Positions 1 to 64,000 of a DNA stretch of 64,000 nucleotides are shown piece by piece. Origin of the DNA: Cytophagales bacterium. Its GTDB lineage: Bacteria; Bacteroidota; Bacteroidia; Cytophagales; Spirosomataceae. The DNA lies in NCBI GenBank assembly GCA_004292855.1, contig RDXN01000030.1:62001-126000 (forward strand), in the 5' to 3' direction. Position 1 is the first letter of the stretch, and each line of letters opens with the position of its first letter. A program made the position numbers and the translations under genes. The notes under the pieces were generated by a model that did no database searches, was not told the DNA's origin, and worked only from the letters and a program-made list of their open reading frames with translations.

Positions 1-1
1 C

Positions 2-1084
2 AAGAAGATTGAATTGGCGATCAATGTATTCGAGAAGTACGTGGACATGCAAGCATTTGACGACCGAATCACGACGTTCCGGTCGGAGGGGATTACGCCC
101 CAGATGTTCCAGTATGGGCTTCTAAAAACGGCCAAAAGCGCGAAAAAACACATCGTTCTGCCCGAAGGTAACGACGACCGAATCCTGAGAGCTGCCGCCC
201 GACTGATTGCCCAAAACGTAGTCAGTTTGACTATTCTCGGCGACCCTACGGAGGTGACAGCCTCGTTCCGCAGACTGGGTTTGGAGGAGGCCGCCAAAGC
301 AATCCAGATTATTGACCCGGCCACCTCGGAGCAGTATGAGTCGTATGCCGAGACCCTGTACGAACTGCGCAAGGCCAAAAACGTGACCCTCGACATGGCC
401 CGCGACCTCCTGCTCGACGTGTCGTATTTTGGGACTATGATGGTCTACAAAGGCCATGCCGACGGGATGGTGTCGGGGGCGGTGCATACCACCCAACACA
501 CGATTCGGCCCGCCTTGCAATTTATCAAAACGAAGCCGGGGGTTTCGCTGGTGTCGTCGGTGTTTTTCATGTGCCTGCCCGACCGCGTGGCCGTGTTCGG
601 CGATTGCGCCGTAAACCCCAACCCCACCGCCGAGCAATTGGCCGAGATCGCCATTTCGTCGGCGGAGAGCAGTGCCCGGTTTGGGATTGAACCCCGCGTG
701 GCGATGCTGTCGTACTCGTCGGGCACGTCGGGGGAGGGCGAGGAGGTGGAGAAAGTCCGGCAGGCAACGGTTCTGGTTCGCGCCAAACGACCGGATCTGA
801 AAATTGAGGGGCCAATCCAGTACGATGCCGCTGTGGACCCGTCGGTGGGTAGACAGAAACTACCCAATTCAGACGTGGCGGGTCGGGCAAGTGTGCTCAT
901 CTTCCCCGACCTGAACACAGGTAACAACACCTACAAGGCCGTACAACGCGAAACGGGGGCGTTGGCCATTGGTCCCATGCTCCAGGGCCTTAACAAACCA
1001 ATCAACGACCTGAGCCGGGGCTGCACCGTCGACGATGTATTCAACACGGTGGTCATCACGGCCATTCAATGTCAGGATTTTTAA
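2..1084 (+). CDS. pta: phosphate acetyltransferase, C-terminal part (truncated by window edge)
   Basis: Converts acetyl-CoA and phosphate to acetyl phosphate in the cytosol. It is the partner of the acetate kinase that starts 5 nt after it. The reading frame is already open at base 2 (Lys-Lys-Ile-Glu before the first possible start), so the true start lies off the left edge. About 360 residues remain. They carry the catalytic PTA domain, with the blocks LPEGNDDRIL, MVSGAVHTTQHTIRPALQ, NPNPTAEQLAEIA and QYDAAVDPSVG. A full-length Pta of the two-domain type is roughly 700 residues, so an N-terminal DRTGG/P-loop-like half is probably missing here only because of the window. The assignment is firm; the start is unknown. 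Confidence 0.95.
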   Translation, partial: KKIELAINVFEKYVDMQAFDDRITTFRSEGITPQMFQYGLLKTAKSAKKHIVLPEGNDDRILRAAARLIAQNVVSLTILGDPTEVTASFRRLGLEEAAKAIQIIDPATSEQYESYAETLYELRKAKNVTLDMARDLLLDVSYFGTMMVYKGHADGMVSGAVHTTQHTIRPALQFIKTKPGVSLVSSVFFMCLPDRVAVFGDCAVNPNPTAEQLAEIAISSAESSARFGIEPRVAMLSYSSGTSGEGEEVEKVRQATVLVRAKRPDLKIEGPIQYDAAVDPSVGRQKLPNSDVAGRASVLIFPDLNTGNNTYKAVQRETGALAIGPMLQGLNKPINDLSRGCTVDDVFNTVVITAIQCQDF

Positions 1085-1088
1085 GACA

Positions 1089-2297
1089 ATGACCATTCTA
1101 GTCATCAACGCGGGCAGCAGTTCGCTCAAATACCAGTTCTTCAACATGCCCGCCGACACGCCCTTGTGTACGGGGCAGGTAGAGCGGATTGGTACGCCCG
1201 ACGCGTTTATTCGGCATCAGGTCCATGCGGGCGAAAAGCCCCAACGCGTTGAGCGTCGCGAGGGCGTAACCGATCATGCGGCTGGCCTGCAACAGGTTCT
1301 CGCCCTACTGTTGGACCCCGTTTTGGGCGTTATTGGTTCGCCCGACGAGATCGACGCCGTGGGGCACCGGGTCGTGCATGGGGGCGAACGCTTCGCGCAG
1401 ACCACGCTCATCACGCCCGCCGTGAAAGAGACAATTCGGGCCTTGTTTCCGCTGGCTCCGCTGCACAATCCCGTGAATTACACGTGTATTGAGATCGCCG
1501 AAACAACCTTCCCGCAGGCCAAACAGGTGGCGGTGTTCGACACGGCTTTTCACCAAACCATGCCCGACTATGCCTTTCGGTATGCCTTGCCAGCGAACCT
1601 TTACAAGCAGGAGGGCATTCGGGCTTACGGGTTTCACGGCACCTCGCACCAATACGTGAGCCAACAGGCGATGGCCTGGCTCGGCAAGCCCGACGCGAAG
1701 CTGATTAGTATTCACCTCGGCAATGGGAGCAGCATTACGGCGGTCAGGAATGGGCAGTCGGTTGATACCAGCATGGGATTCAGCCCATTGAGCGGCCTCG
1801 TGATGGGTACCCGTTCGGGCGATGTGGACCCGGCGGTGATCTTCCACCTGATTGACCGGGGCTACCGGGCGGACGATGTGAACCGCTTGTTGAACAAGCA
1901 ATCAGGGATGCAGGGCCTAACAGGCAGGAGCGACATGCGCGATATCCGAGCGGCCCTCGAAACGGGCGACCGCACGGCTGCGTTGGCCTACGAGATCTAC
2001 GCCTACCGAGTCAAAAAGTACATCGGGGCCTATGCGGCTATCCTGAACGGATTAGACGCTATCTTATTCACGGCAGGCATCGGCGAGAACGACGCTACCC
2101 TACGCGCCATGATCTGCACCGATCTCAACTACCTCGGTATCGCGCTTGATGCCGACAAGAATCAAATGCCATCCCGCGACCTCCGGGCCATTCATGCCGC
2201 CGATTCACTAGTTACCGTTTTGGTCGTGCCCACCAATGAGGAGTTGCAAATTGCCCGGCAGAGTTACGAGGTGTTGCGCACTAATCATCTCAGTTGA
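1089..2297 (+). CDS. ackA: acetate kinase
   Basis: Interconverts acetyl phosphate plus ADP and acetate plus ATP; with Pta it forms the acetate overflow/assimilation pathway. The 402-residue protein has the expected length. Seen in it: the N-terminal phosphate loop ILVINAGSSSLKYQ, AVGHRVVHGGE, the HLGNGSS motif, the DTSMGFSPL segment and the late FTAGIGEND motif, all diagnostic of the ASKHA acetate kinase family. I chose the ATG at 1089 because it begins directly with MTILVINAGSSS. An upstream in-frame extension to 1035 lies inside pta and is unlikely. The 4-nt gap after pta implies co-transcription. No unusual residues were noticed. Confidence 0.97.
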   Translation: MTILVINAGSSSLKYQFFNMPADTPLCTGQVERIGTPDAFIRHQVHAGEKPQRVERREGVTDHAAGLQQVLALLLDPVLGVIGSPDEIDAVGHRVVHGGERFAQTTLITPAVKETIRALFPLAPLHNPVNYTCIEIAETTFPQAKQVAVFDTAFHQTMPDYAFRYALPANLYKQEGIRAYGFHGTSHQYVSQQAMAWLGKPDAKLISIHLGNGSSITAVRNGQSVDTSMGFSPLSGLVMGTRSGDVDPAVIFHLIDRGYRADDVNRLLNKQSGMQGLTGRSDMRDIRAALETGDRTAALAYEIYAYRVKKYIGAYAAILNGLDAILFTAGIGENDATLRAMICTDLNYLGIALDADKNQMPSRDLRAIHAADSLVTVLVVPTNEELQIARQSYEVLRTNHLS

Positions 2298-2393
2298 GGC
2301 CTGCTACAAAAGCAGAATTATCACCAGTTGTGAGACAGAAATCAATTATTTGTGTTTATTTGTAGAGCATACCCCACAGGAATAAGGCAAGCT

Positions 2394-2801
2394 ATGGCAC
2401 ACGAACTGATAATCTCTCCTCCTTCTAATTCGCAAAGAGAAAGCTTTTTGGAGATAGATTTTGTTCGGAGACAAGTCCGGCTTGCTGTGACTGGGTTCAC
2501 ATTTCTGGATCACGAGCATACTATAATCTATCTACCTAGTCTTAATCTATCAGCCTACGGGAACAGCCAAGAAGAAGCAAAGACTATGCTTTCTGAGGTT
2601 GTTTTAGATGATTTTTGTGAAAATCTAATTGCCCTATCACCCGTAGAAGCCAGAGAATTTCTTGGAGATTTAGGATGGGCGATGGATGCCGGAAATGGCC
2701 TGAATTTCAGCAATTCGGCTTTCGTGGACAAAGATGGTATCCTCCGAAATTTCGATCTGCCCCAGGATACCCCCATTTCAGAACAGGTAGTTAGTTTCTA
2801 A
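2394..2801 (+). CDS. HicB-like antitoxin candidate
   Basis: A 135-residue protein directly followed (TAA then ATG, no gap) by a HicA-like toxin gene. The central part has the layout of the degenerate RNase H fold of HicB antitoxins: a strand-rich stretch TIIYLPSLNLSAYGNSQEEA and then a helix with AKTMLSEVV. If the pairing is right it would neutralise the toxin and repress its own operon. A longer in-frame start exists at 2352 (MFICRAYPTG...); I prefer the ATG at 2394 because MAHELIIS is a more natural beginning, but this is not decided by the sequence. Base composition is more AT-rich than ackA or trpS on either side, consistent with a recently acquired module. The family call is an inference from position plus fold pattern. 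Confidence 0.55.
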   Translation: MAHELIISPPSNSQRESFLEIDFVRRQVRLAVTGFTFLDHEHTIIYLPSLNLSAYGNSQEEAKTMLSEVVLDDFCENLIALSPVEAREFLGDLGWAMDAGNGLNFSNSAFVDKDGILRNFDLPQDTPISEQVVSF

Positions 2802-3041
2802 ATGGGAAATTTTCGACCGATTCCCGTTAAGTGTTGGATAGCATTTCTGAAAGCTCACGGCTGTACGTTCAAATCAAAACAAGGGACATCGCACGATAAA
2901 TGGCGATGTCCTAATTGTATTCAATCGATTATATTCAGGGGAGCCGAGAAGGAAATCCCCTTCGCTCACATTGCTACCAACCTGACAACGATGGGCAGAA
3001 CGAAGGAATATTTTTTGGACTGGATAGCTCAGAGCTGCTAG
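2802..3041 (+). CDS. HicA-like mRNA interferase toxin candidate
   Basis: A 79-residue protein whose start codon abuts the stop of the preceding gene. The order KCWIAFLKAHGCTFKSKQGTSH followed by a basic/aromatic segment and then a C-terminal helix resembles HicA. In that family a short dsRBD-like fold carries a catalytic His in a GSHH-type motif; here the corresponding motif reads GTSHDKW, with one His. HicA proteins cleave mRNA during stress when the HicB partner is degraded. The protein has an additional CPNC dipeptide pair (WRCPNC) that I do not associate with classical HicA. It converges on trpS with a 7-nt gap. Low GC and isolation suggest a mobile toxin-antitoxin pair. Confidence 0.6.
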   Translation: MGNFRPIPVKCWIAFLKAHGCTFKSKQGTSHDKWRCPNCIQSIIFRGAEKEIPFAHIATNLTTMGRTKEYFLDWIAQSC

Positions 3042-3048
3042 TTGTCCT

Positions 3049-4026
3049 TCAATTAAACCCCATTACCGTCCGTACCCGACCAATCGTCTGCCTCGCTACA
3101 GTGCGAGCTTTTTCCTCCCCAGCTATTAAGACTTTTTCCAGTTCGGCATCATTGTTCATATAGAAGTCGAACCGCTCGCGTTCGGTAGCGTATTTGGTCA
3201 AAATTAGCTCGTACAGCTCCTTTTTGGCGTGACCGTAGCCATAGCCGCCCGCTTCGTAGTTCCGGCGCATTTGGGCCACCTGCTCGTCTGAAGCAATCAG
3301 GCTGTATAACTGGAACGTAATGTCCATGTCAGGATTCTTGGGTTCTTCGAGCGGGGTCGAGTCCGATTTGATCTTCTTGATGACCTTGTAGAGATCGTTC
3401 GGGGCCTCGAAAATGTCGATGTAGTTGCCATACGACTTGCTCATTTTGGCCCCGTCGATACCCGGAATGGTCATGATCCGCTCATCGATGCGGGGTTCGG
3501 GCAACACAAACACCTCCGAGCCGTATTGGTGATTTACCGACGACGCAATGTCGCGGGTCATCTCGATATGTTGCCGCTGATCTTTACCGACCGGCACCAG
3601 ATGGGCGTCGTACAACAGAATGTCGGCGGCTTGCAAAATGGGGTACGTAAACAAGCCCGCGCTCACCGCCGAACTGCCCAGCTTATCGGATTTGTCCTTA
3701 AATGAGGTCGCGTTTTGCAACATCGGCATGGGCGTGAAGCAGTTCAGATACCACGCTAGCTCGGTATGCTCGGCCACGCGCGACTGACGCCAAATCGTGT
3801 TCTTGTCGGTGTCGTAGCCAAAGGCGAGCCACGTGGCCGCGATAGCCCGCACATACTCGCGACGGGTCTCGCCATCGCGCAGGGTCGTGAGCGAATGCAG
3901 GTCAGCAATGAACAAAAACGATTCATTGCCAGTCTGTTCCGATAATTGAATGGCGGGGACAATGGCCCCCAAGATATTGCCCAAATGCGGGCGTCCGCTC
4001 GACTGTATGCCTGTTAGGATTCTCAT
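3049..4026 (-). CDS. trpS: tryptophanyl-tRNA synthetase
   Basis: Charges tRNA-Trp with tryptophan; class I aminoacyl-tRNA synthetase, cytosolic. The 325-residue protein starts with MRILTGIQSSGRPHLGN, where PHLGN is the HIGH-motif equivalent. The KMSKS loop is present intact (GAKMSKSYGNYI). The segments LLYDAHLVPVGKDQRQHIE and ILQAADIL form the Trp pocket region typical of bacterial TrpRS. I chose the ATG at 4026; an in-frame extension up to 4092 is encoded by the intergenic palindrome and is not expected in the family. The gene lies downstream of maeB on the same strand, with a palindrome-filled junction in between. Confidence 0.97.
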   Translation of the reverse strand: MRILTGIQSSGRPHLGNILGAIVPAIQLSEQTGNESFLFIADLHSLTTLRDGETRREYVRAIAATWLAFGYDTDKNTIWRQSRVAEHTELAWYLNCFTPMPMLQNATSFKDKSDKLGSSAVSAGLFTYPILQAADILLYDAHLVPVGKDQRQHIEMTRDIASSVNHQYGSEVFVLPEPRIDERIMTIPGIDGAKMSKSYGNYIDIFEAPNDLYKVIKKIKSDSTPLEEPKNPDMDITFQLYSLIASDEQVAQMRRNYEAGGYGYGHAKKELYELILTKYATERERFDFYMNNDAELEKVLIAGEEKARTVARQTIGRVRTVMGFN

Positions 4027-4037
4027 GTCTTTAATAG

Positions 4038-4114
4038 CAGTAGGCAGCAGCAGTAAGCAGTGCTTCCAGTGGGTAATTCGACTTCTGGACACTGCCTACT
4101 GCCACTGCCTACTG
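4038..4114. repeat. intergenic palindrome, GCAGTAGGCAG word family
   Basis: Between maeB and trpS the arms 4038-4062 and 4090-4114 are inverse complements over 25 nt with 3 mismatches. They are built of the repeated words CAGTAGGCAG and CAGTAAGCAG; an inner CCAG/CTGG pair extends the hairpin. It ends 5 nt before the maeB stop. It could act as an RNA hairpin or terminator between maeB and trpS. It belongs to the set of junction palindromes described in the findings. Confidence 0.8.
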
Positions 4115-4119
4115 TGAAC

Positions 4120-6387
4120 TTATTTCCCTTGTGCCTCGACAACCGCGATGGCGACCATGTTGACAATTTCGCGCTCCGACGACCCTAGTTGCAACACGTG
4201 AACGGGCTTGCGCAGACCCAGCAGAATCGGCCCAATGGCATCGGCACCGCCCACCTCCGACATGAGGTTGTAGGCAATGTTTGAGGCCGATAGGTTCGGG
4301 AAGATCAACGTGTTGGCTCCCTCCTCAACCAGCTTGCTGAACGGGTGGTTCTGCTTCAGGAGTTCGGTGTTGAAGGCCAGGTGAGCCTGAATTTCGCCGT
4401 CGACTACCAGATCGGGGTTGCGTTGGTGGAGCATCTCCACGGCCCGGTTCATCTTCTCGGCATCGTCGCCTTTAGCACTGCCGAAGTTCGAGTACGACAC
4501 GAGGGCGATGCGTGGCTTGATGTTGAAGTGCGCAACAGCTTTAGCAGTCAATTCGGTGATCTCGACAATCTCCTCGGCGGTGGGGTTAAAGTTCACCGTC
4601 GTGTCGGAGAAAAACAGCGGCCCACGTTTGGTGAGCAGGATGTACATACCCGCCACTTTTTTCACGCCCGGTGCCCGACCAATCACCTGCAAGGCGGGCC
4701 GGATGGTGTCGGGGTAGTTGCGGGTGAGGCCCGAAATAAGCGCGTCGGCCTCGCCCGTCTCAACCATCATGGCCCCAAAATAATTGCGGTAGTACATCAG
4801 CTTCCGGGCCTCGCGAGAGTTCACCCCTTTGCGCTGCCGCTTCTTGAAATACAGATCCGTAAACTTCTCAATCAGGTGTTCCTGCTCCGGGGCGCGGGGG
4901 TCAACAATGGGGGTATCACCCAAGTCGATGTTGTTTTGCTCAATCAACTGCCGGACTTTAGCCGTCTCGCCGAGCAAAACGGGATAGGCAATGCCCTCAT
5001 CCAGAACCTGTTGAGCCGCTTTGAGCACTTTCAGGTTCTCGGCATCGGCGAAGACCACCCGCTTGGGGGCCGACTTCGCCTTGTTGATAATCACCCGCGA
5101 AATCCGGTTGTCCTGCCCCAATCGGCGGGCGAGTTGGTTTTCGTAGGCTTCCCAGTCGGTGATGGGGTGCTTGGCCATGCCCGACTCCATCGCGGCCCGC
5201 GCTACGGCTGGCGCAACGGTCGCCAACAGGCGCGGATCAACGGGTTTGGGGATGATATACGTCCGGCCAAACATCAGGTTATCCGTGCTGTAGGCCATGT
5301 TCACAAGATCGGGAACGGGCTTCTTGGCGAGGTCGGCGAGGGCGAGGGTCGCGGCCAGTTTCATTGGCTCGTTGATCTCGGTGGCCCGCACATCGAGCGC
5401 GCCCCGGAAAATGTAGGGGAAGCCCAACACGTTGTTCACCTGATTGGGGTAGTCGGAGCGGCCCGTCGCCATGATAATGTCGGGGCGGGCGGCCATAGCC
5501 TCTTCGTAGCTGATTTCGGGCGTGGGGTTGGCCATCGCAAACACGATGGGATCGGAGGCCATGCTCTGCACCATCGCCTGACTCACCACGTTGCCTTTCG
5601 AGAGACCAATAAACACGTCGGCGCCTACAAATGCTTCTTCGAGCGAATGGACCTCGCGGGCCGTGGCAAACATGCCCTTGCGCTCGTCGAGGTCGGTGCG
5701 GGTTTTGCGGATTGGCCCTTTCGAGTCGCACATCACGATGTTTTCGACGTTCGCGCCGAGGGCTACGTAGAGCTTAGAACACGAAATGGCCGAGGCACCA
5801 GCCCCGTTCACCACAATCTTTACGTCTCCGATTTTCTTACCAACCAGTTCGAGGGCATTCAGCAGGGCCGCGCCCGAGATGATGGCCGTACCATGCTGAT
5901 CGTCGTGCATGATCGGGATGTTCAGCTCTTTTTTGAGCCGCTCCTCAATCTCGAAACACTCCGGGGCTTTAATATCTTCGAGGTTCACCCCCCCAAAGGT
6001 CGGTTCGAGGATCTTGACCGTTCGGACAAACTCGTCGACGTCTTTGGTGTTCAACTCAATGTCGAACACGTCGATGTCGGCGTAAATTTTGAACAGCAGG
6101 CCCTTGCCTTCCATCACGGGCTTACCGGCCTCGGGGCCAATATCGCCCAGGCCAAGAACAGCGGTTCCGTTCGAGATCACGGCCACCAAATTGCCCTTGC
6201 CGGTGTATTTATAAACGTCTTCGATATTCTCGGCAATGGCCAGACAAGGCTCGGCCACACCGGGCGAATAGGCTAACGACAAGTCGCGCTGAGTGCTGTA
6301 TTCTTTGGATGGAATTACTTCGAGTTTGCCGGGACGACCTTTGGCATGATAGTCTAGGGCGTCTTCGCGCCGTATCTTCTGTTGCAT
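4120..6387 (-). CDS. maeB: NADP-dependent malic enzyme with C-terminal phosphotransacetylase domain
   Basis: Oxidative decarboxylation of malate to pyruvate. The 755-residue hybrid has the MaeB architecture: an N-terminal malic domain ([33 protein letters not shown]), then the NAD(P)-binding domain ([28 protein letters not shown]). From about residue 430 it has a PTA-like domain ([57 protein letters not shown]). In this family the PTA domain is generally regulatory, binding acetyl-CoA, rather than catalytic. Start: the ATG at 6387 gives MQQKIRRED; a longer frame to 6432 is possible but less likely. It lies 1.8 kb from pta-ackA on the opposite strand, so C4/acetate metabolism clusters here. 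Confidence 0.95.
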
Positions 6388-6464
6388 AGACTCGGTTGAT
6401 GAAAAGGCTTCGTTGAAGCCGCGAAGGTACAACCGAACGGCTTATGATTAGCCTGCCCTGTTCC

Positions 6465-6743
6465 TCAACTCATCAAATCCTTCACCGAATATTCGGCCAG
6501 AAACTCGTCCAGACAGAACGTGTTGGCGGGCATGTCGAGATAGCACCGGATTTTCTCAACCTGCCACGATGTAAACCAGCCTTTCACAACCGGTTCAAAG
6601 TGGATAACCACGAAATTAGAGTCGAGGTAATACAGACTGTGCATGGTTGCCTTGTCGCCTTTTGTGTAAAGCAATGTACCCTCGTTATAGGTGATATTTA
6701 GCTGTTCGCGTTGGCTCAGGGCTTGGAAATCGGTAGTCAACAT
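6465..6743 (-). CDS. small conserved-looking hypothetical protein
   Basis: A 92-residue soluble protein with no signal peptide or membrane segment. The codon pattern is gene-like and the start is an ATG at 6743. Sequence blocks such as LLYTKGDKATMHSLYYLDSNFVVIHFEP suggest an alternating beta-strand fold. I do not recognise the family and assign no function. It is read toward maeB on the same strand, 77 nt upstream of the maeB start, so it may be co-transcribed with it. An overlapping open frame on the other strand (6444-6701) looks like a shadow. Confidence 0.7.
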   Translation of the reverse strand: MLTTDFQALSQREQLNITYNEGTLLYTKGDKATMHSLYYLDSNFVVIHFEPVVKGWFTSWQVEKIRCYLDMPANTFCLDEFLAEYSVKDLMS

Positions 6744-7259
6744 AACACTAAGTTGTTTATCAGATGAAGCTTATCAATTATTCCTGTGGGAAATGTTGAG
6801 TAAACATAGATTCCCTGTGGTTTTGTTAACGATAATCAAAAGCAAATGGATTGAAAAAAACTAGATTTTGCAAGAAATTTCCCAAAAATTAATAATTACT
6901 AAATATATAGTTAATGTTTTTTGAAAAAAATAAAGTCAATTTTTAGAAAAAGAATGGAAAACACCTTTAAACTCAAAATCAGTATTGGGCATTCAATGCA
7001 ACTCTAAATCCATGCAACGGTAGGGGTAACTCTATGTCCGTTTTTCATCTTCGTATGCTGCGTAGGCCCCTCATACCTAAAACAGTATATAATCTTGATA
7101 ATTGGCGTACTTAAAACACAAGATAAACGGTCAAAATGTGCCAAAAGGGGCGGTTTTTACCGAACGGTAAGGCCCTGATCGAGCGAAGTTTATCTAGCTC
7201 GTTTTACTTTGTGGGCTAATTCATGGCGTTTTAGTCAAACGTCCATACTTCCGTTCGCT
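6744..7259. other. AT-rich non-coding stretch before the giant metalloprotease
   Basis: About 500 nt between the divergent genes at 6743 and 7260 with no credible ORF. It contains A/T tracts (6840-6960) unlike the GC-rich surroundings, and a Bacteroidota-like -7 element TACTTTG at 7205-7211, 49 nt before the protease start. I see no convincing -33 TTG at the right spacing and no RNA gene. The length and AT content suggest an extended regulatory region. Confidence 0.5.
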
Positions 7260-10200
7260 ATGCCTTTCATTCTACGGTTGTTTCTTTTTTTGTTCGTTCA
7301 TCAATCCGTTTTTGCCCAGGGTTTTTCGGCCTGCGGCACTGACGAATATAATCGACAACGGCAGGCAACCGATTCGCTCTACCGAGCCTTCGTGCTGAAC
7401 GCTCGTGCCGTGGAAACCACCGACAAAGCCGCCGATAAGAGCCTGCTCACTATCCCGGTCGTATTCGTGGTGTATCACCTCGGCGAACCCGTGGGGCAGG
7501 GGAGCAACGTGCCCGAATCCGTGTTGCGGGCGCAAGTCGAGCTGATGAACCGGCAATATGGAGCGACTTCAGGAGTAGCAGCCAACGGCGGCACCGATAC
7601 GCGCATTCGGTTTGTGATGGCCCGGCGCGGTGTGGGTTGCACAACGGCCAACGGTGTGTATCGGCTTGATGGCCGGTCGGTAGGGGGGTATGCGGCCGCC
7701 GGGGTCAATTATCTGGATACCGATATGCAACTGAGGCTGGAGACTCTGGCCGGTCCGGCCATAAACCAACTAGGGCAGCAGGCTGTAATTGTGCGGGTGT
7801 ACTGGCAGGTGACGGGGGCGGGTGGTTGGGCCACTTTTGGGGGCGACATTTCGGTGGGTGCCCCCTCGATGTTTTATACGTCGCCTTACGACGACCTGAT
7901 GGCCCATGAGATGGGGCACGTGTTGTTTCTGAACCACACCTTTTTGGGGGGCGACAATAACGTGAACTGCCCGCCCAACGCCAACCCCGCCACTCAGGGC
8001 GACGAAGTTGCCGACACCGACCCCCACCTGAAAGCGTACCCAACAGACGCCTGCTCGATAGAGTCCGAAAGCCAGATCAACATCTGTACTGGACAAGCCT
8101 TCGGGAAAATTGGGCGGAACATTATGAGCTATGGGTGCCGGAAGTACATCTTTACACCCGGCCAAATTGCCCGGATGCGGGGGTATCTGGCGGGCAGTTT
8201 GAGTCGGTTTGTGAATTCGCCCTACGCATTTCCACCCACGGCTGCCGAGGGGCTACTGGCGGCATCGTGTACGCCTACGTCGGGCGTTACGGCCACGGTA
8301 ACGTATCAAAAGGAGGGCATTGCCCGCGTGCAACTGGCTCAACTCGACAGCCGGACCGAGTACACGGGTAGCCGGGCGTTGCTCTACGACGATTTCAGTT
8401 GTCTGCGGCAGGCCACGCTCCGGGCTGGGCAGTCGTACACCGTGACGCTCGACGCCCCGTTTGTGAACACTCACCGCCGGGTTTACATCGACTGGAACGG
8501 TAACGGCACCTTCGACGAAACCACCGAACGGGTATTCAGCACGGCGATTGGCGAGGACGCAGGCACGTTTGTAACACCCCCGACGGCCCTCACTGGGCAA
8601 AATCTTCGGATGCGCGTGGTGGTGTGTGAGGGAAATGTGGCTCCCTCGGCCTGCTTCGTGCCCACGTTGGGGGCCGTGCAGGACATAGCCGTTCGGGTTG
8701 AACCGGCAGCGACCCCGGCGCAGGTGCAATTGGGTGTGTTGAACAACCTCAGCCTGTGTTCGGGTGGGTCGGTGTTGCTGCCCTACACGCTGGGCAGTGG
8801 GGGGAGTTTGAGCGCGGTAGGCGTTTCGGCAGAATTGTCGGACGCGACGGGCGGGTTTGGCAACCCCTTGTTGTTGGCTACCGGCACAGGTGGGGTGCTC
8901 ACCGCCGAACTACCCACTACTCTTACCACCGGCACGGGCTACCGAATCCGGCTGTCGGCAGCGGGTTTTGCCCCCGACCAAACGCCCCCGCTCACCATCC
9001 GCCAAACCCCCACAGGCACGTTGGTAGGCTCTACCTCGACCATCGTGGGCCGGGTTATGCCCTTGACAATCACCCTCACCGGCGCAGGCCCGTGGGTTGT
9101 CTCGACGGTGGTAACCCCTGCTCCAAGCGACTATTATTTGCCCGGTCAATACGAATCGTTGACCCTCACGGCGGCCTCAACCACGCTCACGGCCCAACCC
9201 TCGGGTACGGCGGTATATCAACTAGCCACGGTGGAGTCGGGAGGGTGTGTGGGTACCTCGACGGGCGCGGCCCTGACGGTGGTAGCCCTCTGCCGCCCCC
9301 CCGAAAGCCTGACCGAAGCTGATCCAACCACCAGTTCGACTTATTTGCGCTGGGAGCAACTCGGCTACCGGAACTACTTCGTGCAATGGAAAGATGCCAC
9401 GGCTTCGAGTTGGACAAGTTTGCCTGCACAGCCCTACACCGAAGCGTATTTGTCGGCCCTGGTGCTGGGGCGGGTGTATGAGTGGCGGGTGGCGGCAGCG
9501 TGTAGCACCACCCAAAACTCGGCCTACTCGCCCATACGCAGCTTCACGCTCAACTGCCCCGTCCCAACCGACATCTACGAAGGAATAACGCCCACCTCGG
9601 CCACGTTCGGTTGGTATGGTGGGGGCGCATCGACCTACGAAGTCCGTTGGCGACCCACCGGCGCGAGTAGCTGGACGACCATTTCGGGCCTAACCAACCC
9701 GTCGTACACCCTGCCAAACCCGGCTCCGGGGGGAGCCTACGAGTGGCAGGTGAGCAGCGGTTGCGTCGGGGGGAGTCGGTCGGTGCTAACGCCTGTTCGG
9801 TCGATCACGCTGGGATGTAAACCGCCCTTGTCCCCGTTTTATTCGAGTGTGGGCAGCACCACCGCGCAGGTGGGTTGGTGGCAAGTGCCGGGGCAGCAGT
9901 ACACGGTTCGGTGGCGGGCCAAAAACACGATCAACTGGGTAACCCTCGCGCCGGTAGCATCGGGCGTAACCACCCTGACGGGCTTGCCGAGTGGGCAGAC
10001 GGTTGAGTGGCAAGTAGCTTCGGTTTGTTCGGGGAGCGTTGTTTCGGCGTTCTCGCCCACACAGGAGTTTCCGACCAACTGCGCCAATTTGGGGTTGCCC
10101 ACCGTGGGCAGTATCACGTCTTATTCGGCCCTGATTAGCTGGGTGTCGCAATCTGTGGCCTCCTGGACAGTACAATGGCGAAAGGTGGGCGCAACGGCCT

Positions 10201-11651
10201 GGTCGGTGCAGTCCGTGGTGGGAAGCAGCCCGTTTGCATTGCTGGGTTTGTCGAACAACACAACCTACGAGGTGCGCCTTGGAGCCGTTGGTTTGCACGG
10301 ATACGCCTGTGCTGTAGGTAGTTCCGTCACATTCACGACCGCCAACTGCGCCTTGCCCGGTTTGCTCACCTTGTCGGGGCCGGGGGTGGGTTTTTCAGGC
10401 GTGCCCATTACGCTGATAGCTTCGCTGAGCGGGATAGCTCCGTATTCGTTTACGCTCAATACGGGCGCGTCGTTTGCGGGCGTGGGGACATCGCCTGTGT
10501 CGTTCACAACGGCCCTCAATAATCCATCCGACTTCTTTGTAGATCGCTATGTTTCGGTGGTAGCTCTCGCCAACTCTTGTGGGGTGGTGAACCCATCGGG
10601 TTTGAGCGTGCAGGTGGTGCTTCCGGTAGCCTGTGGCGCACCGCCCACCAACTTGCGGATCGTCGGGCAGGGCACCACAACGGCCCTGCTTGCCTGGGAC
10701 CTCGGTCCAAACGCAAGCAGCGCACAACTACAATGGCGAGTGGCGGGGGCTACTACCTGGAACACTGTCTCGAATGTATACACGGGCTATTTTTTCACGG
10801 GCCTAACCTACGGGCAGGCCTACGAATGGCGCGTGCAGGTGGTTTGCGACGATGGGCAACCCATCACGCCCTCAACCATCCAATCGTTTACCATGAATTG
10901 CCCCATGCCCTACAGCCAAACCGAAACGGTCAGCACCTCGACGGTCCGGCTCAATTGGGGATATCAATGGTCGGCCTCGGTGCCCGTAACCTACAATCTG
11001 CGTTGGCGGGCCGTGGGTGCGCCCACCTGGAACACCATTAACAACCTCAACGCCACTACCCACACACTAAGCAGCTTATCGGCCCTGACAGCCTACGAAT
11101 GGCAATTGCAAACGAGCTGTTCGGGGGGAGGGCTAACGGCATTCTCGCCCGTTCGGACATTCACAACGGTCTGCGGGATGCCTGAGATGCCGTTTGTGAA
11201 CAGCGTAACCTCCACCACGGCCACCATGATGTGGCTCAACCTGGTGGGGGTGCAGTACACGCTACGATATCGAATCACAACGCCTGAACCCTGGGCCACC
11301 AATCCAACCCTGTTCACGGCCAACACGGGGTCGCTCACGGGTTTGATCGGAGGCAATACCTACCATGTGCAGGTACAGGCGTTGTGTGCGAATGGCCAAC
11401 GGTCACCGTTTTCAGAATCAGCGTTTTTAACTACGCCCTGCGGTTCGTTCATGCAAACGGTGGCCTCCGGCAACTGGACCGACCCGGCCATTTGGTCGTG
11501 CAATCGCATCCCGGTGCCCACCGATGTAGTGTCTGTTCGGCATGCCGTTACTCTGCCCGCCAACGCGTTGTACCGAGTCCTGCGGCTGGGTTATCAGGCA
11601 GGGGGTGGGCTATTGTTTGGCGTTGGGGCGCGACTGCGGCTAGGGCCTTAA
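7260..11651 (+). CDS. giant secreted M43-type metalloprotease with GEVED and fibronectin type III repeats
   Basis: A 1463-residue exported protein. Signal peptide MPFILRLFLFLFVHQSVFAQ; the ATG at 7260 is chosen because it starts the signal peptide. Residues about 40-330 form a metzincin domain with the zinc motif HEMGHVLFLNH (first His near residue 216) followed by the downstream NIMSYGCR Met-turn, as in cytophagalysin/pappalysin-type M43 peptidases. Near residue 410 a GEVED-like block (VYIDWNGNGTFDE) follows. From about residue 680 I count seven Cys-bounded Fn3 repeats (each with YEWRV/YEWQV-like strands), interrupted by one non-Fn3 domain. The last ~65 residues (SGNWTDPAIWSC...ARLRLGP) resemble the tail of other Spirosomaceae surface proteins. 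No classical T9SS sorting domain is visible. Its stop overlaps the convergent DinB-like gene by 4 nt. Probably a surface or secreted protease/adhesin. Confidence 0.85.
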   Translation: MPFILRLFLFLFVHQSVFAQGFSACGTDEYNRQRQATDSLYRAFVLNARAVETTDKAADKSLLTIPVVFVVYHLGEPVGQGSNVPESVLRAQVELMNRQYGATSGVAANGGTDTRIRFVMARRGVGCTTANGVYRLDGRSVGGYAAAGVNYLDTDMQLRLETLAGPAINQLGQQAVIVRVYWQVTGAGGWATFGGDISVGAPSMFYTSPYDDLMAHEMGHVLFLNHTFLGGDNNVNCPPNANPATQGDEVADTDPHLKAYPTDACSIESESQINICTGQAFGKIGRNIMSYGCRKYIFTPGQIARMRGYLAGSLSRFVNSPYAFPPTAAEGLLAASCTPTSGVTATVTYQKEGIARVQLAQLDSRTEYTGSRALLYDDFSCLRQATLRAGQSYTVTLDAPFVNTHRRVYIDWNGNGTFDETTERVFSTAIGEDAGTFVTPPTALTGQNLRMRVVVCEGNVAPSACFVPTLGAVQDIAVRVEPAATPAQVQLGVLNNLSLCSGGSVLLPYTLGSGGSLSAVGVSAELSDATGGFGNPLLLATGTGGVLTAELPTTLTTGTGYRIRLSAAGFAPDQTPPLTIRQTPTGTLVGSTSTIVGRVMPLTITLTGAGPWVVSTVVTPAPSDYYLPGQYESLTLTAASTTLTAQPSGTAVYQLATVESGGCVGTSTGAALTVVALCRPPESLTEADPTTSSTYLRWEQLGYRNYFVQWKDATASSWTSLPAQPYTEAYLSALVLGRVYEWRVAAACSTTQNSAYSPIRSFTLNCPVPTDIYEGITPTSATFGWYGGGASTYEVRWRPTGASSWTTISGLTNPSYTLPNPAPGGAYEWQVSSGCVGGSRSVLTPVRSITLGCKPPLSPFYSSVGSTTAQVGWWQVPGQQYTVRWRAKNTINWVTLAPVASGVTTLTGLPSGQTVEWQVASVCSGSVVSAFSPTQEFPTNCANLGLPTVGSITSYSALISWVSQSVASWTVQWRKVGATAWSVQSVVGSSPFALLGLSNNTTYEVRLGAVGLHGYACAVGSSVTFTTANCALPGLLTLSGPGVGFSGVPITLIASLSGIAPYSFTLNTGASFAGVGTSPVSFTTALNNPSDFFVDRYVSVVALANSCGVVNPSGLSVQVVLPVACGAPPTNLRIVGQGTTTALLAWDLGPNASSAQLQWRVAGATTWNTVSNVYTGYFFTGLTYGQAYEWRVQVVCDDGQPITPSTIQSFTMNCPMPYSQTETVSTSTVRLNWGYQWSASVPVTYNLRWRAVGAPTWNTINNLNATTHTLSSLSALTAYEWQLQTSCSGGGLTAFSPVRTFTTVCGMPEMPFVNSVTSTTATMMWLNLVGVQYTLRYRITTPEPWATNPTLFTANTGSLTGLIGGNTYHVQVQALCANGQRSPFSESAFLTTPCGSFMQTVASGNWTDPAIWSCNRIPVPTDVVSVRHAVTLPANALYRVLRLGYQAGGGLLFGVGARLRLGP

Positions 11652-12172
11652 ACCGGTGATTTTCTCACTGGTTCCAGATGGTGTTCCACATGGTAAGCCG
11701 TGAAATAGATCATCTCGCGCACGGTCAGGGGGCCGAGAGCAGGGTGTGGGATCACGTATCCATCTAGTTCGGCTTCGGTCCAATTGGCGAGGGCATCGGC
11801 TACTCCGGTATGTGCCTGCAAAAAGCGGGATTCCAGCGCGGCTCGGTCGGTGAGGTCTTCGGGGCGGGCACTCATGGTGGCGGGGGCTTTGATACCGTTG
11901 GCTGTTATGGTTTGGCGATAAACAGCCACCACGTCCTCATATGAGCGCGAAGGTTGCGCGGGCGTCCCGAACTGAGCCAGAAACTCACGTGGCCCGGCCA
12001 ACACGCGAGCCACGGGCCGCGCACTCAGGTAGAGATGCTGTAGATTTTCGGCCACCGACCATTTGTCGCCGTTGAGGGGCGCAACAAACTGATCGTCGGT
12101 GAGGGGTTGGGCAAAGGTCAGAAACGATTGGGCGCGTTCGCGGAGCAGGGTTTGGAGGTCGTTGATGGTCAT
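11648..12172 (-). CDS. DinB-like (four-helix bundle) protein
   Basis: A 174-residue cytosolic protein with the DinB/YfiT-like pattern: an N-terminal helix with GDKWSVAENLQHLYLS, where the His belongs to the putative metal site, and a C-terminal segment REMIYFTAYHVEHHLEPVRK supplying the HxxxHH-like His residues. DinB_2 proteins are metal-binding four-helix bundles, some of them thiol-dependent S-transferases; the substrate cannot be told. I chose the ATG at 12172, giving MTINDLQTLL; an 8-residue longer start exists. The stop codon overlaps the stop of the convergent metalloprotease (shared TTAA at 11648-11651). Divergent from yqeY. Confidence 0.8.
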   Translation of the reverse strand: MTINDLQTLLRERAQSFLTFAQPLTDDQFVAPLNGDKWSVAENLQHLYLSARPVARVLAGPREFLAQFGTPAQPSRSYEDVVAVYRQTITANGIKAPATMSARPEDLTDRAALESRFLQAHTGVADALANWTEAELDGYVIPHPALGPLTVREMIYFTAYHVEHHLEPVRKSPV

Positions 12173-12195
12173 TAACAGATTGGTTTGGGGGGACA

Positions 12196-12223
12196 TTGAT
12201 AGCCGCCAAATGTAGTAACTTTG
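12196..12223 (+). promoter_or_regulatory. candidate promoter for yqeY (TAnnTTTG)
   Basis: TAACTTTG at 12216-12223 matches the Bacteroidota -7 consensus TAnnTTTG exactly, and a TTG lies at 12196-12198 (17-nt spacer, slightly short). The yqeY start is about 115 nt downstream, so the palindrome at 12249-12320 would lie in its 5' UTR. Confidence 0.45.
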
Positions 12224-12248
12224 CCGGAGACAGTGAGCGATTGAGTGG

Positions 12249-12320
12249 CGGTCCGACGTATCGGTGAGCGAATTAGTGATTTACTGATCGCGTTACATCC
12301 ATTCGCTCAATCACTAATTC
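12249..12320. repeat. intergenic palindrome, GAGTGAAT/GAGCGAATTAG word family
   Basis: Arms GAATTAGTGATT (12270-12281) and its inverse complement (12309-12320) are perfect over 12 nt, with imperfect extension through GTGAGC.../...CACTCATTCGC. The 23-nt block 12249-12271 (CGGTCCGACGTATCGGTGAG + CGA) recurs in the larger palindrome at 13402-13514. The latter has both orientations of this block, so the two junctions share a source. Confidence 0.75.
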
Positions 12321-12338
12321 ACTCATTCGCCATTAACT

Positions 12339-12791
12339 ATGTCGCTCAAACAACAAATCGACGCTGATATCAAGCAGGCCATGCTGGCCCGCGAAACCGA
12401 CCGACTCCGTGCCCTTCGCGCCATCAAGTCGATGATTTTGCTCGAAGAAACCAAAGAAGGGGCTGGTCCCGATGGTCTCAAGGCTGAAGATGAGATGCGT
12501 CTGCTCACCAAAGCCGTGAAGCAGCGTAAAGACTCTGCCGATATTTTCCGGCAGCAAAACCGCCCCGACCTGTTGGCCACCGAAGAGGCCGAAATCGCCG
12601 TTATCGAAAAGTATCTGCCTCAGCAATTGTCGGAAGACGAACTCCGCGCCAAGTTGCAGGATATCATCGCCCGGGTGGGTGCCAAAGCCCCATCCGACAT
12701 GGGCAAGGTGATGGGGGTAGCCACCAAAGAACTCGCTGGCCTCGCCGAAGGGAAGGTGGTCTCGGCGATGGTAAAATCAATACTACAGTGA
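12339..12791 (+). CDS. yqeY: GatB/YqeY domain protein
   Basis: A 150-residue YqeY-family protein, homologous to the C-terminal tRNA-interacting domain of amidotransferase subunit GatB. The stand-alone form is widespread and its exact role is unknown; tRNA binding is inferred from the family. Typical features: MSLKQQIDADIKQAMLARE at the start, the RLRALRAIKS helix, IEKYLPQQLSEDEL, and the C-terminal GKVMGVATKELAGLAEGK motif. The stop codon TGA (12789-12791) lies inside the left arm of the following palindrome (CTA CAG TGA ACAG). Upstream of cvpA on the same strand and probably co-transcribed. Confidence 0.92.
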   Translation: MSLKQQIDADIKQAMLARETDRLRALRAIKSMILLEETKEGAGPDGLKAEDEMRLLTKAVKQRKDSADIFRQQNRPDLLATEEAEIAVIEKYLPQQLSEDELRAKLQDIIARVGAKAPSDMGKVMGVATKELAGLAEGKVVSAMVKSILQ

Positions 12792-12881
12792 ACAGATAAC
12801 AGTGAGCAGCGAACAGCCAACAGAGTTTGAACTCATAGAGCACTGTTCGTTTATGACTGTTCACTGTTATCTGTTCACTGT
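12785..12881. repeat. intergenic palindrome, AACAGTGAGCAG word family
   Basis: Perfect 21-nt arms at 12785-12805 and 12861-12881 (ACAGTGAACAGATAACAGTG + A and its complement), with further partial pairing inside (GAACAG/CTGTTC). The left arm includes the yqeY stop codon; the right arm ends 8 nt before the cvpA ATG, so the palindrome is the whole junction. The same word family fills the plsC/DUF4350 junction near 35.4 kb. Confidence 0.9.
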
Positions 12882-12889
12882 TAACTGAC

Positions 12890-13420
12890 ATGAAGACCCT
12901 CGACATCCTGATACTGATACCACTCATTTGGGGGGCCTGGAACGGCTACCGCAAGGGCTTGCTGGTGGAGGTAATTGCCGTGATTGCGTTTGTGGTGGCG
13001 ATGGTGGTGGGCCTGAAGTTTCTAGGCTTTGGTATCGACCTGCTATCACCCTACATCAGCCGTGACTTGGCCCGGAAGTTTTTGCCGTGGTTAGGTTTCT
13101 CGGTGATCTTTTTCCCGGTGGTGTTTATGATCAACCGGATGGGCTACTCACTCCGGCAATCGCTGCGGAAAACCCTGCTGGGAGGCTTCGACCGCGTGGC
13201 GGGGGCTGCAATGGGCGTGTTTACGTGGGTGTTTGGAATTAGTGTGATGCTCTGGTTGTTCAGTTATATGGGCGTTCAAATGCCCCCGCAACAAACCAAA
13301 GATACCCGTTTGTATCCCCTTATCCGACCCGTCGCGCCCAAAGTTATGGACGTGGCTGCAGTTTGGGTGCCGAAGGGATTGGAAGCAGGAAAAGGTTTTA
13401 ATGAGCGATTGAGTGAATGA
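12890..13420 (+). CDS. CvpA family membrane protein
   Basis: A 176-residue inner-membrane protein with about four hydrophobic segments (ILIPLIWGAWNGYRKGLLVE, VIAVIAFVVAMVVGLKFLGF, FLPWLGFSVIFFPVVFMIN and GVFTWVFGISVMLWLFSYM). The N-terminal D-x-x-I-x-x-P-L-x-x-G-x-x-x-G-x-x-K-G pattern is characteristic of the CvpA (colicin V production) family. The function is poorly defined; in other bacteria it is linked to envelope homeostasis. The last five residues and stop (ERLSE, TGA) are encoded by the left arm of a 47-bp perfect palindrome, so the native C-terminus has probably been remodelled by the repeat. Confidence 0.85.
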   Translation: MKTLDILILIPLIWGAWNGYRKGLLVEVIAVIAFVVAMVVGLKFLGFGIDLLSPYISRDLARKFLPWLGFSVIFFPVVFMINRMGYSLRQSLRKTLLGGFDRVAGAAMGVFTWVFGISVMLWLFSYMGVQMPPQQTKDTRLYPLIRPVAPKVMDVAAVWVPKGLEAGKGFNERLSE

Positions 13421-13514
13421 GTGACGGTCCGACGTATCGGTGAGCGAAACGACTCAAGTTGCCTTTGTTCGCTCACCGATACGTCGGACCGTCACTCATT
13501 CACTCAATCGCTCA
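13402..13514. repeat. 47-bp perfect inverted repeat between cvpA and rlmN
   Basis: Left arm 13402-13448 and right arm 13468-13514 are perfect inverse complements (47 nt each, 19-nt loop). Words: GAGCGATTGAGTGAATGAGTG followed by the CGGTCCGACGTATCGGTGAG block seen also at 12249. The left arm contains the last codons and TGA stop of cvpA; the right arm ends 7 nt before the rlmN ATG. It would form a very stable mRNA hairpin or a cruciform. Confidence 0.95.
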
Positions 13515-13521
13515 ATCAAAG

Positions 13522-14577
13522 ATGAAACACGACATCCGTAAATATTCCCCCGCGCAACTGAAAGACTGGTTCGTCCAAAACGGCGAACAGGGCTTTAGGG
13601 CCAAACAGGTGCATGAGTGGCTCTGGAAGAAATCGGCGCACTCGTTCGGGCAGATGAGCAATCTGTCGGTGCCCCTGCGCGAGAAACTCGAAACCGCCTT
13701 TGAGATCCGTCCACTGACCGTCTCGACCGAGCAACGCAGCAACGACGGCACCATCAAATCGTCGTTCCGACTGTTCGATGGCAATCTGGTGGAGGGTGTC
13801 TTGATTCCAGCGTTACGCAGTGACGATCAAGACCGAATGACCGCCTGTGTGTCGAGCCAAGTAGGGTGTTCGCTGACCTGTAAATTCTGCGCGACGGGCT
13901 ACATGGACCGTAAACGCAACCTCGATGCCGCCGAGATTTACGATCAGGTGGTGGCCATCGACCGGCAGGCCAAAACCAACTTCGACGCCCCCCTAACCAA
14001 CATCGTGTACATGGGCATGGGCGAGCCGTTGCTGAACTACAAAAACGTACTCGAATCCGTCGACCGGATCACCTCGCCGGATGGGTTGGGAATGTCGCCC
14101 AAGCGGATTACGGTCTCAACAGCGGGCATTGCCAAGATGATTAAGCAGTTGGGCGACGATGAGGTAAAATTCAATCTCGCGCTCTCGCTCCACGCGGCCA
14201 ACGACCAAAAGCGCGATCAGATCATGCCCATCAACGAGAGCAACTCACTGGACAATCTGGCCGAGTCGCTCAACTATTTTTATCGTAAAACTGGCACTCG
14301 CGTTACCTTCGAATACATTGTGTTCTACAACTTCAACGACACGCTACAGGATGCTAAAGAGCTTTGGGCCTTCACGAAGAAAGTGCCGGCTAAGGTGAAC
14401 ATCATCGAATACAACCCCATTGCCGAGGCCAACTTTATGAACACCGACCCCCAAACCCTCGACAAATTCGCGGGCTTCCTCGACAGCAAAGGCGTCACGG
14501 TAAACATCCGCCGGAGCCGGGGCAAAGACATTGATGCCGCCTGTGGACAATTAGCGGGGAAAGAGAAAGCGATTTAG
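13522..14577 (+). CDS. rlmN: dual-specificity 23S rRNA/tRNA (adenine-C2)-methyltransferase RlmN
   Basis: Radical SAM enzyme that methylates C2 of A2503 in 23S rRNA and A37 in some tRNAs. The 351-residue protein carries the cluster-binding motif CSLTCKFC (near residue 118), followed by ATGYMDRKRN, NIVYMGMGEPLLNY, SLHAANDQKRDQIMPIN and the late Cys in GKDIDAACGQL that is needed for catalysis. The start at 13522 (MKHDIRKYSP) is chosen because the upstream in-frame extension to 13459 is encoded by the palindrome. No anomalies in the enzyme itself. Confidence 0.96.
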   Translation: MKHDIRKYSPAQLKDWFVQNGEQGFRAKQVHEWLWKKSAHSFGQMSNLSVPLREKLETAFEIRPLTVSTEQRSNDGTIKSSFRLFDGNLVEGVLIPALRSDDQDRMTACVSSQVGCSLTCKFCATGYMDRKRNLDAAEIYDQVVAIDRQAKTNFDAPLTNIVYMGMGEPLLNYKNVLESVDRITSPDGLGMSPKRITVSTAGIAKMIKQLGDDEVKFNLALSLHAANDQKRDQIMPINESNSLDNLAESLNYFYRKTGTRVTFEYIVFYNFNDTLQDAKELWAFTKKVPAKVNIIEYNPIAEANFMNTDPQTLDKFAGFLDSKGVTVNIRRSRGKDIDAACGQLAGKEKAI

Positions 14578-14587
14578 GATATTTGTA

Positions 14588-14625
14588 GAGACGCAACGGC
14601 ACGGGCCGCCCCGCCTTTGCGTCTC
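14588..14625. repeat. GAGACGCAA...TTGCGTCTC hairpin
   Basis: Nine-nt perfect arms GAGACGCAA (14588-14596) and TTGCGTCTC (14617-14625) enclose a GC-rich loop. It lies 10 nt after the rlmN stop and 22 nt before the ATPase gene. Hairpins with this GTAGAGACGCAA word are, from memory, a common dispersed repeat in Bacteroidota. It may serve as terminator for rlmN. Confidence 0.75.
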
Positions 14626-14647
14626 ATCATGCGTCAGCAAAATACCA

Positions 14648-15718
14648 ATGATTGAATCCATCAAAATTGTCAACTTCAAATCCATCCGCGAAGCCGAAAT
14701 AACGCTTCGCCCGATCAACGTATTGATTGGCTCGAATGGGGCTGGCAAGAGCAATTTTGTGAATTTTTTTGGGTTCCTTAAGGCAATAAGCGACCGTGAG
14801 TTAACCAAATTTACTGGCGATAGGGGTGGGGCCGACCGCATTCTTTATTTGGGGAGCCGCGTGAGTACGGAGCTTCTAGGGATAATCAATTTTGAAAACA
14901 CTAACAGGTATAGATTTCACTTAGCTCCTAACGATCAACAAAACTTTTATTTCGTTGGCGAAGCTACCGATTACAACAAAGCGGCTAAAAAAAACGAGGA
15001 TACCAACTGGTATGACAAGCAGTTAGGTAGCGGACACATTGAGTCTCGTCTTCAAAACCACGGTTCTCTCGTTATCGACTATGTCCGTAAGTATATGGGC
15101 TTGTTTCAAGTATATCACTTCCACGATACTTCCCGCACAGCTCCACTAAAAAAAACTGCCCGTCTCCAAGATAATGTCTATCTGAGAGCCGACGGCTCAA
15201 ACTTGCCAGCCTTTCTCTATCATCTCCAGCAAACCGAACTTCAGTCATTTAATTGGATAGAAGGTATTATTCGTACTATAGCACCGTATTTTGAGCGATT
15301 TGACCTTCAGCCCACTGGTGATTACATTCGATTGAACTGGCGGCAGAAAGGTACAGATATGTATTTGGATGCATCCGATTTTTCGGATGGTACAATTCGC
15401 TTTGTGGCTCTCTGTACCTTGTTGGCGCAGCCTAACCCGCCCAGGACAATCATCATTGATGAGCCTGAGCTTGGTTTACACCCGTATGCAATCACGGTTC
15501 TGGCTGAACTAATAAAAAATGTCAAATCACAGGTCATTTTGTCTACTCAGTCAGTCAATTTTGTTAATGAATTCGAGCCTGAAGACGTAATCATAGTCGA
15601 GAACAACCGTAACCAATCAACGTTTCGTCACTTGGATAAAGAGAATCTAACTGATTGGCTTGAAGAATATACACTAAGCGATTTATGGTACAAAAATGTA
15701 ATCGGCGGTAACCCATGA
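14648..15718 (+). CDS. AAA/ABC-type ATPase of the OLD/AAA_21 kind, putative anti-phage component
   Basis: A 356-residue SMC-like ATPase with a Walker A GSNGAGKSN at residues 28-36 after a typical start (MIESIKIVNFKSIREAEI). It has a signature-like SDGTIRFVAL around residue 245, Walker B TIIIDEPELGLHP near 266, and a switch-His segment VILSTQSVNFV. This is the layout of AAA_15/AAA_21 proteins found in OLD, AbiL, RloA and PARIS-type systems. It overlaps the next gene by ATGA (15715-15718), so the two are translationally coupled. AT-rich compared with rlmN and moxR, which suggests transfer. An abortive-infection role is inferred from the pairing, not shown. Confidence 0.75.
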   Translation: MIESIKIVNFKSIREAEITLRPINVLIGSNGAGKSNFVNFFGFLKAISDRELTKFTGDRGGADRILYLGSRVSTELLGIINFENTNRYRFHLAPNDQQNFYFVGEATDYNKAAKKNEDTNWYDKQLGSGHIESRLQNHGSLVIDYVRKYMGLFQVYHFHDTSRTAPLKKTARLQDNVYLRADGSNLPAFLYHLQQTELQSFNWIEGIIRTIAPYFERFDLQPTGDYIRLNWRQKGTDMYLDASDFSDGTIRFVALCTLLAQPNPPRTIIIDEPELGLHPYAITVLAELIKNVKSQVILSTQSVNFVNEFEPEDVIIVENNRNQSTFRHLDKENLTDWLEEYTLSDLWYKNVIGGNP

Positions 15719-16371
15719 GACCTATTATTATTGTGGTTGAAGGGCCAACCGAACAAACGTTCATTGAACAATGCCTGATGCCTTATTGGTTTGAGCGTTT
15801 TGGTATATATGAAGTGTATCCTTCCCGGATTGGAAATGACGGAGGAAATGTACGAGTAGATCGTCTTCGTAAGGATATAGAGTTGTTTCTGAAGCAGCGT
15901 CCAAATGCTTATGTGACGACGTTGATCGATTACTCTGGAAACGAGCTTAAAAAGTTGGAGAACTATGTGAAGTGTAAAGCACTCCCAACTACTGATCAGC
16001 GGATAAAATGTATTGAGGACAACCTCTTAAAACTTATTGATTCAGAACGCTTTATACCTTTTATACAAAAACATGAATTTGAATCGCTGCTTTTTTCATC
16101 AGGCTATAGCCTCCAAGCCTATTTAAAGCCTAAAACGTGTGAAGCAATTACACAAACGCGCAGCCAATTTCATGGCCCGGAAGACATTAACACAAATCAA
16201 TATCCTTCATATCGCTTAAAGGAATTTTTCAACCTGTATGAGCCACGCAAGTACAGTAAAGTAGCAAATGGCAGCATCCTGGCCCTCGAAATTGGCTTGC
16301 CTACCATCTTGAAAGAGTGCCCTCGCTTTGCTGCTTGGGTCGAACGCATCGGTAAATTAGCAACGGAGTAA
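15715..16371 (+). CDS. DUF4276 (TOPRIM-like) effector candidate
   Basis: A 218-residue protein beginning PIIIVVEGPTEQTFIEQCL; the VEGPTE motif matches the acidic Glu strand-loop of TOPRIM-type nucleases, followed by TLIDYSGNEL (Asp) and QKHEFESLLFS, as in DUF4276. In two-gene abortive-infection systems such as AbiL or RloAB-like pairs, an AAA ATPase is coupled to such a protein, which is thought to act as the nuclease effector. Here the coupling is a 4-nt overlap. No catalytic residue seems missing, but the family's activity is not well defined. AT-rich like its partner. Confidence 0.7.
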   Translation: MRPIIIVVEGPTEQTFIEQCLMPYWFERFGIYEVYPSRIGNDGGNVRVDRLRKDIELFLKQRPNAYVTTLIDYSGNELKKLENYVKCKALPTTDQRIKCIEDNLLKLIDSERFIPFIQKHEFESLLFSSGYSLQAYLKPKTCEAITQTRSQFHGPEDINTNQYPSYRLKEFFNLYEPRKYSKVANGSILALEIGLPTILKECPRFAAWVERIGKLATE

Positions 16372-16466
16372 TTTGACTATTACCCGACGAAATTTTCCCG
16401 TACCCAATCGGTTTCTGTTGTAACTTGTCGCGACACAAGCGCGTACCATACGACCGAAACCCGCAC

Positions 16467-17435
16467 ATGTTTGAATCCCGCATTGACCTGCAAAACCTGA
16501 CGGCCACCGTAGCCGCCATCCGCACCGAAGTTGGCAACGTTCTGGTTGGCCAACACCAAACCCTCGACCTGTTATTAACCGCCCTGTTGGCCGATGGACA
16601 TGTGCTGCTCGAAGGCGTTCCGGGTGTTGCCAAAACACTCACGGCCAAGTTGCTGGCCCGTACCATTTCGGTGGGCTTCAGCCGTATTCAGTTCACCCCT
16701 GACCTGATGCCCTCCGACGTATTGGGCACGTCGGTATTTCAACCCAAAACGGGTGAGTTCGTGTTTCGGCAGGGGCCGGTGTTCTCCAATATCGTGCTGA
16801 TCGACGAGATCAACCGGGCACCGGCCAAAACGCAGGCCGCCTTATTCGAGGTGATGGAAGAACGACAGGTCACCAACGACGGTACCACCTACCCGCTCGA
16901 AGCCCCGTTTTTGGTGCTGGCTACCCAAAACCCTGTTGAGCAGGAGGGAACCTACCGCCTGCCCGAAGCCCAACTCGACCGGTTTCTGTTCAAGGTCGTA
17001 ATCGACTACCCCGAACAGGCCGACGAGATCGCGATTTTGCGCGGGCATCACCAACGCAAAAGTCTCAAAGACGCCATTGAGGCCGTGCAGCCCGTGCTGA
17101 CCCCCGGCCAACTCGCCGACCTGCGGGCGAGTGTGCAGCAGGTGCATGTGGAAGACAACCTGTTCGACTACATCGCCCAGATTGTGCGCGACACCCGCGC
17201 CAACAAGTCGCTGTATTTGGGGGCCTCGCCCCGCGCGTCGGTGGCGTTGCTGAACAGCGCGAAAGCCCTCGCCACGCTCCGGGGCCGCGATTTCGTCACG
17301 CCCGAAGACATTCAAACGCTGGCCGGGCCGGTGTTGCGCCACCGGATTCTGCTCACCCCCGAACGCGAAATGGAGGGCACCACTGCCGATGAAGTTATCG
17401 CCCAAATTGTGCAGAAGATCGAGGTGCCACGATGA
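16467..17435 (+). CDS. MoxR family AAA+ ATPase
   Basis: A 322-residue MoxR chaperone-like ATPase. Walker A GVPGVAKT (about 50-57), FTPDLMPSDVLGT, Walker B VLIDEINRAPAKTQAALFEVMEE (about 110), sensor ATQNPVEQEGTYRLPEAQLDRF and the C-terminal lid with ASPRASVALLNSAKA are all present. MoxR proteins usually act with the VWA/DUF58 proteins encoded next to them in metal insertion or envelope maturation. Here the DUF58 partner is 5.8 kb away. I chose the ATG at 16467 (MFESRIDLQN); a 14-residue longer start at 16425 is possible. The stop overlaps the next ORF by ATGA. Confidence 0.92.
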   Translation: MFESRIDLQNLTATVAAIRTEVGNVLVGQHQTLDLLLTALLADGHVLLEGVPGVAKTLTAKLLARTISVGFSRIQFTPDLMPSDVLGTSVFQPKTGEFVFRQGPVFSNIVLIDEINRAPAKTQAALFEVMEERQVTNDGTTYPLEAPFLVLATQNPVEQEGTYRLPEAQLDRFLFKVVIDYPEQADEIAILRGHHQRKSLKDAIEAVQPVLTPGQLADLRASVQQVHVEDNLFDYIAQIVRDTRANKSLYLGASPRASVALLNSAKALATLRGRDFVTPEDIQTLAGPVLRHRILLTPEREMEGTTADEVIAQIVQKIEVPR

Positions 17436-17896
17436 AAAGTCAGGTAATACGGCTTTTCGAGGATACTAACGGAGAAGGGTTTGTGGATGTACACGCCGAT
17501 CATAATGGCTCCGAAAAAACGCTAAATATCCAAACGGCGACTTTGTTAGCTCAACATGGCTATCAGGTTCTTCTATTGCCCATTGTTGACGGACCGGGTA
17601 TCAAAAACCCCGATGCTTTTCTGATTCGTGAAAAGCGACTTATAGAATTTAAGCATAATCAAACGCCCACAGCTTCGGCAATTGACAATGAGGTTAGAGA
17701 TGCTCAGAAGCAGTCAGATCTTGTCTTGCTGCATATTTTGAGCGAAATCAAACCGGGTGCGTTATTGAATGGCTTGAAAGATAGAATACGGCGTAGTGAG
17801 AAGGTGAAGGCACTATGGTTGATTTGGAAGGACGAGTTGATACAAGTAACGCGAGAAGAAGTACTTAGTGGCGTGCTTGATGCTAAAATACAATGA
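17432..17896 (+). CDS. CdiA C-terminal tRNase-like (PD-(D/E)XK fold) orphan protein
   Basis: A 154-residue protein whose second half has the pattern NPDAFLIREKRLIEFKHNQ (Asp...Glu-x-Lys), then AIDNEVRDAQKQSDLVLLHI. This matches the nuclease fold seen in CdiA-CT/tRNase toxin domains, where (K)xPD, (W/F)EFK and a KQSDNI-like helix are conserved. It has no secretion leader and no adjacent gene that I recognise as immunity, so it may be an orphaned toxin domain or a nuclease of another role. It overlaps moxR by 4 nt and is less GC-rich. Its TGA stop is part of a strong hairpin. The family call is by motif only. Confidence 0.55.
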   Translation: MKSQVIRLFEDTNGEGFVDVHADHNGSEKTLNIQTATLLAQHGYQVLLLPIVDGPGIKNPDAFLIREKRLIEFKHNQTPTASAIDNEVRDAQKQSDLVLLHILSEIKPGALLNGLKDRIRRSEKVKALWLIWKDELIQVTREEVLSGVLDAKIQ

Positions 17897-17923
17897 GGTG
17901 TCACGGAGCGACCGTAACACCTC
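17895..17923 (+). terminator. hairpin overlapping the stop codon of the CdiA-CT-like gene
   Basis: GAGGTGT (17895-17901) pairs with ACACCTC (17917-17923), with an additional ACGG/CCGT inner stem around AGCGA. The left arm starts within the TGA stop of the preceding CDS. There is no long T-run after it, so it is either a weak terminator or another stop-embedded palindrome. Confidence 0.55.
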
Positions 17924-18029
17924 AAGGCGGGGTCGAGGCTTGCACCCCAACCACCGACGAAACATGTCTTTGAAATATAAAAGTTTCAATCTGCTAAAAT
18001 TTGTGTAAACCACCTTATACCCCACTCCA

Positions 18030-19121
18030 ATGAAACGAAAACATAATCAACTTTTGATTTTTCTACTACTTGTAAGCGTCCGATCAATTGCCCAATCGCC
18101 AACGCCCGCGCAGCTTGTGGGCACCTGGATTGGTGAATCGACCGAGGTGGACATTGGGTGGGTACGCCCCCTCCCCTGGCGCATGACGTTTCGGGCCGAC
18201 AGCACGGTAGAAATCGCCCTGATGGCCAATGGTGAGCGACCCAAGACCGTTCGTTGGCAGGTAAAAGACCGGGCCGTGCAAATTGATACGGTTCAGTTTG
18301 GGGCCGCGCAGTGGACGCTCCGGGGCGACCAACTGCACATCAACGCCTGGCAACCCCAACGCTACCGGCGGTTTACTGACGTGCCGATGGACTCGGCAAC
18401 GGTTCGAAAGGCTATTAGCAGCCGGACCTGGAGTACCGACAGCCTGATCTACAATTTGTTTGACGATGGATCGGTTTGCCTGAAAAACGAGCGAACCGGC
18501 AATACCACGCTTCACTACTGGCAGTTGGTGCCGGTTGAGTCGTCGATATTTCTGGTGATCCGGGGGACGCATGAAAACCCGGTCAACTTTAGTCATTTTC
18601 CGCTACAAATCACGCAGGCGGGTTCTAACATGCTTACCGTTCGCGGTTGGAACGGCAAACGCTGGGGCGAGTTTGGGTTTGTCCGCACAGGCAACCTGAA
18701 ACCCGACGACCATTGCCGCACCAACGACTTTCAGCTTTGCAACACGTTTTTGCCGCCCGGCGATCAGAAATACCCGTATTACGAATACAAGAAAGGCCGC
18801 CTGGGGGCCATCCGGCGGTTGGTGGCTCGTGAGTTCGTGCCGGTGTCAGGGGTAACGCAAGCGGGACTAGTGCGGTTTCGGTTTGTGGTGAACTGCGAGG
18901 GCAAGGCCGGGATGTTCGAGATGCAGACCGTGGATGAAAATTACGAACCCTGCCGGTTCGACACCCGCCTGACCGACCAACTCCGACGCATTGTGCAGGA
19001 GCGCATCACCGAATGGGAACCCGGCAAAGGCACTGGTAACGACACAAACAACACCTACGATACCGTTTGCCTGCTCACCTTCCGCCTGAAAGATGGTCAG
19101 GTAGCCGAAATCTTCCCCTAA
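18030..19121 (+). CDS. secreted lipocalin-like protein, paralogue A
   Basis: A 363-residue exported protein. Signal peptide about residues 1-22 (LLIFLLLVSVRSIAQS). A lipocalin-like start LVGTWIGESTEVDIGW with DSTVEIAL strands follows, repeated in a second half (ISSRTWSTDSLIYNLFDDGSVCLKN). The C-terminal ~100 residues (VRFRFVVNCEGKAGMFEMQ... CLLTFRLKDGQVAEIF) resemble the beta-alpha-beta pattern of a TonB C-terminal-like domain. It is paralogous to the protein at 20004-21080 over its whole length. Function unknown. First gene of a five-gene same-strand run that alternates with TPR proteins, all inserted between moxR and DUF58. Confidence 0.75.
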   Translation: MKRKHNQLLIFLLLVSVRSIAQSPTPAQLVGTWIGESTEVDIGWVRPLPWRMTFRADSTVEIALMANGERPKTVRWQVKDRAVQIDTVQFGAAQWTLRGDQLHINAWQPQRYRRFTDVPMDSATVRKAISSRTWSTDSLIYNLFDDGSVCLKNERTGNTTLHYWQLVPVESSIFLVIRGTHENPVNFSHFPLQITQAGSNMLTVRGWNGKRWGEFGFVRTGNLKPDDHCRTNDFQLCNTFLPPGDQKYPYYEYKKGRLGAIRRLVAREFVPVSGVTQAGLVRFRFVVNCEGKAGMFEMQTVDENYEPCRFDTRLTDQLRRIVQERITEWEPGKGTGNDTNNTYDTVCLLTFRLKDGQVAEIFP

Positions 19122-19133
19122 ACCTCTGTCACC

Positions 19134-19967
19134 ATGAAACGCCTGGTACTGCTGTTTACTCTTTCACTCTTTTGCTCTTTCACTGGTTTAGCCCAGTCGC
19201 CTGCTGATTGGCTGTTGGGTCAGTTCGCCTTTATGCCGCGTTTTGCTAACCCAAACTCTTATTTCAACGAGAGCAGCCGACGCGCCTATGAGTTCTATGG
19301 TTTTGAGGCAACCATGACCAAAGACAGTGTTAAACAAGCTGAAATTTGGGCCACCCGTGCTACTGGAGAAATGAAGTTCGGCAATTACGACCGAGCCTTC
19401 GCTGATTTTGAAAAAACCGTAATGTTGAATCCCGCCTGGCAGGGGATTATCGGCTGGCGGTACCTGTTCCTATTCCGCGACTACCCCCGCGCCCTCGCGT
19501 ACCTGCAAGCCTACGACGACCGAACCCCCAACTTCGACGACCCCATCGACGACTATTCTGTAAATTATTTGAAAGGCCGTGCTTATGCCGGGATGGGCCA
19601 ACACGACAAGGCTGTACAGGCGTATAGCGTGACTATCGGCGACCGCAGCAAACGCCTGGGGGCCGAGTGGGTCGATTACCGGTATCTGGTCGCGCGGGGC
19701 GTGTCGTATCTGCACCTGAAAAAAGCTGCCGAGGGGCTAGCCGATTTTGACGCGGCTCTCAAAAACTATCCCAAAAGCATCATGGCCAACTACCACAAAG
19801 GCCGCGCCCTGGAGCAGTTAGGGCGGTTGGAGGAAGCTAAAACGGCCTTTCGCGATGCGCGGTTTTTCCTGGTTAGCAACCACTCCTTCGAGCGCGATTA
19901 CTACTACGAACAACCCGATGCCGCTTACGAAGAAGATATTGAGGAAGCGTTGGCACGGTTGAAATAA
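19134..19967 (+). CDS. secreted TPR protein, paralogue 1
   Basis: A 277-residue exported protein. The signal peptide MKRLVLLFTLSLFCSFTGLAQ is encoded by a CTCTTTCACTC-rich stretch. Several tetratricopeptide repeats follow (AEIWATRATGEMKFGNYDRA, SVNYLKGRAYAGMGQHDKA, IMANYHKGRALEQLGRLEEA). A family-specific block RDYPRALAYLQAYDDRTP is shared with the two other TPR genes downstream. TPR proteins mediate protein-protein contacts; in Bacteroidota such small exported ones are often periplasmic partners of surface proteins. It follows paralogue A by 12 nt and is likely co-expressed. The C-terminus is acidic (YEEDIEEALARLK), as in its paralogues. Confidence 0.8.
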   Translation: MKRLVLLFTLSLFCSFTGLAQSPADWLLGQFAFMPRFANPNSYFNESSRRAYEFYGFEATMTKDSVKQAEIWATRATGEMKFGNYDRAFADFEKTVMLNPAWQGIIGWRYLFLFRDYPRALAYLQAYDDRTPNFDDPIDDYSVNYLKGRAYAGMGQHDKAVQAYSVTIGDRSKRLGAEWVDYRYLVARGVSYLHLKKAAEGLADFDAALKNYPKSIMANYHKGRALEQLGRLEEAKTAFRDARFFLVSNHSFERDYYYEQPDAAYEEDIEEALARLK

Positions 19968-20003
19968 TTGAAATTGCTGACGCTTACGACCTCCGACAAG
20001 CTC

Positions 20004-21080
20004 ATGAGCAAAACTTGGCGCCCAATCTGGCAGTTTATCGCCACTCTTTCACTCTTTTACTCATTCACTCATTCACCATCTACCGCCCAATCCCTAACAG
20101 GCCGTTGGGTTGGCGTAACGACCGAATACGACCTCGACGCCTTTTGCCCGTTGCCCGTTTACATGGATTTTAACGCCGACAGCACCTGGCAGTTGGGCCT
20201 GATCGACGAGTCGGCGGCACCGCGAACGGGCCGGTGGGCGCGACTCAAAAACGACTCCCTGCGGTTTAACGAGGCCACGTACGCGCCTGAGTTGGTCACG
20301 CTACAAGGCGACCGTTTGCGCATCGGGCGGGTGCAACCCATGACATTCCGGCGGTTTCGGGCCATGCCCATGAAGCGCGAAACCGTTTGGGCGCGGCTGG
20401 TGGGGCAGGTTTGGCAGTCCGACTCGGTGCAGTTCCGGTTTGGGGCCGATGGGCGTGTGGCCCTGCGCAACCGCCGGGCAAACACCCAAACTATTCATTA
20501 CGCCGAGGTGCTGGCATTGGCCGAGTCGGCGTTTTTGGTGGTGCGCGGGAACCCCAACGGGCGGGCGGGCGACATTCGCATATTCTGGCAGGTGGTGGGA
20601 AACGACGTGGGCGTTATCCGGTTGCAGAATGACTCGGAAAAGCCCGAAATCTTGCGTTGGGTTGGGGCCTTGCCTGCTAACGAGTCGCTGCAATCGACAC
20701 AGTTCCAGCCCTGCGCGAATTGCTACGGGATGGACCCCACGTTTTTTGCGGGCTACGTAAACGAGTTGAACAAACGAAAACTGTTGTCCTTATTTCGACA
20801 ACAGTACAAGCCTGTTGACGTACCCGACCAATCGGGGGTCATAACGCTCAAATTTGTGCGCAACTGCGCGGGTGAGATTGGCCCTATTTCGCTCCAGCAA
20901 CTCGACACGAACTACAAACGTCGTCCGTTCGATAAGCGGGTGAGCGATCAACTCATGGGTATCGTTCGTAATCACCTGCCCGGAAGCCTGTTTGGCGACA
21001 ACGACAAGGCCCCTTCGCACGATCAGACCGTTACGTTCACGATCCGGCTGGTCGATGGTCGGCTAACTGATTTATTCTGA
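20004..21080 (+). CDS. secreted lipocalin-like protein, paralogue B
   Basis: A 358-residue exported protein, full-length paralogue of the product of 18030-19121: LTGRWVGVTTEYDLDAFCPL and DSTWQLGL in the first half, GQVWQSDSVQFRFGADGRVALRN in the second, and the TonB-C-like tail ITLKFVRNCAGEIGPISLQQ. A CANCYG motif near residue 235 replaces the Cys arrangement of paralogue A. I chose the ATG at 20004; a TTG-initiated extension to 19968 is unlikely. Its signal peptide (ATLSLFYSFTHSPSTAQS) is encoded by 20043-20077, which reads as junction-repeat words (ACTCTTTCACTC, ACTCATTCACTC). The stop overlaps the next ATG by one base. Confidence 0.75.
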   Translation: MSKTWRPIWQFIATLSLFYSFTHSPSTAQSLTGRWVGVTTEYDLDAFCPLPVYMDFNADSTWQLGLIDESAAPRTGRWARLKNDSLRFNEATYAPELVTLQGDRLRIGRVQPMTFRRFRAMPMKRETVWARLVGQVWQSDSVQFRFGADGRVALRNRRANTQTIHYAEVLALAESAFLVVRGNPNGRAGDIRIFWQVVGNDVGVIRLQNDSEKPEILRWVGALPANESLQSTQFQPCANCYGMDPTFFAGYVNELNKRKLLSLFRQQYKPVDVPDQSGVITLKFVRNCAGEIGPISLQQLDTNYKRRPFDKRVSDQLMGIVRNHLPGSLFGDNDKAPSHDQTVTFTIRLVDGRLTDLF

Positions 21081-21895
21081 TGAAAATGGCTTTACTTTTC
21101 GCGCTGGTTGTCGTTGGAATAATCGCCCCTTGCCGGGCGCAACCGGGCCGGAACGCGGGCGACGAGACGTTGGGCCATATAGCCACTACGCTTTGGTTCA
21201 ATAGCCACCCGGACCAAATTTTGTTTGGCACCAATATGCGCCGACAGGCGATTCGGTTCGACACGATGCCCCAAACCGGCGAGAATCTGCATCAACGGGC
21301 CATGTTCGAGCCGGATATGGAAACGGCTATTGCCCTCCTCGAAAAAAGCACCCAACTCGACCCCAAACTGCACAACACCGTGGGCTGGAGCTATTTGGTT
21401 GCCTACCACGATTACCCCCGCGCCCTTTATCACCTGAACGCCTACGATGACCTGACGCCCAACTTCGACGATATGGACAATATGGCACCCGTGAGCTACC
21501 TGAAAGGGCTTTGTTATCGGAACATGGGCAACCATACCGAGGCCATGCGGGAGTTTAGCCGAGGCATCGACTCGCTGGTGCGAAAACACGGCGTAGAATG
21601 GGTCAACTACAAGTATTTCGTTAGTCGGGCTATTAGTTATTCGGCTCTGGGTCAGTTTGATAAGGCCCTGATTGATCTGGATTTAGCTACCAGGAATTGT
21701 ACGCACGACAGCCCGCTGATTCTGTATCACAAAGGCAGGGTGTTCGAGGGGCAGGGCCGCCCGACCGATGCCAAACGAGCATTCACCGACGCTAAATTCT
21801 TCTGGCAGGCCAACAACGCCAAAGGAATCTCGCAACCCGAAGACGATTATAATCTGGTGCTGGAAGATGATATTGATGAAGCGTTGAAAAAGTGA
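21080..21895 (+). CDS. secreted TPR protein, paralogue 2
   Basis: A 271-residue exported protein with signal peptide LLFALVVVGIIAPCRAQ. TPR-like helices (METAIALLEKSTQLDPKLHN, VSYLKGLCYRNMGNHTEAMR, LILYHKGRVFEGQGRPTDAK) and the shared block HDYPRALYHLNAYDDLTPNF tie it to the genes at 19134 and 21903. Start overlaps the previous stop (TGATG), so translation is coupled to paralogue B. The acidic tail LVLEDDIDEALKK is again conserved. Function unknown; the repetition of [lipocalin-like, TPR] twice suggests that each TPR protein works with the gene before it. Confidence 0.8.
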   Translation: MKMALLFALVVVGIIAPCRAQPGRNAGDETLGHIATTLWFNSHPDQILFGTNMRRQAIRFDTMPQTGENLHQRAMFEPDMETAIALLEKSTQLDPKLHNTVGWSYLVAYHDYPRALYHLNAYDDLTPNFDDMDNMAPVSYLKGLCYRNMGNHTEAMREFSRGIDSLVRKHGVEWVNYKYFVSRAISYSALGQFDKALIDLDLATRNCTHDSPLILYHKGRVFEGQGRPTDAKRAFTDAKFFWQANNAKGISQPEDDYNLVLEDDIDEALKK

Positions 21896-21902
21896 TTTTG
21901 CT

Positions 21903-22829
21903 ATGCGCCTTGCCTGTTTTTTGTTGTTTCTCGTTTCTATAAATGGCTTGTCTCAGTCATTCAATGACTCTATGGTTATCCCTTCCGCTTTGGAAAGTGG
22001 CCAAGCTAAAAGTGCGGCCCAGTCGTTCAATGACCCGTTGAGCCACTACGCTGCCAAATTGCGTAATAACCGTAATTTGGAGCCAAACGAACTACATTCC
22101 CGTCGGCGATTGGTTCAACTGGAGCGCGAACCCTTGCGCCCGTCTCGTCGGCGCGGCCCAAACAGAACCATCGTTGAAGTTCGTGACTCAACCGAAATGC
22201 GGTTGATCAATCTGCTCGAACGGTCGTTTCACTACCTGTCCGACCAGAATTACGAGCAGGCCGTTGCCGCGCTTGAACAGGCCGCTCAACTGAACCCCAA
22301 AGAGCATTTTCACGCTGCCCGAACGTATCTGCGCGCCCTGCACGATTACCCCCGCGCCCTACACCACCTAAATGCCTACGATGCCTTGACGCCAGATTTT
22401 GACGATTCGGACGGGTTGTTTCCGGTCAGTTATCTCAAGGGTCTTTGTTATCGAAATATGGGCAATCACGCTGAGGCTGTGCGGCAATTCAGCATTGGTA
22501 TTGATTCGCTGGCCCTGAAACACGGGTCGGAATGGGTCAACTACAAACAGTATGTGAGCCGGGCGGTGAGTTACCTGGCTCTGCAGCAACCCGATAAGGC
22601 ATTGGACGACTTGGTAATTGCTGCTAAAAACTGCCCCAATTTTAGTCCGCTTGTGACCTATTACAAAGCCAAAGCGTTCGAACAGCAGGGCCGACCCGAC
22701 GAGGCCAAACGCACCTATCAGGACGCCCTGTTTTTCTGGCAGGCTAACCGCGTGAAGGGCATCGGGCAACCCGAAGATCAGTACAATCCAGTTTTTGAGG
22801 ACGATATTGACAACGCCAGTAAGCAGTAA
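21903..22829 (+). CDS. secreted TPR protein, paralogue 3
   Basis: A 308-residue exported protein with signal peptide LACFLLFLVSINGLSQ. It differs from its paralogues by a basic, Arg-rich insertion around residues 60-85 (HSRRRLVQLEREPLRPSRRR). The rest follows the same plan: FHYLSDQNYEQAVAALEQAA, HDYPRALHHLNAYDALTPDF, VSYLKGLCYRNMGNHAEAVR, YYKAKAFEQQGRPDEAKRTY and an acidic end. It is closest to paralogue 2 in the stretch SLxxKHGxEWVNYK. 7 nt after the previous gene. It lacks a lipocalin-like partner of its own, so it is probably the newest duplicate. Function unknown. Confidence 0.8.
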   Translation: MRLACFLLFLVSINGLSQSFNDSMVIPSALESGQAKSAAQSFNDPLSHYAAKLRNNRNLEPNELHSRRRLVQLEREPLRPSRRRGPNRTIVEVRDSTEMRLINLLERSFHYLSDQNYEQAVAALEQAAQLNPKEHFHAARTYLRALHDYPRALHHLNAYDALTPDFDDSDGLFPVSYLKGLCYRNMGNHAEAVRQFSIGIDSLALKHGSEWVNYKQYVSRAVSYLALQQPDKALDDLVIAAKNCPNFSPLVTYYKAKAFEQQGRPDEAKRTYQDALFFWQANRVKGIGQPEDQYNPVFEDDIDNASKQ

Positions 22830-22844
22830 TAAACCTAAACCACC

Positions 22845-23264
22845 ATGCACACATTTTACGATTCGGTTAAGACAGTCCTGAGTAACGCACAATCGCAGGT
22901 ATTTCGGGCGGTCAACTTCACAATGGTCGAAGCCTATTGGCAGATTGGCAAGCTCATTGTCGATGAAGAACAACAAGGCAACAGCCGCGCCGAATATGGT
23001 GCCGGTCTGCTCAAATACCTCGCCCAACGACTCACCGAGGACTTTGGAAAGGGCTACAACGAGACAAGTTTAAAATACATGCGGCTCGTTTATCAGGCTT
23101 TCCCAATTCGTCACGCATTGCGTGACGAATTGACGTGGACGCATTATCGGCTGTTAGCAAAAGTTGATAGCCAGTCTGCCAGAGCGTGGTACATGAACGA
23201 AGCTGCGGAGCAACAGTGGAGCAGCCGGGCACTTTACACAATCGAACAACGCCAGCAACCATGA
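22845..23264 (+). CDS. DUF1016 (YhcG) N-terminal domain only; truncated nuclease gene
   Basis: A 139-residue protein matching the DUF1016 N-terminal helical domain: VNFTMVEAYWQIGKLIVDEE, YGAGLLKYLAQRLTEDFGKG, LKYMRLVYQAFPI, ELTWTHYRLLAKV and WSSRAL. Full-length YhcG-type PD-(D/E)XK proteins are about 340-370 residues; here the frame stops right after the N-terminal domain, and the nuclease half is absent. The stop codon overlaps the DUF58 start by ATGA, so the right end of the insertion lies exactly at that gene. A 12-bp palindrome sits inside the coding region (23105-23131). It may be a remnant of a mobile gene or a stand-alone domain that is still expressed. Confidence 0.75.
   Translation: MHTFYDSVKTVLSNAQSQVFRAVNFTMVEAYWQIGKLIVDEEQQGNSRAEYGAGLLKYLAQRLTEDFGKGYNETSLKYMRLVYQAFPIRHALRDELTWTHYRLLAKVDSQSARAWYMNEAAEQQWSSRALYTIEQRQQP
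23105..23131. repeat. palindrome inside the DUF1016 coding region
   Basis: AATTCGTCACGC (23105-23116) and GCGTGACGAATT (23120-23131) are perfect inverse complements with a 3-nt loop. It is translated as part of FPIRHALRDEL. The coding constraint makes a perfect palindrome here unexpected. Confidence 0.85.
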
Positions 23265-24610
23265 CCCTAATTCGATCCCTTTTTTTCTCCCTCCGTGTGT
23301 GGCTGGTGCTGCTCGGGTTTGCCATGACCTTTGTGGTGGCCTACGTGTTCCCGTTTCTGTTCCCGCTCGTGCAGGTGGGCTTATTCGTGTTTGGCCTGCT
23401 GTTGCTGATCGACGGATGGCTGCTGTTTCGTCCGAAAGCAGGCATCCTGTTTGCCCGGCGCGAGGTACCCGACCGACTCAGCAACGGCGACGATAACCCC
23501 ATCACCATCTTTCTGGAAAGCCGCTACGGATTCACGGCTCCCGTCGAAGTGATCGACGAAATTCCGGTGCAATTTCAACGGCGCGACGTGCTGTTTCGGG
23601 CTGATCTGAAACCCAACGAGGGGCAACTGATTCGCTACCAACTGCGGCCCACGCGCCGGGGCGAGTATGCGTTCGGGGCGTTGAACGTGCTGGTTATGTC
23701 GCCGTTGGGGTTGTTGAAACGGCGGTTTCGGTTCAACGCCAACCACGCGGTGGCCGTGTATCCGTCGTTTTTGCAGATGCGTCAGTACGAACTGTTGGCG
23801 GCCACCAATCGCCTGAATGAGGTGGGCATCAAGCGCATCCGGCGTATCGGCCACAGCATGGAGTTCGAGCAGGTGCGCCCCTACACGCCCGGCGACGATA
23901 TTCGGACGATTAACCACAAAGCCACCGCCCGTCTGAGTTCCGGCCCCGATACCGCCCTGATGGTCAACGCGTACCAAGACGAACGCTCCCAGCCGGTGTA
24001 TTGCCTGATTGACAAGGGCCGCGTGATGCGGTCGCCGTTCGAGGGACTGACCCTGCTCGACTATGCCATCAATGCGTCGTTGGTCTTGAGCAACATTGCT
24101 TTGATCAAGCAGGACCGGGCGGGCATTCTGACGTTTGCCAACGAGGTGGGGCAAGTGTTGCCCGCCGAGCGCAAGCCCGGTCAATTGCAAAAGATTCTGG
24201 AACTACTTTACCGCCAACGGACGCAGTTCCTCGAAACCGACTATGAGAGTTTGACCGCCACCGTTCGCACCCAAATCCGCCAACGGAGCCTGCTGCTGTT
24301 GTTTACCAACTTCGACACGGCCAACGCCCTGAACCGCCAATTGCCCTTTCTCCGGCGCATTGCCAAAGATCACCTGCTGCTGGTGGTGTTTTTTGAGAAC
24401 ACCGAACTTCGTGCTCTGCTCGACAAGCCCGCCCAAACCACCGAGGAGGTGTATATGAAAACCATCGGTGAAAAATTCAGCTACGAAAAGCGGCAAATTG
24501 TAAAACAGTTAGGGCAATACGGCATCCAAACGATCCTGACTGCTCCCCAAAACCTGACCGCCAACACGGTCAACAAATACCTTGAATTGAAAGCGCGGGG
24601 TATGATTTAG
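23261..24610 (+). CDS. DUF58 domain protein (MoxR partner)
   Basis: A 449-residue inner-membrane protein. Two N-terminal hydrophobic segments (LRVWLVLLGFAMTFVVAYVF and LFVFGLLLLIDGWLLF), an immunoglobulin-like region, then the DUF58 core MEFEQVRPYTPGDDIRTIN with NHKATARLSS (about 200-225). A von Willebrand-like region follows (PVYCLIDKGRVMR, LLLLFTNFDTANAL). DUF58 proteins nearly always follow moxR and are thought to act with it in envelope assembly or stress. I chose the ATG at 23261; the upstream extension to 23186 overlaps the DUF1016 gene. The separation from moxR here is unusual. Confidence 0.9.
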   Translation: MTLIRSLFFSLRVWLVLLGFAMTFVVAYVFPFLFPLVQVGLFVFGLLLLIDGWLLFRPKAGILFARREVPDRLSNGDDNPITIFLESRYGFTAPVEVIDEIPVQFQRRDVLFRADLKPNEGQLIRYQLRPTRRGEYAFGALNVLVMSPLGLLKRRFRFNANHAVAVYPSFLQMRQYELLAATNRLNEVGIKRIRRIGHSMEFEQVRPYTPGDDIRTINHKATARLSSGPDTALMVNAYQDERSQPVYCLIDKGRVMRSPFEGLTLLDYAINASLVLSNIALIKQDRAGILTFANEVGQVLPAERKPGQLQKILELLYRQRTQFLETDYESLTATVRTQIRQRSLLLLFTNFDTANALNRQLPFLRRIAKDHLLLVVFFENTELRALLDKPAQTTEEVYMKTIGEKFSYEKRQIVKQLGQYGIQTILTAPQNLTANTVNKYLELKARGMI

Positions 24611-24616
24611 CAATAA

Positions 24617-24704
24617 AGTTGAAAAGTTGTATGGTCGGAAAGTTGTATAGTTTTTGTGCGTCAGCCAATTTTACAACCCTGCAACTTTACAACTTCGTAA
24701 CTTG
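24617..24704. repeat. intergenic palindrome, AAGTTGTA word family (imperfect)
   Basis: Left half 24617-24650 contains AAAGTTG, AAAAGTTGTAT and AAAGTTGTATAG; right half 24666-24704 contains the inverse words TTTACAACC, AACTTTACAACTT and AACTT. Pairing is imperfect but obvious. The right half runs up to the start of the acetyltransferase gene. Confidence 0.65.
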
Positions 24705-25202
24705 ATCGTCTGTCCGGCTACCCCCGCTGATTACCCAACCATCGAACGTATTGCCCATCAAACCTGGCCCGATACGTTTGGCGCGATTTTAACCCCCGAA
24801 CAAATCGCCTACATGCTCCACTGGATGTACCGGCCCGAAGCTCTTGCCCAACAGGTTGAGCAAAAAGGCCACGTATTTCTGATGGCCGTTGACGGGATGG
24901 GCGAAGCCGTGGGATATGTGTCGTATGAGGTGAATTACAAATCGCAAACCACTAAGATTCACAAGCTCTACCTGCTTCCTCAAACGCAGGGGCAGGGCAT
25001 CGGGCGGTTGCTGATCGAGGCCGTAGCCGAACGAGCCAAAGCCGCCGACAACAACGCCCTTGCCCTGAACGTGAATCGCCAAAACCGCGCCGTGCAATTC
25101 TATGAACGACTGGGCTTCTCGGTTCACGAAACCGAAGATATCGACATCGGAAACGGCTACTGGATGCAAGATTACGTCATGATTAAACCCCTCCATTCGT
25201 GA
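24702..25202 (+). CDS. GNAT family N-acetyltransferase
   Basis: A 166-residue GCN5-related acetyltransferase. It has the acetyl-CoA pyrophosphate loop LYLLPQTQGQGIGRLLIEAV (Q/R-x-x-G-x-G/A type) and the late NRQNRAVQFYERLGFSVHET block. The substrate (small molecule or protein amine) cannot be told. There is no ATG near the expected start: the frame enters from palindrome DNA, and the most plausible initiator is TTG at 24702, giving MIVCPATPADYPTI. An earlier TTG at 24654 would add 16 repeat-encoded residues. The stop overlaps the GTG start of the next gene. Confidence 0.85.
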   Translation: MIVCPATPADYPTIERIAHQTWPDTFGAILTPEQIAYMLHWMYRPEALAQQVEQKGHVFLMAVDGMGEAVGYVSYEVNYKSQTTKIHKLYLLPQTQGQGIGRLLIEAVAERAKAADNNALALNVNRQNRAVQFYERLGFSVHETEDIDIGNGYWMQDYVMIKPLHS

Positions 25203-26680
25203 AAAAACTCCTATTGACCCTTGCCGTAGCTCTTGTTCTGCTACTTATTGTATTGCTGGTCAATACCTTCCGGTTGCCATCGCGGCAGCTCACCGACGTA
25301 CCACCCGCCCCCGACCTGACCGGCTTCCCGGTCGACTCAGCAGTGGGGCGGCTATCAGCGGCCATTCAGTGCCGGACCGTTTCGTACACTGATTACTCCC
25401 TGACCGATACCACGCAGTTCGACAAGTTTCTGAGCCTGATTCGGGTGCGGTTCCCCCGCATTCATAGCCAGTTAAAACAGGAAACGGTCAATCGCTATGG
25501 TCTGCTGTACACCTGGGCGGGCAAAAATCCGGCCCTGCCGCCCGTGTTGCTCATGGGCCATTACGACGTGGTTCCCGTGATTCAGGGCACCGAGCGCATG
25601 TGGAAACGCCCGCCGTTTGCAGGGCTGGTCGAGGGCGGTTACGTGTATGGGCGCGGCACGCTCGACGATAAAACAACGGTCATGGGCCTGCTCGAAGCCG
25701 TCGAGTATTTGCTGGGCAAAGGCCACCAACCCGAACGGACCATTATGCTCGCCTTTGGGCAAGACGAAGAAACGCTGGGTAAACGCGGAGCCACAGCCAC
25801 CGTGGCCCTGCTCGAAAAGCGGGGTATCAAACCCCTTATGGTGATGGACGAAGGGGGCGTGGTGAAAACCGATGGTATTTCGGGCCTGAACAAGCCCATC
25901 GCGCTCATCGGCATCGGCGAAAAAGGCTACCTGAGCCTCGAATTGACCGTTACGGGCGAGGGTGGGCATTCGTCTATGCCACCCCGCCAAACGAGCATTG
26001 GCGTATTAGCAGCCGCCCTCGACAAACTCGAACAAAACCCGTTCCCTGCCCGGCTCGATGCGGGACTGAGCCAAATGTTCTCGTATTTGGGCCCAGAAAT
26101 GCCTTTGGGTCAGCGGCTTGTGTTTGCGAACCAATGGTTGTTCGGCCCCGTGATTCAACGGATTTTGAGTGGCTCCAATTCGGGCGATGCGACCCAACGA
26201 ACTACAACGGCTCCGACGATTATCAATGCGGGTCAGAAAGACAACGTGTTGCCCATTGATGCCTCGGCGGTGGTGAATTTCAGGATTTTACCCGGCGAGA
26301 CTACGAAGACCGTCACCCAGCGCGTAAAGGAAGTGATTGATGATGAGCGCGTAACCGTGAAAACGTATGGTACGTTTAGCGATCCATCGGCCTTGTCGGA
26401 CCCCGAAGCGGCCCCGTTTGTGCAACTTCACCGGACCATCCGGGCCGTGTTTCCAGAGGCCACCGTGGCCCCGTATTTGGTGCTAGGTGGAACAGACTCC
26501 CGGTTCTACAGCAAAATTTGCCCGAATGTGTACCGCTTTATGCCTGTGCGGATGAACGACGAATCGCTCAAGATGCCCCACGGCACCAACGAGCGCATAT
26601 CCGTGAAAGATTACACGGATATGGTGAAGTTTTACGCGACCTTGATTCAGAACACTAATTCGCTCCCCCCGACCCCTTAA
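25199..26680 (+). CDS. M20 family carboxypeptidase-like peptidase
   Basis: A 493-residue zinc-dependent M20 peptidase of the long PM20D1/carboxypeptidase S-like type. An N-terminal hydrophobic anchor LLTLAVALVLLLIVLLVNTF suggests membrane attachment facing the periplasm. Metal and catalytic motifs: LLMGHYDVVPV, YVYGRGTLDDKTTVMG, FGQDEETLGKRGA (catalytic and ligand Glu), GEGGHSSMPP in the dimerisation domain, and LGGTDSRFYSKIC near the end. Initiates at GTG 25199 within the stop codon of the GNAT gene (GTGA overlap), so the two are coupled. Likely releases amino acids from N-acyl or peptide substrates. Confidence 0.9.
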   Translation: MKKLLLTLAVALVLLLIVLLVNTFRLPSRQLTDVPPAPDLTGFPVDSAVGRLSAAIQCRTVSYTDYSLTDTTQFDKFLSLIRVRFPRIHSQLKQETVNRYGLLYTWAGKNPALPPVLLMGHYDVVPVIQGTERMWKRPPFAGLVEGGYVYGRGTLDDKTTVMGLLEAVEYLLGKGHQPERTIMLAFGQDEETLGKRGATATVALLEKRGIKPLMVMDEGGVVKTDGISGLNKPIALIGIGEKGYLSLELTVTGEGGHSSMPPRQTSIGVLAAALDKLEQNPFPARLDAGLSQMFSYLGPEMPLGQRLVFANQWLFGPVIQRILSGSNSGDATQRTTTAPTIINAGQKDNVLPIDASAVVNFRILPGETTKTVTQRVKEVIDDERVTVKTYGTFSDPSALSDPEAAPFVQLHRTIRAVFPEATVAPYLVLGGTDSRFYSKICPNVYRFMPVRMNDESLKMPHGTNERISVKDYTDMVKFYATLIQNTNSLPPTP

Positions 26681-26876
26681 CGGATTCGTAGTTGGACTTG
26701 AGTCGCCCCATTTCGGTGGCCAGAAACGTTTGCAACTCAGCGTTGAAGATTTCCTTTTCGGCCTCCGGCAACGACGCGTACAGGGCTTTCAACTCCTCGT
26801 TGATGGCGGCTCGTTCGGCGTCGGAGGCCGCATTGATGGAGCGATAGTGGTATCTGCGAAAATCGAATTGGGGCAT
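26655..26876 (-). CDS. small hypothetical protein upstream-adjacent partner of tatC transcript
   Basis: A 73-residue helical, charged protein (SDAERAAINEELKALYASLP, EKEIFNAELQTFLATEMG) with no membrane segment. The ATG at 26876 lies 4 nt after the tatC stop on the same strand, so it is the distal gene of a tatC operon. The 3' end overlaps the convergent M20 gene by 26 nt. I do not recognise a family; conserved position next to tatC in relatives would support it as real. Confidence 0.65.
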   Translation of the reverse strand: MPQFDFRRYHYRSINAASDAERAAINEELKALYASLPEAEKEIFNAELQTFLATEMGRLKSNYESVKGSGGAN

Positions 26877-26880
26877 ACTC

Positions 26881-27783
26881 TTATTCGTTGTCCCGTACAG
26901 GATTCCTCGCCAGTTCTTTGAGCCGGGCACGTTCGATGGAGCCGGATACCCAGATACTGACTTCGTAGAGCAACACCAGTGGTAACGTAACGGTCAATTG
27001 GCTAAAAATGTCGGGCGAGGGGGTAATCAGACCCGAAATAACCAGGATCACGATGAAAGCGTGCTTCCGATAGGACCGCATGAACGAGGGTGTCAGAATC
27101 CCCACTTTCGAGAGTACGAAGGCCACAATCGGCATCTGAAACATAATGGCGCAACCCATACAGAGCGTGATCAGCGTACCGATATACGAGTCGATGGCAT
27201 ACTGATTCTGAATGGACTCATCGAGCTGGTAGTTCGCCAGGAAGTTGATCACCAACGGTGAAACAATATAGTAGCCGAAGAACAAGCCGATCAAAAACAG
27301 CATGGACACGTAGAACGTAGCCCCACGAGCCGCCCGACTTTCTTCGGGCCGTAGGCCGGGCTTGATGAACCGCCACACCTCCCAGAAAGCGTAGGGGAAT
27401 GCGAAACAGATGCCGATAATCACCGACGAGGTAATGCTCATCGTGAACTGATCGGCCATGCCCAGGGCCTGTAGTTTAAAGTCGAGCTTCTTGACGCACA
27501 GATCGGCATAACCCGTCCAATCAGCGAGTTTGCACATCTGCCGGTACGTCCAGAAATCCTCTCTGCTAGGTGCTATAATGACTCCTTTATAAATGTCTTT
27601 GATGAAAATAAAGGCAGTAAGCCCAAACACCACGATGGCTATTGCCGCCCTGATAATGTGCCAGCGGAGTTCTTCGAGGTGTTCGAGAAACGACATTTCG
27701 GTCCCGTCCTCTGCGGGTTCTTCGTCCTGGGCCGGAGCCGGATCGTCGTACGGGTACTCGTTAAATTCTTGGTCGAGTGGCAT
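26881..27783 (-). CDS. tatC: Sec-independent protein translocase subunit TatC
   Basis: Core membrane receptor of the twin-arginine translocase, which exports folded proteins with RR signal peptides. The 300-residue protein has an acidic N-terminal extension, then the hallmark MSFLEHLEELRWHIIRA, six hydrophobic segments (for instance AAIAIVVFGLTAFIFI, GIFCAF-like FAFPYAFWEVWRFIKPGL, VVAF-like PIVAFVLSKVGI) and the conserved YRKHAFIVILVISGLITPSPD. There are no tatA/B genes in the window. Palindrome DNA separates it from upstream glyA. Confidence 0.95.
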   Translation of the reverse strand: MPLDQEFNEYPYDDPAPAQDEEPAEDGTEMSFLEHLEELRWHIIRAAIAIVVFGLTAFIFIKDIYKGVIIAPSREDFWTYRQMCKLADWTGYADLCVKKLDFKLQALGMADQFTMSITSSVIIGICFAFPYAFWEVWRFIKPGLRPEESRAARGATFYVSMLFLIGLFFGYYIVSPLVINFLANYQLDESIQNQYAIDSYIGTLITLCMGCAIMFQMPIVAFVLSKVGILTPSFMRSYRKHAFIVILVISGLITPSPDIFSQLTVTLPLVLLYEVSIWVSGSIERARLKELARNPVRDNE

Positions 27784-27789
27784 CTATTT

Positions 27790-27881
27790 AATGAGTGAAT
27801 TAGTGAATGAGCGAATTAGCGAATGAAATACTAGGCTAACCTTCGCATTCACTCAATCACTAATTCACTCATTCACTCATT
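27790..27881. repeat. intergenic palindrome, GAGTGAATTAGTGAAT word family
   Basis: Left half AATGAGTGAATTAGTGAATG (from 27790) followed by AGCGAATTAGCGAATG, and right half CATTCACTCAATCACTAATTC followed by ACTCATTCACTCATT (to 27881), form an imperfect inverted repeat. It spans exactly from just after the tatC start codon region to the glyA stop (TAA at 27880-27882 is made of its outermost bases). Confidence 0.8.
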
Positions 27882-29205
27882 ATACTTGGTACAACGGAAA
27901 AGCCTTCATCCATTCGTTGATTTCCTCCCGAATGGCCAGAATCTTGGCGTCGTTGTCGTGATTGGTCAACACTTCGTCGATATATACGACAATCCGCTCC
28001 ATGTCCGATTCAACCAGACCGCGCGTTGTCATGGCCGCCGTTCCCACGCGCATCCCCGACGTGACCATCGGCGACTTGTCATCAAAGGGAACCATATTTT
28101 TGTTGATCGTAATATCGGCCTTAATCAGGGTGTTTTCGGCCAGTTTGCCGGTCAGGTGGTTACCTTTCGAGCGGAGGTCGATCAGCATCAGATGGTTGTC
28201 GGTTCCGCCCGAAATAATCGAGTAGCCCCGGTCCGTAAATGCCCGCGCCATCGCCTGCGCGTTAGCTTGAACTCGACTTGCATAGGCTGCAAAATCATCG
28301 GTCAGGGCCTCGCCGAACGCAACGGCTTTGGCGGCAATAATATGTTCCAGAGGGCCACCCTGCGTACCGGGGAACACGCCCGAATCGAGCAGCGACGACA
28401 TCATGCGCAACTCGCCTTTGGGCGTTTTGATGCCGAACGGGTTCTCAAAATCGTTGCGGAGCATGATGAGGCCACCGCGTGTGCCGCGCAGGGTCTTATG
28501 CGTCGTAGTCGTGGCAATATGCACATGGTCGAGCGGGTCGTTGAGCAAGCCTTTGGCGATCAGACCGGCGGGGTGCGAAATATCGGCCAGAAGCAGGGCA
28601 CCAATTTGATCGGCGATGGCACGGAGCCGGGCGTAGTCCCAGTCGCGGCTGTAGGCCGAAGCCCCGCAAATCATCATCTTGGGCCCCTCGCGCATGGCGG
28701 TTTCCTCTACTTTGTCGTAGTCGATCACGCCCGTTTCGCGTTCCACACCGTAGAACGTAGGCCGGAAATATTTACCCGAAATGTTTACGGATGAACCGTG
28801 TGTGAGGTGACCACCGTGCGACAGATCAAAGCCAAGAATGGTATCGCCTGGTTTTAGGCAAGCCAGAAAAACGGCCATGTTGGCGTTAGCCCCGGAGTGC
28901 GGCTGCACGTTGGCCCAACTTGCCCCGAACAATTCTTTGGCCCGATCAATGGCAATTTGTTCTACTTGATCGACCACCTCACAACCCCCGTAGTAGCGTT
29001 TGCCCGGAAGCCCCTCGGCGTATTTATTGGTCAGCACGCTCCCGGCGGCTTCCAGTACGGCGGGCGACACAAAGTTTTCCGAAGCAATCAGCTCGATACC
29101 CGACTCCTGCCGGTGCTGCTCCTTAGCAATCAGATCGAACACCTGCGTGTCGCGGGTGGTTGCGGTGGTCATCGTTTCAGTGGTCATAATTTGGTCATTG
29201 GTCAT
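27880..29205 (-). CDS. glyA: serine hydroxymethyltransferase
   Basis: PLP enzyme that converts serine and tetrahydrofolate to glycine and 5,10-methylene-THF, the main one-carbon source. About 430-441 residues. Seen: [53 protein letters not shown], the PLP-lysine motif [13 protein letters not shown] (near residue 240) and [13 protein letters not shown]. The N-terminus is uncertain: ATGs at 29205, 29187 and 29172 all precede [14 protein letters not shown] candidate promoter lies upstream at 29270-29277. Confidence 0.96.
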
Positions 29206-29269
29206 TGGAAACTAATCCTTGGCAACAAATACCGAACGACTACTAACCAACAGCCTGTTTTCTAAGCTG

Positions 29270-29277
29270 CAAAAATA
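29270..29277 (-). promoter_or_regulatory. candidate -7 element for glyA
   Basis: On the minus strand this reads TATTTTTG, an exact TAnnTTTG match, followed by CAGC and the glyA start 65 nt on. No clear -33 TTG was found at 19-21 nt, so the call is tentative. Confidence 0.4.
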
Positions 29278-29358
29278 AGGCTTTTTGAGAAGGTAAGCTG
29301 TACCGAGATAACATCTTGTTTCAGAAAGATCGAGGCCGCCCGTGCTGTCATCGCTGGA

Positions 29359-30219
29359 CTACCGCCCGCGCCCGGCCACCTGATATTTCAACGGCGTCGT
29401 GCCTGACAAGAGCCGGAATTGCCGATGAAAGTGCGAGATGTTGTTGAATCCGCATTCCAGGCCCACTTGCCCCACGCTCATGTCGTTCTGCGTCAGCAGC
29501 TTGCGAGCGTGACTAATGCGAACTTCGTTCAGATACTCAACAAACGATTTACCCGTGCGTTTGCGGAAGTACCGGCAAAACGCTGCCGGGGCCATCCCCG
29601 CTACCGAGGCAATTTGCTCAATGCGGATTTCGGTTCTGAAATGCTTCAGCATGTAGTCCAGAACCCGTTTCATGCGCTCGGTTTCGGCCTCGCTCACGGA
29701 GAGTTGGTAGCCGTCGCTTGCCAGCAAGGTCGTGTCCGAAACAAGCGTCAGCTCGTGTAGCAGGGTCAGAAAAGCCAGCAGTCGGGGCATACCGTCGAGC
29801 GTGGCGAGTTGAATTAAGCGCGGGCCGAGGTCAGTTTCTTGAGTCGGTAAAAAGCGCAAACCATATTGCGCCCGCCTGAGCAATTGACCAATGGCTGAGG
29901 CTTCGGGCAGCGCGTTTAGGACGGTTTCGGCGAAGGTGGCCGGAAACTGCACGACCACGGCTTCGGCGGGGCTGTCGGCGGGTTGGTCGTCGTCGTTGCG
30001 CCAGAAATGGGGCAGGTTCGGCCCTACCAGCACCAGATCGCCCGCGTCGAAGGAGCTGATGTGATCGCCCACGAACCGTTTGCCGCTGCTCCGAACAATG
30101 TAGGTCAGTTCGTATTCGGGGTGGTAGTGCCAGGGCGCGTCGAACTGCGGCATACGGATGTGTTTCACCAGCAACGATGTCTGTTCAGCGATTGTAACTT
30201 TCTCGAAAAGGGCTTTCAT
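29359..30219 (-). CDS. AraC family transcriptional regulator
   Basis: A 286-residue regulator. The N-terminal cupin sensing domain has MPQFDAPWHYHPEYELTYIV and FDAGDLVLVGPNLPHFWRN. The C-terminal double helix-turn-helix (IEQIASVAGMAPAAFCRYFR, then VGQVGLECGFNNISHFHRQF) is of AraC type. Cupin-AraC proteins of this subtype usually sense sugars or small metabolites. The start at 30219 (MKALFEKVTI) is chosen; the frame extends to 30357 but that would overlap the divergent gene. Divergent from the PhyH dioxygenase gene with a ~116-nt shared control region, so that gene is its likely target. Confidence 0.9.
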   Translation of the reverse strand: MKALFEKVTIAEQTSLLVKHIRMPQFDAPWHYHPEYELTYIVRSSGKRFVGDHISSFDAGDLVLVGPNLPHFWRNDDDQPADSPAEAVVVQFPATFAETVLNALPEASAIGQLLRRAQYGLRFLPTQETDLGPRLIQLATLDGMPRLLAFLTLLHELTLVSDTTLLASDGYQLSVSEAETERMKRVLDYMLKHFRTEIRIEQIASVAGMAPAAFCRYFRKRTGKSFVEYLNEVRISHARKLLTQNDMSVGQVGLECGFNNISHFHRQFRLLSGTTPLKYQVAGRGR

Positions 30220-30335
30220 GTGGGATAGTGGAATCAGGTTTCGTGCGGTATATTGATGCCTTGACTGCGTAATTTTGTTAAAGAGGGTCAATATTTCACA
30301 TAAAGAGGAGAAGAAACCGAATTTTACTTCTTTGG

Positions 30336-31223
30336 ATGACGAGTATTTTTGTGCCATATAAAGCGTTCCTAATCAAAACCAACGTAGCCGTGACCATCCA
30401 ATCCGACAAACAAACCCTCCTCGACGAACTGAACGATCCGTTCGCTGTCCCCGCAGAAGTCGTTGCCCATTACCGCGCGAAAGGCTACGTGAAGCTCAAG
30501 CAGGTCCTCAGCCCCGATGTGCTCGACTATTACGGCACGCTCATCTCCGATCTGGTGATTCAACTGAACACGCTCACCAAACCCATGGAAGAACGCACGA
30601 CCTACGAGCGGGCATTCTTGCAGATTATGAACCTCTGGCGCGAAAACGACGAGGTGCGCGAGTTTGTGTTCTCACGTCGGCTGGCCAAGGTTGCCGCCGA
30701 TCTGATGGAGGTCGATGGGGTTCGACTATACCACGATCAGGCTTTGTACAAGGAACCGTCGGGCGGCATTACGCCCTGGCATGCCGATCAGTTTTATTGG
30801 CCGCTGGCGTCGCCCAAGACCGTCACGGTTTGGATTCCGTTGCAGGAAACGCCCATGCACATGGGGCCGCTGGCCTTCGCCGAGGGGAGCCAACACGTGG
30901 AGATTGGTCGCGATATCGAGATCAGCGACGACAGCGAAAAGATTTTGTCGGACGAGTTGCAACGGCAGAACTTCCCGATGAACGACTCGCCGTTCGAACT
31001 AGGCGAGGTGAGTTACCACGCGGGTTGGACATTCCACCGCGCTGGGCCGAACACCTCCGACCGCCCCCGCAAGGTGATGACGATGATCTACATGGACCGC
31101 GATCAGGTGATTATGCCCCCCCGCAACAGTTATCAAACCGCCGACTGGGCCACCTGGCTCGACAACAAGGCGGTTGGCTCTGCGCCGGATAGTTATTTGA
31201 ACCCGGTGTTGTTTGAGCGGTAG
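30336..31223 (+). CDS. phytanoyl-CoA dioxygenase (PhyH) family oxygenase
   Basis: Fe(II)/2-oxoglutarate-dependent oxygenase of about 280-295 residues. Iron facial triad: TPWHADQFYWPL (His and Asp) and WTFHRAGPN (distal His), with RKVMTMIYMD providing the 2-oxoglutarate Arg region. The substrate is unknown; bacterial PhyH proteins act on diverse small molecules. The start is uncertain: ATG 30336 gives MTSIFVPYKA..., while a GTG at 30390 gives MTIQSDKQTLL and fits better if the leader is not conserved. Divergent from an AraC regulator, which is probably its control gene. Confidence 0.88.
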   Translation: MTSIFVPYKAFLIKTNVAVTIQSDKQTLLDELNDPFAVPAEVVAHYRAKGYVKLKQVLSPDVLDYYGTLISDLVIQLNTLTKPMEERTTYERAFLQIMNLWRENDEVREFVFSRRLAKVAADLMEVDGVRLYHDQALYKEPSGGITPWHADQFYWPLASPKTVTVWIPLQETPMHMGPLAFAEGSQHVEIGRDIEISDDSEKILSDELQRQNFPMNDSPFELGEVSYHAGWTFHRAGPNTSDRPRKVMTMIYMDRDQVIMPPRNSYQTADWATWLDNKAVGSAPDSYLNPVLFER

Positions 31224-31256
31224 TTTTTTGGGACACCGGTACGCCGGAGCGGGAGG

Positions 31257-31422
31257 ACCACAGTGATGCACGGAGGTACACAGAGATTTTTTGTCATCCC
31301 GAAGAATGAGGGATCTACCTTGTGAATGCTCAACTTGGAGAAAAGCAAACTAGATCCCTCATTCTTCTGGATGACAAAGAAAACTGTGTTACTCTGTGCC
31401 ACACTCCGTGTACTCCGTGGTT
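31257..31422. repeat. nested intergenic palindrome (CACGGAG outer, TCATCCCGAAGAATGAG inner)
   Basis: The inner arms 31291-31317 and 31351-31377 match over 27 nt with one mismatch (TTGTCATCCCGAAGAATGAG + GGATCTA). The outer arms are imperfect: CCACAGTGATGCACGGAGGT... on the left against CTCTGTGCCACACTCCGTG...CCGTGG on the right. The inner word is shared with the palindrome at 38332-38483. The CACGGAG/CACAGAG word is, from memory, found in unrelated bacteria as well. Confidence 0.85.
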
Positions 31423-31450
31423 AAAAACTCCGTAATTGGAAATATTTTTG
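31421..31450 (+). promoter_or_regulatory. candidate promoter for dsbD
   Basis: TATTTTTG at 31443-31450 matches TAnnTTTG; a TTA (one base from the -33 TTG) lies at 31421-31423 with a 19-nt spacer. The -33 element is the edge of the preceding palindrome's right arm. dsbD starts 59 nt downstream of the -7 box. Confidence 0.45.
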
Positions 31451-31508
31451 CAGCGTTCGTGTTAGACTAGTCATACAGTCTATGTACCTGCCGATCATCG
31501 TATTTCCA

Positions 31509-33623
31509 ATGAAACATACCTTTCCTTTCTGGGCATTCCTCTTGTTGCCCTTGCTGTCGTGGGGGCAGATCAAACAAAATCCCGCCGTTTGGACATTTAG
31601 TCTCGACAAGAAAACCGCCAATGTCGGCGACGTGGTCACGGTCAATATAAAAGGCAGTATTCAGGATGGTTGGTATGTGTATTCCAACGATTTCAAGCTA
31701 GATCCCGGCCCAAATCCGGCTGTCGTCACCGTTAACCCAAGCGGTCTATATGAAGTGGTCGGCGCGGCTACACCAGTTGGCGTAAAAGAAAAGTTCGAGG
31801 ATATATGGCCGGGCAACGTACGCTATTTCATTGGAAGCGCATTGTTCAAGCAAAAAATCAAGCTGCTTAAAGCTGGCCCTGTTTCAATAAATGGAAACCT
31901 GAATTTTTCCACATGCTCCACAAAAGATGGAACATGCCTGCCCCCCGCCGACGAACCGTTTGAGCTAGCTGTTCAGGTTGCCAGCGCACCGACCACGACC
32001 TCGGCTACCAGCGCAAGCCTGACTAAACCAATCAGCACAACCGTAGCCGCAGCTACAACGGTTGTCTCAGCACCCGCGCCCCTCACGGCCCCGGTAACAA
32101 CCTCGGCAACCGTGTCGGCCACCCCGCCCGTTGCGAACCCTACCGACCCGTTGACTGCCCTCGATGGCACAACTGAGAAAGAGGCCGATGGCTCACTGTG
32201 GGGTTTCATCATCACGGCGTTTTTGTCGGGTTTGGTGGCCCTGCTCACGCCCTGCGTGTTCCCGATTATCCCGATGACGGTTAGTTTCTTTACCAATCAG
32301 AAGGGGGGCGTTTGGAAGGCCCTGCTCTACGGGGCGTCGATTATCCTTATTTACGTGCTGATCGGGACGGTCGTCTCGCGGATCAACGGCCCGGCTTTTG
32401 CCAATTTTGTGAGTACACACTGGCTTCCCAACGTGCTGTTCTTCGCCGTATTCTTCGTCTTCGGACTGTCGTTTCTGGGCCTGTTTGAGATCGTGTTGCC
32501 CAGTTCGCTCGTCAACAAGGCCGACCAACAGGCTGAGCGTGGTGGCGTGGTGGGGATTCTGTTTATGGCCTTCACGCTGGTACTGGTGTCGTTTTCGTGT
32601 ACTGGCCCCATTGTAGGGAGCTTGCTCGTGGCTTCGGCGGGGGGTGAGGTCATTAAACCCATTGTGGGGATGGCGGCTTTCTCGTCGGCGTTCGCGATTC
32701 CGTTTACCTTGTTCGCGCTGTTCCCGCAGTGGCTCAAGAGCTTGCCCAAATCGGGCGGGTGGCTCAATTCGGTGAAGGTGGTGCTGGGTTTTCTGGAACT
32801 GGCCCTCGCGCTCAAGTTCCTGAGCATCGCCGATCAAGTCTACCATTGGGGCCTCCTCGACCGCGACGTATTCCTGTCGTTCTGGATTGTGATTTTTGCC
32901 TTGATCGGCTTCTACCTGCTCGGCAAGATTCGCCTGCCCCACGACAGCGAGACCAAGATGGTCAGTGTTCCGCGCTTGTTGATGGCTATTCTGATGTTCG
33001 CCTTTGTAGTCTACATGGTGCCAGGTTTGTGGGGTGCTCCCCTCAAAGCGTTGGCCGGGTATCTGCCTCCCGAAACCTCGCAGGATTTTAATATCAGTGG
33101 GGGAGTGGCAGCAGGCAATGGCGGTCCGACGGGTCGGCAGAACGGTTCAGAGTCGCGTCGGCATGGGGCGTTGTTCAAGCTGCCCCACAATTTGGGGGGC
33201 TTTTTCGACTACAAAGAAGCCCTGGCCTACGCCAAAACGGTAAACAAGCCGGTTTTTATTGACTTCACTGGCCACGGTTGTGTGAACTGCCGCGAGATGG
33301 AAGCCCGCGTCTGGAGCGACCCACAGGTACGCAATCGCTTGCAAAACGACTACGTGGTGGTGGCTCTTTATGTCGATGATAAAACCGAACTTCCCCAAAC
33401 GGAGTGGTATAAATCGACCTACGACCAGAAAGATAAAAAGACTATCGGCGCACAAAACGCCGACCTGCAAATTGTCAAATACAACAACAACGCCCAGCCA
33501 CACTACTGCCTTGTCGATCACGACGGCAACCTGCTCGTGCGCCCCAAAAACTACGATTTGAACGCCCAAAACTTCGCCCAGTTTCTTGATTCGGGGAAGG
33601 CGAAGTTTGAGAAAAAAGGGTAA
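31509..33623 (+). CDS. dsbD: thiol:disulfide interchange protein DsbD
   Basis: Carries reducing equivalents from cytosolic thioredoxin across the inner membrane to periplasmic oxidoreductases. 704 residues: signal peptide (FLLLPLLSWGQ), an alpha domain with the Cys pair STCSTKDGTC (about 134-143), a Thr/Ala/Pro-rich linker of ~55 residues, then eight or so membrane segments (about 230-520) with the conserved Cys in LLTPCVFPIIPMTVSFF and VSFSCTGPIVGSLL. It ends in a thioredoxin-like gamma domain with HGCVNCREME (CVNC near 590). The start at 31509 begins the signal peptide. All redox Cys pairs are present. Terminated by the strong hairpin that follows. Confidence 0.95.
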   Translation: MKHTFPFWAFLLLPLLSWGQIKQNPAVWTFSLDKKTANVGDVVTVNIKGSIQDGWYVYSNDFKLDPGPNPAVVTVNPSGLYEVVGAATPVGVKEKFEDIWPGNVRYFIGSALFKQKIKLLKAGPVSINGNLNFSTCSTKDGTCLPPADEPFELAVQVASAPTTTSATSASLTKPISTTVAAATTVVSAPAPLTAPVTTSATVSATPPVANPTDPLTALDGTTEKEADGSLWGFIITAFLSGLVALLTPCVFPIIPMTVSFFTNQKGGVWKALLYGASIILIYVLIGTVVSRINGPAFANFVSTHWLPNVLFFAVFFVFGLSFLGLFEIVLPSSLVNKADQQAERGGVVGILFMAFTLVLVSFSCTGPIVGSLLVASAGGEVIKPIVGMAAFSSAFAIPFTLFALFPQWLKSLPKSGGWLNSVKVVLGFLELALALKFLSIADQVYHWGLLDRDVFLSFWIVIFALIGFYLLGKIRLPHDSETKMVSVPRLLMAILMFAFVVYMVPGLWGAPLKALAGYLPPETSQDFNISGGVAAGNGGPTGRQNGSESRRHGALFKLPHNLGGFFDYKEALAYAKTVNKPVFIDFTGHGCVNCREMEARVWSDPQVRNRLQNDYVVVALYVDDKTELPQTEWYKSTYDQKDKKTIGAQNADLQIVKYNNNAQPHYCLVDHDGNLLVRPKNYDLNAQNFAQFLDSGKAKFEKKG

Positions 33624-33628
33624 AAAGA

Positions 33629-33653
33629 AAGCCGGGTCCAAGTGGCCCGGCTT
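33629..33653. terminator. bidirectional hairpin terminator between dsbD and the barrel gene
   Basis: AAGCCGGG (33629-33636) pairs with CCCGGCTT (33646-33653) around a 9-nt loop, 5 nt after the dsbD stop. Flanking AAAAAGA / TCTTC give weak A/T tails on each side, consistent with a terminator serving both convergent genes. Confidence 0.75.
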
Positions 33654-33693
33654 CTTCGATTCAGTTCGTAGGTTCAACAAAAACGATCTTTAC

Positions 33694-34389
33694 TTACCGA
33701 CTGAGCGGGAATGAGTAGCCGAGTGATACGCTCACACCCCGGTTGCGGACCGGCAACTGCACCACCGGCACTTCGAGTTGACGTGTGAAGCCGTGTACGT
33801 AGCGACCTTCGAGCATGAACTGCCCCGCTCCGGCGTTGAAGGCTAATCCAAGTCCACCGACTCCGCTGAAATCCCATTGTTTCATGACCCCGCCCAGCGG
33901 CAGGTTGATGTTGAGCGGCTGGGTGCGGAACAGACCATCACCACGGGCACTCACGCGGCTGTCGGCAGCATAACTCACCGACGGACCGGCAATGATGTAG
34001 GGCTGAACGGGGCTATCGGAGCTAGCCAGGTTGATTTTGGCAAGGAGTGGCACCTCGATGTTTCTTGTTTGCAAAGAAATCCGGGCACCCAGGGGCAGGT
34101 TTACACCCAACACATCGAAATCAAAACTCTGGCGAATAACCAGCCCTTTTTGCGCATAGCCAATTTCGGGGCGGAACGAGACGCGCTCACCCAGCGGAAT
34201 GTCGAGGAACAACGCCCCCTGTGGGCCGGGCGACAACTGGAAATTGGGCGTGTAGTTGTCTAGGATTTGGGGTTTTGATACCGAACCCCAGTGGGCACCA
34301 CCCCGGAAACCGAGTTGTACCTGGGCAAAGGTTGAGGTGGTGGCGAAGAGGCCGGCAATAGTGGCGAGGGCAAGAAGTGAACGTTTCAT
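33694..34389 (-). CDS. outer membrane beta-barrel protein (PorT-like)
   Basis: A 231-residue exported protein: signal peptide SLLALATIAGLFATTSTFAQ, then VQLGFRGGAHWGSVS and alternating amphipathic strands (FRPEIGYAQKGLVIRQ, EVPLLAKINLASSDSPVQPY, LGLAFNAGAGQFMLEGRYVHG) ending with VSVSLGYSFPLSR, a typical barrel-closing strand with an aromatic near the end. Matches the small 8-stranded 'outer membrane beta-barrel/PorT' group common in Bacteroidota; role unknown. Divergent from the acyltransferase gene. Confidence 0.85.
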   Translation of the reverse strand: MKRSLLALATIAGLFATTSTFAQVQLGFRGGAHWGSVSKPQILDNYTPNFQLSPGPQGALFLDIPLGERVSFRPEIGYAQKGLVIRQSFDFDVLGVNLPLGARISLQTRNIEVPLLAKINLASSDSPVQPYIIAGPSVSYAADSRVSARGDGLFRTQPLNINLPLGGVMKQWDFSGVGGLGLAFNAGAGQFMLEGRYVHGFTRQLEVPVVQLPVRNRGVSVSLGYSFPLSR

Positions 34390-34610
34390 TTTTCTGGTTC
34401 TTTTTGTTGTTTATCCGTCCAAACAGGAGCGGCAGAAACCGTCGCGTTTTTGTTGAACTATCGGACGTTTCTGATGCTTGGATAGATGCCAGAAAAAAAG
34501 GATTAATGCGGTAGGAAATATTTTTTGTCGCTTTTGCCCCCAAAGGCGTTTGTATAGAAATCGTATCGACTACTCGTATATTTACCGACTTACGCGACTG
34601 CCAATAACCA

Positions 34611-35423
34611 ATGAAATACGTTAAACCGACCAAATTCAGCTACTTACCCAGACCCCTTGCTTTTCTGGATGTGCTCGGCCTACTTGAATGTGATCCGTTC
34701 GGTAACTCGTTGTTAGTCAAGAGGATGATGATTGGTTTGGTTGGCTGGTTTACCTATGCCCGATATACGGTCGTAAACCGAATCGAGATTGAGGGGACCG
34801 AAAATATCGAGAATTTACCCATCAATAACGTCCTGTTTCTGTCGAACCATCAGACCTATTTTGCCGACGTAATTGCCTTCTACCACATCTTTTGCGCGGT
34901 TAAATGGGGATTTAAAAATACGCTTCTGCCCCCCATGTATTTGTTCGGCCCTCGCGCTCGTAACTACTATGTGGCCGCATCCGAAACGATGAAAAAGGGT
35001 ATTTTGGCCCGGCTGTTTGCCACCGGCGGAGCACTCACCGTTGAACGTTCGTGGCGGGCCGATGGGCGCGACGTCAAACGAACCGTGGACACATCGGCAG
35101 GCGATAAGGTGTCCAAAGCTCTGGAACACGGTTGGGTAGTTAGTTTTCCGCAGGGCACTACCAGTCCTTACGCCCCCGTTCGGAAAGGGACGGCCCACAT
35201 GATTCTGGACAGCCAACCGATTGTAGTGCCCATCGTGATTAATGGTTTCCGGCGAGCCTTTGATAAAAAGGGTCTGCGCTTCAAAAAACGTAATACCCTG
35301 CTCACGATTCGTATTAAACCCCCTATCGAATACAGCCTTGACGATTCGGTGGAAGATATTGTGGCCAAAGTCCGTGCAGCCATCGAGCAGGACGCCCCGG
35401 AATGGGTGAACAGAGAACAGTGA
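34611..35423 (+). CDS. 1-acyl-glycerol-3-phosphate acyltransferase-like protein
   Basis: A 270-residue membrane-associated acyltransferase (PlsC/LPLAT fold) of phospholipid synthesis. The HX4D catalytic motif appears as FLSNHQTYFADVIAF (near residue 78). The glycerophosphate-binding motif is SFPQGTTSPYAPVRKGT, and a later VPIVINGFRRAF block follows. Substrate specificity within lipid metabolism is not determined. The last residues NREQ and TGA stop are encoded by the AACAGTGAGCAG palindrome. Confidence 0.85.
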   Translation: MKYVKPTKFSYLPRPLAFLDVLGLLECDPFGNSLLVKRMMIGLVGWFTYARYTVVNRIEIEGTENIENLPINNVLFLSNHQTYFADVIAFYHIFCAVKWGFKNTLLPPMYLFGPRARNYYVAASETMKKGILARLFATGGALTVERSWRADGRDVKRTVDTSAGDKVSKALEHGWVVSFPQGTTSPYAPVRKGTAHMILDSQPIVVPIVINGFRRAFDKKGLRFKKRNTLLTIRIKPPIEYSLDDSVEDIVAKVRAAIEQDAPEWVNREQ

Positions 35424-35500
35424 GCAGATAACAGTGAGCAGAGAACAGAAATCAACCAGCAGAGTTCACTGTTGGCTGTTCTCTGCTCACTGCTCACTGT
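35408..35500. repeat. intergenic palindrome, AACAGTGAGCAG word family, serving two convergent stops
   Basis: Core arms 35432-35448 and 35476-35492 are perfect over 17 nt (CAGTGAGCAGAGAACAG and complement), and additional copies of AACAGTGAGCAG and GAACAGAGAACAG flank them. Both convergent genes stop inside it: plsC ends GAA CAG TGA, DUF4350 ends AAA CAG TGA on the other strand. Confidence 0.85.
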
Positions 35501-36669
35501 TTAAACCGCTCGATTGCCGCGTTCAAAATCAGTACGTCTTCTTCGGCGAGAGTCACGGTTTTGCGGGCGGCCTGTAGAGTTCGTACGAGGTCTTGCGTGT
35601 CGGCGAGGGAGACGCCGGTTCGTTTGCTCAGGGCTTCGGCAAAGTCGTTGTCGAGGGTGGTGGTCGAGAGGCCGTAGCGTTCGCGGATGTTAGCCAGAAA
35701 ATAATGGATCATCTTCTGACCGAGGTTGTTATGGTCGGCCTGCTGATAATACACTCGCCCTACGGTTTGCGCAAACTCCAGCGAGTTGTTGCGGGGCGGC
35801 TCCACCACCGGAATAGACCGTTGCGTGCGTTTCCCGGCAAATAGCGCATAGAACAATAATCCAATCACGACCACGTAATATGCCCACGTAAGGGCGGGCT
35901 GGCTCAAAACATATCGAAAAATGGACTGCTGATCTTCGTCGAAACGCCCTTGTTTCTGGTATTCGTCCCAGTACGTAGGCCGGGCGGGCAAATAGGAGAG
36001 AGCCTTGAACGCATAATCGGCGGTACGGCGGTCGAGTACGAAAAAGTTAGTCAGGGCAAGGGGCAGGTTGTGGATAAAAAAGTAGCCTTTTCCATGTTGC
36101 ACGCGGATGAAAACCGGCTCGTTACGGGCGTTGCGGCCCAGTACAACAGTATTCTTAGTATCCTTCGTAACCAGATAGTTACGGCCATCATCGTGGAAGA
36201 AATTGTAGCCGCCCACCTTACGGTGTTGTGGGTTTGTGAAGTTGTTCAACAAGGTCGTGTCGCGCAGTTTTGGGGCTTTCACCAGCGACCGATACCCCAA
36301 CAGCTTGCCCAGCGTATCAGGAAAATAATAGGCCGACAAAAACACGTTGCCCCCGCGCCGGGCGTAGGCCGTCAACGTCCGAACATCGTTTTGATCAAAC
36401 TCCAAGGTATTAGCAACAAAGATGTAATTGCTGTTGGCGGGCGGGGGCGTTTCGGTTAGGTAATTGTAGACAGGCACCCGCACATTCATCACGGAAGGTT
36501 GCCGCATAACCCCCGGCAAAAGCTCGAACAACGCCCGCGTCCCGAAGGGCATCTTGTCGGTGTTTTTGTATGTGGCTTCCCAGTCGAGCGGCTTGGGTCG
36601 ATAATGCTCAAACAGCCCGTAGGCCAGCAAAAAGGCCAGAAGAATGAAGAAATAGCGATTTGGCTTCAT
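35494..36669 (-). CDS. DUF4350 domain protein
   Basis: A 391-residue membrane protein. N-terminal anchor FILLAFLLAYGLFEHY, then the DUF4350 hallmark KNTDKMPFGTRALFELLPGV, a sensor-like alpha/beta region (NYIFVANTLEFDQNDVRTLT, YARRGGNVFLSAYYF), a second membrane segment YYVVVIGLLFYALFAGKRT near residue 265, and a cytosolic helical tail. It is part of the MoxR-associated cluster SpoIIM, membrane protein, DUF4129, DUF4350 (all minus strand here), thought to act in envelope or osmotic stress. It overlaps DUF4129 by 4 nt. Stop codon supplied by the palindrome. Confidence 0.85.
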   Translation of the reverse strand: MKPNRYFFILLAFLLAYGLFEHYRPKPLDWEATYKNTDKMPFGTRALFELLPGVMRQPSVMNVRVPVYNYLTETPPPANSNYIFVANTLEFDQNDVRTLTAYARRGGNVFLSAYYFPDTLGKLLGYRSLVKAPKLRDTTLLNNFTNPQHRKVGGYNFFHDDGRNYLVTKDTKNTVVLGRNARNEPVFIRVQHGKGYFFIHNLPLALTNFFVLDRRTADYAFKALSYLPARPTYWDEYQKQGRFDEDQQSIFRYVLSQPALTWAYYVVVIGLLFYALFAGKRTQRSIPVVEPPRNNSLEFAQTVGRVYYQQADHNNLGQKMIHYFLANIRERYGLSTTTLDNDFAEALSKRTGVSLADTQDLVRTLQAARKTVTLAEEDVLILNAAIERFKQ

Positions 36670-37502
36670 GATCGAATGGCTTCTGCGAACTGTGAAAACT
36701 GGGTCTGCAAGACTTCGTAACGAGGTTTGTCGAGCGGAAAATCGCCGTACCAAACGTAGTCGAAGTCGCGGGTAAGCGTGTTGAATTGGCCAGAAAAGGG
36801 CTGATTGCCAAGTTCATACACATATTGCCCGTTGGTCTTGTCGGGTTTCCAGTCGATCAGGTTGCGGTCAGTGAGTTGCTTAAGCGAGCGCAGATACAAG
36901 AGTCGTACGGCTAGCCGGAAATTACCCTGCGTGGTGGCCGTTTCGAGTTCGCGCTCGAAATCAATAGCGTGGATGTCTTCTTTCAACGTCTCGTAGTCGA
37001 GCGTGGACCGTGCCGACCGACCGGGCACCAGGAAGCCCAAATACTCGGCTTTCACGCCCAAATAAACGACAAGGCCCGCGATGACAATCAGGATTACGTA
37101 TCGCCAAAAACTCTGGTACGATGGACTATTGAAGAACGCGCCTATCTTCCGAAACAGCCAGGTGAAAAATTTGCCAATCAGGCTTTCAGGCGGGGGGATG
37201 TCGTCGCCGTATTGGTAATCGCTGTCGGCGCGGTAGCTGTTCAGCGCACTGTCGGCGGGATAACGGGCTGTTTGGGGCGAACGGTCGTCGGGGGCGGCTA
37301 CCATGACGGTGTCGCGTGGGTCGATTGTTCCCTCTTCATCGTAGAGAATCTCATCGTCCTCGACCGTAACCGAATCAACGTCTACCTGCGAGGTGTCGGC
37401 CACAACGGTTGAGTCGGTGGGGGGAATTTGGGCAAACGTTGGGGTCGTCAGTAACAGAACCAGCCAGATGAGTAGCCCTCTATTACTCGTAAAAATCTTC
37501 AT
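36666..37502 (-). CDS. DUF4129 domain protein
   Basis: A 278-residue exported or membrane protein. Signal peptide GLLIWLVLLLTTPTFAQ, an acidic low-complexity periplasmic part (VDVDSVTVEDDEILYDEEG), one transmembrane segment YVILIVIAGLVVYLGV near residue 140, then the DUF4129 domain (ETATTQGNFRLAVRLLYLRS, LKQLTDRNLIDWKPDKTN, VWYGDFPLD). In relatives DUF4129 lies between MoxR/DUF58 and DUF4350 genes. Overlaps both neighbours (4 nt and 20 nt), consistent with one operon. Function is unknown beyond this association. Confidence 0.85.
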   Translation of the reverse strand: MKIFTSNRGLLIWLVLLLTTPTFAQIPPTDSTVVADTSQVDVDSVTVEDDEILYDEEGTIDPRDTVMVAAPDDRSPQTARYPADSALNSYRADSDYQYGDDIPPPESLIGKFFTWLFRKIGAFFNSPSYQSFWRYVILIVIAGLVVYLGVKAEYLGFLVPGRSARSTLDYETLKEDIHAIDFERELETATTQGNFRLAVRLLYLRSLKQLTDRNLIDWKPDKTNGQYVYELGNQPFSGQFNTLTRDFDYVWYGDFPLDKPRYEVLQTQFSQFAEAIRS

Positions 37503-38322
37503 TGGCTAGTTGCGTTTGCGGGGCGGTTTCGCCGATGGAGTCGATCCGGTCGATCAGGCCGGGGTGTTCGCGTTTCTCGACCAGGTTGAAATACTGAAAC
37601 CCGATGGCCAGCACTACCACGACCAGAAACAGCAGCAGAGCCAGCACGATGAAAGCCCCCAAAAAGGCCATAGCCAACGGTGGTATTTCGGGCAAGTGCA
37701 GTACGGATTTGAGCACATCCCAGAGCGTGGCCGGCACCAAAATGAGGCTCAACAGCGAGAGGTAAACAAAACCCATAATGGACAGTAACCCGAACGTACT
37801 CCACCAATGATCCTGAATAAGCGTGAAGCATCGCCCGAAGGCATCTGCCGGTCCGGCATCTTCCATGACTACCACGGCCAGAATCATTGAGATCGTTACG
37901 GCGAAATAAATGCCTGGCAAAACAAAGATAAACGAGCCAATAACACACACCAGCAAGTACAACGCAATAGCAACCACGGCCCGCCCAAACGCCCTACGCA
38001 CCTCGCGCCAAACGTCGGACACGCGCACAGGCCCACCCTCGGTTTGACCATACACTTTCAGGTGGGCGTAGGTTACGAGCGGCACGAGCCAGAACGCCAG
38101 CAAATAAGCCCCCAAACTTACAACTGACGCCCGCGAGGTTAGCCCAAACAGATTGCCCCGCACCGCCGATTCGCTCATCCCGTCGGCAATGCCCGCCACC
38201 AGCACCACCGGCCCGGCAATGTAGAGCAAGGCCAGCCCCAGACTACGGAACTGTTGCACGATATACTGAAACGTGGCGTTGATCTTCGCCCCAAAATCGC
38301 GTGTTTGATAGAGTACGATCAT
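37483..38322 (-). CDS. multi-pass membrane protein of the MoxR-associated cluster
   Basis: A 279-residue inner-membrane protein with six hydrophobic segments (FRSLGLALLYIAGPVVLVAG, VVSLGAYLLAFWLVPLVTY, AVVAIALYLLVCVIGSFIFV, FLVVVVLAIGFQYFNL and others). Its VMEDAGPADAFGRCFTLIQDHWW motif resembles the glycerophosphodiesterase-type membrane domain. It is sandwiched between SpoIIM and DUF4129 genes, overlapping the latter by 20 nt. Probably a structural partner; I assign no enzymatic role. Confidence 0.8.
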   Translation of the reverse strand: MIVLYQTRDFGAKINATFQYIVQQFRSLGLALLYIAGPVVLVAGIADGMSESAVRGNLFGLTSRASVVSLGAYLLAFWLVPLVTYAHLKVYGQTEGGPVRVSDVWREVRRAFGRAVVAIALYLLVCVIGSFIFVLPGIYFAVTISMILAVVVMEDAGPADAFGRCFTLIQDHWWSTFGLLSIMGFVYLSLLSLILVPATLWDVLKSVLHLPEIPPLAMAFLGAFIVLALLLFLVVVVLAIGFQYFNLVEKREHPGLIDRIDSIGETAPQTQLANEDFYE

Positions 38323-38331
38323 GAAAAGATT

Positions 38332-38483
38332 GGAACGCGGATGACGCGGATTAAGCGGATTTTTTTGTCATCCCGACGCAGGAGGGATCTAGTTTGTTGA
38401 CCCTCAACTTGATTGTAAACCGAGTAGATCCCTCCTGCGTCGGGATGACAAAAAATCCGCTTAATCCGCTTCATCCGCGTTCC
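38332..38483. repeat. composite 60-nt palindrome (CGCGGATGA outer, TCATCCCGACGCAGGAGG inner)
   Basis: Left arm 38332-38391 and right arm 38425-38483 match over ~59 positions with one mismatch and one T-run indel. The outer third is GGAACGCGGATGACGCGGAT + TAAGCGGATT, the inner part TTGTCATCCCGACGCAGGAG + GGATCTA. The right arm encodes the C-terminal NADEAD and TAA stop of SpoIIM. The inner word is shared with 31291-31377, the outer with 51595-51704. Confidence 0.95.
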
Positions 38484-39426
38484 TATTAATTGTAATCGGA
38501 TACCAGATGAAATACCAGCCGATGAAGGCTGCTGAGAGGGCAATTATGCCCGCGCTGACCACGGGCGGCAACGTAAGCCGTGTGACATAGCTTTCCAGAA
38601 ACCCGGCCACCACAAAAATCGGAACCAGCCCGATGGCAATCTTGACGCCCTGCTTGACGCCCCGCTTAAACGATTCCAGCCGCGTGAACGTACCCGGAAA
38701 TAACAGGCTGTTGCCCACTGTGAGACCCGAACAGCCCGCGATCACAATGGCCGAAATTTCGAGCGTGCCGTGAATCCAGATCTTCAAAACCGACTCAAGC
38801 AGCAGGCCGCGCTCGTAGAAAAAGTACTGGAATGAACCGAGCATCACGCCGTTGTAAAACAGCATGGCGATAGTGCCGAACGAGGCCAACATCCCCGCCA
38901 CAAGCGTTCGGAGCGACACCATGACGTTGTTGAACGTAATGGTCAGGAACATATTGGCTCGGTCGTCGGTGGCATACACCCCCAACGGATCGCCCTTTTT
39001 GATGTTTTCGAGGGTCATGTTCACGTAGCTGTCGCCCAAAATGAGCCGCACGAAGGTGTTATCGTTGGCCGCCGAGAGCCACCCTACCACACAAGCCAGC
39101 AAAAAGAAAAGGGCCGATACCAGCAACAGCCGGTGCGACTCCCGGAATACGGCGGGCAACTCGTGCGTCCAGAACACCACGAACCGATTTTGGTCGTCGC
39201 GCTTGTTTTGCATCAGGCCCCGGTGCATTCGGGCAGCCGCACTGTTGAGGTATTTGGTAATGTTGGAGTCGGGGTAGAACGTCCGGGCGTACGAGAGGTC
39301 GTCGGAAAGATCAATATAACGGTCGGTGAGTTCGTCGGGGTCAAGCCCGGCCGAGGGTTCGTTTATGGTTTCCTCGTACTGCCGCCATTTTTCGGTATTC
39401 CGCTTGATAAATGCTGCTTCACGCAT
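38461..39426 (-). CDS. stage II sporulation protein M (SpoIIM/DUF95) family membrane protein
   Basis: A 321-residue inner-membrane protein with an N-terminal cytosolic helical part (REAAFIKRNTEKWRQYEETI, ARTFYPDSNITKYLNSAAAR) and five or more membrane segments. It has the SpoIIM hallmarks NVMVSLRTLVAGMLASFGTI, GVMLGSFQYFF and WIHGTLEISAIVIAGCSGL. In Bacteroidota it heads the MoxR-associated operon and is unrelated to sporulation. The start at 39426 is chosen over an upstream ATG six residues earlier. Its last residues NADEAD and stop come from the palindrome arm. Confidence 0.9.
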   Translation of the reverse strand: MREAAFIKRNTEKWRQYEETINEPSAGLDPDELTDRYIDLSDDLSYARTFYPDSNITKYLNSAAARMHRGLMQNKRDDQNRFVVFWTHELPAVFRESHRLLLVSALFFLLACVVGWLSAANDNTFVRLILGDSYVNMTLENIKKGDPLGVYATDDRANMFLTITFNNVMVSLRTLVAGMLASFGTIAMLFYNGVMLGSFQYFFYERGLLLESVLKIWIHGTLEISAIVIAGCSGLTVGNSLLFPGTFTRLESFKRGVKQGVKIAIGLVPIFVVAGFLESYVTRLTLPPVVSAGIIALSAAFIGWYFIWYPITINRNADEAD

Positions 39427-39448
39427 GGGGTGGTTGGGGGGCAAAGGC

Positions 39449-39606
39449 CTACGGCTGTTTCAGGTTTCAAGTTACCAAACAAAATGAAAAAGACCCAAAA
39501 GAGTTGTTTCCTCTCCTGAGTCTTTTATTCTGGCTAATCTTGAAACGGCCAACGGCCTTTGAAACTTGAAACAGCGTAGCCTTGAAACGGCTTTTGAAAC
39601 CTGAAA
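39449..39606. repeat. imperfect palindromic junction, GTTTCAAG word family, with embedded terminator
   Basis: Between pyk and spoIIM the words TGTTTCAGGTTTCAAG on the left and CTTGAAACGGCCAACGGCC, CTTGAAACAGCGTAGCC and TTTTGAAACCTGAAAC on the right make an irregular inverted repeat. The pyk stop (TAG, minus) is directly at its right edge (39607). Confidence 0.65.
39486..39526 (-). terminator. Rho-independent terminator downstream of pyk
   Basis: On the minus strand AAAAGAC...AGAG pairs with CTCT...GTCTTTT (39520-39526 against 39488-39494), followed by a T-run. It lies about 80 nt after the pyk stop, inside the GTTTCAAG junction repeat. Confidence 0.7.
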
Positions 39607-41043
39607 CTAATCCACTACGCTCAACTTAACCGTGTTGGTCTTGTTACGTTGCGAAAGGGGCATGCTGAGGGTATTGACAAAAATATCGCCGGAAGCAAGT
39701 GCGCCCCGCTCCGTCAGCACCTGCCGGATTTCGTCGACGGTTTGCTCAATCGTGTTCTCCGAATCGGGTGCGTAGGGCAGAACCTGAACCCCCCAATACA
39801 GACCCAGTGTGTTGCGCAGGCTGGCATCGGGCGAGAAAATATACAGGTCGGCTTTAGGGCGGTGGTGCGATAGGCGCGTAGCCGTGTACCCCGACGTGGT
39901 GATCCCAATCACGGCTTTGGCCTGCGTATCGCGAGCGAGTCGGCAGGCACTCATTACCACGTTGTCGTTGAGCACGTTCTTGGTTGGCTCCTCATTTACG
40001 TGGGCATGGTATCGGAAATAGATCTTATCGGTGGTGGTTTCGACCTGCCGGATGGTGTTAGCCATACTCTCGACAGCCAGAATCGGGTACTTGCCCGATG
40101 CTGTTTCGGCACTAAGCATCACGGCGTCGGCCCCGTCGAGCACGGAGTTGGCAATGTCGTTGATCTCGGCGCGGGTGGGGCGGGGCGCGTCAATCATGCT
40201 TTCGAGCATCTGCGTGGCCACAATAACGGGCTTAGCGGCTTTATTGCACTTTTCCACGAGCATCTTCTGAATCATTGGCACCTCTTCGGCGGGCAGTTCA
40301 ACCCCCAAATCGCCACGGGCCACCATCAGACCATCCGTTGCCGCAATAATCTCGTCGATGTTGGCGATGGCCTCGGGCTTTTCGATCTTAGCAATCACCC
40401 GCGATTTCTTACCCTTCGATTTGATGTATTCTTTGATTTCGAGAATCTCCGAGGCCTCCCGCACAAACGAGAGCGCGATCCACTCCACGTCGTTTTCGAG
40501 ACCAAATTCGAGGTCGGCCCAGTCTTTGTCCGTCACGGCGGGCATCGACACCTTCGTATTGGGCAAATTCACGCCTTTTTTCGACTTCATCGGTCCGCCA
40601 TACACCACTTCGGTGATAACGTCGGTGCCGTCGCGGCCAATCACACGCACCTCAAGCTTGCCGTCGTCCATCAGGATGCGCTCGCCCGTATGCACGTCTT
40701 TATACATGTCTTTGTAAGGTGTACTCACCCGCTCAGCATTGCCAACAATGTCGTCGTTGGTGAACACGAGCTTACTACCCGGCAGTAACATGACCCCGTC
40801 TTTATTTTCGACGTTACCGATACGGATTTTAGGACCTTGCAGATCTTGCAGGATGCACAGGTTCAGGTTATGTTCTTCGTTTAGTTCGCGAATGCGTTTA
40901 ACGCGCTCTAAATGGTCTTCGTGGGTTCCGTGGGAGAAATTCAGGCGGAATACATTTACACCGGCTTTTGCCAGGGCCAGCAGTTGGTCTTTGGCTTCGG
41001 AAGCCGGACCGACAGTGGCAACAATCTTGGTTTTCTTAGACAT
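39607..41043 (-). CDS. pyk: pyruvate kinase
   Basis: Last step of glycolysis, phosphoenolpyruvate plus ADP to pyruvate plus ATP. 478 residues. Seen: KIVATVGPASEAKDQLLALA, VFRLNFSHGTHEDH, LQDLQGPKIRIG, the catalytic-Lys segment SRVIAKIEKPEAI, MVARGDLGVELP, the K+/effector region VATQMLESMIDAPRPTRAE, and ANSVLDGADAVMLSAETASG. All are as expected for a tetrameric bacterial PK. Isolated from the pta/ackA/maeB cluster, though the same pyruvate node. The gene ends at a terminator embedded in junction repeats. Confidence 0.97.
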   Translation of the reverse strand: MSKKTKIVATVGPASEAKDQLLALAKAGVNVFRLNFSHGTHEDHLERVKRIRELNEEHNLNLCILQDLQGPKIRIGNVENKDGVMLLPGSKLVFTNDDIVGNAERVSTPYKDMYKDVHTGERILMDDGKLEVRVIGRDGTDVITEVVYGGPMKSKKGVNLPNTKVSMPAVTDKDWADLEFGLENDVEWIALSFVREASEILEIKEYIKSKGKKSRVIAKIEKPEAIANIDEIIAATDGLMVARGDLGVELPAEEVPMIQKMLVEKCNKAAKPVIVATQMLESMIDAPRPTRAEINDIANSVLDGADAVMLSAETASGKYPILAVESMANTIRQVETTTDKIYFRYHAHVNEEPTKNVLNDNVVMSACRLARDTQAKAVIGITTSGYTATRLSHHRPKADLYIFSPDASLRNTLGLYWGVQVLPYAPDSENTIEQTVDEIRQVLTERGALASGDIFVNTLSMPLSQRNKTNTVKLSVVD

Positions 41044-41181
41044 GAGGGGCGCAACAATTGGATCAATTTCACCAACAACGGGCGCAAAATTAACCCGTTA
41101 GCGCGAAATGGCAAGGTATAAAGCGTAGAGCATGGCGCATAGAGCGCGGAGCAGGAGGATAGACTTCGGCACAAAACAACG

Positions 41182-41211
41182 AGCAGAACTGCCGGTTGGC
41201 AATTCTGCTCT
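41182..41211 (-). terminator. terminator hairpin after the glycine-zipper gene
   Basis: GAGCAGAAC-TGCC (41182-41194) pairs with GGCA-ATTCTGCTC (41199-41211), about 12 bp with a GGTT loop. It lies 27 nt beyond the stop of the minus-strand gene at 41239, with a moderately T-rich tail (GTTGTTTTG) on that strand. Confidence 0.75.
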
Positions 41212-41238
41212 GTTTATTCGTTGCTAGCTCAGATGAAC

Positions 41239-41937
41239 TTAACCGTTTTTCTTCAACTTGAGGAACATCCAGCCACACAAGCCCAGCGATACCGACGCAA
41301 TCAGTAACGACAGCTTCGTTAGCCAGCTAGCTGAGGTACGTTCGTCAACAGTCGCCTGCTCGGCCACAGGTTGTGGGTTTGTAGGCTGAACCATCGGGGC
41401 GGTCTGATTTTGAGCAACCAACGTAGGCGCGACGGATGCACTCTCGGGCATGTTGGCTACGGCACCCGCAGCTACTGCGCCCACGGCTGCCCCACCGGCT
41501 GCAACAGCCGCCGTCCGCCCTACTGTCGAGGTATTTACCGAGGGTGCCCGACGACCCGCCGAACGCATGGTCCGGTTGGCCTCCCCGTAGGCGATGTTGT
41601 CCTGCCGACGCGCTTCGGCGATGCGGGCTGCTTCGGCCCGGCGAGCGGCTTCGGCTTTGCGTTTATTGTCGATGCGCTTACCGATGGCGTAGCCGGCTCC
41701 GGCCCCAACGGCTCCACCGACAACACCCCCCACCACGCGATTACGTTTGTGGATGATGGCCCCGGCAGCGGCTCCAGTTGCCCCACCAATTACGGCCCCT
41801 TTAGCCTGTGGACTCCACTGACGCGGCCCACGCAATGTATTGATTGGAATTTGTTGCGCATCCTGTGCGTCGACAACGGTCGAAACCATCAGGGCAAACA
41901 ACAGCGCGAGTATCGAGACTTTACGATTCGTTTTCAT
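41239..41937 (-). CDS. exported glycine-zipper (YMGG-like) membrane protein
   Basis: A 232-residue exported protein. Signal peptide KVSILALLFALMVSTVVDAQ, a glycine-zipper segment (KGAVIGGATGAAAGAIIHKR, VVGGVVGGAVGAGAGYAIGK) that inserts in membranes, an Arg/Ala-rich helix, a second zipper-like stretch (AAVAAGGAAVGAVAAGAVAN), and a C-terminal transmembrane anchor LLIASVSLGLCGWMFLKLKK. Glycine-zipper proteins of the YMGG/Gly-zipper_2 group are structural envelope proteins; the precise role is unknown. The ATG at 41937 is chosen to begin the signal peptide. Divergent from GtrA. Confidence 0.8.
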   Translation of the reverse strand: MKTNRKVSILALLFALMVSTVVDAQDAQQIPINTLRGPRQWSPQAKGAVIGGATGAAAGAIIHKRNRVVGGVVGGAVGAGAGYAIGKRIDNKRKAEAARRAEAARIAEARRQDNIAYGEANRTMRSAGRRAPSVNTSTVGRTAAVAAGGAAVGAVAAGAVANMPESASVAPTLVAQNQTAPMVQPTNPQPVAEQATVDERTSASWLTKLSLLIASVSLGLCGWMFLKLKKNG

Positions 41938-42094
41938 AGCTCTAATTGGTTTTAAACTGTGCGTTTTATGACACGTTGACAACTTTGACAGGCTGGCAAG
42001 TCAAAGGTTTAGTTACCCGCCTGACAAAGTGTATTATGTAGAAAACGGATAACCTAAATGGATGTTTTCAAACGCTAGCTGCCGGATTTTGGTC

Positions 42095-42102
42095 TACCTT
42101 TG
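42095..42102 (+). promoter_or_regulatory. candidate -7 element for the GtrA gene
   Basis: TACCTTTG at 42095-42102 matches TAnnTTTG exactly, 30 nt before the ATG at 42132. No TTG at the ideal -33 distance was seen. Confidence 0.45.
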
Positions 42103-42131
42103 TTTCCTCAACCAGTCACTTTTCAACGTTT

Positions 42132-42620
42132 ATGGCCAATGAGCTTTTCAACCGGCGGGACGTAATCGCCTATTTTATTGTGGCCGCCACCGGGGCTACG
42201 GTCCAGTTAATTGCCGGTAGTCTGTTACAGGAGTGGTTTCAGATGACCTACGAGCAGGCTTTATTCGTTGGGTATCTGGTAGCGTTTGTTGTGGGTTTCG
42301 TCCTGACCAAATTATTTGCCTTCAACGCCCGTAACTCGTCGCAAACGCGCCGGGAGGCAATCAAGTTTACGATTGTTTCGGTCATTTCTTGCCTTATCAC
42401 GGTGTATGGATCTTCGCTCATCTATCATTACTCAACCACGCAGTTTGAGCCGTTTAGCGCAGTAATTCCCTTTTCGGTGAAGCGCGTGGACCTGAACAAA
42501 CTTGGGGCGCAGATTGTAGGAATGGGGTTGAGTTTTATCAGTAATTATATTCTACACAAACGATTCACGTTTGCCAATACGGGCTTTTATGAGGGGCTGA
42601 AACGGTTACTGGGGTTGTAG
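42132..42620 (+). CDS. GtrA family membrane protein
   Basis: A 162-residue protein with four hydrophobic segments (VIAYFIVAATGATVQLIAGS, FVGYLVAFVVGFVLTKLFAF, FTIVSVISCLITVYGSSLIY, QIVGMGLSFISNYILHKRFT). The ending SFISNYILHKRFTF is the conserved GtrA C-terminal motif (normally NF-x-x-x-R-x-W-V/T-F). GtrA-like proteins are linked to flipping of lipid-linked sugars for cell-surface glycans. No glycosyltransferase sits beside it here. Preceded by a promoter-like TACCTTTG. Confidence 0.85.
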   Translation: MANELFNRRDVIAYFIVAATGATVQLIAGSLLQEWFQMTYEQALFVGYLVAFVVGFVLTKLFAFNARNSSQTRREAIKFTIVSVISCLITVYGSSLIYHYSTTQFEPFSAVIPFSVKRVDLNKLGAQIVGMGLSFISNYILHKRFTFANTGFYEGLKRLLGL

Positions 42621-42642
42621 GGAGAGTCGGGTGTGGTAATTG

Positions 42643-42674
42643 TTGTCGAAGAAGTAGTTTCGCTCCTATCTTTG
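42643..42674 (+). promoter_or_regulatory. promoter for the DUF4160/DUF2442 pair
   Basis: TTG at 42643-42645, a 21-nt spacer, and TATCTTTG at 42667-42674: a full match to the Bacteroidota TTG-N19-21-TAnnTTTG promoter, ending 23 nt before the ATG of the first gene. It is the best-formed promoter in the window. Confidence 0.7.
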
Positions 42675-42697
42675 GCGAATTGACCCCACCTGCATCA

Positions 42698-42979
42698 ATG
42701 TCTACAATTTTTCACCTATTTGGTTTTCGGTTTTTTTACCGGATGTTTGACCTGAGTGAGCCGTGCCACATCCATGCCGGTAGCGGTCGAAAGCTGTGTA
42801 AGTACTGGATTAGGGCAGACGGAACATTTGTACAGGCGTTTGCGTACTATTTTACAAAATCAGAGATTCGGAAAATCGAAAAAGCCCTTGGCGAAAACAT
42901 GACCGCCATCAAAGCCTCCTATGAAGACGACTGCAAGCGGGCAGGTATCCGGCCCAATTACTACCAGAAAGAAGGCTAA
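42698..42979 (+). CDS. DUF4160 domain protein
   Basis: A 93-residue protein with the DUF4160 pattern: IFHLFGFRFFYRMFDLSEPC and HIHAGSGRKLCKYWIRADGT, then EIRKIEKALGENM. DUF4160 genes are very often next to a DUF2442 gene, as here, where the two overlap by 59 nt. This has suggested a toxin-antitoxin-like pair, unproven to my knowledge. I chose the ATG at 42698, right after a good promoter. Confidence 0.8.
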   Translation: MSTIFHLFGFRFFYRMFDLSEPCHIHAGSGRKLCKYWIRADGTFVQAFAYYFTKSEIRKIEKALGENMTAIKASYEDDCKRAGIRPNYYQKEG

Positions 42980-43229
42980 AACACAGAGGCCTCTAGTATC
43001 GGCACAGCCCACGTTGCATGGTGTGCAAGTCGATTCGGAGCACGTCCAATTCGACCTGTCGGATGGGCGGAGTGTCCGGTTTCCGTTGACTTGGTCTACT
43101 AGATTAATGGCAGCTAGCCCTGAGCAAAGGCAGCAGTTTACGTTTACTCCGTACAATGTTTTTTGGGACGATATTGATGAGATTATTGGGGTTGAAAACG
43201 CCCTGTATGGAAATAAGTTATACCTCTGA
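42921..43229 (+). CDS. DUF2442 domain protein
   Basis: A 102-residue protein. The second half matches DUF2442: VQVDSEHVQFDLSDGRSVRF, PLTWSTRLMAASPEQRQQFT, VFWDDIDEIIGVENALYG. The first 30 residues are basic (TTRKKAKTQRP) and extend beyond the usual core; this part overlaps the DUF4160 gene in another frame. A later start inside the overlap is possible. It likely works with the DUF4160 product, perhaps as the antitoxin/DNA-binding partner. It converges on priA with a 4-nt gap. Confidence 0.8.
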   Translation: MKTTASGQVSGPITTRKKAKTQRPLVSAQPTLHGVQVDSEHVQFDLSDGRSVRFPLTWSTRLMAASPEQRQQFTFTPYNVFWDDIDEIIGVENALYGNKLYL

Positions 43230-43233
43230 TTCT

Positions 43234-45768
43234 TTACAAACAATCGACATCGACCACCACGCTCACCTGCCGTAAACCCTTGTCGGTGAGGATGTCGTTG
43301 ATGCGGTCGCGGATGAATTCTTTCACGGCCTTCATGTTCACGGGGCCACGCTCAATCTTGATCAGAATATCGTAGAGAAACTGGTTGCGGATGCGCTCCA
43401 CCAGCGGTTGCTCCGGCCCCAGCACCCGGCTGCTGCCGAGGGTGTCGGTGAGTTCGGCGGCAAGGCGTTCGGATGCCTGCTTGCTGATGTGCTGTTCGGG
43501 GTGGCGCACTGTTACTTTGATGAGCCGGGAGAAGGGCGGGTAGTTGAAGTCCTGCCGTTCGCGAATTTCCTCGTCATACAATCCCTTGTAGTCGTTGGCG
43601 ATAATCTTTTGGAGGATCAATTGTTGCGGGTTGCTCGTCTGAATCAGCACGCGCCCCCGCCTGCCCCCCCGCCGACCTGCCCGCCCGCTTACCTGCGTGA
43701 GCATCTGAAAGGCTCGCTCCGTGGCCCGAAACTCCGGGAACCGAATAATCCGGTCTGCATCGAAAATACCGACCAAACTCACCTTGTCGAAGTCTAATCC
43801 TTTGGTAATCATCTGCGTACCTACGAGCATGTCGACGTCGCCCTGCTCAAACTCGGAGATGATTTGTTGGTAGGCGTTTTTGGCCCGCGTGGTGTCGAGG
43901 TCCATACGCAGGATACGGGCCGCCGGAAACAGAATCTGGAGTTGATCTTCAAGTTTTTCGGTGCCGAATCCAACCGTTTTCACCTTCGTGGAGCCACAGG
44001 TAGGGCAGGTTCGGGGCACCTCTTCCTTGTAGCCGCAATAGTGGCAGCGCAGTTCGGCGGCCCGCATATGGTAGGTCAGGCTCACGGCGCAATTGGGGCA
44101 CTCGGCAGTCCACTCGCAATCTTCACACTGCACATAGGGCGAATAGCCGCGCCGATTCTGAAAGAGAATGCTCTGTTCTTTGATCTCCAGATTGTTACCC
44201 AAAGCCGCAAGCAGAGCCGATGTGAACTCGTTTTTCATCGTCTTTTGCTTCTTCTCCACCTTCGTGTCGACCAACGTGATTTCGGGCAGAACGGCGTCGC
44301 CGAAGCGTTGGAACAACTCCACCAGCCTGTAGCGACCCTGTTTGGCTTGGTAATAGCTTTCGAGCGAGGGCGTGGCCGATCCCAGCAGCACCTTAGCTTG
44401 TTGCCATTGGGCCATCATCATGGCCACGTCGCGGGCGTGGTAACGTGGGGCCGGGTCGTGCTGTTTGTAGGAAGTCTCGTGTTCTTCATCCACGATAATC
44501 AGGCCCAGGTTGTCGAACGGCAAAAACACCGCCGACCGAACCCCCACCACAAACTGATACCGCCCTGACACGATGCCCTTCCAAACCTCCACGCGCTCGT
44601 TGTCAGAGAATTTGGAATGGTAAATGCCCATCTTGTCGCCAAACACCCGCTGGAGTCGCACCACAATTTGGGTGGTCAGGGCAATTTCGGGCAGGAGGTA
44701 CAGCACTTGCGAGCCACTGCCCAGGGCTTGTTGAATCAGGTCAATGTAGACCTCGGTTTTGCCGCTTCCCGTAATGCCGTGCAACAACACGATGTTTTGG
44801 GTCTGAAAATAGGCCATCACCTGCTCCGACGCCTTACGCTGGGCCTCGGTCAGGATAATCTCGGCAGTGGGCGCGGATAGATCGGCGAAGCGCGGCTGAA
44901 TCACCTCGAACGTCTCGAACACCCCGTTTTTTACAAGCGTTGCCAGCGACGACTGCGACAGCTCGTCGTCCTGATTCAGCACCGATTTGTCGAGGCCACG
45001 TGCGTTGAGCGACGGGTTCAGTTGCACCGGCACGTGGCGCATGTAGCGCATAACGACCTCCTGTTGCTTCGGAAGTTTTTCGAGCCGCCGAATGAGCATC
45101 AGCAATTGCTCTTGCTCCTCGTAATTCGGGTGCAGCCGCACTTTCCGAATCATTTTTGGCACGTATTTTTCCCGAACCTCTTCAAACACAATCACGGCAT
45201 GTTTGCCCACGAGTGATTTGATCACGGCGGGTACATTCAGCTCGCCCACGAGCCGACCAAGTTCATCGTAGGTCAGGGCAGGGTGTTTTTGTAGCTCTTC
45301 GAGTAACGAAACTTCCTCTGGGGTGAGTAACTCGGCGTAATCGAAGTCAGGGTTATACTGAACCTTCGATTGGCTGGATATTTTCAGGCCCGATGGCAGG
45401 GCAACATTCATTACCTCACCCACGCAACACATGTAGTAATCGGCCATCCACCGGAACAGTTCTAGCTGATAACCAGTAATTAACGGGTACTCATCTAAGA
45501 GCTCCAGAATATATCGAGCCTGATACTTGGGTGGCGGTGTGCTGTGGAGTCGGGCCACAACAGCAGTTAGCACACGGCTGTTTTTTTTACCGAAAGGCAC
45601 AATAACTCTGGCACCAATTTTGATACCCGCCACCATTGCCCGTGGAACCCTATATGTAAAGAGGTTTGGAATAGGCAAAGGCAGGATTAAATCAGCGAAA
45701 GAGGTTACTTCCTCATCCGGTTGATAAGAAAAAAATAGGTCGGAAATCGGTGAATTATGGTCTGACAT
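43234..45768 (-). CDS. priA: primosomal protein N' (replication restart helicase PriA)
   Basis: Restarts stalled replication forks. 844 residues: an N-terminal 3'-DNA-binding domain (FADLILPLPIPNLFTYRVPR), a winged-helix region, then a superfamily 2 helicase core with Walker A LHGITGSGKTEVYIDL, the DEEH box LIIVDEEHETSYKQHDPAPR and LGSATPSLESYY. A zinc-binding insert has eight Cys (CEDC, CPNC, CHYC, CPTC), and motifs V/VI appear as LVGTQMITKGLDF and QVSGRAGRRG. All motifs are intact. Divergent from the giant SdrD-B gene. Confidence 0.96.
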   Translation of the reverse strand: MSDHNSPISDLFFSYQPDEEVTSFADLILPLPIPNLFTYRVPRAMVAGIKIGARVIVPFGKKNSRVLTAVVARLHSTPPPKYQARYILELLDEYPLITGYQLELFRWMADYYMCCVGEVMNVALPSGLKISSQSKVQYNPDFDYAELLTPEEVSLLEELQKHPALTYDELGRLVGELNVPAVIKSLVGKHAVIVFEEVREKYVPKMIRKVRLHPNYEEQEQLLMLIRRLEKLPKQQEVVMRYMRHVPVQLNPSLNARGLDKSVLNQDDELSQSSLATLVKNGVFETFEVIQPRFADLSAPTAEIILTEAQRKASEQVMAYFQTQNIVLLHGITGSGKTEVYIDLIQQALGSGSQVLYLLPEIALTTQIVVRLQRVFGDKMGIYHSKFSDNERVEVWKGIVSGRYQFVVGVRSAVFLPFDNLGLIIVDEEHETSYKQHDPAPRYHARDVAMMMAQWQQAKVLLGSATPSLESYYQAKQGRYRLVELFQRFGDAVLPEITLVDTKVEKKQKTMKNEFTSALLAALGNNLEIKEQSILFQNRRGYSPYVQCEDCEWTAECPNCAVSLTYHMRAAELRCHYCGYKEEVPRTCPTCGSTKVKTVGFGTEKLEDQLQILFPAARILRMDLDTTRAKNAYQQIISEFEQGDVDMLVGTQMITKGLDFDKVSLVGIFDADRIIRFPEFRATERAFQMLTQVSGRAGRRGGRRGRVLIQTSNPQQLILQKIIANDYKGLYDEEIRERQDFNYPPFSRLIKVTVRHPEQHISKQASERLAAELTDTLGSSRVLGPEQPLVERIRNQFLYDILIKIERGPVNMKAVKEFIRDRINDILTDKGLRQVSVVVDVDCL

Positions 45769-45981
45769 AGGTACAGCGTAAAGTTACGGATTCCACGCAA
45801 AAAAGGTTGGCAAGATGTTTGCAAGCTCACTCGCAGAACCTAGTAACCGAATGTAGAGCAAGTTAAATTAGATGATACTTTCTTCATACAAAGAATTGTC
45901 CCATATTTGTACTCAAACTACTTCGAGTTGCCCCACCATTAAAGTCCATACCTCGATTGAATATGAATAACACAGCCTCAC

Positions 45982-48900
45982 ATGGAACGATTTGTATCAA
46001 TTAAATTGCCTAACTGCTTTTTGCTGTTTGGCATAATTCTTTGCCTTTCGGGAATACTCACGCCTGCTTCAGCGCAGGTGAGTGGTAAAGTATTTCGTGA
46101 TTTCGATGGCGATGGAAATCTTAGCCCGTCAGTAGCCACTGCGACTGGTGCTCGCAGCACATCGGCTCCCGTTGAGAACGGTGTGCCGGGGATTGTCGTT
46201 CGGGCATACGTCGAATTGAGTACGGTCCCCGTAACCACTACCACCACCGCCGATGGTTCGTATGTATTCACGGCTGCGCAGATTGCGCCGGGGCAACGGA
46301 CCAGGATCGAATTTGCTAATTTAGCGAGTGGTTTCTTCCCATCGGCGCACAGTAGCGCAGGGGGCGGTACTACCGTACAATTCGTACGGGCACCTGCTAC
46401 CAATGTCAACGCGGGCGTTAACGTCCCAAGCGACTATTGCCAGCCCAATAACATCCAGATTGTTGTTCCTTGTTTTGTTAATGGTGATCCCAGCAAGACA
46501 CAGGAAACCGACGGAACACCTATCAGTTTGGCAGATCAGGCGGGACCAATGGATGCGCTGGTCAGTTTTGACTACAACGCGTTTACCATCAAAGATCCCA
46601 ATGCAAATGGCTCAGCCAATGCGGGCGATTTTCCTCCGCGCCATTTGGCTAATGCCAGGCAGGTAGGCTCAATCTGGGGAGTAGCCCTACAGCGTCGGCC
46701 AAAGAAGGTCCTCACTATGGCGGCAGTAAAGCGGCACGCTGATTTTGGTCCACTGGGGCCGGGCGGTATTTATTTGACCGATCTGACCAGCACACAGGAT
46801 AATCCAACAACCCCGTTTTTGAGCTTACCCGACGATTTGGGCATTGACGTAGGCTCAATGCCTGCCCGCAATCTGTTGGGTAATAAGCTTCTGGCTAACT
46901 CCGATCCTGATGCGATGACAGCACTGGGCCGAATTGGTCTGGGTGGTACCGATTTTTCAGACGATGACAAGACCTTGTATGTCATGAACGTTTTTGACCG
47001 GAATCTATACGCGTTTGCGGTAGGTATTCCGGCCCAAAAACCCAATTCTCTTACGGGCGTGCGGTCATGGGCACTCACCGGGCCGGGTTGCCCACAGGGC
47101 GAGTTTCGGCCCTGGGCGGTCAAGTATTACCGAGGCAATGTGTATGTAGGTGGGGTTTGCTCTGGCGAAAACGTATCGACACCCGTAGCCAGCGCGGCCA
47201 CGCTCGATGCGGCCGTTGCTTCTAACACCGTACTGTCGGGCCATATTTATCGGATTGACGCTAACCTTGCGGGCGCACAGCCTGAACTGGTTCTTTCGTT
47301 CCCGCTCTCCTTCACTCGCGGCTCTGCCGACTTGACTGGCGACTGTGCCAAGTTTAAATATTGGCTTCCCTGGACCAACACGTTCCCCGAAGCCTGTGTG
47401 AATAATTTCGTGATGTGGCCGCAGCCTATGCTCACCGATATTGATTTCGATGTCGACGGGCACATGATGATCGGCATGCTCGACCGATTCGGGCACTTGG
47501 CGGGGGTAGCTAACCACGCCCCCGACGGAACGGGTCTCTACGATGGGTTTACGGGCGGTGATCTCCTCCGGGCTGTTCCAAGTGGAACCCAGTTTACGCT
47601 CGAAAACAATGGCTCGGTTGGCGGTAAGGTTAGCCCAACCGGTGTTGGCAACGGACAAGGGCCGGGCGGTGGCGAATTCTACGATGGCGATTCCTGGCTA
47701 TACTACGGCAACCGCGCCCACGACGAAATTAATAACGGTGGTCTGGTCTTTATTCCTGGAAAAAACGAAGTGATTTCCTCTGCGTATGACCCCGTCGATG
47801 AAATTTACAAATCGAGCGGCTGGAAAGCCTACAACAACACAAGTGGTACGGCTGGACGTGGTTTTGTGATTGTTATCGACGCACCCGGTACGTTCGGGAA
47901 GGCGTCGGGCCTGGGCGATGGGGAACCCCTTTGCGACCCGGCACCCGTTGAAATTGGTAACCGATTCTGGTTCGACGATAACCGCAACGGTATTCAGGAC
48001 GCTTACGAGCCGGGAATCGACGGAATTATTGTTCGGCTTTACGAAAACAATACGCTCATTGCCTCCACCACGACAACCAACAGCGGGCAGTGGTATTTCA
48101 ATAACAGCAACGTGCCTGGTGGATTGAAGTTTAACGGGCGGTATCAGGTTCGGATGGACATGAGCCAACTGGCCAATTACACCCTTGTAGCCGTTGGCCC
48201 TACCATTTCGGCCCCCCGACTCTTGGCTAACAGGACGGGTGCTCGACTGGCTGCCACGCAAACCTACGAACTTTCGCCTTTCCAGGTTGGAAGCGGAACT
48301 GGTGGCTCCCTCCGCGATTCGGATGCCTATTTGAATGGCAACGAAGCCGTTATCGACGTGTTTGTTGGCGATGCTGGTGAGAACGATCAGAACTACGACT
48401 TCTCGGTTTTCTCGTGCCCCAATATCGAAACAAGTACCCAACAGCTTACTGTGTGTCAGGGGCAACCCGTTGGCGATTTGGTGGTGAAGGTCAACTATCT
48501 GGCCGTTACTGACAAGGTTAAATTTGTGTATTTCGATGCACCCCAAACTAGCGCAACGGCCATTTATAGCGGTACGAACGTGCTCGGAACTATTACCCCA
48601 AACCCGTCGTCGACAGTCGCCGGAGGAGGTATTGAAGTGACACTAGTTCGGCCAACTATTCCGACCAATACAGGAGCAACCACGACTGTACGAAAGTATG
48701 TGTACGCTGTTGTCGATGCTACACCCCCGCTATCGCTGACGGGCAATTGTTTGCCGTATGATGAGATGGTGATCACCATTTTGCCCAAGCCGCGCCTGAG
48801 CGTGACGAGTGCTACGCTGACTTGTGCGCAAACGTCGGCTACGCTCACGGCATCATTAACCAACGAGCAAAACCAACCAATTGCAAGCGGGGTTTACCGC

Positions 48901-50442
48901 TGGACGGGGCCAAACAGTTTCAGCAGTACCGCGCAAAATCCGGTGGTAACCGTGGCGGGCAACTATACTGTAAATGCAGCCGACCCTAATTGTCCTGATT
49001 CGTTCACAACGGCCATCGCTACAGTAACAGCGGGTACGAATCCGCCCGTAATTGTCGATGCTATTGGGGGGGTGCCGACCTGCTCAACCTGCTCGGCTAC
49101 GATTTCGGTCTCGTTCACGCCCTCGACCGCAACGGTCCGCTGGCGGGGGCCTAATAACTTCACATCGACGCAGGCTACCAATACTGTTTCGGCACCGGGC
49201 TTCTATACGGTTGTTGTCACCGGCATAAACGGCTGTACGGCTGTAGCAGAGGTGGAGCTATCAAGAGGTCTGGATAATCCCGATCCGGCTAGTTTGGGCA
49301 ACTTTGTCTGGTACGACCGTAACAACAACGGCTTGCAGGATGGGGGTATCGAAACGGGTGTGTCGGGCGTGACTGTCGAACTCTATCCGCAGGGTAGCAC
49401 AACGGCCATTGCCAGCACAACCACAAGCGCGAGCGGACTCTATAGCTTCACAGGTCTCACGCCCGGCTGCTATCAGGTGAAGTTTGTTACAGGTACGTAC
49501 CCCACTGAATATGGTGCAACAACAGCCCTCGCAGGTAGTAACCGAACTATCGACTCGAACCCCGACCCAGAAACGGGCCTTACGCAGACGGTGTGTTTGA
49601 GCGCGGGCGAAAACAATACCAGTATTGATGCCGGCTTGGTGCAGAAAAGTTTGGTTGCCCGCTTTGAATCCGTTTGTATTCGGGATACGCCGTACCTGTC
49701 GTACACGATTACACCAGTCAACTTCACACCGACGAGTGGTAGCGTAGCCACCATTGTAATTCGGCGGGTTACGGACAATTCGCTGGTTGATACCCGGACG
49801 AACCAACCCTTTACCGGCACATTCCTGTGGCCGGGGGCGGTGGTCGACGCGCAGGGCAACCCAATCGACTGGCCGGGTTGGGAATTTGTGGGTGGTGAGT
49901 GGATTCGGGTTGAGGATGGCCTGCGCCCTTTCTTGAAATTCGAGGTATCAGTGAACCCCGTCACATCGACAACGGCCAATTACCCCGACCCCACGCCCGA
50001 GTGTTTCTCCGGCCCAGGCCACGGTCTCGGTGACCGAGTTTGGAAAGATCTCAATAACAATGGTGTTCAGGACGCGGGCGAACCCGGTGTGGCCAACTTT
50101 GCGGTCGAACTGTATCAGGTTGTGAATGGCGTTCGCTCAACCAGTGCGCTCAGCACCACCATAACCGATGCTACTGGCTATTATCTGTTCAGCAACCTCG
50201 ACGAGGGCAGCTATCAGGTCCGGTTTGTACTCAGCTCGGTGCCTGCCGACTGTATCATAACGAAAGCGTTCGCTGGCACCAGCCGTGCAGCCGACAGCAA
50301 TGCCGACTCCAAAACGGGATTCTCCGATGTGATTACGCTTAGCCTGACCGACGCCATCCGGCCCAACCGCACCGTCGATTGTGGCCTTGCCCCCTGCCCC
50401 GGCAACATCTGCGTACCCGTGCAGGCAAGGCGATTACGGTAA
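45982..50442 (+). CDS. giant secreted SdrD-B-like repeat protein
   Basis: A 1486-residue exported protein. Signal peptide FLLFGIILCLSGILTPASAQ. Four SdrD_B/Cna-B-like domains start with the hallmark G-x-x-x-F/W-x-D-x-(N/D)-x-(N/D)-G. They read VSGKVFRDFDGDGN (residue ~32), IGNRFWFDDNRNGIQD (~658), LGNFVWYDRNNNGLQD (~1104) and LGDRVWKDLNNNGVQD (~1348). Between the first and second lies a ~500-residue domain with NHL/beta-propeller-like phrases (TLYVMNVFDRNLYAF, LTDIDFDVDGHMMIGMLDRF). It ends CVPVQARRLR with no T9SS-type domain that I can recognise. Probably a cell-surface or matrix adhesin. Followed by a 25-bp perfect hairpin. Confidence 0.85.
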   Translation: MERFVSIKLPNCFLLFGIILCLSGILTPASAQVSGKVFRDFDGDGNLSPSVATATGARSTSAPVENGVPGIVVRAYVELSTVPVTTTTTADGSYVFTAAQIAPGQRTRIEFANLASGFFPSAHSSAGGGTTVQFVRAPATNVNAGVNVPSDYCQPNNIQIVVPCFVNGDPSKTQETDGTPISLADQAGPMDALVSFDYNAFTIKDPNANGSANAGDFPPRHLANARQVGSIWGVALQRRPKKVLTMAAVKRHADFGPLGPGGIYLTDLTSTQDNPTTPFLSLPDDLGIDVGSMPARNLLGNKLLANSDPDAMTALGRIGLGGTDFSDDDKTLYVMNVFDRNLYAFAVGIPAQKPNSLTGVRSWALTGPGCPQGEFRPWAVKYYRGNVYVGGVCSGENVSTPVASAATLDAAVASNTVLSGHIYRIDANLAGAQPELVLSFPLSFTRGSADLTGDCAKFKYWLPWTNTFPEACVNNFVMWPQPMLTDIDFDVDGHMMIGMLDRFGHLAGVANHAPDGTGLYDGFTGGDLLRAVPSGTQFTLENNGSVGGKVSPTGVGNGQGPGGGEFYDGDSWLYYGNRAHDEINNGGLVFIPGKNEVISSAYDPVDEIYKSSGWKAYNNTSGTAGRGFVIVIDAPGTFGKASGLGDGEPLCDPAPVEIGNRFWFDDNRNGIQDAYEPGIDGIIVRLYENNTLIASTTTTNSGQWYFNNSNVPGGLKFNGRYQVRMDMSQLANYTLVAVGPTISAPRLLANRTGARLAATQTYELSPFQVGSGTGGSLRDSDAYLNGNEAVIDVFVGDAGENDQNYDFSVFSCPNIETSTQQLTVCQGQPVGDLVVKVNYLAVTDKVKFVYFDAPQTSATAIYSGTNVLGTITPNPSSTVAGGGIEVTLVRPTIPTNTGATTTVRKYVYAVVDATPPLSLTGNCLPYDEMVITILPKPRLSVTSATLTCAQTSATLTASLTNEQNQPIASGVYRWTGPNSFSSTAQNPVVTVAGNYTVNAADPNCPDSFTTAIATVTAGTNPPVIVDAIGGVPTCSTCSATISVSFTPSTATVRWRGPNNFTSTQATNTVSAPGFYTVVVTGINGCTAVAEVELSRGLDNPDPASLGNFVWYDRNNNGLQDGGIETGVSGVTVELYPQGSTTAIASTTTSASGLYSFTGLTPGCYQVKFVTGTYPTEYGATTALAGSNRTIDSNPDPETGLTQTVCLSAGENNTSIDAGLVQKSLVARFESVCIRDTPYLSYTITPVNFTPTSGSVATIVIRRVTDNSLVDTRTNQPFTGTFLWPGAVVDAQGNPIDWPGWEFVGGEWIRVEDGLRPFLKFEVSVNPVTSTTANYPDPTPECFSGPGHGLGDRVWKDLNNNGVQDAGEPGVANFAVELYQVVNGVRSTSALSTTITDATGYYLFSNLDEGSYQVRFVLSSVPADCIITKAFAGTSRAADSNADSKTGFSDVITLSLTDAIRPNRTVDCGLAPCPGNICVPVQARRLR

Positions 50443-50455
50443 CCGTTAACGAGTG

Positions 50456-50516
50456 AAAGAGAAAAAGAGTGAAAGAGTGTATCCACAATGGACACTCTTT
50501 CACTCTTTTTCTCTTT
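50456..50516. repeat. 25-bp perfect palindrome, GAGTGAAAGAGAAAAAGAGTG word family
   Basis: Arms 50456-50480 and 50492-50516 are perfect complements over 25 nt with an 11-nt loop. It follows the stop of the giant gene by 13 nt. The right arm is T-rich (CTCTTTTTCTCTTTT), so it could double as a terminator. The pyrimidine word CTCTTTCACTC is also found in two signal-peptide coding regions near 19.2 and 20.1 kb. Confidence 0.9.
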
Positions 50517-50578
50517 TAACGCATCGGCGGCCCGGTCTTTAACAAAACCAAACCAGCCCTACTTTGTGTTGTACAAGT

Positions 50579-51583
50579 ATGCAACTGTACGACGTAGTCA
50601 TTGTTGGTGGCGGCCCCTGTGGATTGGCCGCTGGTATTGAGGCCGCAAAGAATGGCCTGACTCACCTGATTCTGGAGAAGGGCAGCATTACCGAGTCGAT
50701 TCGGCGGTATCCGAAGCTGATGCGCTTTTTCTCAACTGCCGAAAACATTGAAATAGGCGGTATTCCGTTTCCTATCTCGGGCGTAAAGGCTAACCGTAAC
50801 GAGGCCTTGCAGTATTACCGGAAGGTGGCTGCTTACTATAAACTGAATACGAGTGTTTTTACGGAGGTCGACCGGGTCGAGAAAGACGGGGAACTGTTTA
50901 CCGTTATGACCACCACAGGGCAGGCCTACCGTGCTCACCGCGTTGTTATGGCCACGGGCTACTTCGACAAACCCCGTTGGCTCGGTATTCCGGGCGAAGA
51001 CCTTCCCCACGTTTCGCATTACTACGACGAACCATTCCAGTACTCATTCACGAACGTTGTGATTGTGGGGGCAGCCAACTCAGCCGTAGAGGCTGCGCTC
51101 GAACTGTACCGGCACGACGTAGACGTGACGGTGGTGCATCGGCGGGAGGATTTTAAACCGACCGTGAAGTACTGGCTTATTCCCGATGTGAAAAACCGGG
51201 TGAAGGAAGGCAAAATAAAAACCCGCTTCGATTCGTGCGTGACCCGTATTGAGCCGGGGCAGGTATACACGCAGAACCTGCAAACAGGCGAAACCAACGC
51301 GCTCCCCGCCGATTTTGTCCTGATCCTGTCGGGCTACACCCCCGACGCGAGCCTGTTGCGCCGGTGCGGAATTGAGCTTGACGCCGAGACCCAGATTCCG
51401 GTGTTCGATACCCAAACGTTCGAAACCAACGTGCCGGGCTTGTATGTCTGCGGAACGGTATTGGCCGGGATTTTCACCGAAAAGGTGTTTATCGAAAACG
51501 GTCGCGACCACGCCCGCGCCATCTTCGAGCATATCCTGGGCCGCGAGGTACAGCCCGTTAAAGAGTTGATTGATCGGATATAA
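50579..51583 (+). CDS. ypdA: YpdA family bacillithiol-disulfide reductase (putative)
   Basis: A 334-residue FAD/NADPH flavoprotein: FAD site VVIVGGGPCGLAAGIEAAKN at the start and NADPH site VVIVGAANSAVEAALELYRH, with no CxxC redox pair. This is the YpdA pattern, which lacks the thioredoxin-reductase Cys motif. In bacillithiol-producing bacteria it reduces bacillithiol disulfide; Bacteroidota of this order are thought to make bacillithiol. I chose the ATG at 50579; a TACTTTG -7-like box lies at 50560-50566. Convergent to the secreted protein, separated by a 43-bp perfect palindrome. Confidence 0.9.
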   Translation: MQLYDVVIVGGGPCGLAAGIEAAKNGLTHLILEKGSITESIRRYPKLMRFFSTAENIEIGGIPFPISGVKANRNEALQYYRKVAAYYKLNTSVFTEVDRVEKDGELFTVMTTTGQAYRAHRVVMATGYFDKPRWLGIPGEDLPHVSHYYDEPFQYSFTNVVIVGAANSAVEAALELYRHDVDVTVVHRREDFKPTVKYWLIPDVKNRVKEGKIKTRFDSCVTRIEPGQVYTQNLQTGETNALPADFVLILSGYTPDASLLRRCGIELDAETQIPVFDTQTFETNVPGLYVCGTVLAGIFTEKVFIENGRDHARAIFEHILGREVQPVKELIDRI

Positions 51584-51594
51584 ATGATTTTTTA

Positions 51595-51704
51595 GATTGG
51601 CACGCGGATGACACAGATGGAGCGGATTTACACAGATTCTTCTTGCCGATATGAATAAAAGATCTGTGTAAATCCGCTCCATCTGTGTCATCCGCGTGCC
51701 AATC
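51595..51704. repeat. 43-bp perfect palindrome, CGCGGATGACACAGATGGAG word family
   Basis: Left arm 51595-51637 and right arm 51662-51704 are perfect complements over 43 nt, loop 24 nt. It contains the word CACGCGGATGA shared with the outer part of 38332-38483. The right arm overlaps the TGA stop (51703-51705) of the minus-strand gene; the ypdA stop is 12 nt before the left arm. Confidence 0.95.
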
Positions 51705-53325
51705 ATTTTTTGCAGCTACCGCAGCCAACCGTAACCGCGTAGCCACTGCGGGGCATCTTGGCCCGACCGAGGTAAATTTGATCACCTTGCAGAGCGATCT
51801 CGGTAGCAAACCGGAAGCCATCCCGATTGTAGCGGACCATAACCCGGCTTGTTTTGCTCGGTGCCGCGTAGGGCTGCGTGGCGGCAATCAGGATCTGATC
51901 GCGGTTAACGATAGCCCGAACGAAAGGCAGCGCGCTGGTTTTGAGTTGATTGGCGTTTAGCTGTACCCACGAACGACCTCCGTCGTACGAAATTTCAGTT
52001 TGTTCGTTCAGGTATTTCTCGGCCCCATCGAAGAGGTCGCCGTGGTGTTTGAAGAGCCGCCACAGGCCGTGCAGGTAGTGTTCGTACGATGAATAATTGC
52101 GGTCGTTGCCGATGCCCTGTTGCTCAGGATCGGTGGGGGTGGGTTGGTCTGGAATCAGAATGTTGTGGTCGTCCCAAAAAATGGTCCCGTAGGCCCCCGT
52201 GAACCAGTAAAAAATAGCCATACCTTCGGCAATGGCCGGAGGAGCGGGTACAGTGGCTTTGCCCCCATGCGGAATGTCGGCACTCTGTGTGTTAAATACC
52301 CACTGCCAGGCAATGCGGGGCTTCGAGGAAAGCTTCATGTTCACCTCTTGCTCACCGAGCAAACTAGCCAGCCAATGCCGGTCTTCGTCGCCGTTGTGGG
52401 CAATGGCATAATCGAAATCGCTAACCAGATAATACGTGCCGGGCATCTGGAAACTGGCATAATCGCCAAACGACTTGCCCAGAATATCGTCGGGCATGCG
52501 CCGGCCACGGGTGTTGGTGGCGTCGATGTGTTGGGCGGGCGTTTTCCAGAGCCAGTCAACGTCGGTGTTGGCATAGTCGCTGGAGCGAGAATAGCCGAAA
52601 CTGTTGTGAACGACGGGCGTAATACCCCCAATCATCGTATACGGGCTAATTACCTGCCGCAAGGCCCACATCTTGTACGCGTAGAGATTGGCGTGTTCCT
52701 GCCGGTTTTCAAACGGGGTGCCATCGTTTTCAAGATCGAAATAGATTTTGCTGTACGTACTTACTTCACCCGACGGAGGGCAGTCGCCAAAGGTAACACA
52801 GCCCCCGTCTAACTCGAACATAGCCTGACCGAGACTTTGCCGGGGTGTTGCCGAGTTGGCGGGTTGTAAAAAAAACGTTTGACTCGCCAACTCACTGTTT
52901 CGTGCCCAGGGCAGGTTAAAGGGCAAATCGGTGAAGTAGTTCTGGTACAAAATCAACGCCCGCTGATCGGGCGTCAGACGGCTTTTCCAGCCGTTTTTCT
53001 TGGGCAGTTTAACCGTCAGAACCTCCTCACCTGTCATGCGGCTACGCTCAATAGACGAAAAACCTCGTTTAAACAGTTTGCTCCAGTCCTGCGTAATGTG
53101 CAGATTGCGCCCGGCCCCGCTCCAGGTAATCGACTTTGTTTTGGGCAGGTAAAAATCACCCACAATGTCGATATTCCAATAGCCTTTTCCAGATGTTGGG
53201 GTGAAGGCTTGGCGGGGGGTCGGCGTCAATGGTAGTAGGGGTGTTTGCGACACAGCCCTTGTAGCGGTTGCTGCAAGGCCCAGAACAAGACCAATCCGAA
53301 GAATACCAAGACGTAGAGAGAACAT
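51703..53325 (-). CDS. secreted protein of unknown function (540 residues)
   Basis: Exported protein: signal peptide SLRLGILRIGLVLGLAATATRAVSQ, then a Pro-rich linker and GKGYWNIDIVGDFYLPKTKS. The large mid-part is rich in aromatic residues (YSKIYFDLENDGTPFENRQE, AIFYWFTGAYGTIFWDDHNI, YSSYEHYLHGLWRLFKHHGD). I do not recognise a family; Trp/Tyr/Asp-rich patches are compatible with a carbohydrate-active enzyme or lectin, but this is a guess. The C-terminus GCGSCKK carries a CxxC. Divergent from a GH78-like glycosidase, suggesting a shared role in glycan use. Confidence 0.75.
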   Translation of the reverse strand: MFSLRLGILRIGLVLGLAATATRAVSQTPLLPLTPTPRQAFTPTSGKGYWNIDIVGDFYLPKTKSITWSGAGRNLHITQDWSKLFKRGFSSIERSRMTGEEVLTVKLPKKNGWKSRLTPDQRALILYQNYFTDLPFNLPWARNSELASQTFFLQPANSATPRQSLGQAMFELDGGCVTFGDCPPSGEVSTYSKIYFDLENDGTPFENRQEHANLYAYKMWALRQVISPYTMIGGITPVVHNSFGYSRSSDYANTDVDWLWKTPAQHIDATNTRGRRMPDDILGKSFGDYASFQMPGTYYLVSDFDYAIAHNGDEDRHWLASLLGEQEVNMKLSSKPRIAWQWVFNTQSADIPHGGKATVPAPPAIAEGMAIFYWFTGAYGTIFWDDHNILIPDQPTPTDPEQQGIGNDRNYSSYEHYLHGLWRLFKHHGDLFDGAEKYLNEQTEISYDGGRSWVQLNANQLKTSALPFVRAIVNRDQILIAATQPYAAPSKTSRVMVRYNRDGFRFATEIALQGDQIYLGRAKMPRSGYAVTVGCGSCKK

Positions 53326-53427
53326 ATTTATGTAACTTTATGCGGTGTATGGCTGCAATAATAGGCTTGTCAAAATCTGTGCCAAACCCCATAATAACCT
53401 TGTTAAAAAGTAGGCTTAGTATTGACC

Positions 53428-53435
53428 TATCTTTG
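53428..53435 (+). promoter_or_regulatory. candidate -7 element for the GH78-like gene
   Basis: TATCTTTG at 53428-53435 matches TAnnTTTG exactly, 22 nt before the ATG at 53457. The nearest TTG (53400-53402) is 25 nt upstream, slightly too far. It lies between two divergent secreted-protein genes. Confidence 0.5.
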
Positions 53436-53456
53436 TGCTTCTATATCTCCTTCGTC

Positions 53457-55856
53457 ATGCGGTTTGCCCTGATTTGTCTTACTCTATCATCACTTCTTTC
53501 GTACAAAGCTCATTGTCAGTCAACTAATTCTGATTCGACCCTTGGCAAACGTTGGCAAACGTCGTATTGGGATGCTCGCTGGATCGTGATGCCGTCAGCC
53601 CCGGCCCGGCAATATGGGGTGTATCACTTCCGCAAGACGATCTCGCTCGCGCAGGTGCCGGCTCGTTTTCTGGTGCATGTTTCAGCCGATAATCGATACC
53701 GCTTATTCGTAAACGGGCAGTCGGTGGCCCTCGGACCCGCCCGCAGCGACTTACTCAACTGGAATTACGAGACCCTCAATCTGGCACCTTACCTAAAACC
53801 CGGCCCGAATGTGTTGGCCGCTCAGGTCTGGTATTTGAGTGAGTCGGCCCCGTTTGCCCAGATGAGCTTTCAGGCTGGTTTTGTGATGCAGGGCGAGGGC
53901 GAAGCCGAAAAAGTTGTGAACACCGATAAAAGCTGGAAGGCGTTTCGGAACGAAGCCTACGAACCAATCAAGACCGACAAACTCCAAACCTACATTGTGG
54001 TGGGCGATGGCGACCGGGTAACGGCCTCGCGCTACCCCTGGGGCTGGGAACAACCTGCCTACGACGATAGCCGCTGGCCCAACGCGCAAGCTCTCTGGTT
54101 TTCGGCCAAACCGCGCGGGCTGGGGTCCGACGGAAACTGGTCGCTTGTGCCCCGGCAAATTCCCCTGCTCGAATCGGCCCCGGTTCGGCTACGGTCGGTT
54201 CGGCGGGTCGAAAATGGCCGCATGACCGACGCGTTTGTGGCCGGGACCGCCCCCGCCGAGGTGCCCGCCCGCACCAAAGCTACGTTCCTGCTCGACGGGG
54301 CCGTACTGACCAACGCCTACCCCGAACTAACTGTGAGCGGAGGCAAAAGTGCCACCATCACGCTGGCCTATGCCGAAGCCCTGGTGGACGCCAAACGCCA
54401 AAAAGGTAATCGAAACGAGATAGAGGGGCGGCAACTGATTGGTTTTGAGGATCAGTTCATAGCCGACGGGCAACGCCGGACCTTCCGGCCTTTATGGTTC
54501 CGTACCTACCGCTACGTGCAAATCACGGTCGAAACCGCCGACGAACCGCTGACCCTGAATGACTTCGTGGGTCAATACACGGGCTACCCCCTGGCCGAAA
54601 AGGCCCGTTTCGCAAGCAGCGACAACAGCCTGACCGACATCTGGAACGTGGGTTGGCGTACGGCCCGGCTCTGCGCGGGCGAGAACTACTTCGATTGCCC
54701 CTACTACGAGCAGTTGCAGTACGTGGGCGACACGCGGGTGCAGGCCATGATCTCGCTGTATGTGTCGGGCGATGACCGGCTGATGCGTAAGGCCATTTTG
54801 GATTTCGACAACAGCCGAATTCCCGACGGACTCACTCAAAGCCGCTACCCCAGTGCCGATTTGCAGGTGATTCCGCCGTTCTCGTTGTTTTGGGTCTGCA
54901 TGATTCACGACTACTGGATGCACCGGCAAGACGACGCCTTTGTGAAATCGCTGCTCCCCGGGATGGCGAGTGTGTTGCGCTGGCACGAGGACCGTCTGGC
55001 CGAAAACAACCTTAACGGCCCGCTCGGTTTCTGGAACTTTGTCGATTGGGCCTGGCCCGAAAGTGAAGATGCCCGCATTGGCGGGGTGCCGCCGGGTGTG
55101 CGTGGTGGCTCGTCGGTACTCTCACTACAACAGGCCTACACCTATTTGCGAGCGGCTGAGGTGTTCGCGCACTACGGTCAAAACGACGTGGCCGAGAACT
55201 ACCGGAATCTGGCCTCGCGCATCAAAAAAGCCGTTCGCGAAACCTGCTGGGATGCCAACCGGGGCCTCATGGCCGACACTCCGGCCAAAAAAACGTTCAG
55301 CCAACACGCCAACATCATGGCCGTTTTGACCGACGCCGTGCCCATCGCGCAGCAACCGGCCCTGCTCCAGAAAATCATGGCCCCCGCGACCGGCTCCCCC
55401 GCCGACCTCACGCAGGCCACGTTCTATTTCAAGTTCTACCTGTTTGAGGCTCTCAAAAAAACGGGCCTTGGCGACCAACTCGTGCCCCAACTCAAACCCT
55501 GGCGCGACATGCTCGCCCTGGGACTGACCACCTTTGCCGAACAACCCGAACCGACCCGGTCCGATTGCCACGCCTGGAGTGCGTCGCCCCTGTACGAGTT
55601 TCTATCAACGGTCTGCGGTATCACCCCCGCCGAACCAGGTTTCCGGTCGGTGCGGATTGAGCCGTTTTTGGGGTCGCTGACGTTTGCGGAGGGTCAAATG
55701 CCGCACCCATCGGGCGAGATCGCCGTTCGGTTCGAGAAAACGGCAACGGGCGGGCTGAAAGGGGTTGTCACGCTGCCTGCGGGCATTACGGGCACGCTCG
55801 TCTGGAAAGGCAAATCGCGGGCACTGGTTGCCGGGCGGCAGGAGGTGAGTTTGTGA
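53457..55856 (+). CDS. secreted alpha-L-rhamnosidase-like (GH78-type) glycoside hydrolase
   Basis: A 799-residue exported enzyme. Signal peptide ALICLTLSSLLSYKAHCQ, a beta-sandwich N-terminal region (VYHFRKTISLAQVPARFLVH, YRLFVNGQSVALGPARSD), another (GGKSATITLAYAEALVD), then an (alpha/alpha)6 barrel with NYFDCPYYEQLQYVGDTRVQ (near residue 414) and SFFLFW-like PPFSLFWVCMIHDYWMH. The YFDCPYYEQLQYVGD block is the GH78 catalytic-acid region (DCPQR(D)E type). It probably removes rhamnose or related sugars from plant glycans. I chose the ATG at 53457, placed right after a TATCTTTG box. Confidence 0.85.
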   Translation: MRFALICLTLSSLLSYKAHCQSTNSDSTLGKRWQTSYWDARWIVMPSAPARQYGVYHFRKTISLAQVPARFLVHVSADNRYRLFVNGQSVALGPARSDLLNWNYETLNLAPYLKPGPNVLAAQVWYLSESAPFAQMSFQAGFVMQGEGEAEKVVNTDKSWKAFRNEAYEPIKTDKLQTYIVVGDGDRVTASRYPWGWEQPAYDDSRWPNAQALWFSAKPRGLGSDGNWSLVPRQIPLLESAPVRLRSVRRVENGRMTDAFVAGTAPAEVPARTKATFLLDGAVLTNAYPELTVSGGKSATITLAYAEALVDAKRQKGNRNEIEGRQLIGFEDQFIADGQRRTFRPLWFRTYRYVQITVETADEPLTLNDFVGQYTGYPLAEKARFASSDNSLTDIWNVGWRTARLCAGENYFDCPYYEQLQYVGDTRVQAMISLYVSGDDRLMRKAILDFDNSRIPDGLTQSRYPSADLQVIPPFSLFWVCMIHDYWMHRQDDAFVKSLLPGMASVLRWHEDRLAENNLNGPLGFWNFVDWAWPESEDARIGGVPPGVRGGSSVLSLQQAYTYLRAAEVFAHYGQNDVAENYRNLASRIKKAVRETCWDANRGLMADTPAKKTFSQHANIMAVLTDAVPIAQQPALLQKIMAPATGSPADLTQATFYFKFYLFEALKKTGLGDQLVPQLKPWRDMLALGLTTFAEQPEPTRSDCHAWSASPLYEFLSTVCGITPAEPGFRSVRIEPFLGSLTFAEGQMPHPSGEIAVRFEKTATGGLKGVVTLPAGITGTLVWKGKSRALVAGRQEVSL

Positions 55857-55883
55857 GAAATAAAAGGTTGAGTAATAATCGGC

Positions 55884-57248
55884 CTAAACCAGTTGCAGCG
55901 TCCCCAAATACATACCCTCCTTGATGCGGTCGAGTACCAGATTTTGAAATGTGCGGTAGTCACCCTGAACCTCGGCGGATGGGAAATAGGCACTCGCTTC
56001 GTCGATAGCCTGCCCGATGGGCTTTGATTCCAGGAAAGCGTCGTACAAGACCATGTCTAGGCTGTCGAGTGGTTTTTGGGCGGGTTCGTTACGAATGGGG
56101 TTCTGAAAGTGTAACGTCTGTTTCAGTGTGGGTTCGGTTTCTTCGTCCAGTCTGGCATCGCTATTAAACACCAGCGACTGACTCAACAACTCACAAAAAG
56201 GCCGACTGAAGAGCGTTTCAACGTCTTGGTATATATGCAATCCTTTTCCGTAGTGATAGAGTGCCGATGTATTAGCCGAAGCCGAGCCGTTGGCAGCATG
56301 CCTCAACTGGGCAAAATAATCATCGTCGTGCAGGCTGGGGTTTAATTCCGGGGTTTCGTAGAGTGTATTATGGAGCGATAACCCAGCCTCCCGACATAGC
56401 CGCAAAATGCGGTAGTAATAAGTGGGGTAGTCCTGCCGGAGCCGACTGGCTAAGTGCCAAACTACTACCTCCTGCCGTTTGTAATCACCCATTGTGTGGA
56501 TATACGCTGTTTGATAAGGAACATCCATAAAGTTAGCCAAACCGGGGTAAGTGGGATCATCGACGGGTGTTTCTCCCAACACACACGTTACCGTTTCGCC
56601 TTCAGCGCGGGTTAGGCTGTAAAACAAACCCTGCTCAAGGAGCATATTAACGTCGAAGCCGCTGACGGTCGTAGCATACGAACTATTCCGGGTTGCAAAC
56701 GTGAAGGCCTCCTCGGCATACCGTTTGAAGAAAGCATGATTTTGTCCACCAATAACGCCCGCGTTATAAGCGCGATACGGTGGAGATTGCGCCATACAGG
56801 CAGGCAAATAACAACCTTGCTCAGTCAATTGGGCTATAGCTGTGTCGTAAAATGGAAAACTAACCTCCTCATTTTGAGCGACAAGATTAGATGAGAGTAA
56901 CGAAGGCGAAAAAGGTTTCCAGATAAAGACATCGCCGTCGACATGCAAAAATGGCTCATTCTGTAGACTCTCCGCTTTGATTTTGGCTAATGCCCACCAT
57001 ACCGACGGATAAATAGTTAGCGCGCCCAACTCTACCCGGACGTTTGCGTAAGGTAACTGTAATAAATCAATCAGAATATGCTTGCCCAGATCGTCAGTAA
57101 TGAGTTCTACGCGGTCGTAGAATCGCTTGAGTTGCAACACGCTCAATGCCCAGGCCATCCAATGGTATTCAGGGGCCATCCAGCCGCCCGTCAGGTGCAA
57201 GCCGGGCTGCGTAGTGGCCCCGGTCCAGAACGTTTGTACGATTTTCAT
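55884..57248 (-). CDS. DUF6734-like glycosyltransferase-fold protein
   Basis: A 454-residue cytosolic protein starting MKIVQTFWTGATTQPGLHLTG with WMAPEYHWMAWALSVLQL. A DxD-like motif FLHVDGDVFIWKPF and AYNAGVIGGQNHAFFKRYAE give it the look of a GT-A glycosyltransferase (DUF6734 group). The donor and acceptor are unknown. The start at 57248 is chosen for MKIVQTFW, the family N-terminus. It is downstream of an XRE gene by 16 nt on the same strand. Its position beside leader-peptide genes raises the possibility that it modifies a peptide or surface glycan, an inference. Confidence 0.7.
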   Translation of the reverse strand: MKIVQTFWTGATTQPGLHLTGGWMAPEYHWMAWALSVLQLKRFYDRVELITDDLGKHILIDLLQLPYANVRVELGALTIYPSVWWALAKIKAESLQNEPFLHVDGDVFIWKPFSPSLLSSNLVAQNEEVSFPFYDTAIAQLTEQGCYLPACMAQSPPYRAYNAGVIGGQNHAFFKRYAEEAFTFATRNSSYATTVSGFDVNMLLEQGLFYSLTRAEGETVTCVLGETPVDDPTYPGLANFMDVPYQTAYIHTMGDYKRQEVVVWHLASRLRQDYPTYYYRILRLCREAGLSLHNTLYETPELNPSLHDDDYFAQLRHAANGSASANTSALYHYGKGLHIYQDVETLFSRPFCELLSQSLVFNSDARLDEETEPTLKQTLHFQNPIRNEPAQKPLDSLDMVLYDAFLESKPIGQAIDEASAYFPSAEVQGDYRTFQNLVLDRIKEGMYLGTLQLV

Positions 57249-57264
57249 GAGGTATACGTTCCGG

Positions 57265-57630
57265 TTAAGCAATCTGAATACCTTGTGTGTTCACGCGGGT
57301 TTTCAGCATGGCGTTGGTTTCCCGGAGCGCGTCGATAGCATTGTCTTTGGCCGTTATGATTTCGCGGAGCGATGCCTCCAATTGTCCGGCATTGGGGGTG
57401 TTTTCGGGTTGAATGCCGAGCAACAAGGCTACTTTTATTTGCAGAATAGAAGCGATTTGGTAGAGCCGATCAACGGTCAGGTGGGTTTGGCCGAGTTCGA
57501 TTTTGCGGTAGGCTGGCGTTGAGATGCTCAACTCATGGGCCATGTTGTCGTAGGTTAGTCCTTTCTCTTTCCGGGCTTTAGTGATGTTTTTGTGTACTGT
57601 TTCTGTGGTAAACGTAGGTTCGGTGTTCAT
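57265..57630 (-). CDS. XRE-type helix-turn-helix transcriptional regulator
   Basis: A 121-residue regulator: an HTH_3 domain (KARKEKGLTYDNMAHELSIS, TPAYRKIELGQTHLTVDRLY, QIASILQIKVALLLGI) and a C-terminal coiled-coil-like helix (AKDNAIDALRETNAMLKTRV). It likely represses or activates nearby genes. It is first in an operon with the DUF6734 gene. An intact IS lies 34 nt upstream of its start codon, so its native promoter region has probably been displaced or replaced by the IS. Confidence 0.85.
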   Translation of the reverse strand: MNTEPTFTTETVHKNITKARKEKGLTYDNMAHELSISTPAYRKIELGQTHLTVDRLYQIASILQIKVALLLGIQPENTPNAGQLEASLREIITAKDNAIDALRETNAMLKTRVNTQGIQIA

Positions 57631-57656
57631 AGTGGTGATATTTATGGGTTTATAAA

Positions 57657-57664
57657 CGGTTTGT
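57657..57664. repeat. left target-site duplication of the IS
   Basis: CGGTTTGT directly before the left inverted repeat; the same 8 nt occur at 58932-58939 directly after the right one. Confidence 0.95.
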
Positions 57665-58931
57665 GGTTGTCTGTCAAATTATGTGGTTTCACTCAGAAAT
57701 GGCTAAAACTCGTAACCGCAGATGCTCGAAATTAGTCATGCCGAATGCTGTTCGACGCACACTGCGAATCAAATTATTCAGCCCCTCCGTCACTGCATTC
57801 GATACCGAATTGAGCACGTAATTAGCAATGTACACGTTGGTTTTAGTTAGGGTTTTAACGAAAGTATCGAAGGCGGTTAGGCTTTTATGGGCTACTTCGT
57901 CAGTCCACTGCTGAATGCCAACCAGGGCGGACTCAACGCTTACACTGTTGTCGAGAATGTGATGAAAGGCTTCGCGGCTCCAATAGACTTCTTTCAAGGC
58001 TGGTGAATCGGCAAAGGCCAAATCCAGATCGTCCAGTTGCTTGTCCGACAGGGTGTGATATTGTTTGTAGAGTACCCATTTGAGGGCCTTATAGTGGGGG
58101 TTATCTTTGTCGGACTTGCGGAGTTGTTTACGGAAGCTATCGACACTTTCATTGAGCCATTTAACCACATGAAACCGGTCCAGAACCAGCGTTGCTTGCG
58201 GAAAACAGAGTTGGGCAGTCACGATATAGGCATCCCAATAGTCGCAGGAAACATCGGTTATCTGCTGGCAAAAAGATGCGCCAAGTCCCTTAAAATGAGT
58301 GACTAATGTTTCTTTCTTGCGGTTTGGCAGGATGTCCAGTAACGTGCCCCTATCTAAATCGGTGAGGATGCAAATGAAATCTTTTTTGCCCTTGCGATGG
58401 CTGTGTTCGTCAATGCCTAACCGGCGAACGCGGGCGTAGCGGGTGGGCAAATCAATGACCTGGGCGCAGCGGGCCAGCACAACTCGCTCAACCGTTTTGG
58501 GACTCGTATCGACTAAAGCGGCTACCTCGGTATAACTTTGCTTGCGAGCCAGCATAAACATGTAATTAGCCTGCCGGTGGGTGTACTCTTTCGCTAAATC
58601 AGCAAAGTCGAGACTCTCGCTGAAGTATCGCTGGCAATTTTGGCAGTGCATCTGCCGCATTTTGACCACTAGATAAACGTGCCGAATGCCCATGTTCAAA
58701 TCTCTCAGCGTGCGATTATAATACTGATTGACGTTGGTTATGGGCTGATGGCAAGTGGGACACGACTGACTAGTGGCTTGGGTTTGGCATTCGATATGAA
58801 TGGTTTTGGCGGCTACTTCGACGTGAGTAATCGAGAGGGAAGGCAAGTCCAGCAGTTGCTCGTAAATTGAGGCTAAGTCCATGATGAAAGCTACTCAAAA
58901 AAGCCCGATCCACATAATTTGACAGACAACC
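57665..58931 (-). mobile_element. complete ISL3-family insertion sequence
   Basis: A 1267-bp element bounded by perfect 22-bp terminal inverted repeats (GGTTGTCTGTCAAATTATGT + GG at 57665-57686; complement at 58910-58931) and flanked by an 8-bp direct repeat CGGTTTGT (57657-57664 and 58932-58939). Eight-bp duplications are typical of ISL3. It has one ORF, the transposase, on the minus strand. Identical flanking repeats and ends imply recent and likely functional insertion. Confidence 0.97.
57689..58882 (-). CDS. ISL3 family transposase
   Basis: A 397-residue DDE transposase. N-terminal zinc ribbon with two Cys pairs (CPTC near 40, CQNC near 80), a helix-turn-helix segment (YTEVAALVDTSPKTVERVVL), and the catalytic Asp segments GIDEHSHRKG (about 155) and DYWDAY (about 210). 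The C-terminal TEGLNNLIRSVRRTAFGM carries the Glu of the DDE triad. It is intact, full-length for ISL3, with no frameshift. Both ends of the element are perfect. Confidence 0.95.
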   Translation of the reverse strand: MDLASIYEQLLDLPSLSITHVEVAAKTIHIECQTQATSQSCPTCHQPITNVNQYYNRTLRDLNMGIRHVYLVVKMRQMHCQNCQRYFSESLDFADLAKEYTHRQANYMFMLARKQSYTEVAALVDTSPKTVERVVLARCAQVIDLPTRYARVRRLGIDEHSHRKGKKDFICILTDLDRGTLLDILPNRKKETLVTHFKGLGASFCQQITDVSCDYWDAYIVTAQLCFPQATLVLDRFHVVKWLNESVDSFRKQLRKSDKDNPHYKALKWVLYKQYHTLSDKQLDDLDLAFADSPALKEVYWSREAFHHILDNSVSVESALVGIQQWTDEVAHKSLTAFDTFVKTLTKTNVYIANYVLNSVSNAVTEGLNNLIRSVRRTAFGMTNFEHLRLRVLAISE

Positions 58932-58939
58932 CGGTTTGT
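58932..58939. repeat. right target-site duplication of the IS
   Basis: CGGTTTGT, identical to 57657-57664. Joining the flanks across the IS restores the original sequence upstream of the XRE gene. Confidence 0.95.
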
Positions 58940-59182
58940 TTACTTGGTACTTATAGAATAGTCGATTCTGAGAGACGAAATGTAATCGCAAAAGGATTAA
59001 AATAAAATTAAAATTATTTAAAGAGAGAGAGTAAGTTATTGATTATCAAAGTTTTAATAATTAAAATAAATAGATAGAATCTGAGTACAACTACATGGTG
59101 ATAAACTGCTTCGTGATGCGTCTGCAAAGACGACAGCCTTTGACCGCATCTCTTTTGTAAGCGGTTTCGCAACCTTCTGTAC
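58940..59182. other. AT-rich non-coding stretch between IS and peptide promoter
   Basis: No credible ORF; base composition is strongly AT-rich. A small stem CGTCT-GCAA-AGACG lies near 59118-59131. The first ~100 nt beyond the IS probably were the upstream region of the XRE gene before the insertion. Confidence 0.5.
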
Positions 59183-59320
59183 AAAAGTTAAAAAATTTGC
59201 ATTAAAAGTTAAAAAAATAACATTATAGGTTTTTTTATTACTTAGTTTCGGGCGTCTACTTTGCATTGGCCGAAAGCCGGTGAGCGGATGTTCACCCCAA
59301 TCCTTCGGCTAAACCATAAA
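59183..59320 (+). promoter_or_regulatory. duplicated control region A: spaced direct repeats, promoter and structured 5' UTR
   Basis: Two copies of AAAAGTTAAAAAA start at 59183 and 59204 (21-nt period, two helical turns), as expected for a dimeric DNA-binding protein. A TACTTTG -7-like box lies at 59257-59263. The following UTR can fold into an outer stem GCCGAA (59269-59274)/TTCGGC (59304-59309) enclosing GGTGA (59279-59283)/TCACC (59292-59296). The peptide ATG follows 11 nt after the outer stem. The block is repeated almost unchanged at 63020-63157, with 5 differences in 138 nt. Confidence 0.75.
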
Positions 59321-59620
59321 ATGAAAAGTAAATTTCAAAATCTCAATTTTGGCTCGGTTGCCCTGCTTAGTCAGGACGAGCAACGGAAGGTGAAGGGCGG
59401 GTATTATCCTCCTGGCTCACCTACTACTGGACCCTACACTCCACCATGGAATGGCAACCCAGGGGGTGGCCCTTCTGGACCAGGAGACGCCGTTGCTTGT
59501 GTTAATGGGGTTTATGCCGCAACACTAAGTGCTACTGATTGTGCAGCTACTTATGGCAGCGCAAACTGCACTCCAAAAATTTCATGGACAGGTGTTTGTA
59601 AGACCCCTGGGCAACTCTAG
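59321..59620 (+). CDS. double-glycine-leader peptide precursor 1
   Basis: A 99-residue precursor. Leader residues 1-27 (MKSKFQNLNFGSVALLSQDE + QRKVKGG) end in Gly-Gly at 26-27, the cleavage pattern of bacteriocin/RiPP precursors exported by peptidase-containing ABC transporters. The presumed core (28-99) is Pro/Gly-rich at first (YYPPGSPTTGPYTPPWNGNP) and then has four Cys (ACVNG, TDCAA, ANCTP, GVCKT). The leader is nearly identical to that of the gene at 63158 but the cores are unrelated. I chose the ATG at 59321 since it starts exactly at the conserved leader; the upstream frame to 59261 is UTR. A terminator-like hairpin follows. Confidence 0.75.
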   Translation: MKSKFQNLNFGSVALLSQDEQRKVKGGYYPPGSPTTGPYTPPWNGNPGGGPSGPGDAVACVNGVYAATLSATDCAATYGSANCTPKISWTGVCKTPGQL

Positions 59621-59630
59621 CTTAAAATTG

Positions 59631-59662
59631 TATGGTGAAGTCTACTAGTATTCTTCACCATA
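59631..59662 (+). terminator. hairpin after peptide 1 (attenuator or terminator)
   Basis: TATGGTGAAG (59631-59640) pairs perfectly with CTTCACCATA (59653-59662), 12-nt loop, 10 nt after the peptide stop and 16 nt before the lipoprotein ATG. No long T-run follows, so partial read-through is likely. It would give much peptide mRNA and less downstream mRNA. Confidence 0.65.
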
Positions 59663-59678
59663 CTACTTAATTAACACT

Positions 59679-60752
59679 ATGAAACGAACGATATTTTACT
59701 GGCTCATAATCGTTTTATTGGGTGGTTGTCGAGAGAAAGACAACGACATAGTGGCTGTTAATCCCGTATTTCAACCCTACATCGATTTTTTCCAGAAAGA
59801 AGCGGTAAAGCGAAATGCGAGTATCGTAAAATTGGATCGTATCAACGTCGTTTTTGGTAATCTACAAGCTAAACAAATAGGAGCGTGGGCGCAGGATAAT
59901 ACCATTACGATAGATTCTATTTATTGGAGAAAAGGCAGCGAATACTACCGAGAACAACTGATTTTGCATGAATTAGGGCATTTAGTTCTCGAAAGAGTTC
60001 ATGATAATTCCTTCCTGGAAAATGGTGAAATGGCATCGATCATGCAAAATGTATTGGTTGACAACCCAGCCGTGAAAGGCTATCCGATGTTTCGCGGAGT
60101 ACGGAAAACCTATTATTTGGACGAGTTATTTGGGTTGCAAAGCCCTGATTCCTATTGGTCTAAGTCCCAGTTTTTAAAAACTAAACTTCAGGAAGGTAGC
60201 AGACAATTGGTAGTCTCGCAAGATTTTTTATCCGATAATGGACTATCAACCTTCATGTCGACCATTGGGAACGAGGCAAAAATTGAAGGAGGTTTGTTGA
60301 AGATTGACGCTCAAAACCGTATCATACTCGTATTGATGGGTTCACTTTTGAATAGTATGGGCGTAAAGCAAGATAGCATCACTTCGATAACCAATAAAAA
60401 CTACGAGATTGAATGGAAATTGAGAATTAGGCAAGGGGGCGTACTGTTTGCAAACGGAATTCAGCAAAATGACTATTTTAATTTCACCATTGCAACGGAG
60501 GGGATCAATCAGCTATCTATACCAGAAGGTTTTTTCTCTCCGCTCAACACCCCAATTGCAACGAATACCTTCCTGAGTTTTCGATTAAGAAAGTATGAGA
60601 ACACCGTTTTGATAGCTGTAAATGATAAGCCCGTTTTCTTCACTGAACTCGTAGGAAACGCTTCTAATGCCGTTTGGATACACAATCTTACGCTAAGTAG
60701 ATTGAATACGAGTGTAGATATTGATTACTTTAATCTATATAAAATATTGTAA
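59679..60752 (+). CDS. lipoprotein with zincin-like HExxH motif
   Basis: A 357-residue lipoprotein: signal peptide with lipobox IIVLLGGC, lipidated Cys at 17, then an Arg/Asp-rich start (REKDND) compatible with surface or outer membrane placement. Around residue 100 lies LILHELGHLVLERVHDNSF: HExxH as in zinc metallopeptidases, with another His seven residues after the second His of HExxH, unlike the exact metzincin spacing. The C-terminal third (EWKLRIRQGGVLFANGIQQN, TFLSFRLRKYENTVLIAVND) is beta-rich, like a laminin-G/concanavalin-type sandwich. It might mature or degrade the linked peptides. No known family assigned. Its stop abuts the next ATG. Confidence 0.7.
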   Translation: MKRTIFYWLIIVLLGGCREKDNDIVAVNPVFQPYIDFFQKEAVKRNASIVKLDRINVVFGNLQAKQIGAWAQDNTITIDSIYWRKGSEYYREQLILHELGHLVLERVHDNSFLENGEMASIMQNVLVDNPAVKGYPMFRGVRKTYYLDELFGLQSPDSYWSKSQFLKTKLQEGSRQLVVSQDFLSDNGLSTFMSTIGNEAKIEGGLLKIDAQNRIILVLMGSLLNSMGVKQDSITSITNKNYEIEWKLRIRQGGVLFANGIQQNDYFNFTIATEGINQLSIPEGFFSPLNTPIATNTFLSFRLRKYENTVLIAVNDKPVFFTELVGNASNAVWIHNLTLSRLNTSVDIDYFNLYKIL

Positions 60753-62846
60753 ATGAGAGAATTGACTCTTTCTCTGTTCCTTTTTTTACTCACGACTGCG
60801 GCAGTCAGTCAAGTGCCTAGTGCGCCGATACGGCTGCATTGCAACAAGGCTTTTTACCAACCCCAAGACACAGTTTATTTTAAACTGTACCCCCTACCTA
60901 CTGCCACGGCAGAACATGAGCCTTCGAGTCAATTAATCCATGTCGAGTTGTTCTCTGGTCAAGGCAAACTGCTTCAGAAACAACAGCTCTACGCCGAAGC
61001 GGGACACGTTAACAGCTTTTTTGCCATAAATTCACCGGCCGATACGGCCTTGTATTACCTAAGAGCCTATACCCAATTACAAAAAACTAACGCTGATACA
61101 ATTCTGTTAGTTGAACCGATCATCGTTTGCGCCCCTCCCTTTCATTTCGTTGAAAAGCCGTCAATAAAGCTTCATTTTAGTCCACACAGTACGGATGTAG
61201 TTGAAGGTTTGCCAGCTATGATTGATGTGTATGCTACGAACGATTTCGGCCATCTGTTTACTGGAAAGGGGTACATAGCTGACCACGAAGGGAACAAAGT
61301 GGCAAATTTTGATACAGGTAACCCAACAATGGGTCAATTTCTTTTCGTTCCTGTTGCCAATAAAACCTATACGGCAACCGTAGTTGTTCACGATAAGATC
61401 GTGACACAACCGTTTATCAGCGTACAGAAACAGGGGGCAAGTCTGTATGCACCGAACGTAACAGCCGATACCGTTTCGTTTCGGTTTTACAGCAATTTCA
61501 AGTCGCCCAAAAAAACGATTACTGTTCTTCACGACAAGCAGATTCTGTGGGCAGCCGAAGACACAACGAATCGAAATGTATTGCGATTCTCCATACCCCA
61601 AAATGTATTTCCACCGGGTCGCTCGCAGGTAGTGGTGGCGACTGATTCGGGTCGGGTTTTAAGTAGATATTGGTTTGAACAGTCAAAAAATGGCAGATGC
61701 ACCAGTAGCTATGATGCTGAACAAGAGCGGATTGTAATTACTACTAACACGCCCACCCACCTTTCCCTATCCCTTTCGGATACGGTCGTAAGACAACGTA
61801 CTACTATAAGGTACGCCCCGGACGCAGCCCAATCACGGTCAGAAAATGAACCAGGTATCGACGTAAGAGGTACGGCTACGCAAGAGCAGGGTAAGCCCTA
61901 CGCCAATGGAGACCTAATGGTTTTTAATGCGGTCACTAAACGAAATTTTATCATCAAGACGAATGAAAATGCTGCGTTTTCATTCGTAGATGAGCTGACT
62001 GAAGATACGTTGGTCTATTTTGTACAAGGGTTGAATCGGAATGGCAAGCCTGTTAAAGTGACTGTTCGTTTGAAAGCCGATTCAATACCCTTCAGAATCC
62101 CATCGAACCCCTACTCATTCGCTCGAAAGACCCGTTTTTCTACGTCCGGCTCAAAACCTGTAAACCAGGGTGCGGAGGTAAAGGGCGAAAAAGTCATAGA
62201 CCTTTCAAGTGTAGAAGTCAAAGCCAAAGCTTCCTCCAAGTACCTGGATAACAAGTCCAAGCTTTTCAAAGCGGACGTTACTATCAATCAAGAAGAAATC
62301 AAACAGCGCGTCGGCTCGCGAGCGGCAACCAATTTGGAAGAATTATTGATTGGGCGTGTTCCCGGCCTTGAGTTGGTTGGGGGCAGGATACGAATTAGAG
62401 GACCGCAGTCTTTTGGGTCAAATACTCCTCTTTTGATTCTCGTCGATAATGCTCCAGCCGATTACTTGTTCGTAGAGGAATTGATGCGAAACTGGCAACT
62501 AATCGAAAAAATAGAAATAGTCAAAAGCCTCAGTGGTAGCATTTTATACGGCTCAAGAGGGGGCGGGGGTATTGTTGCCATAACCACCAAAAACCTGCTT
62601 AAAGCCACCAAAACCCCGCCTTCTCAATTCTCACTGGGGACTATTCTAAAAGTGGGCGGATTGACCCCTTCGCTCGGGCAAAAAAACGTGGATAGGTGGT
62701 ATGTCTTCGTTGAATCAGATGGCATCAATCCCGTATTCATCCCGTTGAAAAAATCGGATTTACAATCGAGCCGTTATCTACAGATAGAAGGGATTTCGCA
62801 AGACGGGCTTATTGTTTCGTTTCAACAGCGACTAGAAATAAAGTAA
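60753..62846 (+). CDS. MG2-like / TonB-dependent receptor plug domain protein
   Basis: A 697-residue exported protein. Signal peptide LTLSLFLFLLTTAAVSQVPS; an MG2-type (macroglobulin) domain (RLHCNKAFYQPQDTVYFKLY, YYLRAYTQLQKTNADTIL); a carboxypeptidase-regulatory-like stretch (DVRGTATQEQGKPYANGDLM). From about residue 510 there is a TonB plug-like domain: SRAATNLEELLIGRVPGLEL, IRIRGPQSFGSNTPLLILVD, SLSGSILYGSRGGGGIVAIT. No beta-barrel follows, so this is the barrel-less MG2/plug group of Bacteroidota. It abuts the lipoprotein stop (TAA then ATG), forming an operon with the peptide gene. Role unknown; it may sit at the outer membrane as a receptor partner. Confidence 0.75.
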   Translation: MRELTLSLFLFLLTTAAVSQVPSAPIRLHCNKAFYQPQDTVYFKLYPLPTATAEHEPSSQLIHVELFSGQGKLLQKQQLYAEAGHVNSFFAINSPADTALYYLRAYTQLQKTNADTILLVEPIIVCAPPFHFVEKPSIKLHFSPHSTDVVEGLPAMIDVYATNDFGHLFTGKGYIADHEGNKVANFDTGNPTMGQFLFVPVANKTYTATVVVHDKIVTQPFISVQKQGASLYAPNVTADTVSFRFYSNFKSPKKTITVLHDKQILWAAEDTTNRNVLRFSIPQNVFPPGRSQVVVATDSGRVLSRYWFEQSKNGRCTSSYDAEQERIVITTNTPTHLSLSLSDTVVRQRTTIRYAPDAAQSRSENEPGIDVRGTATQEQGKPYANGDLMVFNAVTKRNFIIKTNENAAFSFVDELTEDTLVYFVQGLNRNGKPVKVTVRLKADSIPFRIPSNPYSFARKTRFSTSGSKPVNQGAEVKGEKVIDLSSVEVKAKASSKYLDNKSKLFKADVTINQEEIKQRVGSRAATNLEELLIGRVPGLELVGGRIRIRGPQSFGSNTPLLILVDNAPADYLFVEELMRNWQLIEKIEIVKSLSGSILYGSRGGGGIVAITTKNLLKATKTPPSQFSLGTILKVGGLTPSLGQKNVDRWYVFVESDGINPVFIPLKKSDLQSSRYLQIEGISQDGLIVSFQQRLEIK

Positions 62847-62968
62847 CTGTATTTCAACCCCAATGGGTACAATACAAAACTCAAACAACTCTTTATGTAA
62901 CAGTAGAAGGTACTATTCAGGATAGAAGGCCCGTGTCTTCGAACTGGAAACTACCTGTAGAAAACTGA
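62822..62968 (+). other. open frame beyond the plug protein, possible frameshifted tail or decayed remnant
   Basis: In the frame one base before that of the plug gene, 62822-62968 reads STATRNKVTVFQPQWVQYKT and then a TTLYVTVEGT-like strand before TGA. The phrase resembles the ends of MG2/plug proteins (T-T-L-Y ... V-E-G). It is either chance or the decayed end of a related gene. Evidence is weak. Confidence 0.2.
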
Positions 62969-63019
62969 GTCAAAATCAGGATGATTTTTAGAAATCACTC
63001 ATAGGCAAGAAAGGTCATT

Positions 63020-63157
63020 AAAAGTTAAAAAATTTGCATTAAAAGTTAAAAAATTAGTATTATAGGTTTTTTTATTACTTAGTTTCGGGCGTCTACTTTG
63101 CATTGGCCGAAAGCCGGTGAGCGGATGTTCACCCCAACCCTTCGGCTAAACCATGAA
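63020..63157 (+). promoter_or_regulatory. duplicated control region B: spaced direct repeats, promoter and structured 5' UTR
   Basis: Copy of 59183-59320: AAAAGTTAAAAAA at 63020 and 63041 (again 21 nt apart), TACTTTG at 63094-63100, and stem GCCGAA (63106-63111)/TTCGGC (63141-63146) with the inner GGTGA/TCACC hairpin. The single difference within the UTR fold is in the loop between the inner and outer stems, not in a stem. Together with the leader the duplicated block spans 63020-63241. Confidence 0.75.
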
Positions 63158-63421
63158 ATGAAAAGTAAATTTCAGAATCTGGATTTTGGCTCGGTAGCCC
63201 TGCTGAGTCAGGATGAGCAACGGAAGGTAACGGGCGGGTATATTCCAAGTGCTGGTGGTGGCCCTGGGGGCGGCTGTCTCAAAAAAAATTGTACATATAA
63301 AATATGGACGGATTTCAACAAATATACACTTGCATCGGCAAGCTGTAATGTCACATCCATGCCAGGTAAGGATGAATGCCTGTATGTATGCTCACAGCCT
63401 GGTGGCTCTGCTTGCTCATAA
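63158..63421 (+). CDS. double-glycine-leader peptide precursor 2
   Basis: An 87-residue precursor. Leader MKSKFQNLDFGSVALLSQDE + QRKVTGG, Gly-Gly at 26-27; only N9D and K25T differ from precursor 1. The core (28-87) is unrelated: Gly-rich start (YIPSAGGGPGGGCLKKNC) and six Cys (GGC, KNC, ASC, DEC, YVC, SAC), pairs that could form disulfides or be modified. Of eight nucleotide changes in the leader, six are silent, while the core shows no alignment to precursor 1. The start at 63158 is set by the leader. Preceded by control region B. Confidence 0.75.
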   Translation: MKSKFQNLDFGSVALLSQDEQRKVTGGYIPSAGGGPGGGCLKKNCTYKIWTDFNKYTLASASCNVTSMPGKDECLYVCSQPGGSACS

Positions 63422-63568
63422 GTAGGATACTTTTTTAACTCTGTTCTCTCCCTTTAGGTAATGGAATTTGGTTCTTATCATTGACAGTCTGGGGCAACAC
63501 ATAGTAGTTACACTCGAAACGAAGTAGAGATAAATTTTTTACCTAGAGGGAGAAGCCTTACAAAACTT

Positions 63569-64000
63569 ATGAAACACATCATCGCGTTTTTTCTCATTGG
63601 GTTTCTCTCAATATGCCCACTCAACACAAAGGCACAGTCTCCGTTTAAGGTGTATTTTACTTATGAAAAATGCGCTAAGAATAGGGATTTTAGTTTTGTA
63701 TTCCATGATGGTGAGAATGTAATTCCTGCAAAAGCTATTAAAACTGACAATGGATATATTGTCACTGGAAAGTTACGAACCCAATATAGCTATATAGAGA
63801 TTCTTGAAAAGAAAGATAGTTTATCAAGCTATTGTCAACGTTATGTGATAAGTAATGTACCAGCTAAAATTCAGTATGTTAGTTGTGACTCTTCAAGCAA
63901 AGAATCTTATTGGAGTGATGTCAAACTCAGTAACGCAGAGGATTGGAAAGGATATGCAAAAGATATGCATGAGTCTTTAAATGATGAATATGAATCATTG
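63569..64000 (+). CDS. exported hypothetical protein, truncated by window edge
   Basis: The frame is open from the ATG at 63569 to the end of the window (144 codons). Signal peptide HIIAFFLIGFLSICPLNTKAQ, then a beta-rich part (KVYFTYEKCAKNRDFSFVFH, IVTGKLRTQYSYIEILEKKD) and a charged stretch near the edge. It faintly resembles the DUF4369 N-terminal domain that precedes thioredoxin-like domains in Bacteroidota; this cannot be confirmed without the rest. AT-rich like the peptide cluster. It may be the next gene of the peptide-2 unit, matching the place of the lipoprotein in unit 1. Confidence 0.55.
   Translation, partial: MKHIIAFFLIGFLSICPLNTKAQSPFKVYFTYEKCAKNRDFSFVFHDGENVIPAKAIKTDNGYIVTGKLRTQYSYIEILEKKDSLSSYCQRYVISNVPAKIQYVSCDSSSKESYWSDVKLSNAEDWKGYAKDMHESLNDEYESL

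Follow-up and report, generated by a model that had tools for sequence, protein, structure and literature searches.

We found that two open reading frames in a 64,000-nt stretch of a Cytophagales genome (Spirosomataceae; contig RDXN01000030.1, positions 62,001 to 126,000; hereafter the window) probably encode precursors of secreted, disulfide-bonded peptides that are served by one shared machinery for glycosylation guided by the leader, for disulfide formation, and for cleavage by C39 and export. This reading draws on the gene content of the locus, on folds and catalytic motifs, on the linkage between the leader and the DUF6734 family, and on covariation in an RNA element, all of which we established from sequence and structure models (Table 1).

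Table 1. Features of the locus, in positions of the window unless stated otherwise.
Feature	Position	Strand	Evidence
DUF6734 protein, 454 aa: predicted GT-A glycosyltransferase (1-290) and C-terminal RRE-like winged helix (about 331-454)	55884..57248	-	PF20508 E=2e-93
XRE-type HTH protein, 121 aa, directly upstream of DUF6734 on the same strand; possible regulator	57265..57630	-	PF01381 E=6.7e-10
ISL3-family insertion sequence, intact	57665..58931	transposase 57689-58882, -	PF01610 E=6e-62
Repeat block copy A (promoter region, 5'UTR, leader)	59183..59404	+	94% identity with copy B over 222 nt
Promoter -7-like TACTTTGC	59257-59264 (copy A), 63094-63101 (copy B)	+	
RNA element copy A: outer stem, inner hairpin, unpaired C-rich strand	59266..59320	+	fold z -2.8; CM 69 bits
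Precursor A, 99 aa: leader MKSKFQNLNFGSVALLSQDEQRKVKGG (59321-59401) and 72-aa core	59321..59620	+	leader profile E=2.3e-17
Lipoprotein-like protein, 357 aa, HELGH zinc-peptidase-like motif	59679..60752	+	
697-aa protein: MG2-like N-part, SusC/RagA plug-like C-part, without barrel	60753..62846	+	TIGR04056 E=9e-12 partial; PF01835 weak
Repeat block copy B	63020..63241	+	alignment with copy A; genome search
RNA element copy B	63103..63157	+	CM 70.2 bits; covariation
Precursor B, 87 aa: leader MKSKFQNLDFGSVALLSQDEQRKVTGG (63158-63238) and 60-aa core, 6 Cys	63158..63421	+	leader profile E=1.1e-17
TlpA/ResA-type thioredoxin start (376 aa, runs past window)	63569..64000	+	PF00578 E=1e-19
CLD-VKOR-Trx fusion, C39 ABC exporter, HlyD, TolC	outside window, right (downstream genes, L003 6769-13168)		

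Both precursors begin within a duplicated block. Re-alignment confirmed the initial annotation's description of this block as gapless over 222 nt with 13 differences, of which 5 fall in the 138 upstream nucleotides and 8 in the 84 coding nucleotides, the upstream part being the better conserved. Six of the 8 coding differences are silent, versus ~20% expected if changes were random (P=0.0013), in agreement with the purifying selection on the leader that had been proposed. Identity drops to background at once on both flanks and, as had been reported, similarity stops directly after the Gly-Gly, where a 72-residue core with 4 Cys and a Pro/Gly-rich linker (core A) or a 60-residue core with 6 Cys (core B) follows. 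Across six precursors the leader is conserved and its Gly-Gly invariant. A search for further leader copies had been suggested; a whole-genome search with the block returned exactly the two known ones (100% and 94%).

Because BLASTP of the cores alone was uninformative, we compared them by Smith-Waterman alignment against shuffled sequences. The earlier view that the cores are unrelated held for A versus B (score 43, as high in 39 of 1000 shuffles; no convincing similarity). Core B does, however, have an evident relative that follows the same leader in an Arcicella genome (score 82, 0/1000 shuffles), with Cys at positions 13, 18, 36, 47, 51 and 59 versus 13, 18, 35, 47, 51 and 57. Among 190 family genomes, nothing besides the window's own cores matched better than E 7e-4, and neither a plasmid collection search nor PADLOC gave a match.

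The initial annotation had pointed to the right of the window as the place to look for a peptidase-domain (C39) ABC transporter, and one indeed lies there, 2.7 kb past the end of core B. It joins a C39 domain (E=3e-31), whose catalytic Cys is intact (MDCGPTC), to ABC membrane and ATPase domains, and is accompanied by HlyD and OEP (TolC) partners. Two thiol-redox proteins, the TlpA thioredoxin and a degenerate-C39/VKOR/thioredoxin fusion, stand before it; among 34 such VKOR fusions, none has Cys at the catalytic column and all carry at least two CxxC motifs. The exporter set, together with the occurrence of the same leader type with different cores in 8 genomes, supports the proposal that one export or modification machinery handles diverse cores. 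Radical SAM, ATP-grasp and LanB-like genes, which had been named as possible partners, were not found in the locus; the candidate modifying enzyme is instead the DUF6734 protein, with its predicted GT-A and RRE-like parts, inside the window. An intact ISL3 element with 22-bp perfect terminal inverted repeats and an 8-bp target duplication (CGGTTTGT) now separates the DUF6734 and HTH genes from precursor A, and hence DUF6734 from both precursors, which counts against the reading of one machinery.

The genes between the two precursors bear on what the peptides are for. The peptides might be secreted structural or signalling molecules, with the HELGH lipoprotein and the MG2/plug protein as processing or surface partners, a use that would be compatible with the proposed biosynthesis and that we hold to be possible, if the lesser prospect. 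We recognised no immunity gene in the locus, and metallopeptidase-like and MG2/plug-like proteins also occur in the syntenic locus of another genome (G008), where the counterpart of the lipoprotein is a 255-aa matrixin-like protein (PF00413 E=1.7e-9). Against this, the partner genes are unmatched in the loci of Arcicella and of genome G376, some genes there being unassigned, and a constant leader followed by quickly diverging cores is the usual mark of diversifying toxins and pheromones. A bacteriocin-like weapon appears the most likely role, with signalling or surface use also possible.

We then considered the DUF6734 protein. Its N-terminal part, modelled with an AF2 pLDDT of 97.1, looks like a GT-A glycosyltransferase of the GT8-like kind: the model matches glycogenin (Z 13.2), LgtC (Z 11.7) and LARGE1 (11.4), and Foldseek gave an E of 2.5e-6. 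D104xD106, H251 and K257 are invariant in 73 DUF6734 sequences and G254 is conserved in >90%; we take these DxD and HxxGxxK motifs to correspond to the equivalent LgtC and glycogenin residues. Pfam assigns the protein to DUF6734 alone, and its profile found neither a glycosyltransferase nor a relative among PDB sequences. None of the locus proteins scanned matched PF00535 (SunS-type, GT2-like), and DUF6734 is the only glycosyltransferase candidate in the locus.

The C-terminal 124 residues (AF2 pLDDT 93.7) are predicted to form three strands followed by three helices, a winged helix corresponding to the RRE definition in a 2025 survey (PMC12710340). Their structural matches are rich in RiPP leader-binding domains, including the RREs of TbiB1 (Z 9.7, rmsd 2.0 over 84 residues) and NisB (9.7), MibB (9.4) and PqqD (8.5), although Foldseek gave an E of only 0.02 and an unrelated methyltransferase stood level at the top (Z 9.9). 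We consider this domain RRE-like and a candidate leader binder by virtue of its fold, which resembles the leader-binding domains of NisB, MccB, ThcOx, TbtB, TbiB1 and PqqD but would here be fused to the GT-A domain of DUF6734. RRE fusions to PF00535 glycosyltransferases are named in the available text of the 2025 survey, and DUF6734 is not among them there (PMC12710340). In the literature searched, we found nothing closer to an RRE-linked glycosyltransferase, no mention of DUF6734, and no paper bringing together double-glycine, vitamin K epoxide reductase and bacteriocin.

DUF6734 is linked to GG-leader peptides well beyond this locus. When 200 family genomes were searched with the leader alone, 8 contained it, and DUF6734 lay within 3 kb in all 8, versus 31/200 overall (Fisher P=1.4e-7). 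Across Bacteroidota, a GG-leader ORF lies no more than about 3 kb away in 48 of 79 DUF6734 loci, and the density of such ORFs falls from 0.24 per kb at 0-1 kb to 0.004 per kb at 4-8 kb. The G008 locus likewise holds DUF6734, a precursor with a different core, TlpA, VKOR, C39 ABC and HlyD. Some DUF6734 relatives, by comparison, occur in prophage-like or other contexts.

These data weigh on the idea that the peptides are unmodified class II bacteriocins, bacteroidetocin-like, with DUF6734 a neighbour glycosylating surface polysaccharide or some other protein. A C39 ABC transporter with a thiol oxidoreductase is indeed the bacteroidetocin set (PMC6671954), and many VKOR/C39 clusters with GG peptides are without DUF6734, which suggests to us that it is an optional tailoring gene. 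We nonetheless judge this idea unlikely, since DUF6734 adjoins this leader type in all 8 genomes found to have it, and since it carries RRE-like or C39-like C-terminal domains, the latter taking the place of the former in two Flavobacterium loci (E 1e-18 and 2e-13). Moreover, the forms beside GG peptides are the long ones with a C-terminal domain (47/64 loci, versus 1/15 for short forms; P=2.4e-6).

A lanthipeptide-type RiPP, with class I-like leaders and LanB/LanC acting in trans, is far less probable still. DUF6734 adjoins LanB/LanC in other genomes and the leader matches NF038153 weakly (E 0.44; Arcicella peptide E 0.04), but the score is 10.8 bits versus a cut-off of 22, LanB/LanC are absent among the ORFs examined around the locus and from the syntenic G008, Arcicella and Spirosoma loci, and disulfide-forming genes are present instead. 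Lanthipeptide, radical SAM and ATP-grasp readings were dropped because the locus has no such genes.

The 5'UTR ahead of both precursors holds an RNA element whose covariation score was reached by 0/500 shuffles and which had no match in Rfam. It was found 7 times, each ahead of a GG-leader precursor and between them ahead of two leader types; a search of the order gave, besides the known copies, only weak matches, none of them ahead of a GG-leader precursor, and the element is limited to few Spirosomataceae. Since it accompanies two leader types, peptides of this kind may share control at the RNA level. A structured 5'UTR is not a general property of GG precursors near DUF6734, since 71 precursors and 171 control genes had equal fold z-scores (P=0.57). 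That the duplication arose recently and by chance, as a tandem repeat or gene-conversion tract, with no selection on the leader, is barely credible. UTR identity does exceed coding identity, but the idea is already disfavoured by the excess of silent changes and by other genera, where this leader and this UTR structure recur before different cores and changes in the stems compensate each other.

The locus is best read as glycocin-like in logic with different enzymes, glycosylation being putative. As in glycocins (sublancin, glycocin F, thermoglycocin), a leader, a C39-type peptidase ABC exporter, thioredoxin-like disulfide proteins, a Cys-rich core and a glycosyltransferase share one locus (PMC12457901); here, however, the putative glycosyltransferase is a glycogenin/LgtC-like GT-A with an RRE-like domain rather than SunS-type GT2-like, the redox unit is the VKOR fusion, and the system is Gram-negative, with HlyD and TolC. 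Bacteroidetocins share with it Bacteroidota hosts, a GG leader, a Cys-containing core, a C39 ABC transporter and a thiol oxidoreductase (PMC6671954), whereas here the cores are larger and modular (60 and 72 aa) with a Pro/Gly linker, DUF6734, the VKOR fusion and HlyD/TolC are in the locus, and no class IIa-like core was apparent. Bacteroidales GG-leader RiPPs with PCATs (TIGR04149-type rSAM and LanC clusters) have the GG motif and PCAT in common with our locus, from which rSAM, LanB and LanC are absent; the study that noted glycosyltransferases in two of those clusters does not mention vitamin K, thioredoxin or glycocin in its main text (PMC10352776).

Under the glycocin-like reading, transcription of each precursor would begin just ahead of the RNA element, which probably controls translation or stability. 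The RRE-like domain of DUF6734 would then bind the leader while its GT-A domain places a sugar on the core. The acceptor is probably Ser, Thr or Tyr, since the Cys number of both cores is even and all could be paired; for the wider family S-glycosylation is conceivable, because the Cys count is odd in 9 of the 37 cores next to VKOR. The VKOR fusion and TlpA thioredoxin would form or proofread the core disulfides, and the fusion's C39-like domain, without catalytic Cys, may also hold the leader. Finally, the C39-peptidase ABC transporter would cut after Gly-Gly and export the core with HlyD and TolC. If the machinery reads the leader only, copies of the promoter-UTR-leader cassette can be placed in front of one core module or another.

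More broadly, we lean, by a modest measure, towards DUF6734 being an undescribed class of RiPP glycosyltransferase (GT-A with RRE or degenerate C39) that glycosylates GG-leader peptides across Bacteroidota, including gut Segatella copri, with a new 5'UTR element controlling such precursors in Spirosomataceae. This gives a Pfam family of unknown function a concrete, testable putative function, and the enzyme, through its RRE-like fusion, becomes a candidate tool for glycosylation guided by a leader. If true, environmental and gut Bacteroidota, for which known peptide toxins are few, would hold a large and unexplored set of peptides that are probably glycosylated.

We examined the two blocks for which the initial annotation had described a gapless 222-nt alignment with 13 differences. 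The alignment held: 5 differences fall in the upstream 138 nt and the other 8 in the 84 nt of coding sequence. The reported silent excess in the coding part (6 of 8) was significant (P = 0.0013 for at least 6 of 8, with 20% of possible changes being silent). The limits of similarity also stood, identity being at background level on both flanks, and a whole-genome search returned exactly two copies. No convincing similarity was found between the two cores, as had been claimed. Judged from sequence, cores behind the common leader type are modules. The same leader type precedes a 6-Cys core resembling core B in Arcicella (Smith-Waterman score 82, reached by 0 of 1000 shuffles; near-identical Cys spacing), Pro/Gly-rich cores with 2 Cys in Spirosoma oryzae and the related genome G008, and other cores of 4-6 Cys in Fibrella and a further relative, G376; among 190 family genomes searched, we found no good match to core A or core B elsewhere. 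The precursor of this leader type in a third relative, G359, has a nine-G run directly after Gly-Gly with an apparent frame shift there, and is possibly phase-variable or broken.

Features of the locus and of related loci (L003, stretch right of the window; other L numbers, further loci)
Feature	Position	Strand	Remarks
DUF6734 protein (PF20508), 454 aa	55884-57248	minus	E 2e-93
XRE-type regulator gene			precedes DUF6734 gene
Precursor A	59321-59620	plus	core 72 aa, 4 Cys
HELGH-motif lipoprotein and MG2/SusC-plug protein without barrel	59679-62846		similar pair in G008 locus
Precursor B	63158-63421	plus	core 60 aa, 6 Cys
TlpA/ResA-type thioredoxin			cut by right end of window
VKOR fusion (C39-like N-terminus, VKOR and thioredoxin domains), 467 aa			next after TlpA, same direction
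C39-peptidase ABC exporter, 787 aa			after VKOR fusion, same direction
HlyD, then TolC			after ABC exporter, same direction
Rhodopsin-like gene, 255 aa	L003 14598-15365	minus	just past export operon; assigned by eye
Blh-like, probable carotene-cleaving gene, 324 aa	L003 15559-16533		just past export operon; assigned by eye
VKOR-fusion locus, same genome	L041 9700-11569 (contig C63)		different GG leader, MKTLLSRFSGTTLSKEQMKTIKGG (L041/L044); cores contain Cys
VKOR-fusion locus, same genome	L044 373-2243 (contig C41)		different GG leader, MKTMLASFSGQTLSREQMKAVKGG (L041/L044); cores contain Cys
DUF6734-C39-family fusion, Flavobacterium gawalongense	L124 and L154 10862-11977		catalytic Cys apparently absent
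DUF6734 relative	L088 9377-10252		among prophage-like genes
Distant tandem pair of DUF6734 relatives	L089 9320-11018		amid contractile-injection-system-looking genes (by eye)
RNA element ahead of MQRLSLAELKAQK...IKGG peptide	L205 and L198 ~1501-1740		another GG leader
Nine-G run, G359 precursor	L188 ~9590-9649

The predicted machinery to the right was borne out by extending the sequence, which revealed a C39-peptidase ABC exporter, carrying the catalytic Cys in its C39 domain, together with HlyD and TolC. In the VKOR fusions of this and related loci, a Cys occupies the aligned catalytic column in 0 of 34, and at least two CxxC motifs occur in 34 of 34. Going by these motifs, the fusion probably combines a relic C39-like domain that binds leaders with a disulfide-forming unit in the remainder. 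Export, cleavage after Gly-Gly and disulfide formation are very likely for these peptides.

The DUF6734 gene is now split off from precursor A by an ISL3 element, whose 22-bp ends are perfect and whose target site is duplicated over 8 bp. In G008 the DUF6734 gene directly adjoins a precursor of the same leader type with another core, followed by an MG2/plug protein, a matrixin-like protein, TlpA, VKOR fusion, C39 ABC and HlyD. A leader-only search of 200 family genomes gave strong matches (E at most 8e-9) in 8, all of which have DUF6734 within 3 kb, versus 31 of 200 overall (Fisher P = 1.4e-7). Around the 79 DUF6734 loci of a named genome collection, 37 GG-leader ORFs lie no more than 1 kb away and another 29 no more than 3 kb; 2 lie at 4-8 kb (in ~519 kb) and 6 more at 9-10 kb. 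By gene neighborhood, DUF6734 goes together with GG-leader peptides. The C39 ABC exporter is present at 38 of these loci and the VKOR fusion at 28, and GG peptides accompany long forms at 47 of 64 loci and short forms at 1 of 15 (P = 2.4e-6, a value that ignores kinship of loci).

Structure modeling of DUF6734 residues 1-290 (pLDDT 97; 73 sequences) yielded matches to GT-A enzymes (Foldseek, VIA-align), including glycogenin (Z 13.2, rmsd 3.6, 206 residues), LgtC (Z 11.7) and LARGE1 (Z 11.4). D104, D106, H251 and K257 are invariant in the 73 sequences and G254 nearly so, which we take to be the two motifs typical of GT8-type enzymes, DxD and HxxGxxK. A glycogenin-1 study reports autoglucosylation abolished by a change of Asp102 (PMC5203857). 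The C-terminal 124 residues (pLDDT 94; strands first, helices after) match mostly domains that bind RiPP leaders, namely those of TbiB1 (Z 9.7, rmsd 2.0, 84 of 85 residues), NisB (9.7), MibB (9.4), PqqD (8.5), MccB (8.4) and PbtF (7.3), with a weak Foldseek E of 0.02 and one methyltransferase level at the top (Z 9.9). DUF6734 is therefore a predicted glycosyltransferase with a putative leader-binding domain, the RRE match being strong but not proof. Two Flavobacterium forms have a C39-family domain where others have the RRE. DUF6734 likely glycosylates the peptides. The even Cys number in both cores favors O- over S-glycosylation here, if they are glycosylated; 9 of 37 VKOR-linked cores have an odd number.

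The 5'UTR of both copies contains an outer stem with an inner hairpin, and a C-rich strand that stays unpaired immediately 5' of the start codon. Across five sequences, which come from four genomes, the pairing shows compensatory changes. None of 500 shuffles attained the covariation score, which drops sharply once partners are slid, yet represents few independent events, because shuffle controls leave relatedness in. A covariance model run against the 200 family genomes recovered the five known copies, and the next two matches (E 0.0025 and 0.004) lie directly 5' of precursors with a different GG leader. With these added, seven copies stand out, and 7 of 7 precede GG-leader precursors. Since one peptide so preceded is MQRLSLAELKAQK...IKGG, the element is not bound to a single leader family. 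A search of Rfam returned no such family.

The locus lacks the LanB/LanC signature of lanthipeptides; some other DUF6734 loci are lanthipeptide clusters with both. Its logic resembles that of glycocins, which combine leader, glycosyltransferase, thioredoxins and C39 exporter (PMC12457901), but the glycosyltransferase type differs, which places it outside them on this point. Bacteroidetocins, with GG leader, thiol oxidoreductase and C39 exporter (PMC6671954), follow similar logic. RRE fusions with PF00535 glycosyltransferases are named in a 2025 RRE survey (PMC12710340), and the literature searched yielded no mention of DUF6734. For the peptides themselves, we lean toward a putative antibacterial role.
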